Origin: an uncultured Pseudomonadota bacterium
GTDB taxonomy: Bacteria; Pseudomonadota; Gammaproteobacteria; Steroidobacterales; Steroidobacteraceae
Length of the DNA: 64,000 bases
Reading direction: 5' to 3'
Assembly: GCA_937920275.1 (NCBI GenBank)
Contig: CALGVD010000136.1
Span: forward strand, 1 to 64,000
The stretch's first letter is position 1, and each line of letters starts with the position of its first letter. Below are positions 1 to 64,000 of this stretch, one piece after another. The notes beneath the pieces are model-generated. The model ran no database searches and was not told the DNA's origin. It was given only the letters and a program-made list of their open reading frames with translations. Made by a program: the position numbers and the translations under genes.

Positions 1-1892
1 GGCGGCAGGTCTTCACCGCCGAGCAGAAAGTCCCGTGCGGGGTCCGTGGGCAGCCGCTGCGGCTCGGGCGCGTAGTTGAAGGCGAAACAGAGGCCACGGT
101 ACCGGCGCAGACGCAGACCCTCGGGCAACACCTGCGTGACAAGACCGGCCTCCCGGGCGAGCGTCTGCAGCAGCGCGGTCCGCGCGTCGCTCGCGAGCGT
201 CGCGGCGAGGTAGCGGAGCTGCCCTTGTCGGTAGAGCAGGCCGTGGCCGTCCGCGAGCTTCGCCTCGGGCGTGAGCGCAGTCTCGCAATGCTCCAGCCAG
301 TCCTGCGCAGGGGGCGCTGCGACGCCGGGACGGAGCGATTCGACGCGCGTGACCTTGAGCGCGATCGCGCGCTGCAGTTCACCCGGGGGCAACTGTGGCG
401 GGATCTGGAAGTGCGGGGTTTTGCTGCCGCTACGAGGCCCGATCAGCACTTGGGCGCTGCAGGCGGCGAGCCGGTCGACGAAGCCTTGCGGCAGGATGGG
501 CAGGCAGGGTACGACGACGAGGCGGTAGCCCTCGAGCGCGGTGTCGGGCGGGACGATGTCGATGTCGAGTCCGAGTGTGCGCAGCGTCGAATACCACTCG
601 AACGCCTGCCGCAGCGCGCTGAAGCCCGCGCCCTGCGGTTGGATGTCGGTGACCCAGACGGAGGTGTAGTCGAAGACCAGCGCGACGGGCGCATGGGCGC
701 TCGGTGTCACGGAAGCGAGCCGCGCGATGTCACGGGCAGCGGCCCGCGCTTCGTGCGCGCCGATGTCGTCCTCGCGGTCGGGGCGCAAGAGGCCGGCGTG
801 CATCTGCTCCTGCGCGAAGGGCGCCTGCCGCCAGCGGAAATAGGCGACGAACTCCGCGCCGTGCGCCATCGCCTCCAGCGTCCAGAGCCGCACCATGCCG
901 GGGAGCGGCGCGGGGTTGCGCGCGGCCCAGTTCACGGGTCCCGGCTGCTGCTCCATCACCGCGAAGCGTCCGCGACCGCAGCCGCGGTAGAGGTCGTGGT
1001 GGAACGCCGCGATGTCGGGATGGCCCTGGCGCGCGTAGCGGAGCTTCTCGGCTTCGCTGAACCAGAACTGCTCGAGGAAGCCGAGCGGGTAGCTGTCCCA
1101 GGTGACGACATCGAGGTCGCGCCCCAAGGCATGGTGGTCGAAGGAGGTGACGAAGCCCATCGCGTTGTGCGTGATATCGCGGCCGGGCGAGTGTGCACGC
1201 AGGATGTCGACCTGCTCGCGGTTGAACGACAGCACTTGGTCCGAGGAGAAGCGCTGGAAGTCGAGCGAGTGGGCGGGGTTCGGTTCGGTGACGGTGAGCG
1301 CGGGCGTGTCGATCTCGTCGAACGACCGGTACTCGGCGCTCCAGAACACCGTGCCCCAGGCGTCGTTGAGCGCCGCGATGTCGCCGTAGCGTGCGGCGAG
1401 CCAGCCGCGGAAGGCCTGCGTCGCTGCAGCCGAATGGCTGACCACGGTGTCGTGGCAGCCGTATTCGTTGTCGGTCTGCCAGGCGACGACGGCAGGGTGT
1501 CGGCCGTAGCGGGCCGCCACTGCTTCGGTGATGCGCTGCGACTCGGCGCGGTAGCCGGCGTGCGAGAAGCAGTAATGCCGACGCGAGCCGAAACGGCGCG
1601 GTCGACCTTGGGCATCGATGGCGACCATGTCCGGCATCGTGTCCACCAACCATTTGGGCGGCGTCGCGGTGGGCGTGCCGAGGATGACGCCGAGGCCGTG
1701 GCGGTGCAGCGTCTCGAGCGCGCGATCGAGCCAGTCCCAGTCGAACCGGCCGTGCGAGGGTTCGATGCGGCTCCAGGCGAACTCGCCGATGCGCACGCGT
1801 GTGAGACCCATCGCCGCCATGCGCCGCGCGTCGTCTTCCCACCATGACTTTGGCCATTGCTCGGGATACCAACACACACCAAGTCGCATCAT
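1..1892 (-). CDS. Beta-galactosidase, GH42 family (3' end beyond window start)
   Basis: Reverse-strand reading from ATG 1892: MMRLGVCWYPEQWPKSWWEDDARRMAAMGLTRVRIGEFAWSRIEP...; typical GH42 N-terminus. Still open at base 1, so absent from the ORF track. ATGA overlap with the upstream GH36 gene. Confidence 0.9.
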   Translation of the reverse strand, partial: MMRLGVCWYPEQWPKSWWEDDARRMAAMGLTRVRIGEFAWSRIEPSHGRFDWDWLDRALETLHRHGLGVILGTPTATPPKWLVDTMPDMVAIDAQGRPRRFGSRRHYCFSHAGYRAESQRITEAVAARYGRHPAVVAWQTDNEYGCHDTVVSHSAAATQAFRGWLAARYGDIAALNDAWGTVFWSAEYRSFDEIDTPALTVTEPNPAHSLDFQRFSSDQVLSFNREQVDILRAHSPGRDITHNAMGFVTSFDHHALGRDLDVVTWDSYPLGFLEQFWFSEAEKLRYARQGHPDIAAFHHDLYRGCGRGRFAVMEQQPGPVNWAARNPAPLPGMVRLWTLEAMAHGAEFVAYFRWRQAPFAQEQMHAGLLRPDREDDIGAHEARAAARDIARLASVTPSAHAPVALVFDYTSVWVTDIQPQGAGFSALRQAFEWYSTLRTLGLDIDIVPPDTALEGYRLVVVPCLPILPQGFVDRLAACSAQVLIGPRSGSKTPHFQIPPQLPPGELQRAIALKVTRVESLRPGVAAPPAQDWLEHCETALTPEAKLADGHGLLYRQGQLRYLAATLASDARTALLQTLAREAGLVTQVLPEGLRLRRYRGLCFAFNYAPEPQRLPTDPARDFLLGGEDLP

Positions 1893-4015
1893 GGGAGGCG
1901 CTCCAAGGCGATGAGCCACGCGGTCTGCGGAAAGGTCAGTGCCAGGGCGAGGCCCTGCGTGGCGAGCGCCTCGGCGCTGAGCGTCAAGCCCTCGCGCCAG
2001 CGCGCAGGGTCGGCGAGACGCTGCGCGGCGCGCATCGGCCAAGGCTCGGGCAGCGTGACGCGCCAATGCGAGCCCTGCGGCAGACCGGGTAGACGGAGGG
2101 GCGCCGCGTCGTAGTCGGCGGTGTAGTCGGTCTGCGCCACGAGCGCGAGCGCGCGGTCGCCCCGCACCGCGAGCCAGCCCGACACGCCGGGGGTCGGGCA
2201 GTCAAGGGCGAGCAGGTCGCCTTCGTGCAGCACCGTGCGCCAATCTTTGTAGAGCGCGATGTGGCGGGCGAGCAGGGCGCGCTCCGCGTCGTCCATCTCT
2301 GCCGGGTCGGCCTCGACGCCCATATGGCCGAACATCGCGACCTTGGCGCGGAAGTCCATCTCGAGGCGTCGACCGGTGATCGGGTTCGGGTCCGGTCCGA
2401 CATGGTGGCCGAGCGCGCAGAGCGGCAGGAACTGCAGGTATCCCGCGTTGATGCGCAGCCGCTCGACGGGGTCGTTGCCGTCACTCGCCCAGAACCGCCT
2501 GCAGCGGCGCAGGATGGCGTAGTCGATGCGGGCGCCGCCGCTCGCGCAGGCCTCGATCTCCACGCCGGGATGCGCGTCCCGCAGGCGGTCGAGCAGCGCG
2601 TAGAGCGCGGTCGTCTGTGCATGGGCGCGCGCGGCGCGTGGGAACAGCGCGCGGTTGTGGTCCCACTTGAGGTAGGCGATGTCGTGGTCGCGCAGCAGCG
2701 CATCGAGCGTGCCGAAGAGATGGCGGGTCACCTCAGGGCGGGTGAGATCGAGCACGAGTTGATGGCGCTGCGTGCCGCGTGTGCGACCGGGCTCGTGCAG
2801 GCACCAGTCCGGGTGGGTGCGGTGGAGTTCGCTGTCCGGGTTCACCATCTCCGGCTCCACCCAAAGACCGAAGTCCATGCCGAGTCCCCGCACGGTGTCG
2901 ATCAGCGGCGCAAGCCCATCCGGGAAGAGACCGGGGTCGGGCTGCCAGTCGCCGAGGCCGCGTGTGTCGTCGCGCCGACCGCGGAACCAGCCGTCGTCGA
3001 GCACGAAGCGTTCGATGCCGAGCGCGGCAGCGTCCTTCGCGAGGCGCTGCAGCGTCGTGAGGTCCTGCCGGAAGCCGACCGCCTCCCAGGTATTGAGGTG
3101 CACGCGGCGCGGACCTGCGGGTGTCTGCGGCAAGACGCTGGCGCGGACATGGCGGTGCAACGCATGGCGCAGCGCGGCGCGGCCGCCGTCGCCCACGCAC
3201 AGCACCGCCTCGGGCGCATCGAACGCGCCATCGGGCGCCACGCGGACCTCGCCGGCATCGACCCGCGCCGCCATCAGCAGACGGGCGCCATCGGCATCGC
3301 GTTCGATGAAGACCTCATGATCGCCGCTCCAAGCGAGATGGGCGCCGAGCGCCAGTCCATGGGTCTCGGCGGTGTCGGGCTCTTCGAGCAGCAGCCAATG
3401 ACCTGCGCCGTGTCCCGATCGCCCCTCGAAGGACATCGCCCCTTGGAGGCCGTGGGCGATCGTGCTGCGCACGGCCTGCATCTCGGCGGCCCAGCGGCCT
3501 GTGTAGCGGGTGACGGTCTGCGCCCAAGTCGGCAGCGGCAGCGCGAGCGAGGCCAGCCGCAGCACGGCGATCTCTGCCCTGCCGTGGTTTTCGAGACGCG
3601 TACGGCAGGTGATGACGCCGTGCGCGTCCAGCGACCACTCGATCGTGATCGACAGGGCGAGCCGCTCGTCGAGGAAGCGCAGCTGCCAATGGCGCGCGTT
3701 CTGCGCCTCATCGGCTTCGACCAACACGAACTCGGCATGCAGCGGATGACCGTCGCGTTGCAGCAGCACGGCGGGCCAGCCGCCGAAACCGGCACCCGAC
3801 TGCGGTAGCAGCGTCGGCCGCGGCGGTGCATCGGGCTGGGACTCGTGAGGCGCGTATCGTGCGGCGTTGCAGAGCGCGGCCAAGTCCTCGTTTGCCGGCA
3901 GACGCGGGCCTGCGTAGGCGAGTTCGGCCGCACCACGTCGCAGGTCTAGGACGAGGGTACAGCGTTCGCCCCGTAGGGCGAGCGAGGCCGGCAGTTTTGG
4001 CGCGGGGGTTCGGAT
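1889..4015 (-). CDS. Alpha-galactosidase, GH36 family (start codon uncertain)
   Basis: ORF 1889..4168; GH36 motifs FVLDDGWFRGRRDDTRGLGDW, YLKWDHNR, EACASGGARIDYAILRR, FWASDGNDPVERLRI. No convincing ATG/GTG/TTG near the expected N-terminus. Confidence 0.9.
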   Translation of the reverse strand: MRTPAPKLPASLALRGERCTLVLDLRRGAAELAYAGPRLPANEDLAALCNAARYAPHESQPDAPPRPTLLPQSGAGFGGWPAVLLQRDGHPLHAEFVLVEADEAQNARHWQLRFLDERLALSITIEWSLDAHGVITCRTRLENHGRAEIAVLRLASLALPLPTWAQTVTRYTGRWAAEMQAVRSTIAHGLQGAMSFEGRSGHGAGHWLLLEEPDTAETHGLALGAHLAWSGDHEVFIERDADGARLLMAARVDAGEVRVAPDGAFDAPEAVLCVGDGGRAALRHALHRHVRASVLPQTPAGPRRVHLNTWEAVGFRQDLTTLQRLAKDAAALGIERFVLDDGWFRGRRDDTRGLGDWQPDPGLFPDGLAPLIDTVRGLGMDFGLWVEPEMVNPDSELHRTHPDWCLHEPGRTRGTQRHQLVLDLTRPEVTRHLFGTLDALLRDHDIAYLKWDHNRALFPRAARAHAQTTALYALLDRLRDAHPGVEIEACASGGARIDYAILRRCRRFWASDGNDPVERLRINAGYLQFLPLCALGHHVGPDPNPITGRRLEMDFRAKVAMFGHMGVEADPAEMDDAERALLARHIALYKDWRTVLHEGDLLALDCPTPGVSGWLAVRGDRALALVAQTDYTADYDAAPLRLPGLPQGSHWRVTLPEPWPMRAAQRLADPARWREGLTLSAEALATQGLALALTFPQTAWLIALERLP

Positions 4016-4021
4016 GCCCCG

Positions 4022-4030
4022 TATTATAGT
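4022..4030. promoter_or_regulatory. Symmetric -10-like element (TATTATA / TATAATA) between the GH36 and symporter genes
   Basis: + strand GTATTATAGT; reverse strand ACTATAATAC contains a perfect TATAAT (4028..4023). Confidence 0.45.
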
Positions 4031-4067
4031 CGGGTGCCGCGTTTGCGGCGGATCCGGAGGCGGCCAC

Positions 4068-5543
4068 ATGCCCACAGAATTACCGAGCGTCAGTACCTTG
4101 CAGGCACTGGTGTGCATCGCGCTCACCGTGCTGATGGGAGCCGTGACCTGGTGGAAGGTGCGCGGCAAGGGTCGGGGTCACGGCGGTACGGGCAAAGACG
4201 TGTTCTTGGCGGGCGGTGGGCTGACCTGGCCGTTCGTGGCTGGCTCGATCACGCTCACCAACCTGTCGACCGACCAGTTGGTCGGGATGAACGGCAACCA
4301 GATGCTGCTGCTCGCCTGGTGGGAGATCGCGGGTTTCTTCGGGCTGATGATCCTCGCCTTCGTCTTCGTACCGGTCTACTACCGGAACAACTGCACCACG
4401 GTCACGGAGTTGCTCGAGCGTCGCTACGGCGGGCGCAGTATCCGCACCCTGGTATCGGGGCTGTTCCTGTTCGGTAACATCGTCATCTATCTGCCGGCGG
4501 CGCTCTACAGCGGTAGCCTCTTCTTGGGTTCGATGTTCGGCACGGAATTGCCGTTGATCTTTTTCGCGTCGCTGCTCGCGGCGGTGAGCGCGGCTTACAC
4601 CATCTTCGGCGGCCTGCGCGCGGTTGCGGTGATGGACACCTTTTCCGGCATCGGCGTGCTCGGGCTCGCCCTTGTGATCGTGTTCCTTGCGCTCGCGGCG
4701 GTGGACTTCGACCTCGTCACCGGTGTCCCCGCCGAGCGCCTCACCATGATCGGCGGCGACGATTCACCGATCCCTTGGCACACGCTGCTCACGGGCATGC
4801 TCTTCATCCAGATCTTCTACTGGTCCACCAACCAGAACATCACGCAGAAGGCGATGGCTGCACCGACGGTGCGCGAGGCGCAGAAGGGCGTGTTGACGGC
4901 GGCAGTGATCCGCATCCTCATCATCCCGCCCATCGTCGTGATCCCGGGCGTGGTGGCGTACAAGCTTTTCGGCGATGTGGGCGATGCGGCCTACGGCCGG
5001 CTCGTCGCTGAAGTGCTGCCCGGCTGGCTGGCCGGCGCTTTCGCGGCGATGGTCGCGGCGGCGGTGATCACCACCTTCAGCGCCGTGCTCAACAGCACCG
5101 TTGCGCTCTATGCGGTCGACTTCCATGAGCGCTTCGTCGGCAAGGTCGCCGACCACTGGCATCTGGGTGCGATCGTATCGGTCTGCGTGACGTTGCTCGC
5201 CGTGCTGCTGGTGCCGGTGTTCCAGGACGCCGACAGCATCATCAACCTGTTGCAGCAGCTCAACGGTCTCTTCTCGATGCCCATCCTGTCGGCGTTCATC
5301 GTGGGTCTGCTGTTCCGCCAAGTCGCCGCGCCGGCGGCCATCTTCGGTGTGCTGTGGGGCTTCGGGATATACGCGGCCTACACCTTCATCTGGCAGCCGC
5401 AGGGTGTCATCACGCTGCACTACATCCACTTCATGGTCATCGTGCTCGCCTCGTCGGTGATCGCAGCGCTGGTCTGCAACCGTCTGCTCGGACATCGTTC
5501 ACGCTGGATCGGCTTCGCCGACATCCGGGGGCCTGCCGCATGA
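4068..5543 (+). CDS. Sodium:solute symporter (SSS/SLC5 family), putative galactose/galactoside importer
   Basis: ORF 4014..5543; start ATG 4068 preceded by GGAGG (4055-4059); multi-TM SSS sequence (GGGLTWPFVAGSITLTNLSTDQLVG, FYWSTNQNITQKAMAAPT); overlaps galT. Confidence 0.85.
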   Translation: MPTELPSVSTLQALVCIALTVLMGAVTWWKVRGKGRGHGGTGKDVFLAGGGLTWPFVAGSITLTNLSTDQLVGMNGNQMLLLAWWEIAGFFGLMILAFVFVPVYYRNNCTTVTELLERRYGGRSIRTLVSGLFLFGNIVIYLPAALYSGSLFLGSMFGTELPLIFFASLLAAVSAAYTIFGGLRAVAVMDTFSGIGVLGLALVIVFLALAAVDFDLVTGVPAERLTMIGGDDSPIPWHTLLTGMLFIQIFYWSTNQNITQKAMAAPTVREAQKGVLTAAVIRILIIPPIVVIPGVVAYKLFGDVGDAAYGRLVAEVLPGWLAGAFAAMVAAAVITTFSAVLNSTVALYAVDFHERFVGKVADHWHLGAIVSVCVTLLAVLLVPVFQDADSIINLLQQLNGLFSMPILSAFIVGLLFRQVAAPAAIFGVLWGFGIYAAYTFIWQPQGVITLHYIHFMVIVLASSVIAALVCNRLLGHRSRWIGFADIRGPAA

Positions 5544-6607
5544 TTCCGTCGCCCGCGGCGACAGCGCACCGTCGCCGCAATCCGCTCACCGGCCGCTGGG
5601 TGCTGGTGTCGCCGCAGCGCACGCAGCGGCCGTGGCTGGGACAGGTGGACGAGGCGTCCGTCGCGCCGCGGGTGTCGCACGATCCGGGCTGTCATCTCTG
5701 TCCGGGTGCGGCACGCGCCGGCGGCGCTGTGAACCCCGACTATCGCGGACCGTTCGTGTTCGCCAATGATTTTCCCGCGTTGCAGGAGGCGCTGCCGTCC
5801 GACGAACCGGGGGCGCGCCACGGGCAGGATCCGCTCTTCGCCGCGCAGGCGGTACGCGGTGAGTGCCGCGTGATCTGCTGGTCGCAGGACCATTCGGCGA
5901 CCCTGGCGGAACTTGCGCCGGCAGAAGTGCGTGCCGTGGTCGACTGTTGGGCGGACCAGTCGGCCGAACTCGGCGCACGCTACGCTTGGGTGCAGGTGTT
6001 CGAGAACAAGGGTGCGATGATGGGCTGCTCCAACCCGCACCCGCACGGCCAGATCTGGGCGAGCGGGCATCTGCCCGAAGAAGCCGATCTCGAGGACCGC
6101 CACCAGCGCGAATACTTCGCGCGGCACGGCCGTTCGCTGCTGCTCGAACTCGCGGGGCGCGAGGCGGGTGGACCGCGTGAAGTGCTCTCAAGCGAGGGTT
6201 GGCTCGTCGTCGTACCGTGGTGGGCGACCTGGCCCTTCGAGACGCTGCTGCTGCCGCGACGGACCGCGCACCGCTTCGAGGATATGGATGAGGCGATGCG
6301 CGACGATCTTGCGCGCATGCTCGGTCGTCTGACCCGCACATACGATGCGCTCTTCCGCTGCAGTTTCCCGTATTCCATGGGCTGGCACGGCGCACCCTAC
6401 GGCGCGTACGGCGGGGAAGCCGCCCACGCCGCCGCCGCCGCGGACGACAGCGCCCATTGGCAACTGCACGCCCACTTCTATCCGCCGCTGTTGCGCTCGG
6501 CCACCGTGCGCAAGTTCATGGTGGGCTACGAGATGCTCGCCGAGCCGCAGCGCGACCTCACGCCCGAGGACGCGGCCGCGCGGTTGCGGGCGGTCGCTGC
6601 GGCATGA
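5540..6607 (+). CDS. galT: Galactose-1-phosphate uridylyltransferase
   Basis: MIPSPAATAHRRRNPLTGRWVLVSPQRTQRPWLGQ; active-site-like GCSNPHPHGQIWA; ATGA overlap with the symporter. Confidence 0.95.
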   Translation: MIPSPAATAHRRRNPLTGRWVLVSPQRTQRPWLGQVDEASVAPRVSHDPGCHLCPGAARAGGAVNPDYRGPFVFANDFPALQEALPSDEPGARHGQDPLFAAQAVRGECRVICWSQDHSATLAELAPAEVRAVVDCWADQSAELGARYAWVQVFENKGAMMGCSNPHPHGQIWASGHLPEEADLEDRHQREYFARHGRSLLLELAGREAGGPREVLSSEGWLVVVPWWATWPFETLLLPRRTAHRFEDMDEAMRDDLARMLGRLTRTYDALFRCSFPYSMGWHGAPYGAYGGEAAHAAAAADDSAHWQLHAHFYPPLLRSATVRKFMVGYEMLAEPQRDLTPEDAAARLRAVAAA

Positions 6608-7785
6608 CAACGCCCGCGCTCGAGGCCCGTGTCGTCGCGGGTTTCCGTGAGCGTTTCGGCCGCGAACCGGAAGTGCTGGCTTTCGCGCCGGGGCGGGTCA
6701 ACCTCATCGGAGAGCACACCGACTACAACGAGGGCTTTGTGCTGCCCTGCGCCTTGGAGCAGGGAACGCTGGTCGCTGTCGCGATACGCCATGATCGACG
6801 AGTCCGGGTGTCGGCGCTCGATCTCGTGGGATCGTCCATCGATGCGATCGATGAGATTTCCGCGCTCGATGCGCCGATCCTGCCGCTTGCACCGGGGCAT
6901 TGGGCGAATCATCCGCGTGGGCTCCTGGCGGCCTGGCAGGCGGAGGGTCATGCGATCCCCGGGATGGACATCGCGGTCGGAGGCGATCTGCCGCGGGGCG
7001 CAGGGCTCTCGTCGTCCGCGTCGCTCGGGGTCGCGCTCGGTGCGGCGTTCGCTGCGGTCACCGGTGTCGCAGTCGATCCGGTCGGGCTCGCGCGTCTCGC
7101 GCAACGCTCTGAGAACGAGACTGTGGGTTGTTCCTGCGGGATCATGGACCCGCTGGTGTCCGCCGCCGCCCGCAAGGGCGCTGCGCTGCAGATCGACTGC
7201 CGTTCGCTCACCTGGCAGACAGTGCCGATCCCCGAGCAGGTCGCTGTGCTGGTGGTGCACTCCGGGGTCAGCCGTGAGCTTGCGGGAGGTGCTTACAACG
7301 CGCGTCGCGCGGAGTGCGGGCAGGCGGCTGTATTCTTTGGCGTGGCGTCGTTGCGGGACCTGGGTGACCATGCGATCGCCGAGGCTCCGGAGGGCCTCGA
7401 CGCGACGGCCTATCGCCGCGCGCGCCATGTGTCGAGCGAGAACGCGCGCGTCCACCGCTTCGCAGCGGCGTTGCAGGCGGGTGATCTCGTCGCAGCCGGC
7501 GCTGCGCTGCGTGAATCCCATGTCTCGCTGCGCGATGACTTCGAGGTCAGCCATCCGGCGGTGGATGCGCTGGTCGACGCGTTGGACGCAGCGATCGGTG
7601 TCGAGGGCGGCGCCCGCATGACCGGCGGAGGGTTCGGCGGTTGCGTGGTGGCCGTGCTGCCGATCCAGCGTCTCGGGGCCGTACGCGCTGCGGCATCGGC
7701 GCACCTGCGCGCGGCGGGCGTGACGCAGCCATTGATGATGGAGGTGCGCCCGGCAGGGGGCGCCTCGGTTCGGGGCTTCCCGTAA
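6604..7785 (+). CDS. galK: Galactokinase
   Basis: FAPGRVNLIGEHTDYNEGFVLPCALEQ, GDLPRGAGLSSSASLGVALGAAFAA, RMTGGGFGGCVVAVLP; ATGA overlap with galT. Confidence 0.95.
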   Translation: MTTPALEARVVAGFRERFGREPEVLAFAPGRVNLIGEHTDYNEGFVLPCALEQGTLVAVAIRHDRRVRVSALDLVGSSIDAIDEISALDAPILPLAPGHWANHPRGLLAAWQAEGHAIPGMDIAVGGDLPRGAGLSSSASLGVALGAAFAAVTGVAVDPVGLARLAQRSENETVGCSCGIMDPLVSAAARKGAALQIDCRSLTWQTVPIPEQVAVLVVHSGVSRELAGGAYNARRAECGQAAVFFGVASLRDLGDHAIAEAPEGLDATAYRRARHVSSENARVHRFAAALQAGDLVAAGAALRESHVSLRDDFEVSHPAVDALVDALDAAIGVEGGARMTGGGFGGCVVAVLPIQRLGAVRAAASAHLRAAGVTQPLMMEVRPAGGASVRGFP

Positions 7786-7868
7786 TCCTGAGGATGTCGG
7801 CTCGGGTGTATCATCCACCCCCGTTAAACACTCCCTCGCGGGGGATGTCAGTAGACAGGGAGCCGTCG

Positions 7869-8750
7869 ATGCGTTCGATGCTGTTCGTGCCCGGGGACCG
7901 CCCGGATCGCTTCGTCAAAGCCGAGGCCAGCGGTGCCGATGCCGTCATCCTGGATCTCGAAGATGCCGTCGCGCCCGAACGACGCCCGTTCGCACGCGAG
8001 TCCATCGCCGCGCATCTCGCCGCCCGTCCGGCGGGCGCGCGCAGCCTCCCGATCTGGGTGCGCATCAATCCGATCCAGAGCGCCGAAGCGCTCGCCGATC
8101 TCGTCGCGGTGCTGCCGGGACGCCCGGACGGCGTGGTGCTGCCCAAGGCATGCCACGGTGATGACCTGCATCGACTCGATCATTGGCTGGAGGCTTTGGA
8201 GTCGCAAGCCGGCCTCGAGACCGGTTGCACGCGGGTGATCCCTATGGTGACCGAGACCGCCCGCGCGCTGCTGAGCATGGGTTCTTTCGTCTGTCTGCCT
8301 GCGCGCGTCGCGGCGCTCACTTGGGGTGCGGAGGATCTCGCCACCGAACTCGGTGCACTCGGTAACCGCGATGCAGCGGGCGAGTATGAGCTGCCCTATG
8401 CCTTGGCGAGTTCGCTCACGCTCTATGCCGCCTCGGCAGGCGGCGTGCCGGCGATCGACACCGTCGACACCGAGATCCGCGATGTCGAGGCGGTGGAGCG
8501 CCGCGCACGCGCGTCACGCCGCGCCGGTTTCGTCGGCAAGCTCGCGATCCACCCCGCGCAGGTGGCCGCCTTGAACGCTGCGTTCACACCCTCGGCAGCC
8601 GAAGTCGCGCAGGCCGAGCAGGTCCGCGCCGCCTTCGCGGCCCACCCGGGTGTCGGTGCGTTCCGCTTGGACGGTCGGTTGGTCGACCGTCCTCATCTTT
8701 TACAGGCCGAGCGTGTGCTCGCCGCAGCGCAAGCCGCCGGCCGGCGCTGA
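7869..8750 (+). CDS. CoA-ester lyase, HpcH/HpaI aldolase / CitE-like family
   Basis: MRSMLFVPGDRPDRFVKAEASGADAVILDLEDAVAPERR, typical CitE-like N-terminus; AGGGAG upstream of ATG 7869. Confidence 0.85.
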   Translation: MRSMLFVPGDRPDRFVKAEASGADAVILDLEDAVAPERRPFARESIAAHLAARPAGARSLPIWVRINPIQSAEALADLVAVLPGRPDGVVLPKACHGDDLHRLDHWLEALESQAGLETGCTRVIPMVTETARALLSMGSFVCLPARVAALTWGAEDLATELGALGNRDAAGEYELPYALASSLTLYAASAGGVPAIDTVDTEIRDVEAVERRARASRRAGFVGKLAIHPAQVAALNAAFTPSAAEVAQAEQVRAAFAAHPGVGAFRLDGRLVDRPHLLQAERVLAAAQAAGRR

Positions 8751-8795
8751 GCCGCTACAGGGCATCCTGCTGTAGGACATCGAGGAGTCGAAGCC

Positions 8796-10241
8796 ATGGA
8801 AATCATCGTCCGTTCACCCATCGACGGCAGCGAGCTCGGTCGTGCGCCGATCACGCCGCTCGCCGACATGCCTGCCGTCATCGCGCGCTCGCAGGCGGCC
8901 TTCCTCGCCTGGCGCAGTGTGCCCGCGCCGCGCCGCGGTGAACTGATCCGCCTGTTCGGCGAAGAATTGCGCGCCGAGAAGGCGTCGCTCGCAGCGCTCG
9001 TCACCGCCGAAGCCGGCAAGATCGCGACCGAGGGCTTGGGTGAGGTCCAGGAGATGATCGACATCTGCGACTTCGCGGTCGGGCTGTCGCGGCAGCTCTA
9101 CGGCCTCACGATCGCCTCGGAGCGCCCAGGTCATCGCATGATGGAGACCTGGCACCCGATGGGGCCTTGCGCGGTGATCTCGGCGTTCAATTTCCCGGTC
9201 GCGGTCTGGGCGTGGAACGCGACCCTTGCGCTCGTCTGTGGCGACCCGGTGATCTGGAAGCCCTCGGAGAAGACCCCGCTCACCGCGCTCGCCTCCATGA
9301 AGATCTTCGAGCGCGCCCTCGCGCGCTTCGGCAGCGACGCGCCGCCGGCGCTCGTGCAGTGCGTGATCGGCGGTGCGGAACTCGGTGATGCGCTCGCCAC
9401 CTCGCGTGAAGTGCCCATCGTGTCCGCCACCGGCTCCACGCGTATGGGCGCGATCGTCGGCCCGAAGGTTGCGGCGCGCTTCGGTCGTAGCATCCTCGAA
9501 CTCGGCGGCAACAACGCCATGATCGTCTCGCCGTCGGCCGATCTCGACATGACGGTGCGCGCCATCGTGTTCTCCGCGGTCGGCACGGCGGGTCAGCGCT
9601 GCACGACACTGCGGCGCCTATTGGTACACCGCTCGATCCGCGATGATCTGGTCGCGCGGGTGCGCAAGGCCTACGCGACGCTGCCCATCGGTGATCCGCG
9701 CGCGTCCGGCACGCTGGTCGGTCCGCTGATCGATGCCGGTTCACGCGATCGCATGCTCGCTGCGCTCGGGCGTGCCAGCGCCGAGGGTGGTGTGGTGCAC
9801 GGTGGCCGACCGGTCACCACGGGTGTGCCCGCGGGCGGCGTCTATGTCGAGCCGGCCATCGTCGAGATGCCGGCACAGACCGCCGGCATGCGCGAGGAGA
9901 CCTTTGCGCCGATCCTGTATGTGCTCGCCTGGGACACGCTCGATGAGGCGATCGCGCTGCAGAACGATGTGCCGCAGGGTCTGTCGTCCAGCATCTTCAC
10001 CACTGATCTGCGCGAGGCGGAGACCTTCCTGTCGGCAGTCGGGTCTGATTGCGGCATCGCCAACGTCAACATGGGGCCCTCGGGCGCAGAGATCGGCGGC
10101 GCCTTCGGCGGCGAGAAGGAGACGGGCGGCGGCCGCGAAAGCGGCTCGGACTCCTGGCGGGCCTACATGCGGCGCCAGACCAATTCCATCAACTACTCGC
10201 GTAGCCTGCCGTTGGCGCAGGGCGTGAACTTCGACATCTGA
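8796..10241 (+). CDS. Aldehyde dehydrogenase, L-aminoadipate-semialdehyde dehydrogenase-like (ALDH7 type)
   Basis: FNFPVAVWAWNATLALVCGDPVIWKPSEKTPLTA, LELGGNNAMIV, GTAGQRCTTLRRLLVH, GGAFGGEKETGGGRESGSDSWRAYMRRQTNSINYS; GAGGAG SD. Confidence 0.85.
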   Translation: MEIIVRSPIDGSELGRAPITPLADMPAVIARSQAAFLAWRSVPAPRRGELIRLFGEELRAEKASLAALVTAEAGKIATEGLGEVQEMIDICDFAVGLSRQLYGLTIASERPGHRMMETWHPMGPCAVISAFNFPVAVWAWNATLALVCGDPVIWKPSEKTPLTALASMKIFERALARFGSDAPPALVQCVIGGAELGDALATSREVPIVSATGSTRMGAIVGPKVAARFGRSILELGGNNAMIVSPSADLDMTVRAIVFSAVGTAGQRCTTLRRLLVHRSIRDDLVARVRKAYATLPIGDPRASGTLVGPLIDAGSRDRMLAALGRASAEGGVVHGGRPVTTGVPAGGVYVEPAIVEMPAQTAGMREETFAPILYVLAWDTLDEAIALQNDVPQGLSSSIFTTDLREAETFLSAVGSDCGIANVNMGPSGAEIGGAFGGEKETGGGRESGSDSWRAYMRRQTNSINYSRSLPLAQGVNFDI

Positions 10242-10259
10242 ACTCCGGGAGCAGTGCGC

Positions 10260-11330
10260 ATGACGATCTCAAAAGTGGCGGTGCTCGGTCTCGGTAAGGT
10301 CGGGCATCTGGCTGCGGAACTTCTGAACGGATCGGGTTTCGAGGTCACCGCCTTCGACAACCGCGCCGGAGTCGTCGCGCCCTTCGCCGTCCGGCCGCTC
10401 GATGTCGCCGATCCTGCTGCCCTGCGTGCCGCGCTCGACGGACAGGACGCCGTGCTGTCCTGTCTGCCGTACGCGCTCAACAAGGGCGTCTCGAGCGTCG
10501 CCCACGCGCTCGGCCTGCATTATTTCGACCTCACCGAGGATGTGCCGACCACGCAGCACATCCGTGGGCTCTCCGCCGACTCGCGCGCGCTGATGGCGCC
10601 GCAATGCGGTCTCGCACCGGGTTTCATCGGCATCGTCGGCGCGCATCTCGCCTCGCAGTTCGACAGCGTGCGCTCGATCCGGCTGCGCGTCGGTGCGCTG
10701 CCGCAGAATCCGACGGGCTTGCTCGGTTACGCCTTCAACTGGTCCGCCGAAGGCGTCGTCAATGAATACCTCAACGATTGCGAGGTCATCGAGGAGGGCG
10801 TGCACAAGACGGTCTCCGCGATGGAGTGGATCGAGACGATCTACATCGATGGCGTGAAGCTCGAGGCGTTCACGACCTCCGGCGGCCTCGGCACCATGTG
10901 CGAGACCTACAAGGGCCGCGTGGCGAACCTCGATTACAAGACCATGCGCTATCCGGGCCATGTGGATCTCATGAACTTCTTCTTCCATGAGCTTCTGATG
11001 CGCGAGCGTCGGGATCTCGCCGGGCAGATCCTCGCCAACGCCAAGCCGCCGGTCGATGCGGATGTGGTCTATGTCCACGCCGCTGCGGAAGGGCAGACGA
11101 CGGGCCAGCTCAAGCGCAAGGAGTTCGTGCGCGCCTACTACCCGCGCGTGATCGGTGGGCAGTCGCGTACGGCGATCGCGTGGACCACTTCGGCCTCGGT
11201 GGTGGCGGTGATCGAGTTGGTGCGCGATGGACTGCTGCCGCAGCAGGGCTTCCTGAAGCAGGAGGACATCCCGCTCGAGGCGTTCCTCGCCACGCGTACG
11301 GGTGCGCTCTACCGCGAATCAGGCCGCTGA
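10260..11330 (+). CDS. Saccharopine dehydrogenase family protein
   Basis: ISKVAVLGLGKVGHLAAELLNGSGFEVTAFDN Rossmann start; TTSGGLGTMCETYKGRVANLDYKTMRYPGH, characteristic of saccharopine dehydrogenases. Confidence 0.85.
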   Translation: MTISKVAVLGLGKVGHLAAELLNGSGFEVTAFDNRAGVVAPFAVRPLDVADPAALRAALDGQDAVLSCLPYALNKGVSSVAHALGLHYFDLTEDVPTTQHIRGLSADSRALMAPQCGLAPGFIGIVGAHLASQFDSVRSIRLRVGALPQNPTGLLGYAFNWSAEGVVNEYLNDCEVIEEGVHKTVSAMEWIETIYIDGVKLEAFTTSGGLGTMCETYKGRVANLDYKTMRYPGHVDLMNFFFHELLMRERRDLAGQILANAKPPVDADVVYVHAAAEGQTTGQLKRKEFVRAYYPRVIGGQSRTAIAWTTSASVVAVIELVRDGLLPQQGFLKQEDIPLEAFLATRTGALYRESGR

Positions 11331-13085
11331 CTGCGCCGCGGCGGCGATCGTGGCGCCGCTTGCGCCCGGCAGATAGAGATACTGGCCGCCGAGCCAAGTC
11401 GCGAGCTTCTGCGCGCTGCCTTGGCTCAGGTAGCTGCGCTGCGTGTCGATGACGAGTGCTTTCAGGCCTGAGGCGGCCGTGAGCAGCGCGAGCTGCCGCA
11501 GTTCTTCCTCGACGCCCGCGCGGTCCGCCTTGAGACCGACATTCGCGCGGGCATCGGTCAGCAGTACGAGCACCACATTGTGCAAACCGCGGCGGCGCGC
11601 TTGTTGCGCGACCTCCAAAGCCGCGACCAGCGTGGCGGCGAGGGGTGTCCCGCCACCGGTCGGGATCTGGTCGACGGCGCGCCGCAAGAGTTCGACGCTG
11701 CCGGTGGGCGGCAGCAGCAGTTCGGCGCCCTGTCCGCGGAAGCTCATCAGCGCGACACGGTCGCGGTTCACATAGGCGCGTTCGAGCAAGGCGTGTACCG
11801 CGCCTTTGGCCTGCCGCATGCGGTTGAGCGCCATGCTGCCGCTCGCATCGACCGCGAACACGAACAGCGCGCCGGCTTTGTCGCGGAAACGCTTGATCCG
11901 GATGTCCTCGCCACGGACGACGACCCGTCGCACACCCTGCGGGCGTAATCGTTGCCACCGCGCCGCGGCACGCAGCGTGGCGATGACATCGAGCCGACCT
12001 TCGCGCGGCGTACCGGGCACGCTCGTGACATGGCGGCCGCGGGTGCCGTCGGTGCTGCCGCGCGATCCGGAGCGTCCACCCCGCGCGCTGCGGAAGGGTA
12101 GCGTTGCGAGCACATCCGGCAGGTCGATCGCGAGGGCGGCGAGCACTTCTTCGGTGAGTTCCACATCGCCGTCCGCCGGCGGTTCGGTGGGCGGGTCCGG
12201 TGGGCTGTCTTCGCTCGATTGCGGCGGGGTCTCCGTCGCCGGTGGCGGTTCGGTTGGCGGAGCGGTGGGTTGCTGCGTGGCACGCGGCACGAGCACGAGG
12301 CGCACGGCGAGTTCCAGATCCTCGCGCTGCACCGCGTCGCGGAGCGCGAGCGCTGCACTGGCGCGGGCGGCAAGCTGCGCGAACAGGTCGGCGCGATGCC
12401 CTTGCACCCCTAGCGCGACAGCGGCACGGGTCAATTCGCGAGCCTGGGATTCGCTGAGGCGGATGTCCCCGAGGCTCGCACGAGCGACGGCGACGACATC
12501 CCGTAGCACGGCGAGGTCTTCTTCCCAAAGATCTGCGGCGGGACTGAGATGCCTGCGCACGATCTCGCCGCGGGCGCCGGCCGGTGCCAGCCGTGGCAGC
12601 GGCACGATCAGACCGATGCGATCGAGCAGGTGGGCGCGCGGCGGACCCTCGGCGGGGTCGAAGGTGGCCACCAAACGCAGGCGGCAGGGGCTGCGTAGGC
12701 TCAGTCCCTCGCGTTCGATGCGTACTTCGCCGGCATCGAGCGCGCCGAGCAGCAGGTTCACCGTGCCCTCAGGCAGCAGGTTGCAATCTTCGGCGGCGAG
12801 CAGGCCGCCGTCCGCGCGCGCAAGCAGCCCGTGTCGCACCACGCGCGCCCCGCGTGCCAATGTCGCCTCGAGATCGAGTCCGCCGAGCAGGGCTTCTTCG
12901 TCGCTGCCCAGCGGCAGCATCTCGAAGGGCAGGTCGGGCAGCAGTGCTGCGAGGCCATGCAGCAGCGCACTTTTGCCGCTGCCCGCAGGTCCCGCAAAGG
13001 CGATGCCCCGCAGGCGGGGCTCCACGGCGAGCAGCAGCAGGGCGAGTCGCGGTGTGTCGAGCGCGACCAGTCCCGGCAGCGGCAA
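11319..13085 (-). CDS. bchD: Magnesium chelatase subunit D (AAA+-like plus vWA/integrin I domain); TTG start uncertain
   Basis: AFAGPAGSGKSALLHGLAALLP; acidic/Pro-rich linker; MIDAS-type DASGSMALNRMRQAKGAVHALLERAYVNRDRVALMSFRG; follows bchI. Confidence 0.88.
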   Translation of the reverse strand: MPLPGLVALDTPRLALLLLAVEPRLRGIAFAGPAGSGKSALLHGLAALLPDLPFEMLPLGSDEEALLGGLDLEATLARGARVVRHGLLARADGGLLAAEDCNLLPEGTVNLLLGALDAGEVRIEREGLSLRSPCRLRLVATFDPAEGPPRAHLLDRIGLIVPLPRLAPAGARGEIVRRHLSPAADLWEEDLAVLRDVVAVARASLGDIRLSESQARELTRAAVALGVQGHRADLFAQLAARASAALALRDAVQREDLELAVRLVLVPRATQQPTAPPTEPPPATETPPQSSEDSPPDPPTEPPADGDVELTEEVLAALAIDLPDVLATLPFRSARGGRSGSRGSTDGTRGRHVTSVPGTPREGRLDVIATLRAAARWQRLRPQGVRRVVVRGEDIRIKRFRDKAGALFVFAVDASGSMALNRMRQAKGAVHALLERAYVNRDRVALMSFRGQGAELLLPPTGSVELLRRAVDQIPTGGGTPLAATLVAALEVAQQARRRGLHNVVLVLLTDARANVGLKADRAGVEEELRQLALLTAASGLKALVIDTQRSYLSQGSAQKLATWLGGQYLYLPGASGATIAAAAQSAA

Positions 13086-13114
13086 CCGGTGCAGGCCGCC
13101 CGCGGCCCCTGCGT

Positions 13115-14149
13115 TCAGGCGAGCGCCTCCGCGAGCATGCGACGGACCCGCTCGTCGTCGGCAGCGGGCTCGAGCGGATCCTTGCGCAGGCGATGCGCGA
13201 GGGCGAGCGGCGAGACGCGTGCGACATGGTCGCGGGTCGCTGCGGGGGCCTGTTCGAATGCGGCCAGCGCGACGGCGGCGCGGCTCAGTGCGAGTTCGCC
13301 ACGATGACCGTCGATACCGAGGCGGTCGCAGAGCGTTGCGGCGAGCTGCAGCGCTTCGTCGGAGAGCACGACGCTCGGACGATGGGCGATGGCGGTGGTC
13401 AGCTGGGTGCGCAGCTTAGTCTGTGCGCGTGCGAAGCGCTTGGCGAGCGCCGCCGCATCGGTCTCGAACGCGAGCCGGCGGCGGACGATCTCCACCCGTT
13501 GGTCGATGTCTTGCAGCGTACGGATGCGCGCATGCAGTCCGAAGCGGTCGAGCAGTTGCGGCCGCAGGTCGCCTTCCTCAGGGTTGCCGGATCCGACGAG
13601 CACGAAGCGCGCGGGGTGCCGGATCGACAGGCCTTCGCGCTCGACCACATTGACGCCGCTCGCGGCGACATCGAGCAGCACATCGACGAGGTGATCCTCC
13701 AGCAGGTTCACCTCATCGATGTAGAGGAACCCTCGGTGCGCCGAGGCGAGCAGACCCGGCGCGAACGCTTGGACGCCATCGACCAGTGCGCGCTCGAGAT
13801 CCACCGAGCCGACGACGCGGTCTTCGGTGGCGCCGAGCGGCAGATCGACCACCGGCACCGGCAGGCGTTCGGGTCGGCGTGCGCCGCCGCGCGCGCAATG
13901 GGGGCAGGCCGCGGCCGGGGCTTCAGGGTCGCAGTGATAGGGACAGCCGGCGACGGCCTGCATCGGCGGCAACAGCTGCGCGAGCGCGCGCACGGCCGTG
14001 CTTTTGGCGGTGCCGCGGTGTCCGGTGACGAGCACCCCGCCGATGGAAGGGTCGACGACCGCCAGCAGGATCGCGAGCTTGAGATCTTCTTGGCCGACGA
14101 TGGCCGTGAAGGGGAACGGGATTGTGGTCGCCAAGGAGGGCTCCGTCAT
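13115..14149 (-). CDS. bchI: Magnesium chelatase ATPase subunit I
   Basis: PFTAIVGQEDLKLAILLAVVDPSIGGVLVTGHRGTAKSTAVRALAQLLP, LPLGATEDRVVGSVDLERAL, FLYIDEVNLLEDHLVDVLLDVAASGVNVVEREGLSIRHPARFVLVGSGNPEEGDLRPQLLDRFGL; start ATG 14149 (or 14152) after GGAG. Confidence 0.95.
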   Translation of the reverse strand: MTEPSLATTIPFPFTAIVGQEDLKLAILLAVVDPSIGGVLVTGHRGTAKSTAVRALAQLLPPMQAVAGCPYHCDPEAPAAACPHCARGGARRPERLPVPVVDLPLGATEDRVVGSVDLERALVDGVQAFAPGLLASAHRGFLYIDEVNLLEDHLVDVLLDVAASGVNVVEREGLSIRHPARFVLVGSGNPEEGDLRPQLLDRFGLHARIRTLQDIDQRVEIVRRRLAFETDAAALAKRFARAQTKLRTQLTTAIAHRPSVVLSDEALQLAATLCDRLGIDGHRGELALSRAAVALAAFEQAPAATRDHVARVSPLALAHRLRKDPLEPAADDERVRRMLAEALA

Positions 14150-14290
14150 CATCTCCGGGGCAATTCCTGTGCGCCGGAAAGCGGGTTGCGGTGACGCATC
14201 CGTGCTGCGTACCATAGTTTCTGGATTACAAGACGCTGCGCAGTGTCAACTTTACTTGATTTCCTGTCCGCCAGGGCAAGGGGGCGGCGC

Positions 14291-17200
14291 GTGACGACGA
14301 TTACTTTCGTGGTGGGCATCGAGCGTTTCAACTCCGGGGCTTGGGACGAGGTGGAACGACGGCTCGCCGCAGACGGCGCGAAGGTGCGCCTGCGGCGCTA
14401 CCACGATGCGCATGTCGACCAAGCGGATCCCGCGCTCGCCGCCGACCTCATCGACTCCGATGTCGTCTTCATCAGCCTGATCAACATGCGTCCCCAGGCG
14501 GACTGGTTGGCGTCACAGCTCGCGCAGTCTCGCGCGAAGGCCGTGTTCGCCTACGAGAGCATGCCCGAGGTCATGGCGCTCACGAAGGTGGGCGAGCACC
14601 GGTTCAAAGAAAAGAAGGGCGAGGCACCGAAGGCGGTGAAGGTGCTGATGCGTCTGCTCACGCGCGGCCGCGACGAAGACGCTCTGTATGCCTACACCAA
14701 GCTGGTGAAGGTGGCCTCCAAGTTGCTGCCCCTGATCCCGCAGAAGCTCGCCGGGTTCCGCACATGGCTCGGCGTGAACCTCTACTGGAACCAGCCTGAT
14801 GCCGCGAACATCACGCAGATGATCAAGCTCATCCTGCGCGACGCCTGCGGGCAGGCAGGTCTCGAGGTGGCGCCGGCGGTGGTGATCCCGACCATGGGGT
14901 GCTTCGATCCGGTGAGCGGCACGCTGTTCGACGACTGCAACGCCTATCTCAAGTGGGCGACGAAGCAGGGTCGCTATCGCAAGGGTCAGCCGCTGGTCGC
15001 GGTGCTCGGTATGCGCAAGCATGTGATCCAGCGTCTCGACTACCTGCGCCAACTCACCACGGGTCTCGAGGCGCGAGGCCTCGCGGTGTTGCCGGTGTTC
15101 GTCTCGGGCATCGAGGCGCATGTCGCGGTGCGCGAGTGGCTGCCGGACCAGCCGATCGATGCGTTCGTGTCGACGATGGGCTTCTCCATCGTCGGCGGTC
15201 CGGCGTCCTCCACCAAGCCCGGCCACTACCACGAAATGGCCGCCGATCTGCTGGGCAAGCTCGATGTGCCCTATCTCGTCGCGCAGCCGTTGCTGATGCA
15301 GGATGAGACCGAATGGCACCAACGCGGCGCCCATGCCATGCAATCGGTCGTGATGTACGACCTGCCCGAGATGGACGGCGTGGCGAGCTCTGTGGCGCTC
15401 GGCGCGATCCGCGACGGCGAGCTCACCACTGTGCCGGACCGGCTCGAGCGCGCGCTCGATCAGGTCGAGGGCTGGATCCGCCTGCGGCGCAAGCCCGCGG
15501 CCGAGAAACGCGTGGCGCTCGTGCTCTACAACTTCCCGCCCGGGCTCGGCAAGGCGGGCACCGCCGCGCTGCTCGATGTCCCGGCGTCGGTCACCGCGTT
15601 GCTCAAGCGCCTGCGCGCTGAGGGCTACTCGATCGACCGTGCGCCCACCGAGACCGCGGATTTCACCGAGCGCCTCGGCGCCTTGGAGAGAAGCGAGGCG
15701 GGGCGTGTGGTCCCTTTGGCCGACTTCCGGCGCTGGCTGTCCGGTCGTTCGGCGGACCGCATCGACCGTTTTTGGGGTCAGGCGCCGGGGGACATCGCGC
15801 CGGCGGGCCGCGACGGGATCCGGCTCGATGCCATCGAGTTCGGCAATGTGGCGATCGGCTTGCAGCCGCCGTTGGGCGTGCCCGGGGACCCGATGCGGCT
15901 GCTGTTCGAGAAGACCTTCACGCCGCACCACCAGTACGCGGCGTTCTACGCCTGGCTCAAGCACGGCTTCAAAGCCGACGCCGTGATCCATGTCGGTATG
16001 CACGGCACCGCCGAGTGGATGCCCGGGCTGCCGACGGCGCTCACCGGTGATTGTTGGTCCGACCAGTTGCTCGGCACGCTGCCGCAGCTCTATCTCTATC
16101 CGCTCAACAACCCTGCCGAAGCGGTGATCGCGCGGCGTCGTGGCTATGCGACGGTGATCAGCCACGCCATCCCGCCTTACGCCCGCGCGGGGCTCTACAA
16201 GCAGCTCGCGCAGGCGCGCACGCGCCTCGAAGATCCCGCCGATACGCTCGAGGGTGCACTGCCCGAAGTGACGCGCGCCGAGGACGAGGACACGGCGTCT
16301 TATCGCGCGCGCGTGGCCGCGTGGCTCGACGGCATCGAGCAGCGCTTGATCGTCGACGGCCAACATGTGTTCGGCGCCGCGCCTGATCGGCAGCGGGGGC
16401 GGGCGCTCGTCGAGGCGACGCTCGAGGTGCCGCGCCACGGCGTGCCGGGTCTCACCGCGCTGATGGGTCATGCGGGCGTGCCTGAAGATGCGCGGCGGGC
16501 GCTGCGTGATGCGCTCATCGAACGCAGTATCTTTGGTCGTGAGGATCCGGCGCGGGTGTGGGGCGCGGCATCCCCGCCGCCCGGTGAGCTCGCGCAGCTG
16601 ATGAACGAGGGGCGTGGCGTCCTCTCCGGCATGGCCCGCTGCACCGAAGAGCTCGATGCGGTGGTGCACGCGCTCGAGGGCGGCTACATCCGTCCGGCTT
16701 ACGGCGCCGATCCGGTGCGCGGCGGTGCGGCGGCGCTGCCGAGCGGTCGTAACATCCATGGCATCGATCCTTGGCGGCTTCCCACCGATCTCGCGCTCGA
16801 GCGCGGGCGTCGCATGGCCGAACTGCTCATCGAGCGCCATCGCGCGGCGCACGGCGCATGGCCGCGTACGGTGGCGCAGGCCTTGTGGGCCATGGATACG
16901 ATCAAGAGCGAGGGCGAGGGCATCGCTGTCGTGCTCGGCTTGGTCGGTGCCGAGCCCGAGCGCGATGGCCAGGGCAAGATCTTCCGCTTCAACCTGATCC
17001 CGCTCGAGACGCTCGGTCGTCCGCGTATCGATGTGCTGCTCGATGTCTCGGCGGTGTTCCGCGATACCTTCCAGATGAGTCTCGATCTGCTGGACGAGCT
17101 GTTCCGGTGCGCAGCGCTCGCCGATGAACCCGCGGAGTTGAACTTCCTGTGCGCCAATACGCTCGCCTTGCGCGCAGCGGGTCGCAGCGAAGAAGAAGCG

Positions 17201-17926
17201 ACGGCGCGCATCTTCACGCAGGCAGCCGGGCTCTACGGTACCGGTGTGGATGAGCTCATCGAAGAGAACCAGTGGGAGGATTCGAGCCAGCTCGCTGACA
17301 TGTACCAGCAGCGCAATGCCTTCACCACAGGCGGCAAGCGCAACGGGGCGGCAGCGCCCGAGGTGCTGCGCGGCCTGCTCGGCACCGTGGACCATGTGTT
17401 CCAAGCCATCGATTCGGTGGAATATGGCCTTACCGACATGACGCACTACTACGGCCACAGCGGCGCGATGCAGGTCGCGGCCTCGCGGGCCCGCGGCGCG
17501 GGCGTCGATCTCACCTACGCCGAGTCCGCCGCAGGTGAGGCGCGGCTCAACGGTGCGTCGGACCTCTTGCGGATCGAGGCGCGGGCGAAACTGCTGAACC
17601 CCAAATGGTACGAGTCGATGCTGGCGCACGGTCACAGCGGCGCGGCCGAGATCGGTAACCGTTTCACGCACCTCGTGGGCTGGGGCGCGATCGGATCGGT
17701 GGATGCTTGGGTCTACCAAGATGCGGCGCAGACCTTCGTCTTGGACGAGGCGATGCGGCGGCGACTGGAGGCCGCGAACCCGCAGGCGGCGCGCAATGTG
17801 GTGGGTCGTCTGATCGAAGCGCACGGGCGTGGCATGTGGAAAGCGGACGAGGCGACGTTGGCGCGTCTGCAGGGGCTGTATGCAGATATCGAGGATCGGC
17901 TGGAAGGGGTCGGGGTGGCGGCCTGA
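14291..17926 (+). CDS. bchH: Magnesium chelatase subunit H (BchH-type); start GTG 14291 or GTG 14243
   Basis: CobN/BchH superfamily, about 1.2 kaa. VNLYWNQPDAANITQMIKLILRDACG, GMHGTAEWMPGLPTALTGDCWSDQLLGTLPQLYLYPLNNPAEAVIARRRGYATVISHAIPPYARAGLYKQL, VNVLLDVSAVFRDTFQ-like region; closer to BchH/ChlH than to CobN from remembered motifs. AAGGGGG upstream of GTG 14291. Confidence 0.85.
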   Translation: MTTITFVVGIERFNSGAWDEVERRLAADGAKVRLRRYHDAHVDQADPALAADLIDSDVVFISLINMRPQADWLASQLAQSRAKAVFAYESMPEVMALTKVGEHRFKEKKGEAPKAVKVLMRLLTRGRDEDALYAYTKLVKVASKLLPLIPQKLAGFRTWLGVNLYWNQPDAANITQMIKLILRDACGQAGLEVAPAVVIPTMGCFDPVSGTLFDDCNAYLKWATKQGRYRKGQPLVAVLGMRKHVIQRLDYLRQLTTGLEARGLAVLPVFVSGIEAHVAVREWLPDQPIDAFVSTMGFSIVGGPASSTKPGHYHEMAADLLGKLDVPYLVAQPLLMQDETEWHQRGAHAMQSVVMYDLPEMDGVASSVALGAIRDGELTTVPDRLERALDQVEGWIRLRRKPAAEKRVALVLYNFPPGLGKAGTAALLDVPASVTALLKRLRAEGYSIDRAPTETADFTERLGALERSEAGRVVPLADFRRWLSGRSADRIDRFWGQAPGDIAPAGRDGIRLDAIEFGNVAIGLQPPLGVPGDPMRLLFEKTFTPHHQYAAFYAWLKHGFKADAVIHVGMHGTAEWMPGLPTALTGDCWSDQLLGTLPQLYLYPLNNPAEAVIARRRGYATVISHAIPPYARAGLYKQLAQARTRLEDPADTLEGALPEVTRAEDEDTASYRARVAAWLDGIEQRLIVDGQHVFGAAPDRQRGRALVEATLEVPRHGVPGLTALMGHAGVPEDARRALRDALIERSIFGREDPARVWGAASPPPGELAQLMNEGRGVLSGMARCTEELDAVVHALEGGYIRPAYGADPVRGGAAALPSGRNIHGIDPWRLPTDLALERGRRMAELLIERHRAAHGAWPRTVAQALWAMDTIKSEGEGIAVVLGLVGAEPERDGQGKIFRFNLIPLETLGRPRIDVLLDVSAVFRDTFQMSLDLLDELFRCAALADEPAELNFLCANTLALRAAGRSEEEATARIFTQAAGLYGTGVDELIEENQWEDSSQLADMYQQRNAFTTGGKRNGAAAPEVLRGLLGTVDHVFQAIDSVEYGLTDMTHYYGHSGAMQVAASRARGAGVDLTYAESAAGEARLNGASDLLRIEARAKLLNPKWYESMLAHGHSGAAEIGNRFTHLVGWGAIGSVDAWVYQDAAQTFVLDEAMRRRLEAANPQAARNVVGRLIEAHGRGMWKADEATLARLQGLYADIEDRLEGVGVAA

Positions 17927-17936
17927 CACGCGATCT

Positions 17937-17962
17937 GTCAGGCGCAGGATCTCTGCGCTGAC
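17937..17962. terminator. Hairpin between convergent bchH and histidine phosphatase genes
   Basis: GTCAGGCGCAG-GATCT-CTGCGCTGAC: about 10-bp stem with one bulged G; no T-tract. Confidence 0.5.
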
Positions 17963-17968
17963 GGATCC

Positions 17969-18652
17969 TCAGCGGTAGGTCAGCAGCGAGCGCCGCTCCG
18001 GATGCTCGAGATGCGGCACCGTATTGAACGACAACAGGCTGGTGCGGGCGCCGTCGTACTGGATGCGGGTCACCGAGGAATTGTGCACCGACCACGAGAG
18101 CTTGACGGCCTCGCGGGGCGGCAGACCCAGCAAGTGCCCGACAGCCGCCCCCACGACACCCGCTGAGGTGCTGACGACCACTCGTCGGGAACGGCCCTCC
18201 CGGGCCATCACCTCGGCGATCGCGGCGGCCACGCGGTCGCTGAACGCCTGCCAGGGCTCCACGCCGGGTGCCTGAAGCTTGCCTTCCGCCCACAGCATGC
18301 CGACCTCCTCGAGGCGCCGCTGGAAGGCGCGCGGGTCGATGCGCTCGCCGCTACCGGGGTCGTGCAGCGCTGCACCGGTCGCGGCGGCATGGGCGCGGAT
18401 CAGTGACCCGGCCGAGTATTCGTTCAGCCCGTCCAGTTCGGTGACCGCCGTGCCGGTGGGCGCTGCCAGTATCTTCGCGGTGTCCCGCTGCCGGCGCAGC
18501 GTGCCGCTGTAGAGGGCGTGAGGGGCCTCGGCGACCCCGTGCAGATGGTCGCGCAGCAGGCCCACCTGCCGCTCACCCAGCGACGAGAGCAGGTCGTAGT
18601 CGGGCTGCCCGAAGGACGCTTGGCCGTGTCGGACGAGGTAGAGCGTGCTCAT
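17969..18652 (-). CDS. Histidine phosphatase family (phosphoglycerate mutase-like)
   Basis: STLYLVRHGQASFGQPDYDLLSSLGERQ (RHG motif). Confidence 0.88.
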   Translation of the reverse strand: MSTLYLVRHGQASFGQPDYDLLSSLGERQVGLLRDHLHGVAEAPHALYSGTLRRQRDTAKILAAPTGTAVTELDGLNEYSAGSLIRAHAAATGAALHDPGSGERIDPRAFQRRLEEVGMLWAEGKLQAPGVEPWQAFSDRVAAAIAEVMAREGRSRRVVVSTSAGVVGAAVGHLLGLPPREAVKLSWSVHNSSVTRIQYDGARTSLLSFNTVPHLEHPERRSLLTYR

Positions 18653-18744
18653 GCTGTGATTGTACAAGGCGAAGGTATCGCGCGGCGACCGCGCCTGCTG
18701 CGATGTTTGAGCGTCCCGCGGCCAGCGCGTACTATCGCCGGCGC

Positions 18745-19671
18745 ATGAACATCGGTCCTACGGAACCCCGCAGCGGCGCTGCATCGCCCGTCGATGCGTC
18801 CCCCGGGGGCTTGCGCCCGGCGTGGTGGGTGCGCGCGCTCGCCTCGTTGCCGCTGAGGGCGCTGCACGGGCTCGGCCGTGTCTTCGCGTTCCTCGCGACC
18901 CATGTCGTCCCGTACCGCCCCAAGGTCGTCCGCGAGAACTTGACGCGTGCCTTCCCGCAACTCGATGACGCCGGCCTGAAGGCGCTCACGCGCGATTACT
19001 ACCGCGGCTATGGCGATGTGATGGTCGAGATCGTCAAGTCCGCGAAGATCAAGCGCGAAGAGCTCCTCGATCGCATGGTTTTCAAAGATATCGAGCGGCT
19101 TCGCGCACCGCTTTCGACGGGGACGCCGGTGGTGCTCGTCGCGGCGCACCAATGCAATTGGGAATGGATCCTGTTGGCGCTGTCGGCCGCACTCGGTCAC
19201 CCGGTGGATGCGGCCTACAAGACCCTGACCGACCCGTGGGCCGATCGCGAGATGCGCGCGCTGCGCAGCCGTTTCGGGGCGCGCATGGTCGAATCGGGCA
19301 GGGTGATGCGCGATCTCATCGCGAATCGTCGCCAACCTCGCGTGATCGCGTTGGTGGCCGATCAAGAGCCGGTGGCGAGCGAGCGGCGTCATTGGACCCG
19401 CTTCCTCAACCGCGATACGGCCTTCTTCATGGGCCCCGAGGTGATCGCACAGACGCTCGGCTATCCGGTGTTCTTCGTCGCGACCCACCGCACGGGTCGT
19501 GGGCGCTACGAGACCCGGTTCGAACTGCTCTGGGCGCCGGGCGACACCGACGCTCCGGGCATCACCGAGCGGTTCGCGAGACGCGTGGAGCAGCAGATCC
19601 ACGAGGCGCCCGCCGACTGGCCCTGGTCCCACAAGCGCTGGCGGTTGTCCCGCCAGTCTTTGTCACCTTAA
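18745..19671 (+). CDS. LpxL/HtrB-like lipid A acyltransferase family protein
   Basis: VVPYRPKVVRENLTRAFP, HX4E motif AAHQCNWEW, ALVADQEPVASERRHWTRFLNRDTAFFMGPEVIAQTLGYPVFF. Confidence 0.85.
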   Translation: MNIGPTEPRSGAASPVDASPGGLRPAWWVRALASLPLRALHGLGRVFAFLATHVVPYRPKVVRENLTRAFPQLDDAGLKALTRDYYRGYGDVMVEIVKSAKIKREELLDRMVFKDIERLRAPLSTGTPVVLVAAHQCNWEWILLALSAALGHPVDAAYKTLTDPWADREMRALRSRFGARMVESGRVMRDLIANRRQPRVIALVADQEPVASERRHWTRFLNRDTAFFMGPEVIAQTLGYPVFFVATHRTGRGRYETRFELLWAPGDTDAPGITERFARRVEQQIHEAPADWPWSHKRWRLSRQSLSP

Positions 19672-19730
19672 GACCCTGTAACTTTAGTCCGCTTGTAGGC
19701 CGTTGGATGATGCCGGAGAAAGCCGCCCCC

Positions 19731-20459
19731 ATGAACGATCTGTCGACTCCGCGACCGCCTGCCGTGTCGGTGGTGATCCCGGTCTGCAACGAGGTCGACA
19801 ACGTCGGACCCTTGGCGCGCGAGATCGTCGCCGCGTTGCAGTCCGACACCTTCGAGATCCTGTTCGTCGATGATGGCAGCACGGACGGTACGGCCGAGGC
19901 CTTGCAGCGCTTGCGCGAGGAGATCCCGCAGTTGCGGGTGTTGCGACACTCGTTCCGCAGCGGCCAGAGCGCCGCGGTCTGCTCGGGTGTGCGTCTCGCG
20001 CGTGCCGCGTGGGTCGCTACGCTCGATGGTGACGGCCAGAACGATCCCGCCGACATCCCCGCCTTGCTCGCGGCGCGCGGGTCGGCGGATCTCGTGATGG
20101 GCAACCGCGTACAACGGCGCGATACCTGGTTGCGCCACGCGCAGTCACGCGTGGCCAACGGTGTGCGCGGCTGGCTGCTCGGTGACGGAACGCCCGACAC
20201 CGGTTGCGGCATCAAGGTGATGCATCGCGAGACGTTCATGGAACTACCGCGGTTCGATCACATGCACCGTTTCCTGCCGGCACTTTTTTTGCGCGCCGGT
20301 AAACGCGTGGTATCGGTGCCGGTGCGGCATCGCTCACGCGAGCACGGCGCCTCGAAATACGGATTGTTCGACCGCCTGTGGGTCGGCATCGTCGATATCT
20401 TCGGCGTGATGTGGCTGCGCCGCCGCTTCAAGCCAGGCCTCACAGTGCGCGAAGACTAG
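19731..20459 (+). CDS. Glycosyltransferase family 2 (DPM1/ArnC/RgtE-like polyprenyl-phosphate glycosyltransferase)
   Basis: VSVVIPVCNEVDNVGPLAREIVAAL, ILFVDDGSTDGTAEAL, ATLDGDGQNDPADIPAL, HRSREHGASKYGLFDRLWVGIVDIFGVMWLRRR. Confidence 0.88.
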   Translation: MNDLSTPRPPAVSVVIPVCNEVDNVGPLAREIVAALQSDTFEILFVDDGSTDGTAEALQRLREEIPQLRVLRHSFRSGQSAAVCSGVRLARAAWVATLDGDGQNDPADIPALLAARGSADLVMGNRVQRRDTWLRHAQSRVANGVRGWLLGDGTPDTGCGIKVMHRETFMELPRFDHMHRFLPALFLRAGKRVVSVPVRHRSREHGASKYGLFDRLWVGIVDIFGVMWLRRRFKPGLTVRED

Positions 20460-20475
20460 TCAACCGGAGCCGATC

Positions 20476-20757
20476 ATGCAAAGTGGCGAGACCTTGATCT
20501 GGATCATCATCGGCTTCACCGGGCAGGCGCTGTTCTCCGCGCGGTTCATCGTCCAGTGGCTGGCGAGCGAGCGGGTCAAGCGCAGCATCATCCCCACCGC
20601 GTTCTGGTATTTCAGCCTCGCGGGTGGCGTCACGCTGCTCGCCTACGCGATCCACAAGCAGGATCCGGTGTTCATCGCGGGGCAGGGGCTCGGCCTGATC
20701 GTCTACCTGCGCAACCTGTACCTCATCCGTTCCGGCCGCCGAAAGGTCGAGGAGTGA
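20476..20757 (+). CDS. Lipid-A-disaccharide synthase N-terminal domain (LABN) membrane protein, RgtF-like
   Basis: 93 aa: IIIGFTGQALFSARFIVQWLASERVKRSIIPTAFWYFSLAGGVTLLAYAIHKQDPVFIAGQGLGLIVYLRNLYLI. Confidence 0.85.
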   Translation: MQSGETLIWIIIGFTGQALFSARFIVQWLASERVKRSIIPTAFWYFSLAGGVTLLAYAIHKQDPVFIAGQGLGLIVYLRNLYLIRSGRRKVEE

Positions 20758-22481
20758 ACATCGACCGGCAGGCGAGGTGGACCGACCTCGCGTGGATCGG
20801 GCTCGCGTTCCTCGCCTTCATCTTCGTCGGGTTCGGGCTGCGCGATCCCTGGCCTGCCGATGAGCCGCGTTTCGCCGCGGTGGCGCTCGATATGCTGCGC
20901 TCCGGCGATTGGCTCATCCCGCGGGTCGGCGGCGATCTCTACCAAGACAAGCCGCCGCTGCATTTCTGGCTGATCGCCGCGAGCTTGCAGCTGACAGGCG
21001 ATCTGCGTTCGGCGTTCCTATTGCCCTCGATGATCGCATCGCTCGGGACCTTGCTGCTCGTCTACGACCTCGGTCGGCGGCTGCATGGCCGAGAGGCTGG
21101 GCTGGCGGCCGCCCTCACGCTCGCGTGCTGCGTGCAGTTCGTGAAGGTCACGCGCGGCGCGCAGATCGATGCGACATTGGTGTTCTGGATCACGCTCGCG
21201 CTCTGGGCGTTCGGGCGCCACCTGCTCGAGGCGCCGCGCGCTTCATGGGTGCTGCTCGGCGGCGCAGCCGCAGGCCTCGGTGTCATCGCCAAGGCTGTGG
21301 GCTTTCTCGCGCTCCTGATCTGGCCGCTCGCCTGGCTGCTGTCGCGGCGGCGCGCCGCGTCCGGGCCGCAGGGCGTTCCGTCGGCCGGATCGCAGCGCCC
21401 GGTGTACGCGCTGTTGTCGCTGCTGGCGTTCGTCGCAATGATCGCCGCGTGGTTGGTGCCGATGCTGATGCGGGTCGCGGCGTCGGGTGACCCGGCGCTG
21501 GAAGCTTATCGCGACGAGCTGCTGTTCCAGCAGACCGTCACGCGTTTCGCGGCCGCATGGCATCACCTGCGGCCGTGGTACTACTACTTGGTCGAGGTCA
21601 TCCCAGCGCTTTGGTTGCCCTTGTCCGCCTTGCTCTTCTGGCTGTGGCGGCCTTGGCGCGAGGACTGGCGCAACGGGCGTTTGGCCACGCTTCTGCCCTT
21701 GGGTTTCGCCGTATTGGTGGTGCTGTTCTTTTCGCTCAGCGCGGGTAAGCGGGGCGTCTATGCGCACATCGCCTTGCCGGCGCTGGCGTTGGCGGCTGCA
21801 CCGCATCTGCCGGGGCTGTTCCGTCGTGCCGGGGTCGGGCGGCTGTCGCTCGTCTTGGCTGCCTTGTTGGTGGTGCCCGGTCTGGTGTTCGTGGCAGGTT
21901 CCATGGCGGGACTGCCGAAGCTGCGCGAGTGGCTGGGTGAGGTGGCGCTCGAGTCGACCCTGCCGCTTTGGCTCTATGCCGGTGCGTCGTTCATCGTCTG
22001 GTGCGCTTGCCTTCGCTGGCGGCCGTTGTTCGCATGGCCAGCGGTGCTCGCCTGTCTGACTCTGACCTGGGGGGTGGGCATCGCGCCGCAGATCAACGCC
22101 GAGCGCTCCGCCTCGGGGTTCGTCGCGGCGATGCTCGACCGGGCGCCGCGCGATCGCGAACTCGGGATGCTGGGCTACAAGGAGCAGTTCCTGTTGTACC
22201 TCGACCGGGAGGTGGTCAACTTCGGACACGCTCGCTGGCGGGAAGGGCAGGCGGAATCCAACGATGCCGCACGCTGGTTGGCCGATGACCCGAGGCGGGT
22301 GTTGCTCGTGCCGGAGCCCTTGCTGGCGCCGTGTTTCGAGGCGAACCGTCGCAGGCTTGCGGGGCGCAGCAGCGACGACGATTGGTATCTCGTGGAAGGC
22401 TCGCCGCTGGCGGCGTGTGCGGCGCTCGGTGATCCGCAGCGCGCGATCCGCTATCGGGGACCGCGCGCTGCGACACCTTAG
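20754..22481 (+). CDS. GT39-type glycosyltransferase (ArnT/RgtA-like), membrane
   Basis: GLRDPWPADEPRFAAVALDMLRSGDWLIPRVGGDLYQDKPPLHFWLIAASLQL followed by many TM segments; GTGA overlap with the LABN gene. Confidence 0.87.
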   Translation: MNIDRQARWTDLAWIGLAFLAFIFVGFGLRDPWPADEPRFAAVALDMLRSGDWLIPRVGGDLYQDKPPLHFWLIAASLQLTGDLRSAFLLPSMIASLGTLLLVYDLGRRLHGREAGLAAALTLACCVQFVKVTRGAQIDATLVFWITLALWAFGRHLLEAPRASWVLLGGAAAGLGVIAKAVGFLALLIWPLAWLLSRRRAASGPQGVPSAGSQRPVYALLSLLAFVAMIAAWLVPMLMRVAASGDPALEAYRDELLFQQTVTRFAAAWHHLRPWYYYLVEVIPALWLPLSALLFWLWRPWREDWRNGRLATLLPLGFAVLVVLFFSLSAGKRGVYAHIALPALALAAAPHLPGLFRRAGVGRLSLVLAALLVVPGLVFVAGSMAGLPKLREWLGEVALESTLPLWLYAGASFIVWCACLRWRPLFAWPAVLACLTLTWGVGIAPQINAERSASGFVAAMLDRAPRDRELGMLGYKEQFLLYLDREVVNFGHARWREGQAESNDAARWLADDPRRVLLVPEPLLAPCFEANRRRLAGRSSDDDWYLVEGSPLAACAALGDPQRAIRYRGPRAATP

Positions 22482-22507
22482 ATCAGTCGGCGATCAGTCG
22501 GCAGCGT

Positions 22508-23092
22508 TCAGAATGGCAGCCCGTGCGCCGAGCCGCTCATGCAGAGCAGCATCGGGAAGGACAGCAGGAAATTCACGCGGGAGGTGAGGGTGGCGGTGCG
22601 CCGGGCCTTGGCCTTCTCTTCATCGGTCGCCGCCACAAGCCCGATGACCTTCTTCTGGTTCGGCCAGATGATCGCCCAGACATTGAACAGCATGATGGTG
22701 CCGAGCCACACACCGATGCCGAGCACGACGCTGCCTTCGCGGAAGAGGAAGGCGTCGAGGAACCGGCCGCCGAGCAGCCAGACGCCGGTCAGGAAGGTGG
22801 CGACTGCCGTCCAGCGGAACCAGAGCAGGGCGCGCGGCGCCACATATTTTACGATGCCCGCTCCGCCCGGTCCGCCCTTGTCGGCGTTCGCGGCGGCGAG
22901 CGCCGGGATCTGCGCGACGTTGAAGTAGTACAGGAGGCCGATCCAGAAGATGCCTGTGACGATGTGCAGCCAGCGCCCGAGGCTCAGATGGGAGAAATCT
23001 CCGCCCGGGGTCGATGGCAGCAACATGACGATGACCGAGAACACGACACCCAGCGTGACGGTGGTGCCGACGCTGTCGAGGGGATTCTTCAT
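22508..23092 (-). CDS. PuuD-like membrane protein (urate hydroxylase N-terminal membrane-domain family)
   Basis: SLGRWLHIVTGIFWIGLLYYFNVAQIPAL, APRALLWFRWTAVATFLTGVWLLGG, GIGVWLGTIMLFNVWAIIWPNQKKVIGL. Confidence 0.7.
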   Translation of the reverse strand: MKNPLDSVGTTVTLGVVFSVIVMLLPSTPGGDFSHLSLGRWLHIVTGIFWIGLLYYFNVAQIPALAAANADKGGPGGAGIVKYVAPRALLWFRWTAVATFLTGVWLLGGRFLDAFLFREGSVVLGIGVWLGTIMLFNVWAIIWPNQKKVIGLVAATDEEKAKARRTATLTSRVNFLLSFPMLLCMSGSAHGLPF

Positions 23093-23179
23093 TTGGGGCT
23101 CCGGGAGAGAGGGGCGACGGATTTGAAGAATACGGTGCGACCCCGCATAATTCAACGCATTCCCACCCCGGACGGAGCC

Positions 23180-23392
23180 ATGGACGGACAGGATCCCACT
23201 GTTTCGGAGCAGACGACTCGCGCGCGGCCGATGTCCCCGTGCATCAGCGTCTGCGCGCTCGACGCCGTCGGGCATTGCTCGGGTTGCCTGCGCACGCGTG
23301 ACGAGATCGCCGGTTGGATGCGCATGTCACCTGCTCAGCAGTGGGGCCTGCTCGAGACCCTCGATCAGCGTCGCCGCGCGCGCCGCGCCTGA
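23180..23392 (+). CDS. DUF1289 family protein
   Basis: MSPCISVCALDAVGHCSGCLRTRDEIAGWMRMSPAQQWGLLETL. Confidence 0.85.
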   Translation: MDGQDPTVSEQTTRARPMSPCISVCALDAVGHCSGCLRTRDEIAGWMRMSPAQQWGLLETLDQRRRARRA

Positions 23393-23430
23393 GCCGACGC
23401 AACATACAAACTTTCCCAGGAGACCACCCC

Positions 23431-23748
23431 ATGAGCATCGAACAACGCATCAAAGACCAGCTCGCGGCGGCGCCGGTCATCCTCTTCATGAAAGGCACCC
23501 CCGATTTCCCGCAATGCGGTTTTTCGGCGCAGACCGTGGGCGCACTGCGGGCCTGCGGGGCGCGCTTCCAGACCGTCAACATCCTCGAGGACCAGGAACT
23601 GCGCGAAGGCCTGAAGCGCTACTCGAGCTGGCCGACCTTCCCGCAGCTCTACCTCAAAGGTGAGCTTGTCGGCGGCTGCGACATCGCACTCGAGATGTAC
23701 CACAGCGGCGAACTCAAGAAAGCCCTCGAGGAAGTCGGCGCGGTCTGA
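23431..23748 (+). CDS. grxD: Monothiol glutaredoxin, Grx4 family
   Basis: APVILFMKGTPDFPQCGFSAQTV, YSSWPTFPQLYLKGELVGGCDIALEMYHSGEL. Confidence 0.95.
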   Translation: MSIEQRIKDQLAAAPVILFMKGTPDFPQCGFSAQTVGALRACGARFQTVNILEDQELREGLKRYSSWPTFPQLYLKGELVGGCDIALEMYHSGELKKALEEVGAV

Positions 23749-23756
23749 GCCGCCCG

Positions 23757-23798
23757 AAAAACTTGGCGCAGTCCGCCTTGGTCCGGCGGGTGCTGCGC
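23757..23798 (-). terminator. Rho-independent-like terminator downstream of rnt
   Basis: Reverse strand: GCGCAG...CCGCC-loop-GGCGG...CTGCGC hairpin followed by CAAGTTTTT. Confidence 0.55.
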
Positions 23799-24526
23799 TA
23801 CGGGGTGTTCTCGTCCGCCACCGGTGAGGTCGGATCGATGCCGAGCGTCGCTGGCAGGTCATCGTGCCAACCGAGCGCGCGCGCCTTGGCCTCAGCCTCG
23901 AAAAAGCTGGGCAGGCAGAAATTGCAGACTTTGCAGAAGATATCCGCCGTGCGCTCTGCATCGTAGGCCGCGGCATGTGCGGCCTGAGAATCCCAGGCCA
24001 GCCCGCTCGCCATCGTCGCTTTGGCCAGCACGGTCTGCCCGAGCGCCGCGCCCGCCAGTGTCACCGTGTCGAAGGTCGAGAACGGGTGGAAGGGGTTGCG
24101 CTTGATGTCCGCTCGGGCGACGGCGGCATTGAGGAATCCGAGATCGAAGGAGGCGTTGTGGCCCACCAGGATCGCCCGCTTGCAGCCATGGCGTTTCACC
24201 GCCTCGCGTACTTCTTTGAAGATACGGTTGAGCGCGTCCTTCTCGTCGATGGCGGGACGCAGCGGGTGGAACGGGTCGATGCCCGTCACCGCGAGCGAGG
24301 CCGGTTCGATGTTGGAACCCGCGAACGGCTTCACATGGAAGGAGTGCGTCTCGCCCCGTGACAGCGTCCCGTCGGGACCGATCTCGATGAACACCGCCGC
24401 GATCTCCAGCAAGGCATCACGGGCGGCGTTCAGACCGCCCGTCTCGACATCCACCACCACGGGCAGGAAGTTGCGGAAGCGCCTCGCAAGGGGCAGTTGG
24501 GCCGCGCGCTCGATGGGCTCGTTCAC
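23798..24526 (-). CDS. rnt: Ribonuclease T
   Basis: [85 protein letters not shown] start overlapping pyrC stop. Confidence 0.92.
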
Positions 24527-25563
24527 GAGACGACCTGTCGCCAGCGCAGCGTGCCGTTGGCGCGCATCGGCACGACGAACTCGGTCCCGCCCAACGGGTA
24601 GATTGCAGGCGGAGACCATTCCTGACGGACCAATGTGACCGTGCCCGCATTGCGCGGCAAGCCATAGAAATCAGGCCCGAAGTCTGCTGCGAAGGCCTCT
24701 AGGCGGTGCAGGGCGCCGGCATCCTCGAACACCTCGGCGTAGAGTTCGAGCGCGGCGTGCGCCGAGTACATCCCGGCACAGCCGCATTCGCTCTCTTTTG
24801 AGCGACGATCGTGCGGTGCGCTGTCGGTACCGAGGAAAAAGCGGGGCTCGCCTGCGGTCGCTGCCTCGATGAGCGCTTCGCGATCCGCTTGCGTCTTCAG
24901 CACCGGCAGACAATAGAAATGCGGCCGTAGCCCGCCGCGGAACAGGTCGTTGCGGTTGTGCAGCAGGTGTTGCGGGGTGATCGTCGCAGCGATGCCGGCA
25001 CGGGCACCGCGGACGAACGCGACGGCGGCGCGGGTCGTGATGTGTTCGAACACCACGCGCAGCCGCGGGTGACGCTCCGCCATCGGTGCGAGGATGTCGT
25101 CGATGAAACGCTGCTCGCGATCGAACACATCGACCTGCTCGTGCGTGACCTCGCCGTGGACCTGAAGCACCACGCCGAGCTCGGCCATGCGCGCCAACAC
25201 CTCATCCACGCGTCGTACATCGGTGACGCCCGAGTCCGAATTCGTCGTCGCCCCGGCCGGATACATCTTGAACCCGGCGACGATCCCGCTGGCCTGCGCC
25301 CGGTCGACCTCATCGGTCGGGGTGTTGTCGGTGAGGTAGAGGGTCATCAACGGCTCGAAGTCCGAACCCGCTGGACGCGCCGCGAGGATGCGATGCCGAT
25401 AGGCGGCCGCGAGGGCGGTGGTGGTGACGGGTGGCTTGAGGTTGGGCATCACGATCGCCCTGGCGAACTGGCGCGCGGTATGCGGCAGCACCGCCGCGAG
25501 TGCTGCGCCGTCGCGCAGATGCAGATGCCAGTCATCCGGTCGGCGCAGGGTGAGGAGATCGGT
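24523..25563 (-). CDS. pyrC: Dihydroorotase
   Basis: [76 protein letters not shown]. Confidence 0.95.
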
Positions 25564-25599
25564 CATGAGAGCCGTCAGCACCAAACCGTGAAGGACTTC

Positions 25600-25650
25600 A
25601 TGTTAACACATCGCACGCGGGTACCCGGGACGACGGCAGCAAGTTAACAT
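25600..25650. promoter_or_regulatory. Inverted repeat ATGTTAAC...GTTAACAT in the pyrC/aceE divergent region
   Basis: ATGTTAAC 25600-25607 and its exact reverse complement 25643-25650. Confidence 0.4.
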
Positions 25651-25684
25651 ACCCTTTTTCACAGATCTCTCGGCAGGCAATGGC

Positions 25685-28360
<2,676 letters not shown>

Positions 28361-28369
28361 GGCTGCACC

Positions 28370-29650
28370 GTGCCCCAGATCGATATCCGCGTACCTGACC
28401 TCGGCAGCTTCAAAGATGTCGCCGTCATCGAGTTGTTGGTCGCCCCGGGCGATACGATCGAGGTGGACACCCCGATCGCCACGCTCGAGACCGACAAGGC
28501 CACCATGGATGTGCCTTCGAGCGCTGCCGGCAAGGTCGTGGCCCTGCATCTCAGCCGCGGCATGAAGATGAACTCCGGCGATCTCGTCGCCACGATCGAG
28601 ACGGCCGCGGTTGCCGTTGTCGCCTCCGCGCCGCCCGCGGTCGCAGTGGTGGCTGCGCCGCCCGCATCGATGACCGCGGCACCGCCCGCAGCGGGCGCCG
28701 ATATGCGTCGGGACCTTGCTCCGATCGACGGGACGGGTTCCCTGGGCGCGCACGCGGGGCCTTCGGTCAGGCGGCTCGCCCGTGAACTCGGCGTCGATCT
28801 GTCGCGCGTCCCGGGCAGCGGCATCAAGGGTCGCATCAGTCACGAGGACGTCAAGGCCTGGGTCAAGCGGGCGCTGAGCGGTGCGCTGGCACCCGCCGCC
28901 CCAGCGTTGCCCAAGCTGCCGGTGGTCGATCATGCCGCGTTCGGGCCGGTGGAGACGCGGCCGCTGTCGCGCGTGCAGCGCATCTCCGGTCCGCGGTTGC
29001 AGGCGTCGTGGATCAACATCCCGCATGTCACGCAGTTCGACGAGGCCGACATCACCGATCTCGAGGCCCTGCGCCAGGCGCTGAAGCCCGAGGCCGCTGC
29101 TCAAGGGGTCAAGCTCACGCCGCTCGCGTTCGTGGTCGCGGCCTGTGTCCGTGCGTTGCAGGAGTTCCCGGGCTTCAACGCCTCGTTGGACGAGTCGGGG
29201 CAGAACCTGGTCTTCAAGAAATACTTCAACTTGGGGTTCGCCGCCGACACGCCGCAAGGGCTGATGGTGCCGGTCATCCGCGACGCTGACCGCAAAGATA
29301 TCTATGCGATCGCGCGTGACCTCGCGGCGCTTTCCGAGCGTGCCCGCAGCGGCAAGCTCGCGGCAGCCGACATGCAAGGCGGGTGTTTCACGGTCTCGAG
29401 TCTGGGAGGGATCGGCGGCACTGCGTTCACGCCCATCATCAATCCGCCCGAAGTCGCGATCCTCGGCGTATCGCGCTCGGTGATGCGGCCTGTCTGGCGC
29501 GACGGCGCGTTCGTCCCACGGCTGATGCTGCCGTTGTCCTTGTCCTACGATCACCGTGTCATCGACGGTGCTGCCGGCGTGCGCTTCACGAGCGGGCTCG
29601 CCCGTCGACTCGCCGAGCCCGCCGCCCTCGTCGCAGCGGCCACAGCCTGA
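28370..29650 (+). CDS. aceF: Dihydrolipoamide acetyltransferase (PDH E2), single lipoyl domain
   Basis: Lipoyl motif ETDKATMDVPSSAAG; E3-binding-like PSVRRLARELGVDLSRVPGSGIKGRISHEDV; catalytic SYDHRVIDGAAGVRF. Confidence 0.95.
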   Translation: MPQIDIRVPDLGSFKDVAVIELLVAPGDTIEVDTPIATLETDKATMDVPSSAAGKVVALHLSRGMKMNSGDLVATIETAAVAVVASAPPAVAVVAAPPASMTAAPPAAGADMRRDLAPIDGTGSLGAHAGPSVRRLARELGVDLSRVPGSGIKGRISHEDVKAWVKRALSGALAPAAPALPKLPVVDHAAFGPVETRPLSRVQRISGPRLQASWINIPHVTQFDEADITDLEALRQALKPEAAAQGVKLTPLAFVVAACVRALQEFPGFNASLDESGQNLVFKKYFNLGFAADTPQGLMVPVIRDADRKDIYAIARDLAALSERARSGKLAAADMQGGCFTVSSLGGIGGTAFTPIINPPEVAILGVSRSVMRPVWRDGAFVPRLMLPLSLSYDHRVIDGAAGVRFTSGLARRLAEPAALVAAATA

Positions 29651-29660
29651 GGTGTCCGTC

Positions 29661-31472
29661 ATGTCCGCCCAAGACATCAAGGTCCCCGATCTCGGCAGCT
29701 TCCAGGATGTGCCGGTCATCGATGTGCTGGTCCAGCCCGGCGATGTCGTCGAGGTGGATACGCCGCTGCTCACGCTCGAGACCGACAAAGCGACGATGGA
29801 TGTGCCTTCGCCGATCGCCGGGACGGTCGAAGCCATCACCGTCGTCCGCGGCGCCAAGGTGTCGACCGGCAGCGTGATCGCACGCATCGTCGCGTCGGCG
29901 TCGACGCCGACGTCGGCGTCGGCTGCAGCGGCACCGACACCGGCACCGGTGCCCGCAGGCACTGCAGTGCCCACAGTGCCCGCGGTGGTCGCTGCCGCCG
30001 CCGTCGCACCGGCAGCCGTTGCTGCGACGGCTCCCGTCGTGGAACTCGGGCCCGTGGCCGGGACCGATCGTCATGCCAAAGTATTGGTGCTCGGTGCGGG
30101 GCCGGGCGGCTACACCGCGGCGTTCCGTGCCGCGGATCTCGGGCTAGAGGTCACCCTGGTCGAGCGCTGGCCGGTGCTGGGTGGCGTCTGTCTCAATGTG
30201 GGCTGTATCCCCTCCAAGGCGCTGCTCCATGCGGCTCGCGTGGTCGATGAAGCCCAGGCGATGGCGGGCCATGGCATCTCTTTCGGACCGCCACAGATCG
30301 ACCTCGACAGGCTGCGCAGCTGGAAATCTTCCGTCGTCGGCAAACTCACCGGGGGGCTCTCCGGTCTCGCTCGCCAAAGAAAAGTGACGGTCATCCGGGG
30401 CGAGGGGCGTTTCGTCGCGCCGCGGGTGCTCGAGGTCACAGGCGAGGACGGCACGCAGCGCATCGGCTTCGACCACTGCATCATCGCAGCCGGTTCGGAG
30501 CCTGTGAGATTGCCGTTCGTGCCGGATGATCCGCGGGTGATGGACTCGACCGGCGCGCTCGAACTGCAGGACATCCCGCAGCGGCTGTTGGTGATCGGCG
30601 GTGGGATCATCGGGCTCGAGATGGGCTGCGTCTACGACGCGCTCGGCAGCAAGGTGAGCGTGGTCGAACTCATGGACCAGCTGATGCCGGGCGCGGATCC
30701 CGACCTCGTCAAGCCGCTCGAGAAGCGGCTGCGCAAGCGTTACGAGCAGATCCTGCTCGGCGTGAAGGTGCAGGCCGTCGAGGCGCTGCCGGAGGGGCTG
30801 CGCGTGACCTTCAGCGGCACGGGTGCACCGACGCCGCAGATCTACGATCGGGTGCTGGTGGCCGTCGGCCGACGGCCGAACGGGTCCGGTATCGGCGTCG
30901 AAGCGGCAGGATTGTCCGTCGATCCGCGCGGGTTCCTGAGCGTCGATCGGCAGATGCGCACGGCGCAGCCGCACATCTTCGCGATCGGTGACATCGTCGG
31001 TCAGCCGATGCTGGCCCACAAAGCGACCCACGAGGGCAAGGTCGCCGCCGAGGTGATCGCCGGTGAAAAGCGTGCCTTCGACGCGCGTGTGATCCCCTCG
31101 GTCGCGTACACCGACCCGGAGGTCGCCTGGGTCGGACTCACCGAGTCCGAAGCCAAGGCCAAGGGCATCGAGTATCAGAAAGGCAGTTTTCCTTGGGCGG
31201 CGAGCGGCCGGTCCTTGGCGCAGGGGCGCGATGAAGGGTTCACGAAATTGCTGTTCGATCCGCAGACCCATCGGGTGCTCGGTGGCGGTATCGTCGGCAG
31301 CAGCGCGGGTGAACTGATCGGCGAAGTGGCGCTTGCGATCGAGATGGGCGCCGATGCCGCCGACATCGGTCTCACCATCCATCCGCATCCGACGCTGTCC
31401 GAGTCGGTCGCGATGTCGGCGGAGGCCTTCGAGGGCACCCTCACCGATCTTTATCTGCCGAAGCGGAAGTAG
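29661..31472 (+). CDS. lpdA: Dihydrolipoyl dehydrogenase (E3) with N-terminal lipoyl domain
   Basis: Lipoyl motif ETDKATMDVPSPIAG, Ala/Pro linker, then VLGAGPGGYTAAFRAADLG, GGVCLNVGCIPSKALLHAA, TIHPHPTLSESVAMSAEAF. Confidence 0.95.
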   Translation: MSAQDIKVPDLGSFQDVPVIDVLVQPGDVVEVDTPLLTLETDKATMDVPSPIAGTVEAITVVRGAKVSTGSVIARIVASASTPTSASAAAAPTPAPVPAGTAVPTVPAVVAAAAVAPAAVAATAPVVELGPVAGTDRHAKVLVLGAGPGGYTAAFRAADLGLEVTLVERWPVLGGVCLNVGCIPSKALLHAARVVDEAQAMAGHGISFGPPQIDLDRLRSWKSSVVGKLTGGLSGLARQRKVTVIRGEGRFVAPRVLEVTGEDGTQRIGFDHCIIAAGSEPVRLPFVPDDPRVMDSTGALELQDIPQRLLVIGGGIIGLEMGCVYDALGSKVSVVELMDQLMPGADPDLVKPLEKRLRKRYEQILLGVKVQAVEALPEGLRVTFSGTGAPTPQIYDRVLVAVGRRPNGSGIGVEAAGLSVDPRGFLSVDRQMRTAQPHIFAIGDIVGQPMLAHKATHEGKVAAEVIAGEKRAFDARVIPSVAYTDPEVAWVGLTESEAKAKGIEYQKGSFPWAASGRSLAQGRDEGFTKLLFDPQTHRVLGGGIVGSSAGELIGEVALAIEMGADAADIGLTIHPHPTLSESVAMSAEAFEGTLTDLYLPKRK

Positions 31473-31487
31473 CCGAAGCGGAAGTAG
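31458..31487 (+). repeat. Perfect 15-bp tandem duplication spanning the lpdA stop
   Basis: CCGAAGCGGAAGTAG x2 (31458-31472, 31473-31487). Confidence 0.97.
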
Positions 31488-31498
31488 GCGAGCGGGGC

Positions 31499-31930
31499 TC
31501 ACGCCAGCCGACGGAGGTCCTCGAGGTAAGCCTGCTCGTCGGGCAATCGTGCTGCCCGTTGCGCCTCCCAGATCGCGCGACCGAGCGCCTCCATCATGCG
31601 GTGCTCGGCTTCCATCTGCCCATGGCGGGCGGCCAGACGGGCGTGGATGAGGGCGATCCCCGCCGGTCGGTCCGTACCGACCTGCTCGCGCAAGGCCAGA
31701 TGCATCGACAGATGCAGGAAGGGATTGCCCACGCCGGCTTCTGGTGTGAACTCCGCAGCGAGTGCGCGCTCGCCCTGTTCCAACCAAGCGTGATACTCGG
31801 GATGGCCCTGCAGGACATCGACGAGTTGCGCCTCGAGCGGCGTGAGCGGTAGGCCGTCGCGGCCGCGGCGCCAGGCGTCGAGCCAGCCGCGTCTCAGTTC
31901 ATCCCGGGAGTGGTCGAAAAAGGGGCTCAT
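31499..31930 (-). CDS. DUF1841 family protein
   Basis: MSPFFDHSRDELRRGWLDAWRRGRDGLPLTPLEAQLVDVLQGHPEYH...NPFLHLSMHLALREQVGTDRP. Confidence 0.85.
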   Translation of the reverse strand: MSPFFDHSRDELRRGWLDAWRRGRDGLPLTPLEAQLVDVLQGHPEYHAWLEQGERALAAEFTPEAGVGNPFLHLSMHLALREQVGTDRPAGIALIHARLAARHGQMEAEHRMMEALGRAIWEAQRAARLPDEQAYLEDLRRLA

Positions 31931-32586
31931 CTCGGCTCCGCGCAAGGGTCTGTCGCGCGGGTCTTGCGCTTGAATGCGCAGAGATCGGCGATCGGGCACG
32001 CCGGGCAATCGGGCTTGCGCGCCTTGCAGATGTATCGACCGTGCAGGATCAACCAATGGTGGGCGTCCATCAGGTACGGCGCGGGCACGGCGCGCAGCAG
32101 CTTCTTCTCGACGGCGAGCGGGGTGCGCCCCGGTGCGAGGCCGGTGCGGTTGGCGACCCGGAAGATATGGGTGTCCACCGCCATGGTCGGCTCGCCGAAC
32201 GCCGTGTTGAGCACGACATTGGCGGTCTTGCGGCCGACTCCGGGCAGCGCCTCCAGCGCTTCGCGGGTGCGCGGCACTTCGCCGCTGTGCCGCTCGAGCA
32301 GCAGCCCGCAGGTGGCGATCACATTCCTGGCTTTGGTCTTGTAGAGACCGATGGTGCGTATCAGTTCGGCGAGCCGTGGTTCGCCGAGCGCCCGCATCTC
32401 CGCGGGCGTCGCGGCCGCCACGAACAGTTTGCGGGTTGCGAGGTTCACGCTGCGGTCTGTGGCTTGCGCCGAGAGGATCACCGCGATCAGCAGTTCGAAG
32501 GCGTTGCGATACTCAAGTTCGGTGGTGGGCTTCGGATTGCGCGCACGCAACCGCTCGAACATCGCCTCGCGCGCCTCGGGCTTCAT
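31927..32586 (-). CDS. nth: Endonuclease III
   Basis: ELLIAVILSAQATDRSVNLATRKLF, LPGVGRKTANVVLNTAFG, VDTHIFRVANR, CKARKPDCPACPIADLC (4Fe-4S). Confidence 0.96.
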   Translation of the reverse strand: MKPEAREAMFERLRARNPKPTTELEYRNAFELLIAVILSAQATDRSVNLATRKLFVAAATPAEMRALGEPRLAELIRTIGLYKTKARNVIATCGLLLERHSGEVPRTREALEALPGVGRKTANVVLNTAFGEPTMAVDTHIFRVANRTGLAPGRTPLAVEKKLLRAVPAPYLMDAHHWLILHGRYICKARKPDCPACPIADLCAFKRKTRATDPCAEPR

Positions 32587-33206
32587 GGCGCATCGCCTCG
32601 GAGATCGGGCAACGGCATCCGCCCGTCGGCACGCGCCTTGCGTTCGGCAAGCCGCAGCAAGCGTGCCTGCTCGCGGTGTCCACGGCGGACGAGGTGGGCG
32701 TCGTAGCGCCGCAGGTTCTCCGCCGGTGACGGCGCCGCCGCGGTGGGCTTCGCTTCGCTGCGAGGGAGCAGGGTGATGCAGTCGACTGGACAGGGGGCGA
32801 TGCAGAGCTCGCAGCCCGTGCACAGTTCCACCAGCACAGTGTGCATCCGGCGCTGCGTACCGACGATGGCATCGACCGGACAGGGCGGCAGACAGCGCGC
32901 GCACCCGATGCAGCGTTCCTCGTCGATGTGTGCCACAAGTTCGGGACCTTCACTACCGCAGGCGGGGTCGAGCGGCTGAACCGGACGACCGGTGAGCGCC
33001 GCAAGGCGTACCAGGGTGTCGAGTCCACCGGGCGGGCAGCGGTTGATCTCCGCTTCGCCCGCTGCGATGGCCTCGGCATACGGACGGCAACCTTGGAATC
33101 CGCATCGGGTGCATTGCGTCTGCGGCAGCAACGCGTGGATCGCCTCGGCGTGGCGCCGAGCGGTGCCGAGTTCGAGACCGGCCGGCGGTAGCGTGGGCAG
33201 GCTCAC
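32583..33206 (-). CDS. RnfB/RsxB-like electron transport Fe-S protein (no other rnf genes in window)
   Basis: TQCTRCGFQGCRPYAEAIAAGEAEINRCPPGG, CIGCARCLPPCPVDAIVG, CTGCELCIAPCPVDCITL; GTG start. Confidence 0.9.
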   Translation of the reverse strand: MSLPTLPPAGLELGTARRHAEAIHALLPQTQCTRCGFQGCRPYAEAIAAGEAEINRCPPGGLDTLVRLAALTGRPVQPLDPACGSEGPELVAHIDEERCIGCARCLPPCPVDAIVGTQRRMHTVLVELCTGCELCIAPCPVDCITLLPRSEAKPTAAAPSPAENLRRYDAHLVRRGHREQARLLRLAERKARADGRMPLPDLRGDAP

Positions 33207-33216
33207 GATCGAAGGG

Positions 33217-35256
33217 TCAGCTGATCGCCATGCCGCCGGCTGCGCCGTCATCGGCCGACAGCAAGTAGACGCGGTCATCGCTGCCCGAGGCGCAGAGCAC
33301 CATGCCCTCGGAGACACCGAAGCGCATCTTGCGCGGTGCGAGGTTCGCGATCAACACGACCTTGCGTCCGACCAGGCTCGCGGCGGCATAGCTGCCTCGG
33401 ATACCGGAGAACACCGTGCGGCGCGTGCCACCGAGATCGAGCGTGAGCTTGAGGAGTTTGTCGGAGCCTTCCACCTCGCTCGCCTCGATCACCTCGGCCA
33501 CCCGCAGATCGAGCTTGGTGAAATCATCGAGGGTGATGGTGCCCGGCCCTGCAGCGGGTACGGCTGCCGCGGGCACGGCTGCGGCCGGCTTCACTGCGAC
33601 GGGCTTCACTGCGGCCGTCGCCGGCGCGAGCGGCGCTTCGACCAGCTCGGCCACGATCTTCGCATCGAGGCGCTGGGCCAGCGGCTCGTAAGGGGCGAGC
33701 GGCGTGCCGAGCAGCGGTGCGTCGATCTCATTCCATCTCGCCAAAGGCGTCTGCAGGAAGGCCGCAGCCTTGCAGGCCATCTGCGGCAGCACCGGGGCGA
33801 GGTAGAGCATCAGCACCCGGAACAGGTTCACCCCTTGGGTGGCGACCGCAAGCACCTCCGCGGCCTTGGCGGGGTCCTTGGCGAGCGCCCAGGGCTTGTG
33901 GGCATCCACATACTGGTTGGCGCGGTCTGCGAGCGCCATGATCTCGCGCATGGCCTGCGCGTAGTCGAGTTGCTCGTAGAGTGCGGCGATGCGCGGCGCC
34001 GCGGCCGTGAACTCCCCATACAGCGCAGGATCCGGTAGTTCGCTGGCGAGCACGCCGCCGCCCTTGGCGACGAAACCCGCGCAACGGCTGGCGATGTTCA
34101 CCAATTTGCCGACCAGGTCCGAGTTCACGCGCGCGGTGAAATCGCCGAGCGCGAGGTCGATGTCGTCGATGCCGGGGCCGAGTTTGGCGGCGAAGTAATA
34201 GCGCAGCGCCTCGGGCGGCAGGCGCTCAAGGTAGCGTCGGGCGGTGATGAAGGTGCCGCGCGACTTCGACATCTTCTGGCCGTCGATCGTGAGGAAGCCA
34301 TGGACGTGCACCGCCGTCGGCCGCCGCATGCCGGACCCGTGCAGCACGGCCGGCCAGAAAAGCGTGTGGAAGTAGCTGATGTCCTTGCCGATGAAGTGAT
34401 GCAGTTCGATGTCGCTGTCGACCTTGAGGAATGCATCGATGTCGAGACCTTGCGCATCGCAGAGCGCCTTCAGGCTGCCGAGATAACCGATCGGCGCATC
34501 GAACCAGACATAGAAATATTTGCCGGGATGGCCGGGGATCTCGAAGCCGAAGTAGGGCGCGTCGCGTGAGATGTCCCAGTCCTGCAGACCGGCCTCGAAC
34601 CATTCGGCGAGCTTGGCGCGCACCGGTGCCTGCAGCGCTCCGCTCGCCACCCATTCGCGCAGCATCGGCTCGAACCGGCCTAGGGCGAAGAAGAGATGCT
34701 CGGACTCGCGCCAGACGGGCGTGCTGCCCGAGAGCGTCGAACGCGGATCGATGAGATCGGCCGGGGCGTAGGTCGCGCCGCAGGCCTCGCAGGAATCGCC
34801 GTACTGGTCGGGCGCCTTGCAGCGCGGGCAGGTGCCCCGGACGAAGCGGTCCGGGAGGAACATCCCTGCCTGCTCATCGTAGGCTTGGCGCACGCTGCGT
34901 TGGGTGATGTGGCCTGCGGCCTTCAGGCGGCCGAACATGAGGTCGGTGAAATGCCGGTTCTCGGGGCTATGGGTGGTGTGGAACCAGTCGTGGCCGACGA
35001 GGAAGCCTTGATAGTCGGCGCGGTGCTCCGCTGCGACGCGGGCGATCAGGGCTTCGGGGGTGATGCCCTCCGACTGGGCCTTGATCATGACCGGCGTGCC
35101 GTGGGTGTCCTCGGCGCAGACATAGCGTGCCTCGTGGCCGAGCAACTTCTGGAAGCGCACCCAGACATCGGTCTGGAGCGCTTCGATGATGTGTCCGAGG
35201 TGCAGCGGGCCGTTGGCGTAAGGCAGGGCGCTGGTGACAAGGATGCGGCGTGTCAT
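33217..35256 (-). CDS. metG: Methionyl-tRNA synthetase
   Basis: [36 protein letters not shown]-terminal tRNA-binding domain FTKLDLRVAEVIEASEVEGSDKLLKLTLDLG. Confidence 0.97.
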   Translation of the reverse strand: MTRRILVTSALPYANGPLHLGHIIEALQTDVWVRFQKLLGHEARYVCAEDTHGTPVMIKAQSEGITPEALIARVAAEHRADYQGFLVGHDWFHTTHSPENRHFTDLMFGRLKAAGHITQRSVRQAYDEQAGMFLPDRFVRGTCPRCKAPDQYGDSCEACGATYAPADLIDPRSTLSGSTPVWRESEHLFFALGRFEPMLREWVASGALQAPVRAKLAEWFEAGLQDWDISRDAPYFGFEIPGHPGKYFYVWFDAPIGYLGSLKALCDAQGLDIDAFLKVDSDIELHHFIGKDISYFHTLFWPAVLHGSGMRRPTAVHVHGFLTIDGQKMSKSRGTFITARRYLERLPPEALRYYFAAKLGPGIDDIDLALGDFTARVNSDLVGKLVNIASRCAGFVAKGGGVLASELPDPALYGEFTAAAPRIAALYEQLDYAQAMREIMALADRANQYVDAHKPWALAKDPAKAAEVLAVATQGVNLFRVLMLYLAPVLPQMACKAAAFLQTPLARWNEIDAPLLGTPLAPYEPLAQRLDAKIVAELVEAPLAPATAAVKPVAVKPAAAVPAAAVPAAGPGTITLDDFTKLDLRVAEVIEASEVEGSDKLLKLTLDLGGTRRTVFSGIRGSYAAASLVGRKVVLIANLAPRKMRFGVSEGMVLCASGSDDRVYLLSADDGAAGGMAIS

Positions 35257-35317
35257 CCGCGGATTATCGCACAGGGGCAGGGCAGTCCCGGCCGCAACCC
35301 GCTAGAATCCGCGGATG
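35254..35317. promoter_or_regulatory. Divergent metG/apbC promoter region with 12-bp inverted repeat containing both start codons
   Basis: CATCCGCGGATT (35254-35265) and reverse complement AATCCGCGGATG (35306-35317). GATAAT (- strand, 35268..35263) and TAGAAT (35303-35308) each end 6 nt before an ATG. Confidence 0.55.
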
Positions 35318-36457
35318 TCCCGTGGATCCTCAAGCCCTGCACCGCTCGATGAGGCGATGATCGCGGCGCAGGTCGGTCAGTTCGTCGAACCCCACCTCCG
35401 CCAGACGCTCGCCGAAGCGCGGGCGGTCCGCAGTTGCCGCCTCGAACAGTCCGGTTCCGGTACGCTTCGCCTGCACCTGCAGATCGAGCTCGGTTTTCCG
35501 GCGGGCGGCTATTCGGCAGCCCTCGAAGCCTTGCTCGCCGCCCATCTCGCGCCGTTGTTCGCGGCGCACGGTGCCGTCCCCGAGATCGTCCTCGAGCTGC
35601 GGCACAAGATCGCCTCGCATGCGGTACAGCGCGGACTCACCCCGCTTCCCGGCATCTCCAATGTCGTCGCGGTCGCCTCGGGCAAGGGCGGGGTCGGCAA
35701 GTCCACCGTGGCCGTGAACCTCGCGCTCGCGTGGGCGGCGCAGGGGGCGCGGGTCGGCTTGTTGGATGCTGATATCTATGGGCCCAGTCAGCCCATCATG
35801 CTCGGGTTGCAGGGTCAACGGCCCTCGACGCGCGATGGCAAACGACTGATCCCCTTGTCAGCCCATGGCGTCGTGGCCATGTCGATCGGGTTCCTGGTCG
35901 ATGTCGAGCAGCCACTCGTGTTGCGCGGCCCGATGGTGACCTCCGCCCTCAACCAACTGCTCAGCGATACCGACTGGGGCGACCTCGACTACCTCGTCGT
36001 CGACCTGCCGCCCGGCACGGGCGATATCCAGTTGACCCTCTCGCAGCGGGTGCCGCTCTCGGGCGCGGTCATCGTCACCACGCCGCAGGACATCGCGCTT
36101 GCCGATGCGCGCAAAGGTCTGCGGATGTTCGAGAAGGTCAACGTGCCGGTGCTCGGCATCGTCGAGAACATGGCGCTGCATGTCTGCAGCCAATGCGGTC
36201 ATGCGGAACCGGTGTTCGGTGAGGGCGGCGGCGCACGCATGGCCGCCCAGTACGGTGTGCAATTGCTCGGTTCGTTGCCGCTCGATGGGCGCATCCGTGC
36301 CGAAGCCGACAGCGGTCGCCCGAGCGTGGTCGCCGATCCCGCGAGCCCCAGGGCGCTCGCCTATCTCGAGCTCGCCCGGCACGCCGCCGGTGAACTCTCC
36401 CGCCGCAGCCGCGACCGCAGCGCTGCGTTCCCGAAGATCGTCGTCGAGGATACATGA
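35315..36457 (+). CDS. apbC: Mrp/ApbC family iron-sulfur carrier ATPase
   Basis: [72 protein letters not shown]. Confidence 0.95.
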
Positions 36458-37020
36458 GCATCAAGTCCGATCATTGGATCCGTCGGATGGCGGCCGAGCA
36501 CGGCATGATCGATCCGTTCGAGCCCGGCCAAGTGCGCGCCGTGGACGGTCGGCGCATCATCTCGTACGGCACCTCGAGCTACGGCTACGATGTCCGTTGC
36601 GCGCGTGAGTTCAAGATATTCACCAACATCAACTCCACCATCGTCGATCCCAAAGCCTTCGACGAGAAGAGCTTCGTGGATGTCGATTCGGATGTCTGCA
36701 TCATCCCGCCGAACTCGTTCGCGCTCGCGCGCACCGTGGAGTTCTTCCGCATCCCGCGCAGCGTCCTGACGATCTGCCTCGGTAAGTCGACCTATGCCCG
36801 TTGCGGCATCATCGTCAACGTGACGCCGCTCGAGCCCGAGTGGGAGGGACATGTGACGCTCGAGTTCTCCAACTCGACGCCGCTGCCCGCCAAGATCTAC
36901 GCCAACGAGGGTGTGGCGCAGATGCTGTTCTTCGAGAGCGACGAGGTCTGTGCGACCTCCTACAAGGACCGCGGCGGCAAGTACCAAGGCCAGCAGGGCG
37001 TCACGCTGCCCCGCACCTGA
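36454..37020 (+). CDS. dcd: dCTP deaminase
   Basis: [27 protein letters not shown]...[18 protein letters not shown]...[43 protein letters not shown]. Confidence 0.97.
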
Positions 37021-37026
37021 GACGCG

Positions 37027-37758
37027 TCAGCGCCGCATCGTCTTCAGGCGCATCGTCCATTCTGTCCGGTCGCCTCGCCGGCGCTCAGCCTGTACGGGCA
37101 CGTGGCCGAGCGCGGGCGCATACCAGACACGCGTCACGCGGTCGGACCCGGGTCGACGGCTCGACCAGATCACGGTGTCGAGCTCGCCGGCGGCGGTTCG
37201 CAGGCGCGCGGAGCCGAGGGATTCGTACAGGTATTCCTTGATCTCATCTTTGTCGATCAGGAAAAAGCGTTGGGGTGACCCACCGACCTGCAGCGCGCTC
37301 ATCAACGCGATCTGCACCGACATCGCATCCTGCAGCCCCTCACGCAACGGCAGGTCAACCGGTTGCGCTTCGGCAGTGCCGCGGACGCGACCGGCACGCC
37401 AATCGAATTCGAGGCGGATATCGCGCTGCACATCCTCGGTGCCGTCATCCGCGACATAGCGCAGGGGGCGCGGCGTGCCGTCCGAGAGCACGAATTGGCT
37501 GGTCTGGCGGATCTCGCCCGCCAAGGCGATCTTGAACACGCCTCGCGCGTTCGCTCGCGAGACATAGCGCCAACGCTCGCCGCCCTCGGCGGTCAGTTCG
37601 AGGGTGGTGCTGCCGGCATTCATGCCACGGTAGATGACTTCGAAGTCCGCGCTGAACGGGGTCAGCGCAGGCTGCGCCGTGGCGTCGAGGGCGGATATCG
37701 CGAGCATCGCGAAGAGTCCGATCGCAGAGCGGACGGCGTTCCGTCTTGGGGTCGTCAC
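37027..37758 (-). CDS. DUF3108 domain-containing exported protein
   Basis: Signal-like N-terminus; LTPFSADFEVIYRGMNAGSTTLELTAEGGERWRYVSRANARGVFK. Confidence 0.8.
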   Translation of the reverse strand: MTTPRRNAVRSAIGLFAMLAISALDATAQPALTPFSADFEVIYRGMNAGSTTLELTAEGGERWRYVSRANARGVFKIALAGEIRQTSQFVLSDGTPRPLRYVADDGTEDVQRDIRLEFDWRAGRVRGTAEAQPVDLPLREGLQDAMSVQIALMSALQVGGSPQRFFLIDKDEIKEYLYESLGSARLRTAAGELDTVIWSSRRPGSDRVTRVWYAPALGHVPVQAERRRGDRTEWTMRLKTMRR

Positions 37759-37765
37759 GGGGTCC

Positions 37766-38452
37766 TCATCGGGGTGTCGCCTGAAGGGGTGCCGCGAGCG
37801 CGTGGCCATCGAACCGCGGGATACCGTCGTCGCAGGTCAGGCGTCCGTCGGCGATCCAACCGATGACGCGCGGGAATATCACATGCTCGTGCTCGAGTAC
37901 CCGGGCTGCGAGGCGGGTCTCGTCATCGCCCGCCAGCACCGCGATCCGCGACTGCAGCACGGGCGGCCCTCCGTCGAGTTCCGCCGTCACGTAGTGGACC
38001 GTGCAACCGTGCTCAAGTTCCCCGGCCTCGAGCACCCGCCGATGGGTGTGCAGGCCTTTGTGGCGCGGCAACAGCGAGGGATGGATGTTGATCAAGCGGC
38101 CGGCCAGTGTCTGCACGAACTCGGCCGACAGGATGCGCATGTATCCGGCGAGCACGACGAGCTCGATGTCGAATGGGGCGAGTGCCGCCAGCAAGCGTTC
38201 GCCGTGTGAAGTGCGTGACTCGCCCGGCAGAGGCGGCAGTTCCAGTGCGGGGATGCCGTGGGCCTGCGCACGTCCGAGCGCTGGCGCACCTGGGCGGTCG
38301 GAGATGACCAGCAGGACCTGTGCCCTGATGTGACCGCTGCGGCAGGCATCGAGGATAGCGCCGAGGTTGCTGCCCGTGCCTGAGGCGAGTACCGCAAGGC
38401 GCAAGGGGCGCGCGGGCTGCGTGGACGGCTCGCGCTCGGCAAGGGCGTTCAC
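37766..38452 (-). CDS. purN: Phosphoribosylglycinamide formyltransferase
   Basis: [71 protein letters not shown] start overlapping purM stop. Confidence 0.95.
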
Positions 38453-39489
38453 CGGATCGACACTTCCCCGTCGCCCGCCGTCACCGCACCGATGATCGTG
38501 GCGGTCTCGCCCTGCGCCGAGAGCAGTTCCAGCGCCGCTGGGGCGTTGGAGGCGGACACGATGACCGCCATGCCGATGCCGCAATTGAAGGTCCGGTACA
38601 TCTCTTGGTCGGCGATGCGACCGGTCTGCTGCAGCCAATCGAACACCGGGTCGCGCGCCCACGCGTCGCGCTGCAAGCGCACGGCGCAGCCCTTGGGCAA
38701 CACGCGTGGGATGTTGTCGGTCAGGCCGCCGCCCGTGATGTGGGCGAAGCCGTGCACCGGCAGCGCTGCGGCGAGCGCCAGCATCGAGCGGACATAGATG
38801 CGGGTCGGGGCGAGGAGGCGGTCGAACAAAGGGCGCCCCTCGAGCTGTGTGGTGGCATCCGCCGCGGCCATCTCGACCAGCTTGCGGATCAAAGAATATC
38901 CGTTCGAGTGGGGGCCTGAGGAGGCCAGTCCGATCACTGCGTCACCGGGGCTCACCTTGCTGCCGTCGATGATGGCGTCTTTCTCGACCACGCCGACGCA
39001 GAAACCTGCGAGGTCGTAGTCGCCGCCGTGGTACATGCCGGGCATCTCGGCCGTCTCGCCGCCGACCAAGGCACAGCCGGCCTGTCGGCAGCCCTCGACG
39101 ATCCCCGTGATCACGCTCTCGGCGACCGCCACATCGAGCTTGCCGGTGGCGTAGTAGTCGAGGAAGAACAAAGGCTCGGCACCTTGCACGGCGACGTCGT
39201 TGACGCACATGCCGACGAGGTCGATGCCGATGGTGTCGTGCCGGCCGGTATCGATCGCGAGCCGCAGCTTGGTGCCGACGCCGTCCGTGCCGGAGACGAG
39301 GACCGGACGCCGCCAGCGTCCCTCGGGCAATTCCACCAATGCTCCGAAGCCGCCGATCCCGGCGAGCACTTCGGGGCGCGTCGCTCTGCGGACCAAAGGT
39401 TTGATCCGTTCGACGAGCTCGTCGCCGGCGTCCATGTCGACGCCCGCATCTCGATAGGTCAGACCGGTGCGTTCGGTATCGGGATCCAT
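38449..39489 (-). CDS. purM: Phosphoribosylformylglycinamidine cyclo-ligase
   Basis: [83 protein letters not shown]. Confidence 0.97.
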
Positions 39490-39537
39490 GTGCTTTACGA
39501 GGAAGGCCAAAACGCTATGGTATCTTATCGCCCCGTC

Positions 39538-40491
39538 ATGATGCCTTCCGCAAGTCTCCGCCGCCGACTCTGGCTGGTCGTCCCTCTCTGCCTGACGATG
39601 CTGGCGGGTGCGCCGCGGTCCGTGGCTGCGCAAGCCGTGGCCGTCGGCGAAGTCACGACGGCGAGCGGTGGCGACGCCGCCTTCGCCGAAGGGATGCGTA
39701 CGGTGCTGGTGCGGCTGACCGGCCGTCGCCAAGCGGCGACCGATCCGGTGTTCGCACCGCTGGTTTCGGGCGCCCGACGCTATGTGCAGGTCTACCGGCC
39801 CCCGAGCGGTGCTGCGCCGGCACGCATCACGTTCGATGCCGCAGCGGTCGAGCGCGCGGTCGTGGCCTTGGGCCAGACCACTTGGACGCGCACGCGCCCC
39901 GTGGTGGTCGGCGTCATCATCCAGCCGCCCGCGGGCGCCGATCCCGGGAAGGTCCGCACGGAACTCGAGACGGCCGCCAGCGAGCGCGGTCTGCCGCTCA
40001 AGCTCTCCTCGGCCTCTGCAGCCGGTTTGTCGGCGCAAGCGCAGGTGGCCGCCCCGGAGGCGATCGCCGCTGCACGACGCCTCGGTGGCGATGCCTTGCT
40101 GCTGGGGACCGCCGATGGTCCCGATTGGCAGTGGACCTTGTTCGAGGGTGGCGCCTTGACCGTGTTCACCGGCGGTCCTGCGTCAGGCGTCGAGGGTGCC
40201 GCAGACTACTTCGCACTCGGCGTCGCCGCTTCGAGCGGGCCTGGCACCGCGGCCGAGCTCGAGGTCGAGGGCATCGGCTCATTGGCCGATCTCGTCCGCG
40301 TGCAGCGCCTGCTCGAGTCCCTGCCCGGTGCGCGCAACGCGACCGTGGTCGCGGTCGGCGGCCCGAGGACCCGCTTCCGCGTCGAGATCCCGCGCGGGAG
40401 CGAGGGGCTCACCGAAGCGCTCCTCGCGCGCCCGGAGCTTGCGCGAAGCCGCGGCGAAGACGCTGCCTTGGTCTACCTGCTCGGACGCTGA
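39538..40491 (+). CDS. DUF2066 domain-containing exported protein
   Basis: Signal peptide-like start, then [40 protein letters not shown]. Confidence 0.75.
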
Positions 40492-40510
40492 GCCTGCGAG
40501 GATCGTGGAC

Positions 40511-41070
40511 ATGCTGCGTCACCTCCCGAATCTCATCTGCGTGTTGCGCATGCTGCTCACCATCCCCACTGTGGCGGCGATCTCGCGCGGTGACCATGGC
40601 GAGGCGCTCGGATTCTTCGTCATCGCAGCGTTGTCCGATGGGCTCGACGGCTACCTCGCCAAGCGTAATGGCTGGACCAGTCGGCTCGGCACCATCCTTG
40701 ACCCGTTGGCGGACAAGCTCTTGCTCGTCGCGGTGTTCATGACCTGCGTGTGGCAGGGCTTGGTGCCCACCTGGCTGGCGGTGGCGGTCATCGCCCGCGA
40801 CCTCATGATCATCGGCGGCGCGATCATCTATCGGTTCTGGTTCGGGGCGGTCGAGGGACAGCCGACCGTCTTGTCGAAGGTCAATACGGCACTGCAGATC
40901 ACGGTGGTGGTCGCGGCCTTGCTCGCAGCCTTGACCGGTCAGCCGCCCGCGGTGTTCATCGAAGCGTTGGCGATCGCGACCTTGGTGACGACCATCGCCT
41001 CGGGCACGGTTTATCTGGCGATCTTCTTCCGTCGTGGCTGGCGGCAGCTCGGCGACGCTGCGGTCGAGTG

Positions 41071-41071
<1 letters not shown>
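40511..41071 (+). CDS. CDP-alcohol phosphatidyltransferase family (PgsA-like)
   Basis: MLRHLPNLICVLRMLLTIPTVAAI; DGLDGYLAKRNGWTSRLGTILDPLADKLL (DGX2ARX8GX3DX3D-like). Confidence 0.88.
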
Positions 41072-44094
<3,023 letters not shown>

Positions 44095-44147
44095 GGGTAG
44101 GACTCAGCCTCGGAGGGGCACAACCCGACATGTTACGGTCGCAGCGA

Positions 44148-44176
44148 TTGTCCCGGAAGGTTCCCGACCCTATGAT
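44148..44176 (+). promoter_or_regulatory. Sigma70-like promoter of pssA
   Basis: TTGTCC (44148-44153), 17-nt spacer, TATGAT (44171-44176). Confidence 0.6.
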
Positions 44177-44206
44177 GCAGATGTTTTCTGCTACGCCAAG
44201 GCTCGA

Positions 44207-44214
44207 CCCCCCCC
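44207..44214 (+). repeat. C8 homopolymer directly before the pssA GTG start
   Basis: GCTCGA-CCCCCCCC-GTGAGC. Confidence 0.95.
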
Positions 44215-45006
44215 GTGAGCACCGACCCCACCCCTGATACCCCGCAGCGTCCCCGCCGCTTGGGCGTCGTCTTGTTGCCCAACCTGTTCACCACGGGCTG
44301 CCTCGCTTGCGGCTTCTTCGGCATCATCTCCGCCATCAACGGCGATTTCGGCCGGGCCTGTGCCGCCATCTATTTCGCGTTGCTGTTCGACGGTTTGGAC
44401 GGTCGTGTGGCCCGTTGGACCGGTACCGAGAGCGCGTTCGGCAAGGAGTACGACAGTCTCGCTGACATGGTGGCGTTCGGTGTCGCCCCTGCGCTGATCG
44501 CCTACCAATGGGGCATCGCCCGCATCGCGGAGTACGGCGATGCCTGGGCGCGTTTCGGTTGGGTGGCGGCGTTCCTCTATACGGTGTGCGCGGCGCTGCG
44601 CCTCGCGCGGTTCAACGCCCGAGCAGCCTCCACGGACAAGCGCTACTTCGAGGGGCTGCCGAGCCCCTCGGCTGCCGGATTCGTCGCAGCCTATGTCTGG
44701 TTCACGAGCGAATGGCGGGAGCCCGGGCTCGTCGGTCTCGTGGTGCTGTTCGTCGTACCGTTGGTGGCCGGCATGCTGATGGTGTCCCGTTTCCCCTATT
44801 CGAGCACCAAACAGGTCGACTGGAACGCGCGCGTGAAGTTCTTCTACTTCGTGATCGTGCCGCTGTCGCTGGCCTTGGTGGTCGCCGATCCGCCGCCGAT
44901 GCTGCTGTTCCTGTTCTCGATGTATGTGCTGTCGGCGCCGACGGTCTGGCTGGTGCGCCTGCTCCGGCGTCCCGGTGGCACTCCGCCGCCTGCTGCCTCG
45001 GACTGA
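44215..45006 (+). CDS. pssA: CDP-diacylglycerol--serine O-phosphatidyltransferase
   Basis: VVLLPNLFTTGCLACGFFGIISAINGDF; FDGLDGRVARWTGTESAFGKEYDSLADMVAFGVAPALIAY. Confidence 0.93.
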   Translation: MSTDPTPDTPQRPRRLGVVLLPNLFTTGCLACGFFGIISAINGDFGRACAAIYFALLFDGLDGRVARWTGTESAFGKEYDSLADMVAFGVAPALIAYQWGIARIAEYGDAWARFGWVAAFLYTVCAALRLARFNARAASTDKRYFEGLPSPSAAGFVAAYVWFTSEWREPGLVGLVVLFVVPLVAGMLMVSRFPYSSTKQVDWNARVKFFYFVIVPLSLALVVADPPPMLLFLFSMYVLSAPTVWLVRLLRRPGGTPPPAASD

Positions 45007-45026
45007 TCGCGTGACGGTGACCCGCC

Positions 45027-45752
45027 ATGGCTGACGCGGAGCGCCGCGCCGCCTATCTCGGCGTGCTCGGCATCGATCACTGGGTATTGCGGCGCGCACC
45101 CGCACCCGCATCCGCATCCGCACCTGCGCCCGCATCCGCGCCCGCACCCGCGCCCGAACCGTCGATGCCGCGGTCCGGGTGGGCGGCGCTCGAGGAAAGC
45201 GTGCGTGACTGCCGCCGCTGTGGCTTGCATCAAGGGCGCACGCAGGCGGTGTTCGGAGCCGGTGATCGGGATGCCGATTGGATGATCGTCGGCGATGCGC
45301 CGGATGAGGCGGGAGACCGACAGGGCCTGCCGTTCGCCGGACCGGCCGGACAGCTGCTCGATGCCATGCTGGGCGCGATCGGTCTGTCGCGCGATGCCGT
45401 GTTCATCGCCGGTGCGCTGAGATGCCGGCCCCCGGGCGATCGCGTAGTGCACGCCGAGGAGATCGCAGCGTGCCGCGCCCATCTTCTGCAGCAGGTGGCG
45501 ATGGTCCGGCCGCGGATCATCCTGGCGTTCGGTCCTGTGGCGGCTCAAGGGCTGCTCGGCCCGCAGGTGGCGCTCGACGGGTCGCTCGATGGGCTGCGGG
45601 GTGCGGTCCACCGCTGTGCCGTCGATACCCCGGTCGTAGTCACGTATCATCCGGCTGCTTTGCTGCACAGCCCGGGCGATAAACGCAAGGCATGGGAAGA
45701 TCTCAAGTTCGCGCGCCAGGTGCGCGCAGGACTGGAACCGATCAGGGAATGA
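45027..45752 (+). CDS. Uracil-DNA glycosylase, family 4-like (4Fe-4S)
   Basis: CRRCGLHQGRTQAVFGAG, DAPDEAGDRQGLPFAGPAGQLLDAMLGAIGLSRDAVFIAGALRCRPPGDR, VVVTYHPAALLH. Confidence 0.88.
   Translation: MADAERRAAYLGVLGIDHWVLRRAPAPASASAPAPASAPAPAPEPSMPRSGWAALEESVRDCRRCGLHQGRTQAVFGAGDRDADWMIVGDAPDEAGDRQGLPFAGPAGQLLDAMLGAIGLSRDAVFIAGALRCRPPGDRVVHAEEIAACRAHLLQQVAMVRPRIILAFGPVAAQGLLGPQVALDGSLDGLRGAVHRCAVDTPVVVTYHPAALLHSPGDKRKAWEDLKFARQVRAGLEPIRE
45094..45156 (+). repeat. Degenerate hexanucleotide repeat (GCACCC/GCATCC/GCGCCC) encoding an Ala-Pro/Ser linker
   Basis: About 10 units; translates as APAPASASAPAPASAPAPAPEP. Confidence 0.9.
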
Positions 45753-45768
45753 CCGCAGCCGACACACC

Positions 45769-46248
45769 ATGGCCACCGCTCCGCAACACCTGCCGACCCC
45801 GACGTTCAGTCTTCGTGCGATGCGCGAGGACGACCTGTCCAGCGTCGCGGCGGCCGAGCGCGATTCCTACGCGTTCCCCTGGAGCGAAGGGGTGTTCCGG
45901 GATTGCCTCCGAGCCGGCTATATCTGCCGCGTCGCCGAGATCGACCACCGGTTGGTGGGATACGGCATCCTCAGCGTCGGCGCCGGCGAGGCGCATATCC
46001 TCAATGTCTGTGTGCGAGCCGAGTACCGCTGTCGCGGACTCGGTCGGCGCCTCGTGACCGCTATGTTCGATCTCGGACGGGCCTACGGGGCATCCGATCT
46101 CTTCCTCGAAGTACGACCGAGCAACGCGACCGCGATCCGGCTCTACCAGTCGCTCGGACTCGCGCAGGTCGGGCTGCGTCGCGGCTACTACCAAGCCGCT
46201 GACGGGCGCGAGGACGCGATCGTCATGCGTCTGCGGCTCGCGCCGTGA
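45769..46248 (+). CDS. rimI: Ribosomal protein S18-alanine N-acetyltransferase (GNAT)
   Basis: [89 protein letters not shown]. Confidence 0.9.
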
Positions 46249-46273
46249 GCGTCGACCTGATGAGCCGCGCCCG

Positions 46274-47857
46274 ATGAATCCGACACAGGAGATCGAGCGT
46301 CGCCGGACTTTCGCCATCGTCTCCCATCCGGATGCCGGCAAGACCACGCTCACCGAGAAGTTGTTGCTGTTCGGCGGTGCGATCCAGCTCGCCGGTACGG
46401 TCAAGGGCCGCAAGGCGGCGCGCCACGCCACATCCGACTGGATGCGCCTCGAGCAGCAGCGCGGCATCTCCGTCACCTCCTCGGTGATGCAGTTCCCCTA
46501 TGGGGGCTGCGTCGTCAATCTGCTCGACACACCGGGTCACGAAGATTTCTCTGAAGACACCTATCGGACGCTCACCGCGGTGGATTCCGCCCTGATGGTG
46601 ATCGACTGCGCCAAGGGCGTCGAAGAGCGCACGATCAAACTGATGGAGGTCTGCAGGCTGCGCGACACGCCGATCATGACCTTCATCAACAAGCTCGATC
46701 GCGAGGGGCGTGCGTCCATCGAGTTGCTGGATGAGATCGAGCGGGTGCTCGGCATCGCCACCGCGCCGGTGACTTGGCCGATCGGCATGGGGCGCGACCT
46801 CAAGGGCATCTATCACCTCGCCGAAGACCGGATCTATGTCTACGAAGCCGGCGAGCGCGGTCGGGTCGGTGAGAACCAGATCATCGATGGACTACACAGC
46901 GAAGCCGGGCGCGAGCTGCTCGGCGACGACGCCGCGAGGTTCGACAACGAGATCGAGCTGGTGCGGGGCGCCACGCAAGCCTTCGAGATGCCGGCCTACC
47001 TCGCCGGTCGCCAGACACCGGTGTTCTTCGGTTCGGCGATCTCGAACTTCGGGGTCGAGGAACTGCTGAAGGCTTTCACGACGTTCGCGCCGGGCCCGCA
47101 GCCACGCGGTACCCGCCAGCGATCGGTCGAGGCTACCGAGCCGAAACTCAGCGGTTTCGTCTTCAAGATCCAGGCGAACATGGACCCTGCGCATCGCGAC
47201 CGGATCGCCTTCCTGCGGCTGTGCTCGGGCAGATACGTCCGCGGCATGAAGATGCACCATGTCCGCCTCGACAAGGATGTGCGGATCGCCGATGCGCTGA
47301 CTTTCCTCGCGGCAGACCGGTCCACCGCCGATGACGCGTACGCAGGGGACATCATCGGTCTGCACAACCACGGCACCATCAACATCGGCGATTCCTTCAC
47401 CGAGGGCGAGGAGCTGGTGTTCACCGGGATACCGAATTTTGCGCCGGAGCTGTTCCGTCGTGCGGTGCTCAAAGATCCCCTCAAAGCCAAGGCCTTGTCC
47501 AAGGGACTCGGTCAACTCTGTGAGGAGGGCGCGACGCAGCTGTTCCGGCCGCTGCGGAACAACGACCAGATCTTGGGTGCGGTCGGTCCGCTGCAGTTCG
47601 AGGTGGTCGCTTTCCGGCTGCAGGACGAATACTCCGTGCAGTGCGCTTTCGAGCCGATCTCCGTCCAGACCGCGCGCTGGGTCTACTGCGACGATGATCG
47701 CAAGCTCGCCGAGTTCCGCACCAAGGCTTACGATCACCTCGCGGTCGATCACGGCGGGTCGCTCGTGTACCTCGCGCCCTCGCGCGTCAATCTCGGTCTC
47801 ACGATCGAGCGTTGGCCCGAGATATCGTTCCGCGAAACCCGCGAGCATGCGGCGTGA
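46274..47857 (+). CDS. prfC: Peptide chain release factor 3
   Basis: [69 protein letters not shown]. Confidence 0.97.
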
Positions 47858-49119
47858 CGAGCCCCTACAAACGCCGCGACACGATCTCTTGGGCGTTCTA
47901 CGACTGGGCGAACTCGGCGTTCTTCACCACGGTGCTTGCAGGGTTCTTCCCGGTCTTCTTCCAGAAATTCTGGAGCGTGGGCGTCGATCCGACGGTGAGC
48001 ACTTCGCGGCTCGGCTTCGCCAACGGCATCGCGGGTCTGTTGCTGGCGATCCTCGCGCCGGTGCTCGGCGCCATGGCCGACCGAGCGGGCGGGCGTAAGC
48101 GACAGTTGGTCGGCTGGACGCTGCTCGGCGTCGCGGGTACGGCTGCGCTCGGCTTCGTCGGCGAGGGCGAGTGGTGGTGGGCCGCCGTCTTTTTCATGGT
48201 CGCCGCGATCGGCGCCAACGCCGCGAACATCTTCTATGACGCCTTGTTGCTCGATGTGTCGGAGCCGCAGGACTACGATCGGGTGTCGGCGTTCGGATAT
48301 TCGCTCGGCTACCTCGGCGGCGGGCTGTTGTTCGCGTTCAACGTCCTGATGACGCTTAAGCCGCATTGGTTCGGTCTGGCAGATGCCGCGGAGGCGGTCC
48401 GTGTGTCGTTCATCAGCGTCGCGGTCTGGTGGTTCGTGTTCATGCTGCCGGCGGCGCGTTATGTGCGCGAGCGACCGCCCAAGGACCCTGCCGTGGGTCT
48501 CTGGATCAGCATCAGCGAGGGTCTGCGTGGACTGCGTACGACGCTCTCGCACATCAGGCAGTACCGCGAGGTCAGTCTGTTCCTGTTGGCGTACTGGCTC
48601 TACATCGACGGTGTCCATACGATCTACACCATGGCGGTCGATTACGGCGTGGCGCTCGGTCTGCCGAGTTCCAGCTTGCTCGCGGCACTCTTGCTCACGC
48701 AGTTCGTGGCCTTCCCGTCGGCGTTGGCGCTCGGCTGGCTAGGCAACCGGATAGGTCCTAAGCGCGGCATCCTGATCTGCATCGCGGTCTATCTGGCTGC
48801 GACGATCTATGCCTGGTTCCTCGACACGGTGACCGAGTTCTTCGCGTTGGCGGTCGTCATCGGCCTGGTGCAGGGCGGCGTGCAGAGTCTGTCGCGCTCG
48901 TTCTTCGGTCGCTTGGTGCCCGAGGGGAAGGGCGGTGAGTTCTTCGGCTTCTACAACATGATGGGCAAGTTCGCGAGTTTCTTGGGTCCGATCCTGATCG
49001 GGACAGTGGCGCTTTTGACCGGCGACTCGCGGCTCTCGATCAGCTCACTCGTGGTGCTGTTCCTGCTCGGTGGCTGGGTGTTGTGGCGTGTCCCCGACCC
49101 GACGCGAAAGGGTGCCTGA
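47854..49119 (+). CDS. MFS transporter, UMF1 family
   Basis: [60 protein letters not shown]. Confidence 0.87.
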
Positions 49120-49721
49120 TGTCGGTCGAGGGTCAGGGTCGTTTTCCGCTGTTGCCGCCGCAGGTGCCGCAAGTCGGCGGCCTTTGGCGACGGGTGGTCG
49201 GCGTCGTCGGCCTATGGCTTGCTGGCTGGCGCATCGACGGGACTTACCCGCCACTACAGAAATTCGTGATCGTGGTCGCCCCGCACACCTCCAACTGGGA
49301 CTTCGTCTTCGGCTTCCTCGCCTACCTCGCGATGCGCATGGATGCCTCTTGGCTTGCGAAGGAGGCCGCGCTCTCCGGGCCGTTCGGTCGGTTAGGTCGC
49401 CGTTTCGGCGGTATCCCCGTCGATCGCGGTCGAGCCGGTCACATGGTGGAGACCTGTGCGGCGCAGTTCGCGGCACGCAAGGGCTTGGTGTTGGTGATCA
49501 CCCCTGAAGGGACGCGCAAGAAAGTCCCGGCGTGGAAACGCGGCTACCATCGCATCGCGTTGCGGGCCGGAGTGCCGATCGTGCCCGTGGCCATCGACTT
49601 CTCGCGTCGTGCCGTGACCTTCGGGCCGCCTGTCGAGCCGACGGCGGACGCCGATGCGGACGAGCGCCGGTTGCAGCAGTTCTTCCATGCCGGCATGGCC
49701 CGGCATCCGTCGCAGTACTGA
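49119..49721 (+). CDS. 1-acyl-sn-glycerol-3-phosphate acyltransferase (PlsC-like) family
   Basis: VVAPHTSNWDFVFGFLAYLAMRMDASWLAKEAAL (HX4D); ITPEGTRKKVPAWKRGYHRIALRAGVPIVPVAIDFS. Confidence 0.88.
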   Translation: MSVEGQGRFPLLPPQVPQVGGLWRRVVGVVGLWLAGWRIDGTYPPLQKFVIVVAPHTSNWDFVFGFLAYLAMRMDASWLAKEAALSGPFGRLGRRFGGIPVDRGRAGHMVETCAAQFAARKGLVLVITPEGTRKKVPAWKRGYHRIALRAGVPIVPVAIDFSRRAVTFGPPVEPTADADADERRLQQFFHAGMARHPSQY

Positions 49722-49723
49722 CT

Positions 49724-50419
49724 TCAAACGGAAGACGGGTCCGCCTGCCAGGCGGCGGGATCGAGCGCGAAAGAGGTCGCCAGCAGCCGGTACAGGTCCG
49801 GGTGATGATCGCGCAGCTCGGCGGGCAAAGAAAAGAACAGTTCCGCCGATACCGCGAGGAACTCGGTGAGATCCTCCGCGCCATACGGGTCGAGCAAGGT
49901 CGGTTCGCCGCGATCCACCGCATCACAGAGTTCCGCGTAAGCCGCCTCCAGTTCGGCGTGCGCTGTGGGGTCGCCGCCCGGGCGTGTCTGCTCGAGGAAG
50001 TGGGTGAACTCGTGGATCACGACGTTGTAGCCGTCGTCACGCGTTTCGGCGTCCTGCACATCACGCCAGGAGAGCACGATGCGATCGCCGTCGATCGCAA
50101 GGCCGGAGAGCGCGCGCCAGCCCTCGGTCACCACCCCGGTGTCCTCGTCTTCGAAGGACTCCTCGACCACGAACTCATCCGGGTGCAGGGTGACGCCGTG
50201 CAGCGACTCATACCCATCGTCTGACTGCCCCAAGGTCACAAGACAGGCCTGCGCGGCGATGCTCGAACGCATCGAGTCGTCGACCTCGAGCCCCCCGGCG
50301 CCGGTGAAGGGCACGCGGCGGAGGAACGACTCGACCCGCCCGCTCAGACGGGTCTGCAGGTCGGGAGGAAGACGGCGCCAGAGGCGCACCCGCTCATCGA
50401 GCGGTCGGTCGTCGGTCAT
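49724..50419 (-). CDS. Zinc-dependent peptidase, M90/MtfA-like
   Basis: VTLHPDEFVVEESFEDEDTGVVTEGWRALSG...NVVIHEFTHFLEQ (HEXXH); LTEFLAVSAELFFSLPAELRDHHPDLYRLL. Confidence 0.85.
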   Translation of the reverse strand: MTDDRPLDERVRLWRRLPPDLQTRLSGRVESFLRRVPFTGAGGLEVDDSMRSSIAAQACLVTLGQSDDGYESLHGVTLHPDEFVVEESFEDEDTGVVTEGWRALSGLAIDGDRIVLSWRDVQDAETRDDGYNVVIHEFTHFLEQTRPGGDPTAHAELEAAYAELCDAVDRGEPTLLDPYGAEDLTEFLAVSAELFFSLPAELRDHHPDLYRLLATSFALDPAAWQADPSSV

Positions 50420-50424
50420 GGCGT

Positions 50425-53217
50425 TCAGAGCAGCAGCCGGACCCGGTCCGATTGCGCCTCGAGGCTGACGAGGGTCCGCTCGAACTCGGCCACCCGACCT
50501 TGCTCCTGCGCAACCACCTCGAGCGGGGCATTGCGTACGAAGTTCTCGTTGGCAAGCTTGGCGGTGGCACGCTGGATCTCTTCGCGCAGCTTTGCCGCAC
50601 GCTTATCGAGGCGCGCAAGCTCGGCTTGCGGGTCGATCAGTCCCGCCATCGGGACCAGTGCCCGCATCGCGCCGACGACGGCGAGCGCGGCGGGCGGAGC
50701 GACCTCACCGGCATCCAGGATCCGCAGACTCTCGAGGCCCGCCAGTCGGCTGAGGTACGCCCCATGGGCTGCGATACGGATACGATCCTGCGCGCTGGCA
50801 TCGTCGAGCAGCACGGGCAGCCGCCTCGCAGGACTGATGTCCATCTCACCGCGGATCTGCCGGATCCCCAGCACGAACGCCTTGATCCACTCGACATCCG
50901 TCTCGGCATCCGGATCGAGGGAGGATCCTGCCGCAGTCGGCCAACGGGCGGTCATGATCGTCTGGCCGGAGGTCGGTACGACACCGGCGAGCGGCGCGAC
51001 ACGCTGCCAGATCTCTTCGGTGATGAAGGGCATCAGCGGATGCCAGGCGCGCAGCAGCGTCTCGAGCACTTCGAGCAGGGTGCGTCTTGCGGCACGACGC
51101 TGGGCCTGCGGCAGCGAGGTGTCCTGGAGGATGGGTTTCGTGAGTTCGAGGTACCAGTCGCAGAATTCGTACCAGGTGAACTCGTAGAGCGCCGTGGCCG
51201 CGAAATCGAACCGATACTCCGCAAAGCCCGCCTCGACCTTGGCGAGGGTCTGGCCCAGCCGCGAGACGATCCAGCGGTCGGCGACGCCCGGCGTGGCCTC
51301 ACCGCTCCGCAGCTGCGGATCGAGTGGGGCGCCGTTCTCGCCCTCGGCCATCATCAGCACGAAACGCGAGGCGTTCCAGAGCTTGTTGCAGAAGTTCCGG
51401 TTGCCCCCGACGCGCGCGAGGTCGAAGCGCAGGTCCGAACTTTGGGTCGCAAGCGAGGCGAAGGTGAGGCGTAATGCGTCGGTGCCGTGCGCCTCGATGC
51501 CTTGCGGGAAGGCCTTGCGGGTCGCTTTCTCGATGCTCGGGGCGAGACGCGGTTGCATCAGTCCGGTGGTGCGCTTGCGCACGAGATCCTCGAGGGCGAT
51601 GCCGTCGACGATGTCGAGCGGGTCGATGACGTTGCCCTTCGACTTCGACATCTTTTGGCCTTCGGAGTCGCGGATCAGCCCGTGTACATACACCTCGCGG
51701 AAGGGCACCTCGCCCGTGAATTTGATGCCCATCATGATCATGCGGGCGACCCAAAAAAATATGATGTCGAAGCCCGTGACGAGCACGGCGGTGGGGTAGA
51801 ACCGCTTCAGCGTGGCGACATCGTCTGGCCAGTCGAGCGTGGAGAACGGCCAGAGCGCCGAGGAGAACCAGGTGTCGAGCACATCCTCGTCTTGGCGGAG
51901 TGGCAGATCGTCAGCGAGGCCGTGGCGGGCGCGCACCTCTTCGAGCGTGCGACCGACATAGACCCGACCGGCATCGTCGTACCACGCCGGGATCCGATGG
52001 CCCCACCAGAGTTGCCGGCTGATGCACCAGTCCTTGATGTTGCGCATCCACTCAAAATAAGTCCGCGACCAGTTCTCCGGGACGAAACGTATCGAACCGT
52101 CCTCGACGGCCTTGATCGCAGGCGCGGCGAGCGGCGCGATGCGCACATACCATTGGTCCGTGAGGTAGGGCTCGATGACCGCCCCGGAGCGGTCGCCACG
52201 CGGCACCATGAGCTTGTGCGGGTCGATGCGCTCGAGGAGGCCCGCGACCTCGAGTTCGGTCACGACCCGCTTGCGCGCCTCGAAGCGGTCGAGACCGCGG
52301 AAGCGTTCGGGCACCTCGTCGTTCATGCGTGCATCAGGCGTGAAGACGTTGATGCGGGGCAGTCCGTGACGCTCGCCGACCTCTTGATCGTTGAAGTCGT
52401 GGGCGGGTGTGATCTTCACGCAGCCCGTGCCGAACTCCGGGTCGACGTAGTCGTCGGCGATGATCGGGATCTCGCGTTCGGCGAGCGGCAGGCGCAGCGT
52501 TTTGCCGACGAGCGCGGCATAGCGTGGATCACCGGGGTGGACCGCGACTGCGACATCGCCCAGCATCGTCTCGGGTCGTGTCGTGGCGACGACGAGGTGA
52601 CCGCTGCCGTCGGCGAGCGGATAGCGCAGGTGCCAGAGCGAACCGTCCTCTTCGGTGTTCAGCACTTCGAGATCGGACACGGCGGTCTGTAGCACGGGAT
52701 CCCAGTTCACGAGCCGCTTACCGCGGTAGATCAGACCCTCGTCGTGCAGGCGTACGAACACCTCGGTGACGGTTCGCGAGAGACCCTCGTCCATGGTGAA
52801 ACGGTCGCGCGACCAATCGACCGAGGCGCCAAGCCGGCGCATCTGGCGTGCGATGGTGCCACCCGACTCGCTTTTCCATTGCCAGACCCGCTCGATGAAA
52901 GCCTCACGACCGAGACCTGCGCGGGTCAGGCCTTCTCCCTCGAGTCGACGCTCCACGACCATCTGCGTGGCGATGCCGGCATGGTCGGTACCCGGCTGCC
53001 ACAGCGCCGCATCGCCGCGCATGCGGCGGTAGCGGGTGAGCGCGTCCATGATGGTGTCCTGGAACGCATGCCCCATGTGCAGCGTGCCCGTGACGTTCGG
53101 CGGCGGGATGACGATGCAATAGCCCGGTCCGTCCCCCTGCGGCGCGAAGAGGCCGGAGGCCTCCCACTGCGCGTAGAGGCGCTGCTCGATGTCGGCAGGC
53201 GCGTAGACCTTGTCCAT
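50425..53217 (-). CDS. valS: Valyl-tRNA synthetase
   Basis: [50 protein letters not shown]. Confidence 0.97.
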
Positions 53218-53233
53218 GGTCGCTGACTGGGGC

Positions 53234-54730
53234 TCAGCGACGCGACGCGGCGCGTCGCAGCAGGAAGTCGGTCAGCAGCGCCACGGGTCGCCCCGTGCTG
53301 CCCTTGGCGCCGCCGCCCACATAAGCCGAACCGGCGATGTCCATATGCGCCCAGCGCAAACCCTTGGTGAAGCGCCCGAGGAACGCCCCTGCGGTGATCG
53401 CACCACCGTCACGGCCGGCGATGTTGGCAAGGTCTGCGAAGTTGCTCTTGAGTTGTTCGCCATACTCTTCGGTGAGCGGCAACTGCCAGGCGCGATCATC
53501 GGCGCGCAGGCCGGACTCGACGAGTTCGCGGGCGAGGGCGTCGTCGTTGGCCATGACGCCCGTGTGGTGCATGCCGAGGGCGATCACGCAGGCGCCGGTC
53601 AGCGTGGCGAGGTCCACCACGGCCTGCGGCTTGAAGCGGCGCGCATAGTGCAGCGCGTCGCAGAGGATCAGCCGTCCTTCAGCATCGGTGTTGAGGATCT
53701 CGACGGTGACTCCCGCGGCGCTCGTGACGATGTCGCCTGGCTTGATCGCACGGCCGCTCGGCATGTTCTCGCAGGTGGGTACGAGGCCGACCACATTGAG
53801 CGGCAGACCAAGTTCCGCGACGACCGACATCGTGGCGATGACGGCGGCGGCGCCCGACATGTCGAACTTCATCTCGTCCATCGCGCCGGGATCTTTGAGC
53901 GAGATGCCGCCGGTGTCGAAGGTGATCCCCTTCCCGACCAGCACGATCGGCGCCCGGGGACCCCGCGACGCCTTGTACTCGATGACGATGAACTTGGGCG
54001 GTTGATCGCTGCCCTGCGTGACGGCGAGGAAGCAGCCCATCTTCTCGGCGCGGATCTCCGCCTCCTCGAGGACGCGTACGCGGATCGAGGGATAACGGGC
54101 GGCGAGGGCGGTCGACTGTTCAGCGAGATAGCTCGGGGTGCAGACATTGCCCGGCAGGTTCGCGAGGTCGCGCATCATGCGAGCCCCTTGGCCCGAGGCT
54201 TGACCGTGGACGAGGCCGCGGCGGGCTGCTGCGGCGCCTGACGGGCGCACCGGACCGAACACGAGGCGCGACAGCGCGGGCGCGGCGGCCTTGGTCCCAG
54301 ATTTGAGATCGTTCACCCGATAGAGCGCGCCGTGCGCGGTCTCGGCGGCCGACCGACCGAAAAGATAGTCGTCGAGCGCCCGCGGCTCGGGACGGGTGAG
54401 TGCGATCGCGGCACTCGCCACCTTGGTGCGCGAGAGGGCGCCGACGGCGGCGGCGAGCGCGCGACGCCAGCTGCGGCGCGAGACCTCTTTGCCGCCTTGG
54501 CCGACGAGCAACAGCCGGGTGGCCTTGAGCCGCGGGAAGGCCGGCAACAGCAGTGTTTCGGCGAGGCGGCCCGGGAAATCACCGCGCTTCAGGAAGCGAC
54601 CCAAGGCGCCGTTGCACTGCCGGTCTATGGAAGCGGCCGCGGCGGAGAGCTCGCCGTTGTCGTGGACACCGACCACGAGGCAATCGACCGTGATACGGGC
54701 TGGGCTGCTGGTGAAGATCTCGAACTGCAT
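53234..54730 (-). CDS. pepA: Leucyl aminopeptidase
   Basis: [53 protein letters not shown]. Confidence 0.97.
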
Positions 54731-54743
54731 GGGGCGCTCCGCA

Positions 54744-54753
54744 GGGGGGGGGG
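54744..54753 (+). repeat. G10 homopolymer in the pepA/lptF divergent region
   Basis: CTCCGCA-GGGGGGGGGG-TTTCGGATG. Confidence 0.95.
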
Positions 54754-54809
54754 TTTCGGATGACCTGCTATTCTATCGTTTCCCGGCGCTTGCCGGTCGA
54801 GGAGCGGTC

Positions 54810-55907
54810 TTGGCGCGGATCCTGTCCCGTTATCTGCTACGCGAGGTCCTGGTCGCCTGGTTGGCGGTGACCGCCGTGCTGCTCGTGATCCTGCTGACCA
54901 ACCAGCTGGCGTCGGTGCTGGCACGGGCGGCCGAGGGCGGCTTCCCCCGCGCCGTGGTGCTCGATCTCGTCGGGCTCGGGGTGGTGCGCAATCTTGCGGT
55001 GCTCTTGCCGGTCGGGCTGCTGCTCGGGGTGATGCTGGCGCTCGGTCGGCTGTACCACGACAGCGAGATGACGGCAGTGGTCGCCTGTGGCGTCGAGCCG
55101 TTGCGCATCTATGCGCCGATCGCGCTGCTGGCGCTCGCCGTGGCGATGCTGGTCGGTTGGTTGTCGTTGCGTGCGGGACCGGAGGCGGCCGCAGGGGTTC
55201 AGACGCTGCGCAGCACGGCACTGCAGGCCGGGGAGTTCTCGCCGATCACGCCAGGCCGTTTCCGCAGTTTCGGTGGCGGCTCTGCGGTGTTCTATGCGGA
55301 ATCTCAGTCCGCGGACGGTACGCTCGAGAGGATCTTCGTCAAGCGTCGCAACGGCGATACCTACGAGATCGCGGTCGCCGAGCGTGCCCGCCACGAGATC
55401 TCCCCTGATCGAACCTTGCATACCTTGACGCTGTTCGACGGCGAACGTTACGAGGGTAAACCTGGCTCCGCAGAGTTCCGCCGCGTGCGGTTCAAGGAAA
55501 ATACGATCCCGGTGCGCGTCCCGGCGTCGTCCGCAGGGCGCTTCGACATCGAGTCGGTGCCGACTGCGACATTGCGCGGACGGGACGACCCCGAAGCGAG
55601 GGCTGAACTCGCCTGGCGGGTGGGTTTGCCGGTGATGGTATTCGTGCTCGCCTTGCTCGCGGTGCCGATGGCGCGACTGCGTCCGAGACAAGGTCGCTAT
55701 TCGCGCCTGTGGCTCGCGATCACCGTGTATTTCGTCTATTTCAGCCTTGCCTCGGCGGCGCGGGTCTGGCTGGGTCGCGAGATCGTTCCGGCGCCGCTCG
55801 GTCTTTGGTGGGTGCACGCGCTGGTGGTGATCGGGACCCTCGCGCTTCTTTTCGCGCCGGCGCAGCTGGCGCGTTGGCGCCACCGTGAACGCTTGGTGTC
55901 GGCATGA
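54810..55907 (+). CDS. lptF: LPS export ABC transporter permease LptF (TTG start)
   Basis: ARILSRYLLREVLVAWLAVTAVLLVILLTNQLASVLARAAEG...; GAGGAG SD before TTG 54810; overlaps lptG. Confidence 0.9.
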   Translation: MARILSRYLLREVLVAWLAVTAVLLVILLTNQLASVLARAAEGGFPRAVVLDLVGLGVVRNLAVLLPVGLLLGVMLALGRLYHDSEMTAVVACGVEPLRIYAPIALLALAVAMLVGWLSLRAGPEAAAGVQTLRSTALQAGEFSPITPGRFRSFGGGSAVFYAESQSADGTLERIFVKRRNGDTYEIAVAERARHEISPDRTLHTLTLFDGERYEGKPGSAEFRRVRFKENTIPVRVPASSAGRFDIESVPTATLRGRDDPEARAELAWRVGLPVMVFVLALLAVPMARLRPRQGRYSRLWLAITVYFVYFSLASAARVWLGREIVPAPLGLWWVHALVVIGTLALLFAPAQLARWRHRERLVSA

Positions 55908-56971
55908 CGGCGCTCGACCGCTATATCGTCCGGGCGGTGCTCGGCGGCGTCCTGATGGTGATGGCGGTGTTGCTCAGCCTCGGTGCGCTCTTCTTGCTCA
56001 TGGGGCAGCAGGACGATATCGGTGTCGGCTCCTACACGGTCTGGAACGCCGTGGCCTTCGTGGTCTCCAATTTGCCGCAGCAGGCGTGGGCGTTGCTGCC
56101 GATCGGCGCACTCATCGGCGCGTTGCTCGGTCTGGGTACGCTCGCGCGCGGCAGCGAGATCACGGTGATGCGGGCTGCAGGTCTCTCGCCTTGGCGTCTT
56201 GCGCGCGCGGTCGCCATCGCCGGTCTGCTGCTGGTGGGGATCGGCGCCGTGCTCGCGGAGACACTCGCGCCGCCGCTGCAGCAGATGGCCCGTCAACAGA
56301 AGGCGTTCGCGAAGTTCTCGGATATCAGCTTCGCCGGGTCTGGCGAAGCCTGGGTGCGCGACGGGGGCCTGATCGTGAACGTCGAGCGTCAGACCGGAGA
56401 AGGGCTGTTCGGCGGCATGATGGTCTACGAGATCGGCGCTGACGATCGGCTGCTCGCGATCGGGCGTGCGGCCACGGCGAGGGCTTCTGAGGACGGCGCT
56501 TGGCGTCTCGAGCAGTACGCCGAGAGCCGTTTCGAGGGTGACCTCGTCGAAGGCAGTCGCAGCGCAGGACGGACGCTGCAATCCAATGTCAGCGCCGCGT
56601 TCCTCGGCATCGCGGCGACCGCGCCGGGCGATCTGCCCTCCGCGTCGCTCTGGAGCATGATCCGCCACCTCGAAGCGAACGGCCTCGATTCGCGCGAGCC
56701 CACCTTCGCGTTCTGGTCGCGCATCGCGCGTACGGTGGCGCCGCTGTTCGCGGTGTTGTTGGCGCTGCCGTTCGTGTTCGGTTCGCAGCGGGCGGGCGGC
56801 GCGGGGGGGCGGATCGCGCTCGGTCTCGTGCTCGGTATCGGGTTCTTCCTGCTGCAGCAGATGATCGAGAGCGGTGCGGTGGTGTTCCGCGGTGATCCGG
56901 TGCTGCTCGCCTGGGTGCCGACCGCCGTGATGGGTGTCGCTGCATTGTTTTTGATCGCGAGGACACGATGA
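55904..56971 (+). CDS. lptG: LPS export ABC transporter permease LptG
   Basis: LDRYIVRAVLGGVLMVMAVLLSL...; FWSRIARTVAPLFAVLLALPFVFGSQR; ATGA overlap. Confidence 0.92.
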   Translation: MTALDRYIVRAVLGGVLMVMAVLLSLGALFLLMGQQDDIGVGSYTVWNAVAFVVSNLPQQAWALLPIGALIGALLGLGTLARGSEITVMRAAGLSPWRLARAVAIAGLLLVGIGAVLAETLAPPLQQMARQQKAFAKFSDISFAGSGEAWVRDGGLIVNVERQTGEGLFGGMMVYEIGADDRLLAIGRAATARASEDGAWRLEQYAESRFEGDLVEGSRSAGRTLQSNVSAAFLGIAATAPGDLPSASLWSMIRHLEANGLDSREPTFAFWSRIARTVAPLFAVLLALPFVFGSQRAGGAGGRIALGLVLGIGFFLLQQMIESGAVVFRGDPVLLAWVPTAVMGVAALFLIARTR

Positions 56972-57438
56972 CCACTCTCGTGAAGCGCACCACGCTCATC
57001 GTCCGCAGCATCGAACGCTCCGTCGCTTTTTACCGCGATGTGCTCGGGCTCTCGGTCTGGTACGACGATCGGGTGACGCTCTCCGGGGTCGGTCTCGCCG
57101 CCGGCGCGCGTGGCGACGAGACCCACCTTGTGATCATGCAAGCCTCCGATCCCGTGGTCGGTAAGATCGGGTTGCTCGAGTTCACGCGGCCGCGCCTGCC
57201 CGATCCGCCGCGTCGCGATCGACTGGGCGTCGGCGACATCATCTTCGTGATGCAGGGCGAGGATGTCGAGGGTGTCCATGACCGCGCGCTGGCCCTCGGC
57301 GCCCGCATCCATGCCGCGCCGCACCGCTATGAAGTGCGCGGTGCGGACGGCGCTATGCTGTCGATGATCTCGTTGAGTTTGTGGGATCCGGACGATTACT
57401 TCATCGAGTACAACCAGCGGACGATCTCGGGAGGATGA
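56968..57438 (+). CDS. VOC/glyoxalase family protein
   Basis: KRTTLIVRSIERSVAFYRDVLGLSVWYDD...SLWDPDDYFIEYNQRT. Confidence 0.85.
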   Translation: MTTLVKRTTLIVRSIERSVAFYRDVLGLSVWYDDRVTLSGVGLAAGARGDETHLVIMQASDPVVGKIGLLEFTRPRLPDPPRRDRLGVGDIIFVMQGEDVEGVHDRALALGARIHAAPHRYEVRGADGAMLSMISLSLWDPDDYFIEYNQRTISGG

Positions 57439-58148
57439 ACATGGAGATCGAGCAGGCGACGACACAGCGGCGGGTCTGGGATCTGCCGGTCCGGCTGATG
57501 CACTGGGGATTGGCCTTATCGGTGCTCGGTGCTTGGGTCACCCGTGAACTCGAGGGGGACTGGTTTGCCTGGCACACGCGCTTCGGTTACGCGGTGCTGT
57601 TGCTCGTGACCACGCGTATCGTCTGGGGCTTCGTCGGCACCCGATATGCGCGTTTCAAGGACTTCGTGCGCGGACCCCGGGCGATCCTCGCGTACCTGCG
57701 CGCTGAGCGCAGCGGATCGGCTGCGCCGGTGACCGGTCATAACCCGCTCGGTGCGCTGATGATCCTCGCATTGCTCGGTCTGTTGCTCACCCAGTCGGTC
57801 CTCGGCTTGTTCGCCAACGACCAGGTGCTCGAGGCGGGGCCGCTATACGGCTATGTGGAGGGCGCCACGAGCGATCGGCTCACGACCCTCCACAAACAGC
57901 TTTTCGACCTGGTCGTCGTGGCCATCGCCGTCCATGTCGGTGCCGCGCTTTTTTATCTTTGGGTGCGGCGCGAGAACCTGATCTTGCCGATGATCACGGG
58001 CCGTAAGCCGGGGTCGTTGTTGTCACCCGCGGCGGAGGGGATCAGCCGATCGCGCACGCTGCTGGCGTCCGCGATCCTTGCCGTGCTCGGCGCACTGCTT
58101 TGGTGGGTCGTCGCGACCGCGCCGGAGGCGTCGCTGTTCGCGTTCTAG
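57435..58148 (+). CDS. Cytochrome b561-type membrane protein
   Basis: RVWDLPVRLMHWGLALSVLGAWVTREL...WHTRFGYAVLLLVTTRIVWGFVGTRYARFKDFV; HKQLFDLVVVAIAVHVGAALFY. Confidence 0.87.
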   Translation: MNMEIEQATTQRRVWDLPVRLMHWGLALSVLGAWVTRELEGDWFAWHTRFGYAVLLLVTTRIVWGFVGTRYARFKDFVRGPRAILAYLRAERSGSAAPVTGHNPLGALMILALLGLLLTQSVLGLFANDQVLEAGPLYGYVEGATSDRLTTLHKQLFDLVVVAIAVHVGAALFYLWVRRENLILPMITGRKPGSLLSPAAEGISRSRTLLASAILAVLGALLWWVVATAPEASLFAF

Positions 58149-58164
58149 GGGCGGGGCGGTCGAA

Positions 58165-58854
58165 TCAGGCGATGACGGTCTCGATCGAGCCGAGACCCTC
58201 GATGCCGCAAGAGATCCGGTCTTGGCGGAGCACGCGGCCGACGCCCGCCGGGGTGCCCGTGTAGATGAGATCACCCGCACGCAGTTCGTAGAGACCCGAC
58301 AGCGCTGCGATCACATCGGGCACCGCCCAGATGAGGCCGGCGAGATCGGCGTCCTGGCGTACCGCGCCGTTCACGCAGAGCCAGATACGACCCCGCGTCG
58401 GGTGACCGACCGCCGACACTGGGTGCAGCGGTCCGAGCGTCGCCGAGTGGTCGAAACCCTTCGCCGCGTCCCAGGGTTTACCCTGGGCTTTCGCTTCGGC
58501 TTGCAGGTCGCGACGGGTCCAATCGATGCCGATGCCGTAACCGAAGATGCACGCTGGCGCGGCGGCTGCGGGGATGTCGCGTCCGCCGCCGCCGAGCGCC
58601 ACCACGAGTTCCACCTCGTGATGGAAATCCGCGGTGGCGGAGGGGTAGGGCACCGCCGTTGTTTCAGGGTGCAACGCATCCGCCGGTTTACCGAAGAAGA
58701 ACGGCGCCTCGCGTTCCGGGTCGTGGCCCATCTCGCGTGCGTGCGCCGCGTAGTTGCGACCGACGCAGTAGATGCGCCGCACCGGGAACAGCGTATCGCT
58801 GCCTGCGATACGGGCCGTCACCGGCGGCGGCGCATCGAAGGCGTAGGCGGTCAC
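58165..58854 (-). CDS. Fumarylacetoacetate hydrolase family protein
   Basis: IYCVGRNYAAHAREMGHDPEREAPFFFGKPADAL; FHHEVELVVALGGGG; DLIYTGTPAGVGRV. Confidence 0.9.
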   Translation of the reverse strand: MTAYAFDAPPPVTARIAGSDTLFPVRRIYCVGRNYAAHAREMGHDPEREAPFFFGKPADALHPETTAVPYPSATADFHHEVELVVALGGGGRDIPAAAAPACIFGYGIGIDWTRRDLQAEAKAQGKPWDAAKGFDHSATLGPLHPVSAVGHPTRGRIWLCVNGAVRQDADLAGLIWAVPDVIAALSGLYELRAGDLIYTGTPAGVGRVLRQDRISCGIEGLGSIETVIA

Positions 58855-60917
58855 TGGTCGCCGAGTTCCTTGAGCAGCGCCGGTGCGTCATACACCTTGC
58901 GCAGCGCCTCGCGCATGATGGCCGGGTGCACGGAAACGGCGCGGTTCTTCACGGTGTCGAACCAGAACGATCCCGAGATCGAGTGGATGTTGCCGTCGAA
59001 GATCAGTCCGACCACTTCGCCGCGGGCATTGAGCAGCGGGCTTCCGGAGTTGCCGCCGATGATGTCGTTGTTCGAGGTGAGGTTGAACGGCGTCGACAGA
59101 TCGAGCGTCCCACGCGCCCGCTCCCACGAGGCCGGGACGCTGAACGGCGGCTGGCCGGTGGCGCGTTCGAAGGCGCGTCCGAGGCGGGTGAAAGGCTCCA
59201 CGGGGCTGCCTTTCTCGACCCAGCCCTGCACCGTGCCGTAGTTGAGCCGTAGCGTGAAAGTGGCATCCGGGTAGACCTCGGTGCCGTAGACCTTGAAGCG
59301 CGCGCGGGCGATCTTCTCCTCGGCAGCGGCGGTCGGCGCCTGCACTTCGTCCTCGTATCGCTTGCGCAGCGCACGCGCCGGGCCGTCGATCTCGCGGGCG
59401 AGTTTGATCATCGGATCATCCGAGGCGGCGATCGCCGCGGCGCCACCGTTCCACAGCGCCAGGCGCACAGCGGGATCGGCGAGCTTGCTGCCGTCGACGA
59501 GCGAGGCGGCGAGGCTGTCCGGTGAATCCTTGGCGAGCAGCTTGCGCACCACCGCGTGGTCGGGACCCAGCCACTCGCGCATGCGTTCGAAGCCGAAGGA
59601 CATCGTCAACCGCTCCACCTCCGGATAGACGGGGGTCGCGGCCGCGAGCTGCTGCTGGACCCGCGGCAGTTGCGCATCGGTGAACTCCCGCAGGCGCTCG
59701 CCGTTCGGCTTCGTGCGCTCCTCGGCGCCGCGTACCAGCGTGCGTGCGACGCGGAACAGACGGCTCTGGAAGCCCGCTCCGCCCTCGAGATAGCCGAGTT
59801 CGGTATCGATGTCGCGGGCGCGGGCGTTGGCGGCGGCGATGTCAGCCCAGGGATCGCCGAAGCCAGCGAAGGCAGGATCGGCGGCGACACGGGCGCGCAG
59901 CTCCGCTTCCTTCGCGCGCTTGTCATCCATCATGCCTTCGTCGAGCAAGGCGTCGAGCTGCTTGCGACGCACCTTGATGCCGTTCTCAAGACCGAACAGC
60001 GTGTCCGCCGTGATGCGTCGCTCGGCATCACCCTTCTTTGCGAACTCGATGTAGCGGCCGCGAAGTTCGCTGCTGCGCAGCAGCGAAGGCGGCAGTTCAT
60101 CGTTGCGCAGCGCCAGCAGTTGATCGACCGTCAGCAGGCGGTCGGTGGAGCCGGGATGGCCCGAGACGAGCACCAACTCGCCGGCTTTCGGGCCGTCGAA
60201 GTTGATGCGCAGCGGCCTCGCCACCGTCACCGGCTTGCCGTTCTCGTAGGCGCGCAGCAGGCCCATGTCGAGGCACCAGCGCGGGAACTGGAAGTTGTCC
60301 GGGTCGCCGCCGAAGGCCGCGATGCCCGTCTCGGGTGCGAACACCAGACGCACATCGGTGTAGCGCTTGTAGCGGTAGAGGAACTGCTGGCCGCCGTTGT
60401 AGAGCGCGACGCCCTGGCACTTGAGTCCGGTGGTCTTCTCGCAGGCCTGTTCGAGGCCGGTGATGGCACGCTTGCGGGCCTCGTTGGCGGTGCGCTCGTC
60501 GAGTCCGCGCGTGGCGGCCTCGACCTTGTCCGTCACGTTCTCCATGCCGACGAGCACATCGGCGACCTGCGTGCGGCAGGCGATCTCTTCACCGCGGTTG
60601 CGGGCGACGAAGCCGTCGTCGAGCAGGCTCTTTTCTTTGGAGGAGTTCTCCGAGAGGCAGGCGGTGATGCAGTGGTGGTTGGTGAGGATCAGCCCCTCGG
60701 GCGACACGAACGAGGCAGAGCAGCCCGAGAGGCGGACGGAGGCTTCGCGTACCCGGTCGAGCCAGGCGCCATCGACGGTCACCCCGTACTGCTCTTTCAC
60801 CTTCGCAGTGGGGAAGTTGTCGTAGGTCCACATGCCTTCGTCGGCGTGGGCGGCGGTGGCGGTGAGCAGCGCGGCAGTGAGCGCGACGGCAGTCGAGAGG
60901 AGGGCGGCGCGAGGCAT
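58851..60917 (-). CDS. S46 family serine peptidase (DPP7/DPP11-like), exported
   Basis: DEGMWTYDNFPTAKVKEQYGV; SGCSASFVSPEGLILTNHHC; NDIIGGNSGSPLLNARGEVVGLIFDGN; signal peptide; GGAG before ATG 60917. Confidence 0.93.
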   Translation of the reverse strand: MPRAALLSTAVALTAALLTATAAHADEGMWTYDNFPTAKVKEQYGVTVDGAWLDRVREASVRLSGCSASFVSPEGLILTNHHCITACLSENSSKEKSLLDDGFVARNRGEEIACRTQVADVLVGMENVTDKVEAATRGLDERTANEARKRAITGLEQACEKTTGLKCQGVALYNGGQQFLYRYKRYTDVRLVFAPETGIAAFGGDPDNFQFPRWCLDMGLLRAYENGKPVTVARPLRINFDGPKAGELVLVSGHPGSTDRLLTVDQLLALRNDELPPSLLRSSELRGRYIEFAKKGDAERRITADTLFGLENGIKVRRKQLDALLDEGMMDDKRAKEAELRARVAADPAFAGFGDPWADIAAANARARDIDTELGYLEGGAGFQSRLFRVARTLVRGAEERTKPNGERLREFTDAQLPRVQQQLAAATPVYPEVERLTMSFGFERMREWLGPDHAVVRKLLAKDSPDSLAASLVDGSKLADPAVRLALWNGGAAAIAASDDPMIKLAREIDGPARALRKRYEDEVQAPTAAAEEKIARARFKVYGTEVYPDATFTLRLNYGTVQGWVEKGSPVEPFTRLGRAFERATGQPPFSVPASWERARGTLDLSTPFNLTSNNDIIGGNSGSPLLNARGEVVGLIFDGNIHSISGSFWFDTVKNRAVSVHPAIMREALRKVYDAPALLKELGDQ

Positions 60918-61114
60918 CGGAGGCTCCATGGATCCAGGGTTCGATGGGTCTGATTCTAGAGCAGCCGGGCCATTTCTGCTTCGTTCGTCGAGATTCGATG
61001 CAACGGCTCGAGTATCGGTGAAAACGCCGAGTTTTGGTGCCTGACCTCTGGGCTGTCCTGCGGTGCAATGGCCGCGCCGGGAAGTGACCGGCGACTATCC
61101 AAGGAGACATCCAG

Positions 61115-61366
61115 ATGATCAGACAGACACGCCGGCGCATCGCCGGCCAAGGGATGACGGAGTACATCATCATCGTCGCATTGGTCGCCATCGCGGCCAT
61201 CGGTGTGTACTCGGCTTTCGGCGACATCGTCCGCGGACAAGCGTCCGTGGCCGCTGTCGCATTGTCGGGCGAGGACAACACCGCCGGCCGTGGACTGGTC
61301 GGGGCTGCCCGCGCTCGCGCGAACATCGAGGCACGCCAGCGCACGATGGAGGATTTCGAGGAATGA
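61115..61366 (+). CDS. Flp-type (type IVb) prepilin-like protein
   Basis: MIRQTRRRIAGQGMTEYIIIVALVAIAAIGVYSAF: G/XXXXEY processing motif (G/QGMTEY) plus hydrophobic stretch; AAGGAGA SD. Confidence 0.75.
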   Translation: MIRQTRRRIAGQGMTEYIIIVALVAIAAIGVYSAFGDIVRGQASVAAVALSGEDNTAGRGLVGAARARANIEARQRTMEDFEE

Positions 61367-62697
61367 GGCGGCGTGCGCGCTTCCCACGCGGGCAGGTGCT
61401 GGTGTTCCTGCTGCCGTTGCTGGCTGTGCTCGGGGCGGCGGCTTGGTGGGCATTCGAGGCCGGCCAGGCGGTGACAGAGAAGCAACGCCTGCGCGACGCC
61501 GCCGAAGCGGCAGCGCTCAGCGGTGCGGTGTGGCAAGCGCGCTCGCTCAATTTCGCAGCGGCAATGAACCGGGCGGTCATCGCTAACGAAGCGGTGATCG
61601 CCCAGTCCGTCAGCCTGCGTTCGTGGTCGGACTATATGAACCGCTTGCTGCCGACGGCATCGGCGCTGACCGCCTATGTGCCATACCTCAATGCGGCGAC
61701 CGCAACCCTGCAGCGTTGGTGGTCCGGGTTTGATTCCGTCCTGCAGCCGTCTTTGCGCGGCCTCGAGGGCCTCTCCAGCGGGGTCAGCCACTCTTTGGCC
61801 GCCGCGCAGCGGTTCATGATGTCGGCAACGCTCTTGACGGTGCCACAGATCGTTCGCGACACCGTCGAGTCGACCGATCCGCGGTTTCGATTGACGGAGG
61901 GTGGTGAGGCGCAGCTGCTCGCATGGGCGGCCCAATGGCAGAACTTCAGTTCCTTCTATGGCGGTTCATGGCGCTGGCGCCAACAAGATGTCCTGCTGCG
62001 TTCGCTCGATGGCTTCACCCACGAGCGCAACTTCACTCTGAGTCCCTTGCTCGGCAGTCGTCTGGTGCGTTTCGAGAAGCGCGCCGGGACCGATCTGCTC
62101 GATTTCGAGACCTGGCGTGCGCTCGATACGCTCTCTCTCCACCAGCCGCGCTATGTCATCTTCGGGTCGATGCGCGAGCGTGCCGCGATCGCGTGGGGCG
62201 GCGCTGACAACGGCGTCGGCAGCACGCTGCGTGGCCGGCATGGCGACGCGTTGCGGCGAAATCCACGGGCTGCGCGGGCTGCCGAACGGAGCATCAGCCG
62301 ACAGCGGGGCTATCGCGGTTTGCCGTCGCTCTACGATCTCTCTGCTGCGCAGCGCGCGGAGTCCGCCCCGCCTCGCGTGGTGGTGCGGTTACGGCTGCCC
62401 GCCCAGTCGCGGCGTGGTGCCGCCGAACTGCTGGGGTTCGGTTCTGTGCTGCGCGGTGCGGGTGACACGGTCGCGCTGGCCCCAGAGCGGTCCAACGGGT
62501 CAGGCGATCTGTTCGCCGAGGCCGCCGCCTCGACGCGGTTCCTCCGCCTCGAACCCCGTCGTGATGGCGCACAGGAGACGCCCAGTCTCTATTCGCCTTA
62601 CTGGCGCTCGACGCTGGCGCCTCTTTCGATCCCCGATCGCATGCTGCTCGCCACCGTCGATGGCACACCCGTATGGATGGCCGGGGTGCCGCGATGA
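61363..62697 (+). CDS. TadG-like pilus assembly/membrane-anchored protein
   Basis: RGQVLVFLLPLLAVLGAAAWWAFEAGQAVTEKQRLRDAAEAAALSGAVWQARSLNFAAAMNRAVIANEAVIAQ; ATGA overlap with the prepilin gene. Confidence 0.6.
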   Translation: MRRRARFPRGQVLVFLLPLLAVLGAAAWWAFEAGQAVTEKQRLRDAAEAAALSGAVWQARSLNFAAAMNRAVIANEAVIAQSVSLRSWSDYMNRLLPTASALTAYVPYLNAATATLQRWWSGFDSVLQPSLRGLEGLSSGVSHSLAAAQRFMMSATLLTVPQIVRDTVESTDPRFRLTEGGEAQLLAWAAQWQNFSSFYGGSWRWRQQDVLLRSLDGFTHERNFTLSPLLGSRLVRFEKRAGTDLLDFETWRALDTLSLHQPRYVIFGSMRERAAIAWGGADNGVGSTLRGRHGDALRRNPRAARAAERSISRQRGYRGLPSLYDLSAAQRAESAPPRVVVRLRLPAQSRRGAAELLGFGSVLRGAGDTVALAPERSNGSGDLFAEAAASTRFLRLEPRRDGAQETPSLYSPYWRSTLAPLSIPDRMLLATVDGTPVWMAGVPR

Positions 62698-63377
62698 TGT
62701 CGCGGCAGTCAGCCCGTGGCCAAGCCTTGACCGAGACGCTGGTGGCGATCCTGCTGCTCGCGCCGCTCTTGATCGCGACGATCGATCTGTGGCAACGACA
62801 GACTGCAATCCAGTCCGTCCAGTCCTCCGCCCGTGCCGGCGTATTGGCGGCCCATCATGGCGTTGATATCGACGCTTACGCCGCCCGACCCGACGGGCGG
62901 GTCCGCGGATCCGAAGTGACGGTCATCGCTGCGGCGCAACCCTCGGCCGCACGGACCACGGAGGATTGGGCGTTCGGGCTGTTGCTGCCCGCCCAAGTGA
63001 TCGGCGTCGGGCAGTTCGACCTCGCACGAGACCAGGCCAGGAATGCGCGATCGACGGCGCGTCTCAACGAGGGACCCGCGCTGCAGTGGCTGCGTGCCGG
63101 ACGGTCACCGACCTTTCAGGCGGAGCTTTCGATCCTCGTCGATGACTGGCAGGCCGACGATGCTGAAACGGTACGGCGCCGGACGGCGGCACTTTCAAGC
63201 GCCGGTCGCCTCGCGGCGTGGCGGACTCCTTTGGAAATCATGGCGGCACCGATGCGTCTCTTTGAGCCCGCCGTCGCTCGACTTTGTCTCGGCCGGATAG
63301 ACCCCGATATCGTGCCGACCGATCGACTGACCGGAAGCCGTCGTGGCATGTCCGATCTGAGGACACAGCCGTGTTGA
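62694..63377 (+). CDS. TadE-like minor pseudopilin
   Basis: SARGQALTETLVAILLLAPLLIATIDLW: G/XXXXE motif plus hydrophobic segment; ATGA overlap. Confidence 0.55.
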   Translation: MMSRQSARGQALTETLVAILLLAPLLIATIDLWQRQTAIQSVQSSARAGVLAAHHGVDIDAYAARPDGRVRGSEVTVIAAAQPSAARTTEDWAFGLLLPAQVIGVGQFDLARDQARNARSTARLNEGPALQWLRAGRSPTFQAELSILVDDWQADDAETVRRRTAALSSAGRLAAWRTPLEIMAAPMRLFEPAVARLCLGRIDPDIVPTDRLTGSRRGMSDLRTQPC

Positions 63378-64000
63378 GGCTGCTTCTCGCCGGCCTACGA
63401 CTCGGGTGCCTCGTTTTGGCGGCCCACAGCTTGCAGCTCATCAGCGTGGCTGACGCGGGGCTCGAGTCGGATCGGGCAACCCCTAGGCCGCGATGGGTGG
63501 TCGATCGGGTGCGGGTCAACGGTGTCCCGCTCGAGACGCGCGCGACGGCTGTCGCGGCGGACCGTGCAGTCCTCACCGAGCGCCTCTCGACACTCTGGGG
63601 AAAGACTGCGCACCGTCTCGATATCACAGGCTCGTCAACGCCGTCACCGGCGTCGTTGACGCTGCAACAAGACGCCGAGCGGACGGTGATCGGTCGGCAA
63701 CGCGGCCGATTGCACGAGGTCATCAGCCTGCGCGATGCCCCCTCGGGCGGCACGAGCATCGTGGTCTCGGTATCCGATCTTTCCCGCCCTGCGGCCAAAC
63801 TTCCGCGCTTGCCCTTCCGTCCGCCGTACGGTCTTCGCGCCGTCACCGTGATCGAGCAGGAAGCCCCGGGCGGCGCGACGACGATTGTGCTCGACAGCCC
63901 AGATGCTCACGAGATCACCGCGTCGCGACTAAGAAAAGCCCTACAGGCGGCTGGCTGGGTCGTTCGTACCGATCCCTCTGCCCGCGCGTTATGGGCCGAT
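63371..64000 (+). CDS. Unknown exported protein (partial, runs off window)
   Basis: GTG 63371, open to base 64000: MLRLLLAGLRLGCLVLAAHSLQLISVADAGLESDRATPRPRWVVDRVRVNGVPLETRATA...; absent from the ORF track because no stop in the window. Confidence 0.65.
   Translation, partial: MLRLLLAGLRLGCLVLAAHSLQLISVADAGLESDRATPRPRWVVDRVRVNGVPLETRATAVAADRAVLTERLSTLWGKTAHRLDITGSSTPSPASLTLQQDAERTVIGRQRGRLHEVISLRDAPSGGTSIVVSVSDLSRPAAKLPRLPFRPPYGLRAVTVIEQEAPGGATTIVLDSPDAHEITASRLRKALQAAGWVVRTDPSARALWAD

Follow-up and report, generated by a model that had tools for sequence, protein, structure and literature searches.

Genes at the edge of a Steroidobacteraceae sequence window as the probable 5' part of a complete Tad (type IVc) pilus operon

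The type locus of the Tad pilus, that of Aggregatibacter, has the gene order flp-tadV-rcpCAB-tadZABCDEFG. In the treatment of ATPase architecture by PMC12019362, the class III CpaF proteins bear an FHA domain (FHA-IDR-ATPase) and are mostly betaproteobacterial. An FHA domain is also fused to the TadA-type ATPase of the Myxococcus Kil system, which has no TadG and a short secretin without the N0 domain (PMC8460266). In addition, a DUF192 gene has already been noted in the tad operon of Bulleidia (PMC12786226), the only report we found that joins DUF192 to Tad.

Here we compare these systems with a group of genes at the right-hand edge of the window, the whole 64,000-base stretch that was analyzed. 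The window comprises the first 64,000 bases of a 154,644-base contig, with which its sequence joins exactly and whose numbering it shares. The edge genes very probably form the 5' end of a complete operon (C136:61115-71120) for a Tad (Flp, type IVc) pilus of the FHA-TadA type. The assignment to the Tad pili rests on the ATPase, whose FHA-bearing architecture is that published for class III CpaF.

Gene content and order of the operon

Four plus-strand genes with overlapping starts and stops occupy positions 61115-64087, the last of them extending 87 bases past the window edge (Table 1). The earlier note had described their products as a Flp pilin, a TadG-like protein, a TadE-like protein and an exported protein that it could place in no family; this description was borne out. 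The flp product has the prepilin motif G/QGMTEY. The profile searches that the note had proposed recovered the Tad domain in the second gene (PF13400, 28.8 bits, above the cut-off), together with a weak match to the NCBIfam model tadE_like_DECH, whereas the Pfam Flp_Fap match of the first gene was sub-threshold (10.2 bits) and the third gene had no Pfam match. Homologues of the third gene were syntenic in relatives, with E-values from 1e-5 to 1e-126, and by its motif and synteny only it would encode a TadE minor pilin.

Two features that had been singled out as odd appear ordinary. The TadG-like protein has F, not E, at position +5, which fits a normal Tad domain. A missing E5 is unremarkable in PF13400 proteins, and E5 is not expected of TadG. 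The title of Tomich et al. (2006), as listed in PMC12075869, gives Flp1, TadE and TadF as TadV substrates, with TadG not among them. As for the long C-terminal tail of Flp, its layout is common to the relatives and to betaproteobacteria, and flp was found in the same position, with a comparable tail, in 12 relatives and in about 17 beta- and gammaproteobacterial Tad loci. The tail is normal for the clade.

Table 1. Genes of the locus, in contig (and window) numbering, with the evidence for each.
Gene or product	Coordinates	Strand	Evidence
flp, type IVc (Flp) major prepilin, 83 aa	61115-61366	+	Leader MIRQTRRRIAG / QGMTEYIIIVALVAIAAIGVYSAFG; C-tail ends RTMEDFEE; sequence, synteny
tadG-like minor pilin, 444 aa, N-terminal Tad domain	61363-62697	+	PF13400; synteny in relatives
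tadE-like pseudopilin 1, 234 aa	62673-63377	+	RG/QALTET cleavage motif, E at +5; sequence, synteny
ORF4, exported, 238 aa, N-terminal signal/TM helix	63371-64087 (stop outside window)	+	Sequence, conservation, models
CpaB	64293-65207	+	TIGR03177, 142.9 bits
CpaC/RcpA secretin	65204-66688	+	PF00263, 123 bits; N-terminal domain PF13629, 44.2 bits
FHA-TadA	66685-68319	+	T2SSE PF00437, 210.9 bits; FHA PF00498, 37.3 bits (residues 24-87)
TadB	68316-69167	+	PF00482 (T2SSF), 58.7 bits
TadC	69164-70033	+	PF00482 (T2SSF), 61.3 bits
DUF192-TadE fusion (second tadE)	70038-71120	+	DUF192 PF02643; TadE PF07811

The observation that no tadA, tadB, tadC or rcpA precedes the edge holds within the window, but the same contig carries the secretin, tadA, tadB and tadC just beyond it. 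From CpaB to DUF192-TadE the genes lie on one strand with ends that mostly overlap or touch, and the run is closed by a MobA-like transferase gene in the opposite orientation. The gene order over 61115-71120 is flp-tadG-tadE1-ORF4-cpaB-cpaC-(FHA)tadA-tadB-tadC-(DUF192)tadE2. The RcpA/CpaC secretin and RcpC/CpaB pair is present (PF16976, 78.1 bits, besides the PF00263 and TIGR03177 matches in Table 1), as are TadE/TadG minor pilins, by PF13400 in the second gene and PF07811 in the last. The best NCBIfam match of FHA-TadA was TIGR03819, at 322.8 bits against a cut-off of 373. RcpB, TadD and TadF were not recognised in the locus, nor was there a gene for TadZ/CpaE; the TadZ_N profile PF16968 matched neither this genome nor any control genome and was therefore uninformative. 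Promoter and terminator scans performed no better than on shuffled sequences.

Upstream of flp and divergently transcribed, a gene at 58851-60929 on the minus strand encodes a 692-aa exported protein with a GNSGSP motif, which by eye looks like an S46-type peptidase.

The four edge genes are not chance reading frames. All of them kept their order in 12 of 14 loci fetched from relatives (10 of the same genus, two of the same family), the remaining two being cut by contig ends, with E-values down to 1e-274. Wherever the relatives' contigs were long enough, the whole order from flp to DUF192-tadE was kept, and this identical order argues against misassembly of the downstream part. The FHA part was not detected in two loci from another genus of the family. 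Profiles built from the fetched loci recovered the same order in most of a further set of loci (L030-L048), with taxa including Pseudomonas, Acidithiobacillus, Telluria, Rugamonas, Paraburkholderia, Quisquiliibacterium and Hydrogenophaga; ORF4 matches there were weaker (1e-3 to 1e-15), and DUF192 had no match in the Acidithiobacillus and Hydrogenophaga loci. Within the genus every gene of the operon is preserved, and a drifted form of it recurs in beta- and gammaproteobacteria. In a TadA tree, the protein from this genome fell in a 29-row clade (SH-aLRT 97) that was nearly all Pseudomonadota, with one myxococcal MAG.

The locus shares the core machine and the minor pilins with that of Aggregatibacter, from which it differs in having no recognised tadV, rcpB, tadD or tadF, in the FHA domain on its ATPase, in its gene order and in the addition of DUF192 and ORF4. 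With class III CpaF Tad loci it has in common Flp, TadG, TadE, CpaB, CpaC, FHA-TadA with the domain at the N-terminus, TadB and TadC, in an order seen in many beta- and gammaproteobacterial loci. It differs from them in having no tadV and in ORF4 and DUF192-TadE, which we did not find described in PMC12019362, insofar as that source deals with ATPase architecture.

Prepilin processing

The earlier note was correct that the locus has no tadV; there is no peptidase among the operon genes. The genome had one A24 peptidase match, on a contig other than that of the Tad locus, in a PilD-like ORF of 289 aa that is followed by the gene for dephospho-CoA kinase (coaE). The combination pilD-coaE is a usual gene pair. 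A peptidase match was likewise found in 20 of 21 further genomes with the operon, always on another contig than Tad where the two could be compared (that is, excepting G155 and G157). One same-genus genome that is 100% complete (G007) had the Tad operon and no A24 prepilin peptidase match, which would represent either a gap in the assembly or an enzyme too divergent to be matched.

By their ATPases, three type IV filament systems are encoded in the genome: a T2SS (GspE 677 bits, GspF 466 bits), a second GspE/PilB-like system and Tad. The second GspE/PilB-like locus (L124, G000:C99:1-10869) matched GspE with 257.9 bits, far below the cut-off.

The missing tadV does not disqualify the locus as Tad, because tadV may sit apart from the locus and peptidases can be shared between systems (PMC6668835). 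Since the single A24 match lies elsewhere in the genome and such sharing is known, the prepilins are probably cut by a shared housekeeping enzyme of the PilD type. The assembly is 99.75% complete; as it is in 137 contigs, a second peptidase could be missing from the data.

ORF4 and the DUF192-TadE fusion

ORF4 lies between tadE and cpaB, a position kept in most beta- and gammaproteobacterial FHA-TadA loci, and was present in 15 of 148 related genomes, this one included. The full protein had no sequence relative in Pfam, NCBIfam or the PDB, in agreement with the earlier description of it as exported and of unrecognised family. The part inside the window had no Pfam match, and searches with the family against the PDB and Pfam gave nothing usable. 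An AlphaFold model of a betaproteobacterial homologue (pLDDT 85, pTM 0.70) predicted two tandem beta-beta-alpha-beta-beta-beta-beta domains; the window part, in which the second domain is incomplete, gave pLDDT 77. These models rest on 11-12 sequences, the homologues from the fetched genome loci having been left out. The two halves align with one another weakly (hhalign E 2e-4, probability 45%).

Among the better PDB matches of the homologue model were TplEi (E 6.3e-4), DcrB, PsbP and EagT6, with TM-scores of at most 0.46. The truncated window model matched SciW/DcrB best (E 0.03-0.04) and also PA1624, with no match below E 0.02, and BFVD gave no confident match. We take TplEi, DcrB, PsbP and EagT6/SciW to have Mog1p/PsbP-like folds. 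Based on structure only and at low TM-scores, the ORF4 domains likely have this fold too. The domain fold predicted for ORF4 would be that of these proteins, of which TplEi likewise has two domains, but no sequence similarity to them was detected and their gene contexts and functions are different. We found no literature joining Mog1/PsbP folds to Tad. From its position next to cpaB, we infer that ORF4 is a periplasmic two-domain accessory or adaptor, serving either the CpaB-CpaC conduit or the minor pilins.

In the last gene of the operon, a DUF192 domain (37.8 bits against a cut-off of 27) is N-terminal to a TadE pseudopilin, and an intact prepilin cleavage site follows it (L006:10039-11121). 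A sequence search of the fusion against the PDB returned nothing. The two parts are in one frame in this genome, three same-genus relatives, one other genus of the family and loci L036, L040, L043 and L044, the fusion recurring in Oxalobacteraceae, a Rhodocyclaceae MAG and the other genus of the family. Outside these cases DUF192 and TadE are neighboring genes. In Bulleidia extructa, DUF192 is likewise at the 3' end of the tad operon, but as a separate gene and in a monoderm host (PMC12786226). Since every fused case has a G/xxxxE motif after its DUF192 domain, this domain is expected on the cytoplasmic side of the pseudopilin, from which cleavage would free it. An internal start may be used in L044, where the stop-free frame is long, and in part this applies also to the present genome, where an ATG immediately precedes the motif.

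Of 80 Tad loci (1.36 Mb), 34 had a DUF192 match close to tadA. Most genomes checked had only two DUF192 copies, of which one belonged to the Tad locus and the other lay elsewhere. The motif C-x-x-[IV]-H was present in 42 of 44 Tad-linked copies (L006, L029-L122), and absent from the 12 readable unlinked copies (from L134, L137-L152), which have WMKNT instead; the unlinked copy in this genome has a signal-peptide-like N-terminus. The Tad profile was trained on the genus, which biases the copies that it recovers. Judged on these motifs, the Tad-linked DUF192 proteins of different phyla seem to form a subfamily specific to Tad.

Alternative readings and the proposed machine

The earlier note had envisaged a truncated machine, divergent or minimal, that would be without most assembly parts. 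The locus does have no tadV and no recognised RcpB, TadD or TadF, but the ATPase, both platform proteins, secretin, CpaB and minor pilins are contiguous, the genes downstream of the edge continuing on the same contig and strand as far as the second TadE, and a PilD-type peptidase exists in the genome. A complete canonical tad locus immediately downstream, which the note itself had named as evidence against its reading, was looked for and found, since the remaining Tad genes follow the edge on the same contig. Of the parts it had proposed to seek there, the TadA ATPase, TadB/C and secretin were located, whereas a prepilin peptidase is absent from the locus. The contig right of the window rules this reading out, and we consider it extremely improbable. 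It is also very unlikely that the operon works as a secretion device of the Tad type and not as an adhesive pilus, ORF4 then being a substrate or adaptor. The ORF4 models resemble EagT6/SciW and TplEi, besides DcrB and PsbP, and Eag chaperones share the predicted fold; however, the fold matches are weak and spread over unrelated functions, and a major Flp pilin is present. Eag chaperones are, moreover, cytoplasmic, whereas ORF4 looks exported.

A predation apparatus like Kil would account for the FHA-ATPase fusion, which the two have in common along with a Tad-type ATPase and platform and a probable outside prepilin peptidase for the major pilin (PMC8460266, PMC12075869). Neither TadG nor the secretin N0 domain occurs in Kil (PMC8460266), whereas a TadG-like protein and the secretin N-terminal domain PF13629 are found here, and the Myxococcaceae FHA-TadA rows fell outside the TadA clade of this genome. 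Membership in Kil was rejected on the TadG-like protein and the PF13629 match, leaving this reading exceedingly unlikely.

As a complete Tad operon of the FHA-TadA type, the locus would produce a pilus, with the FHA domain presumably exerting control. Flp would be the pilus subunit, and TadG and the two TadE proteins would probably be tip or initiating minor pilins. A hexamer of FHA-TadA would drive the TadB/TadC platform, and the CpaC secretin, together with CpaB, would provide the exit for the pilus. The prepilins would most likely be cut by the single PilD-type peptidase encoded elsewhere, ORF4 would assist the conduit or minor pilins from the periplasm, and DUF192 would be a cytoplasmic accessory set free on TadE2 processing.

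The locus itself is ordinary; ORF4 and DUF192 are two widespread helper proteins without an assigned function. A broader joint interpretation, which we offer tentatively and rate somewhat below even, is that the C-x-x-[IV]-H DUF192 is a general and so far overlooked cytoplasmic Tad component across phyla, in several lineages an oversized TadE leader that is freed by the prepilin peptidase and couples processing to a cytoplasmic signal or enzyme, and that ORF4 adds a new Tad component, periplasmic and Mog1/PsbP-like. Both proteins travel with the FHA-type machine and may matter to Tad pilus research. For DUF192 the association with Tad loci extends over many phyla and includes the fusion to a pseudopilin.
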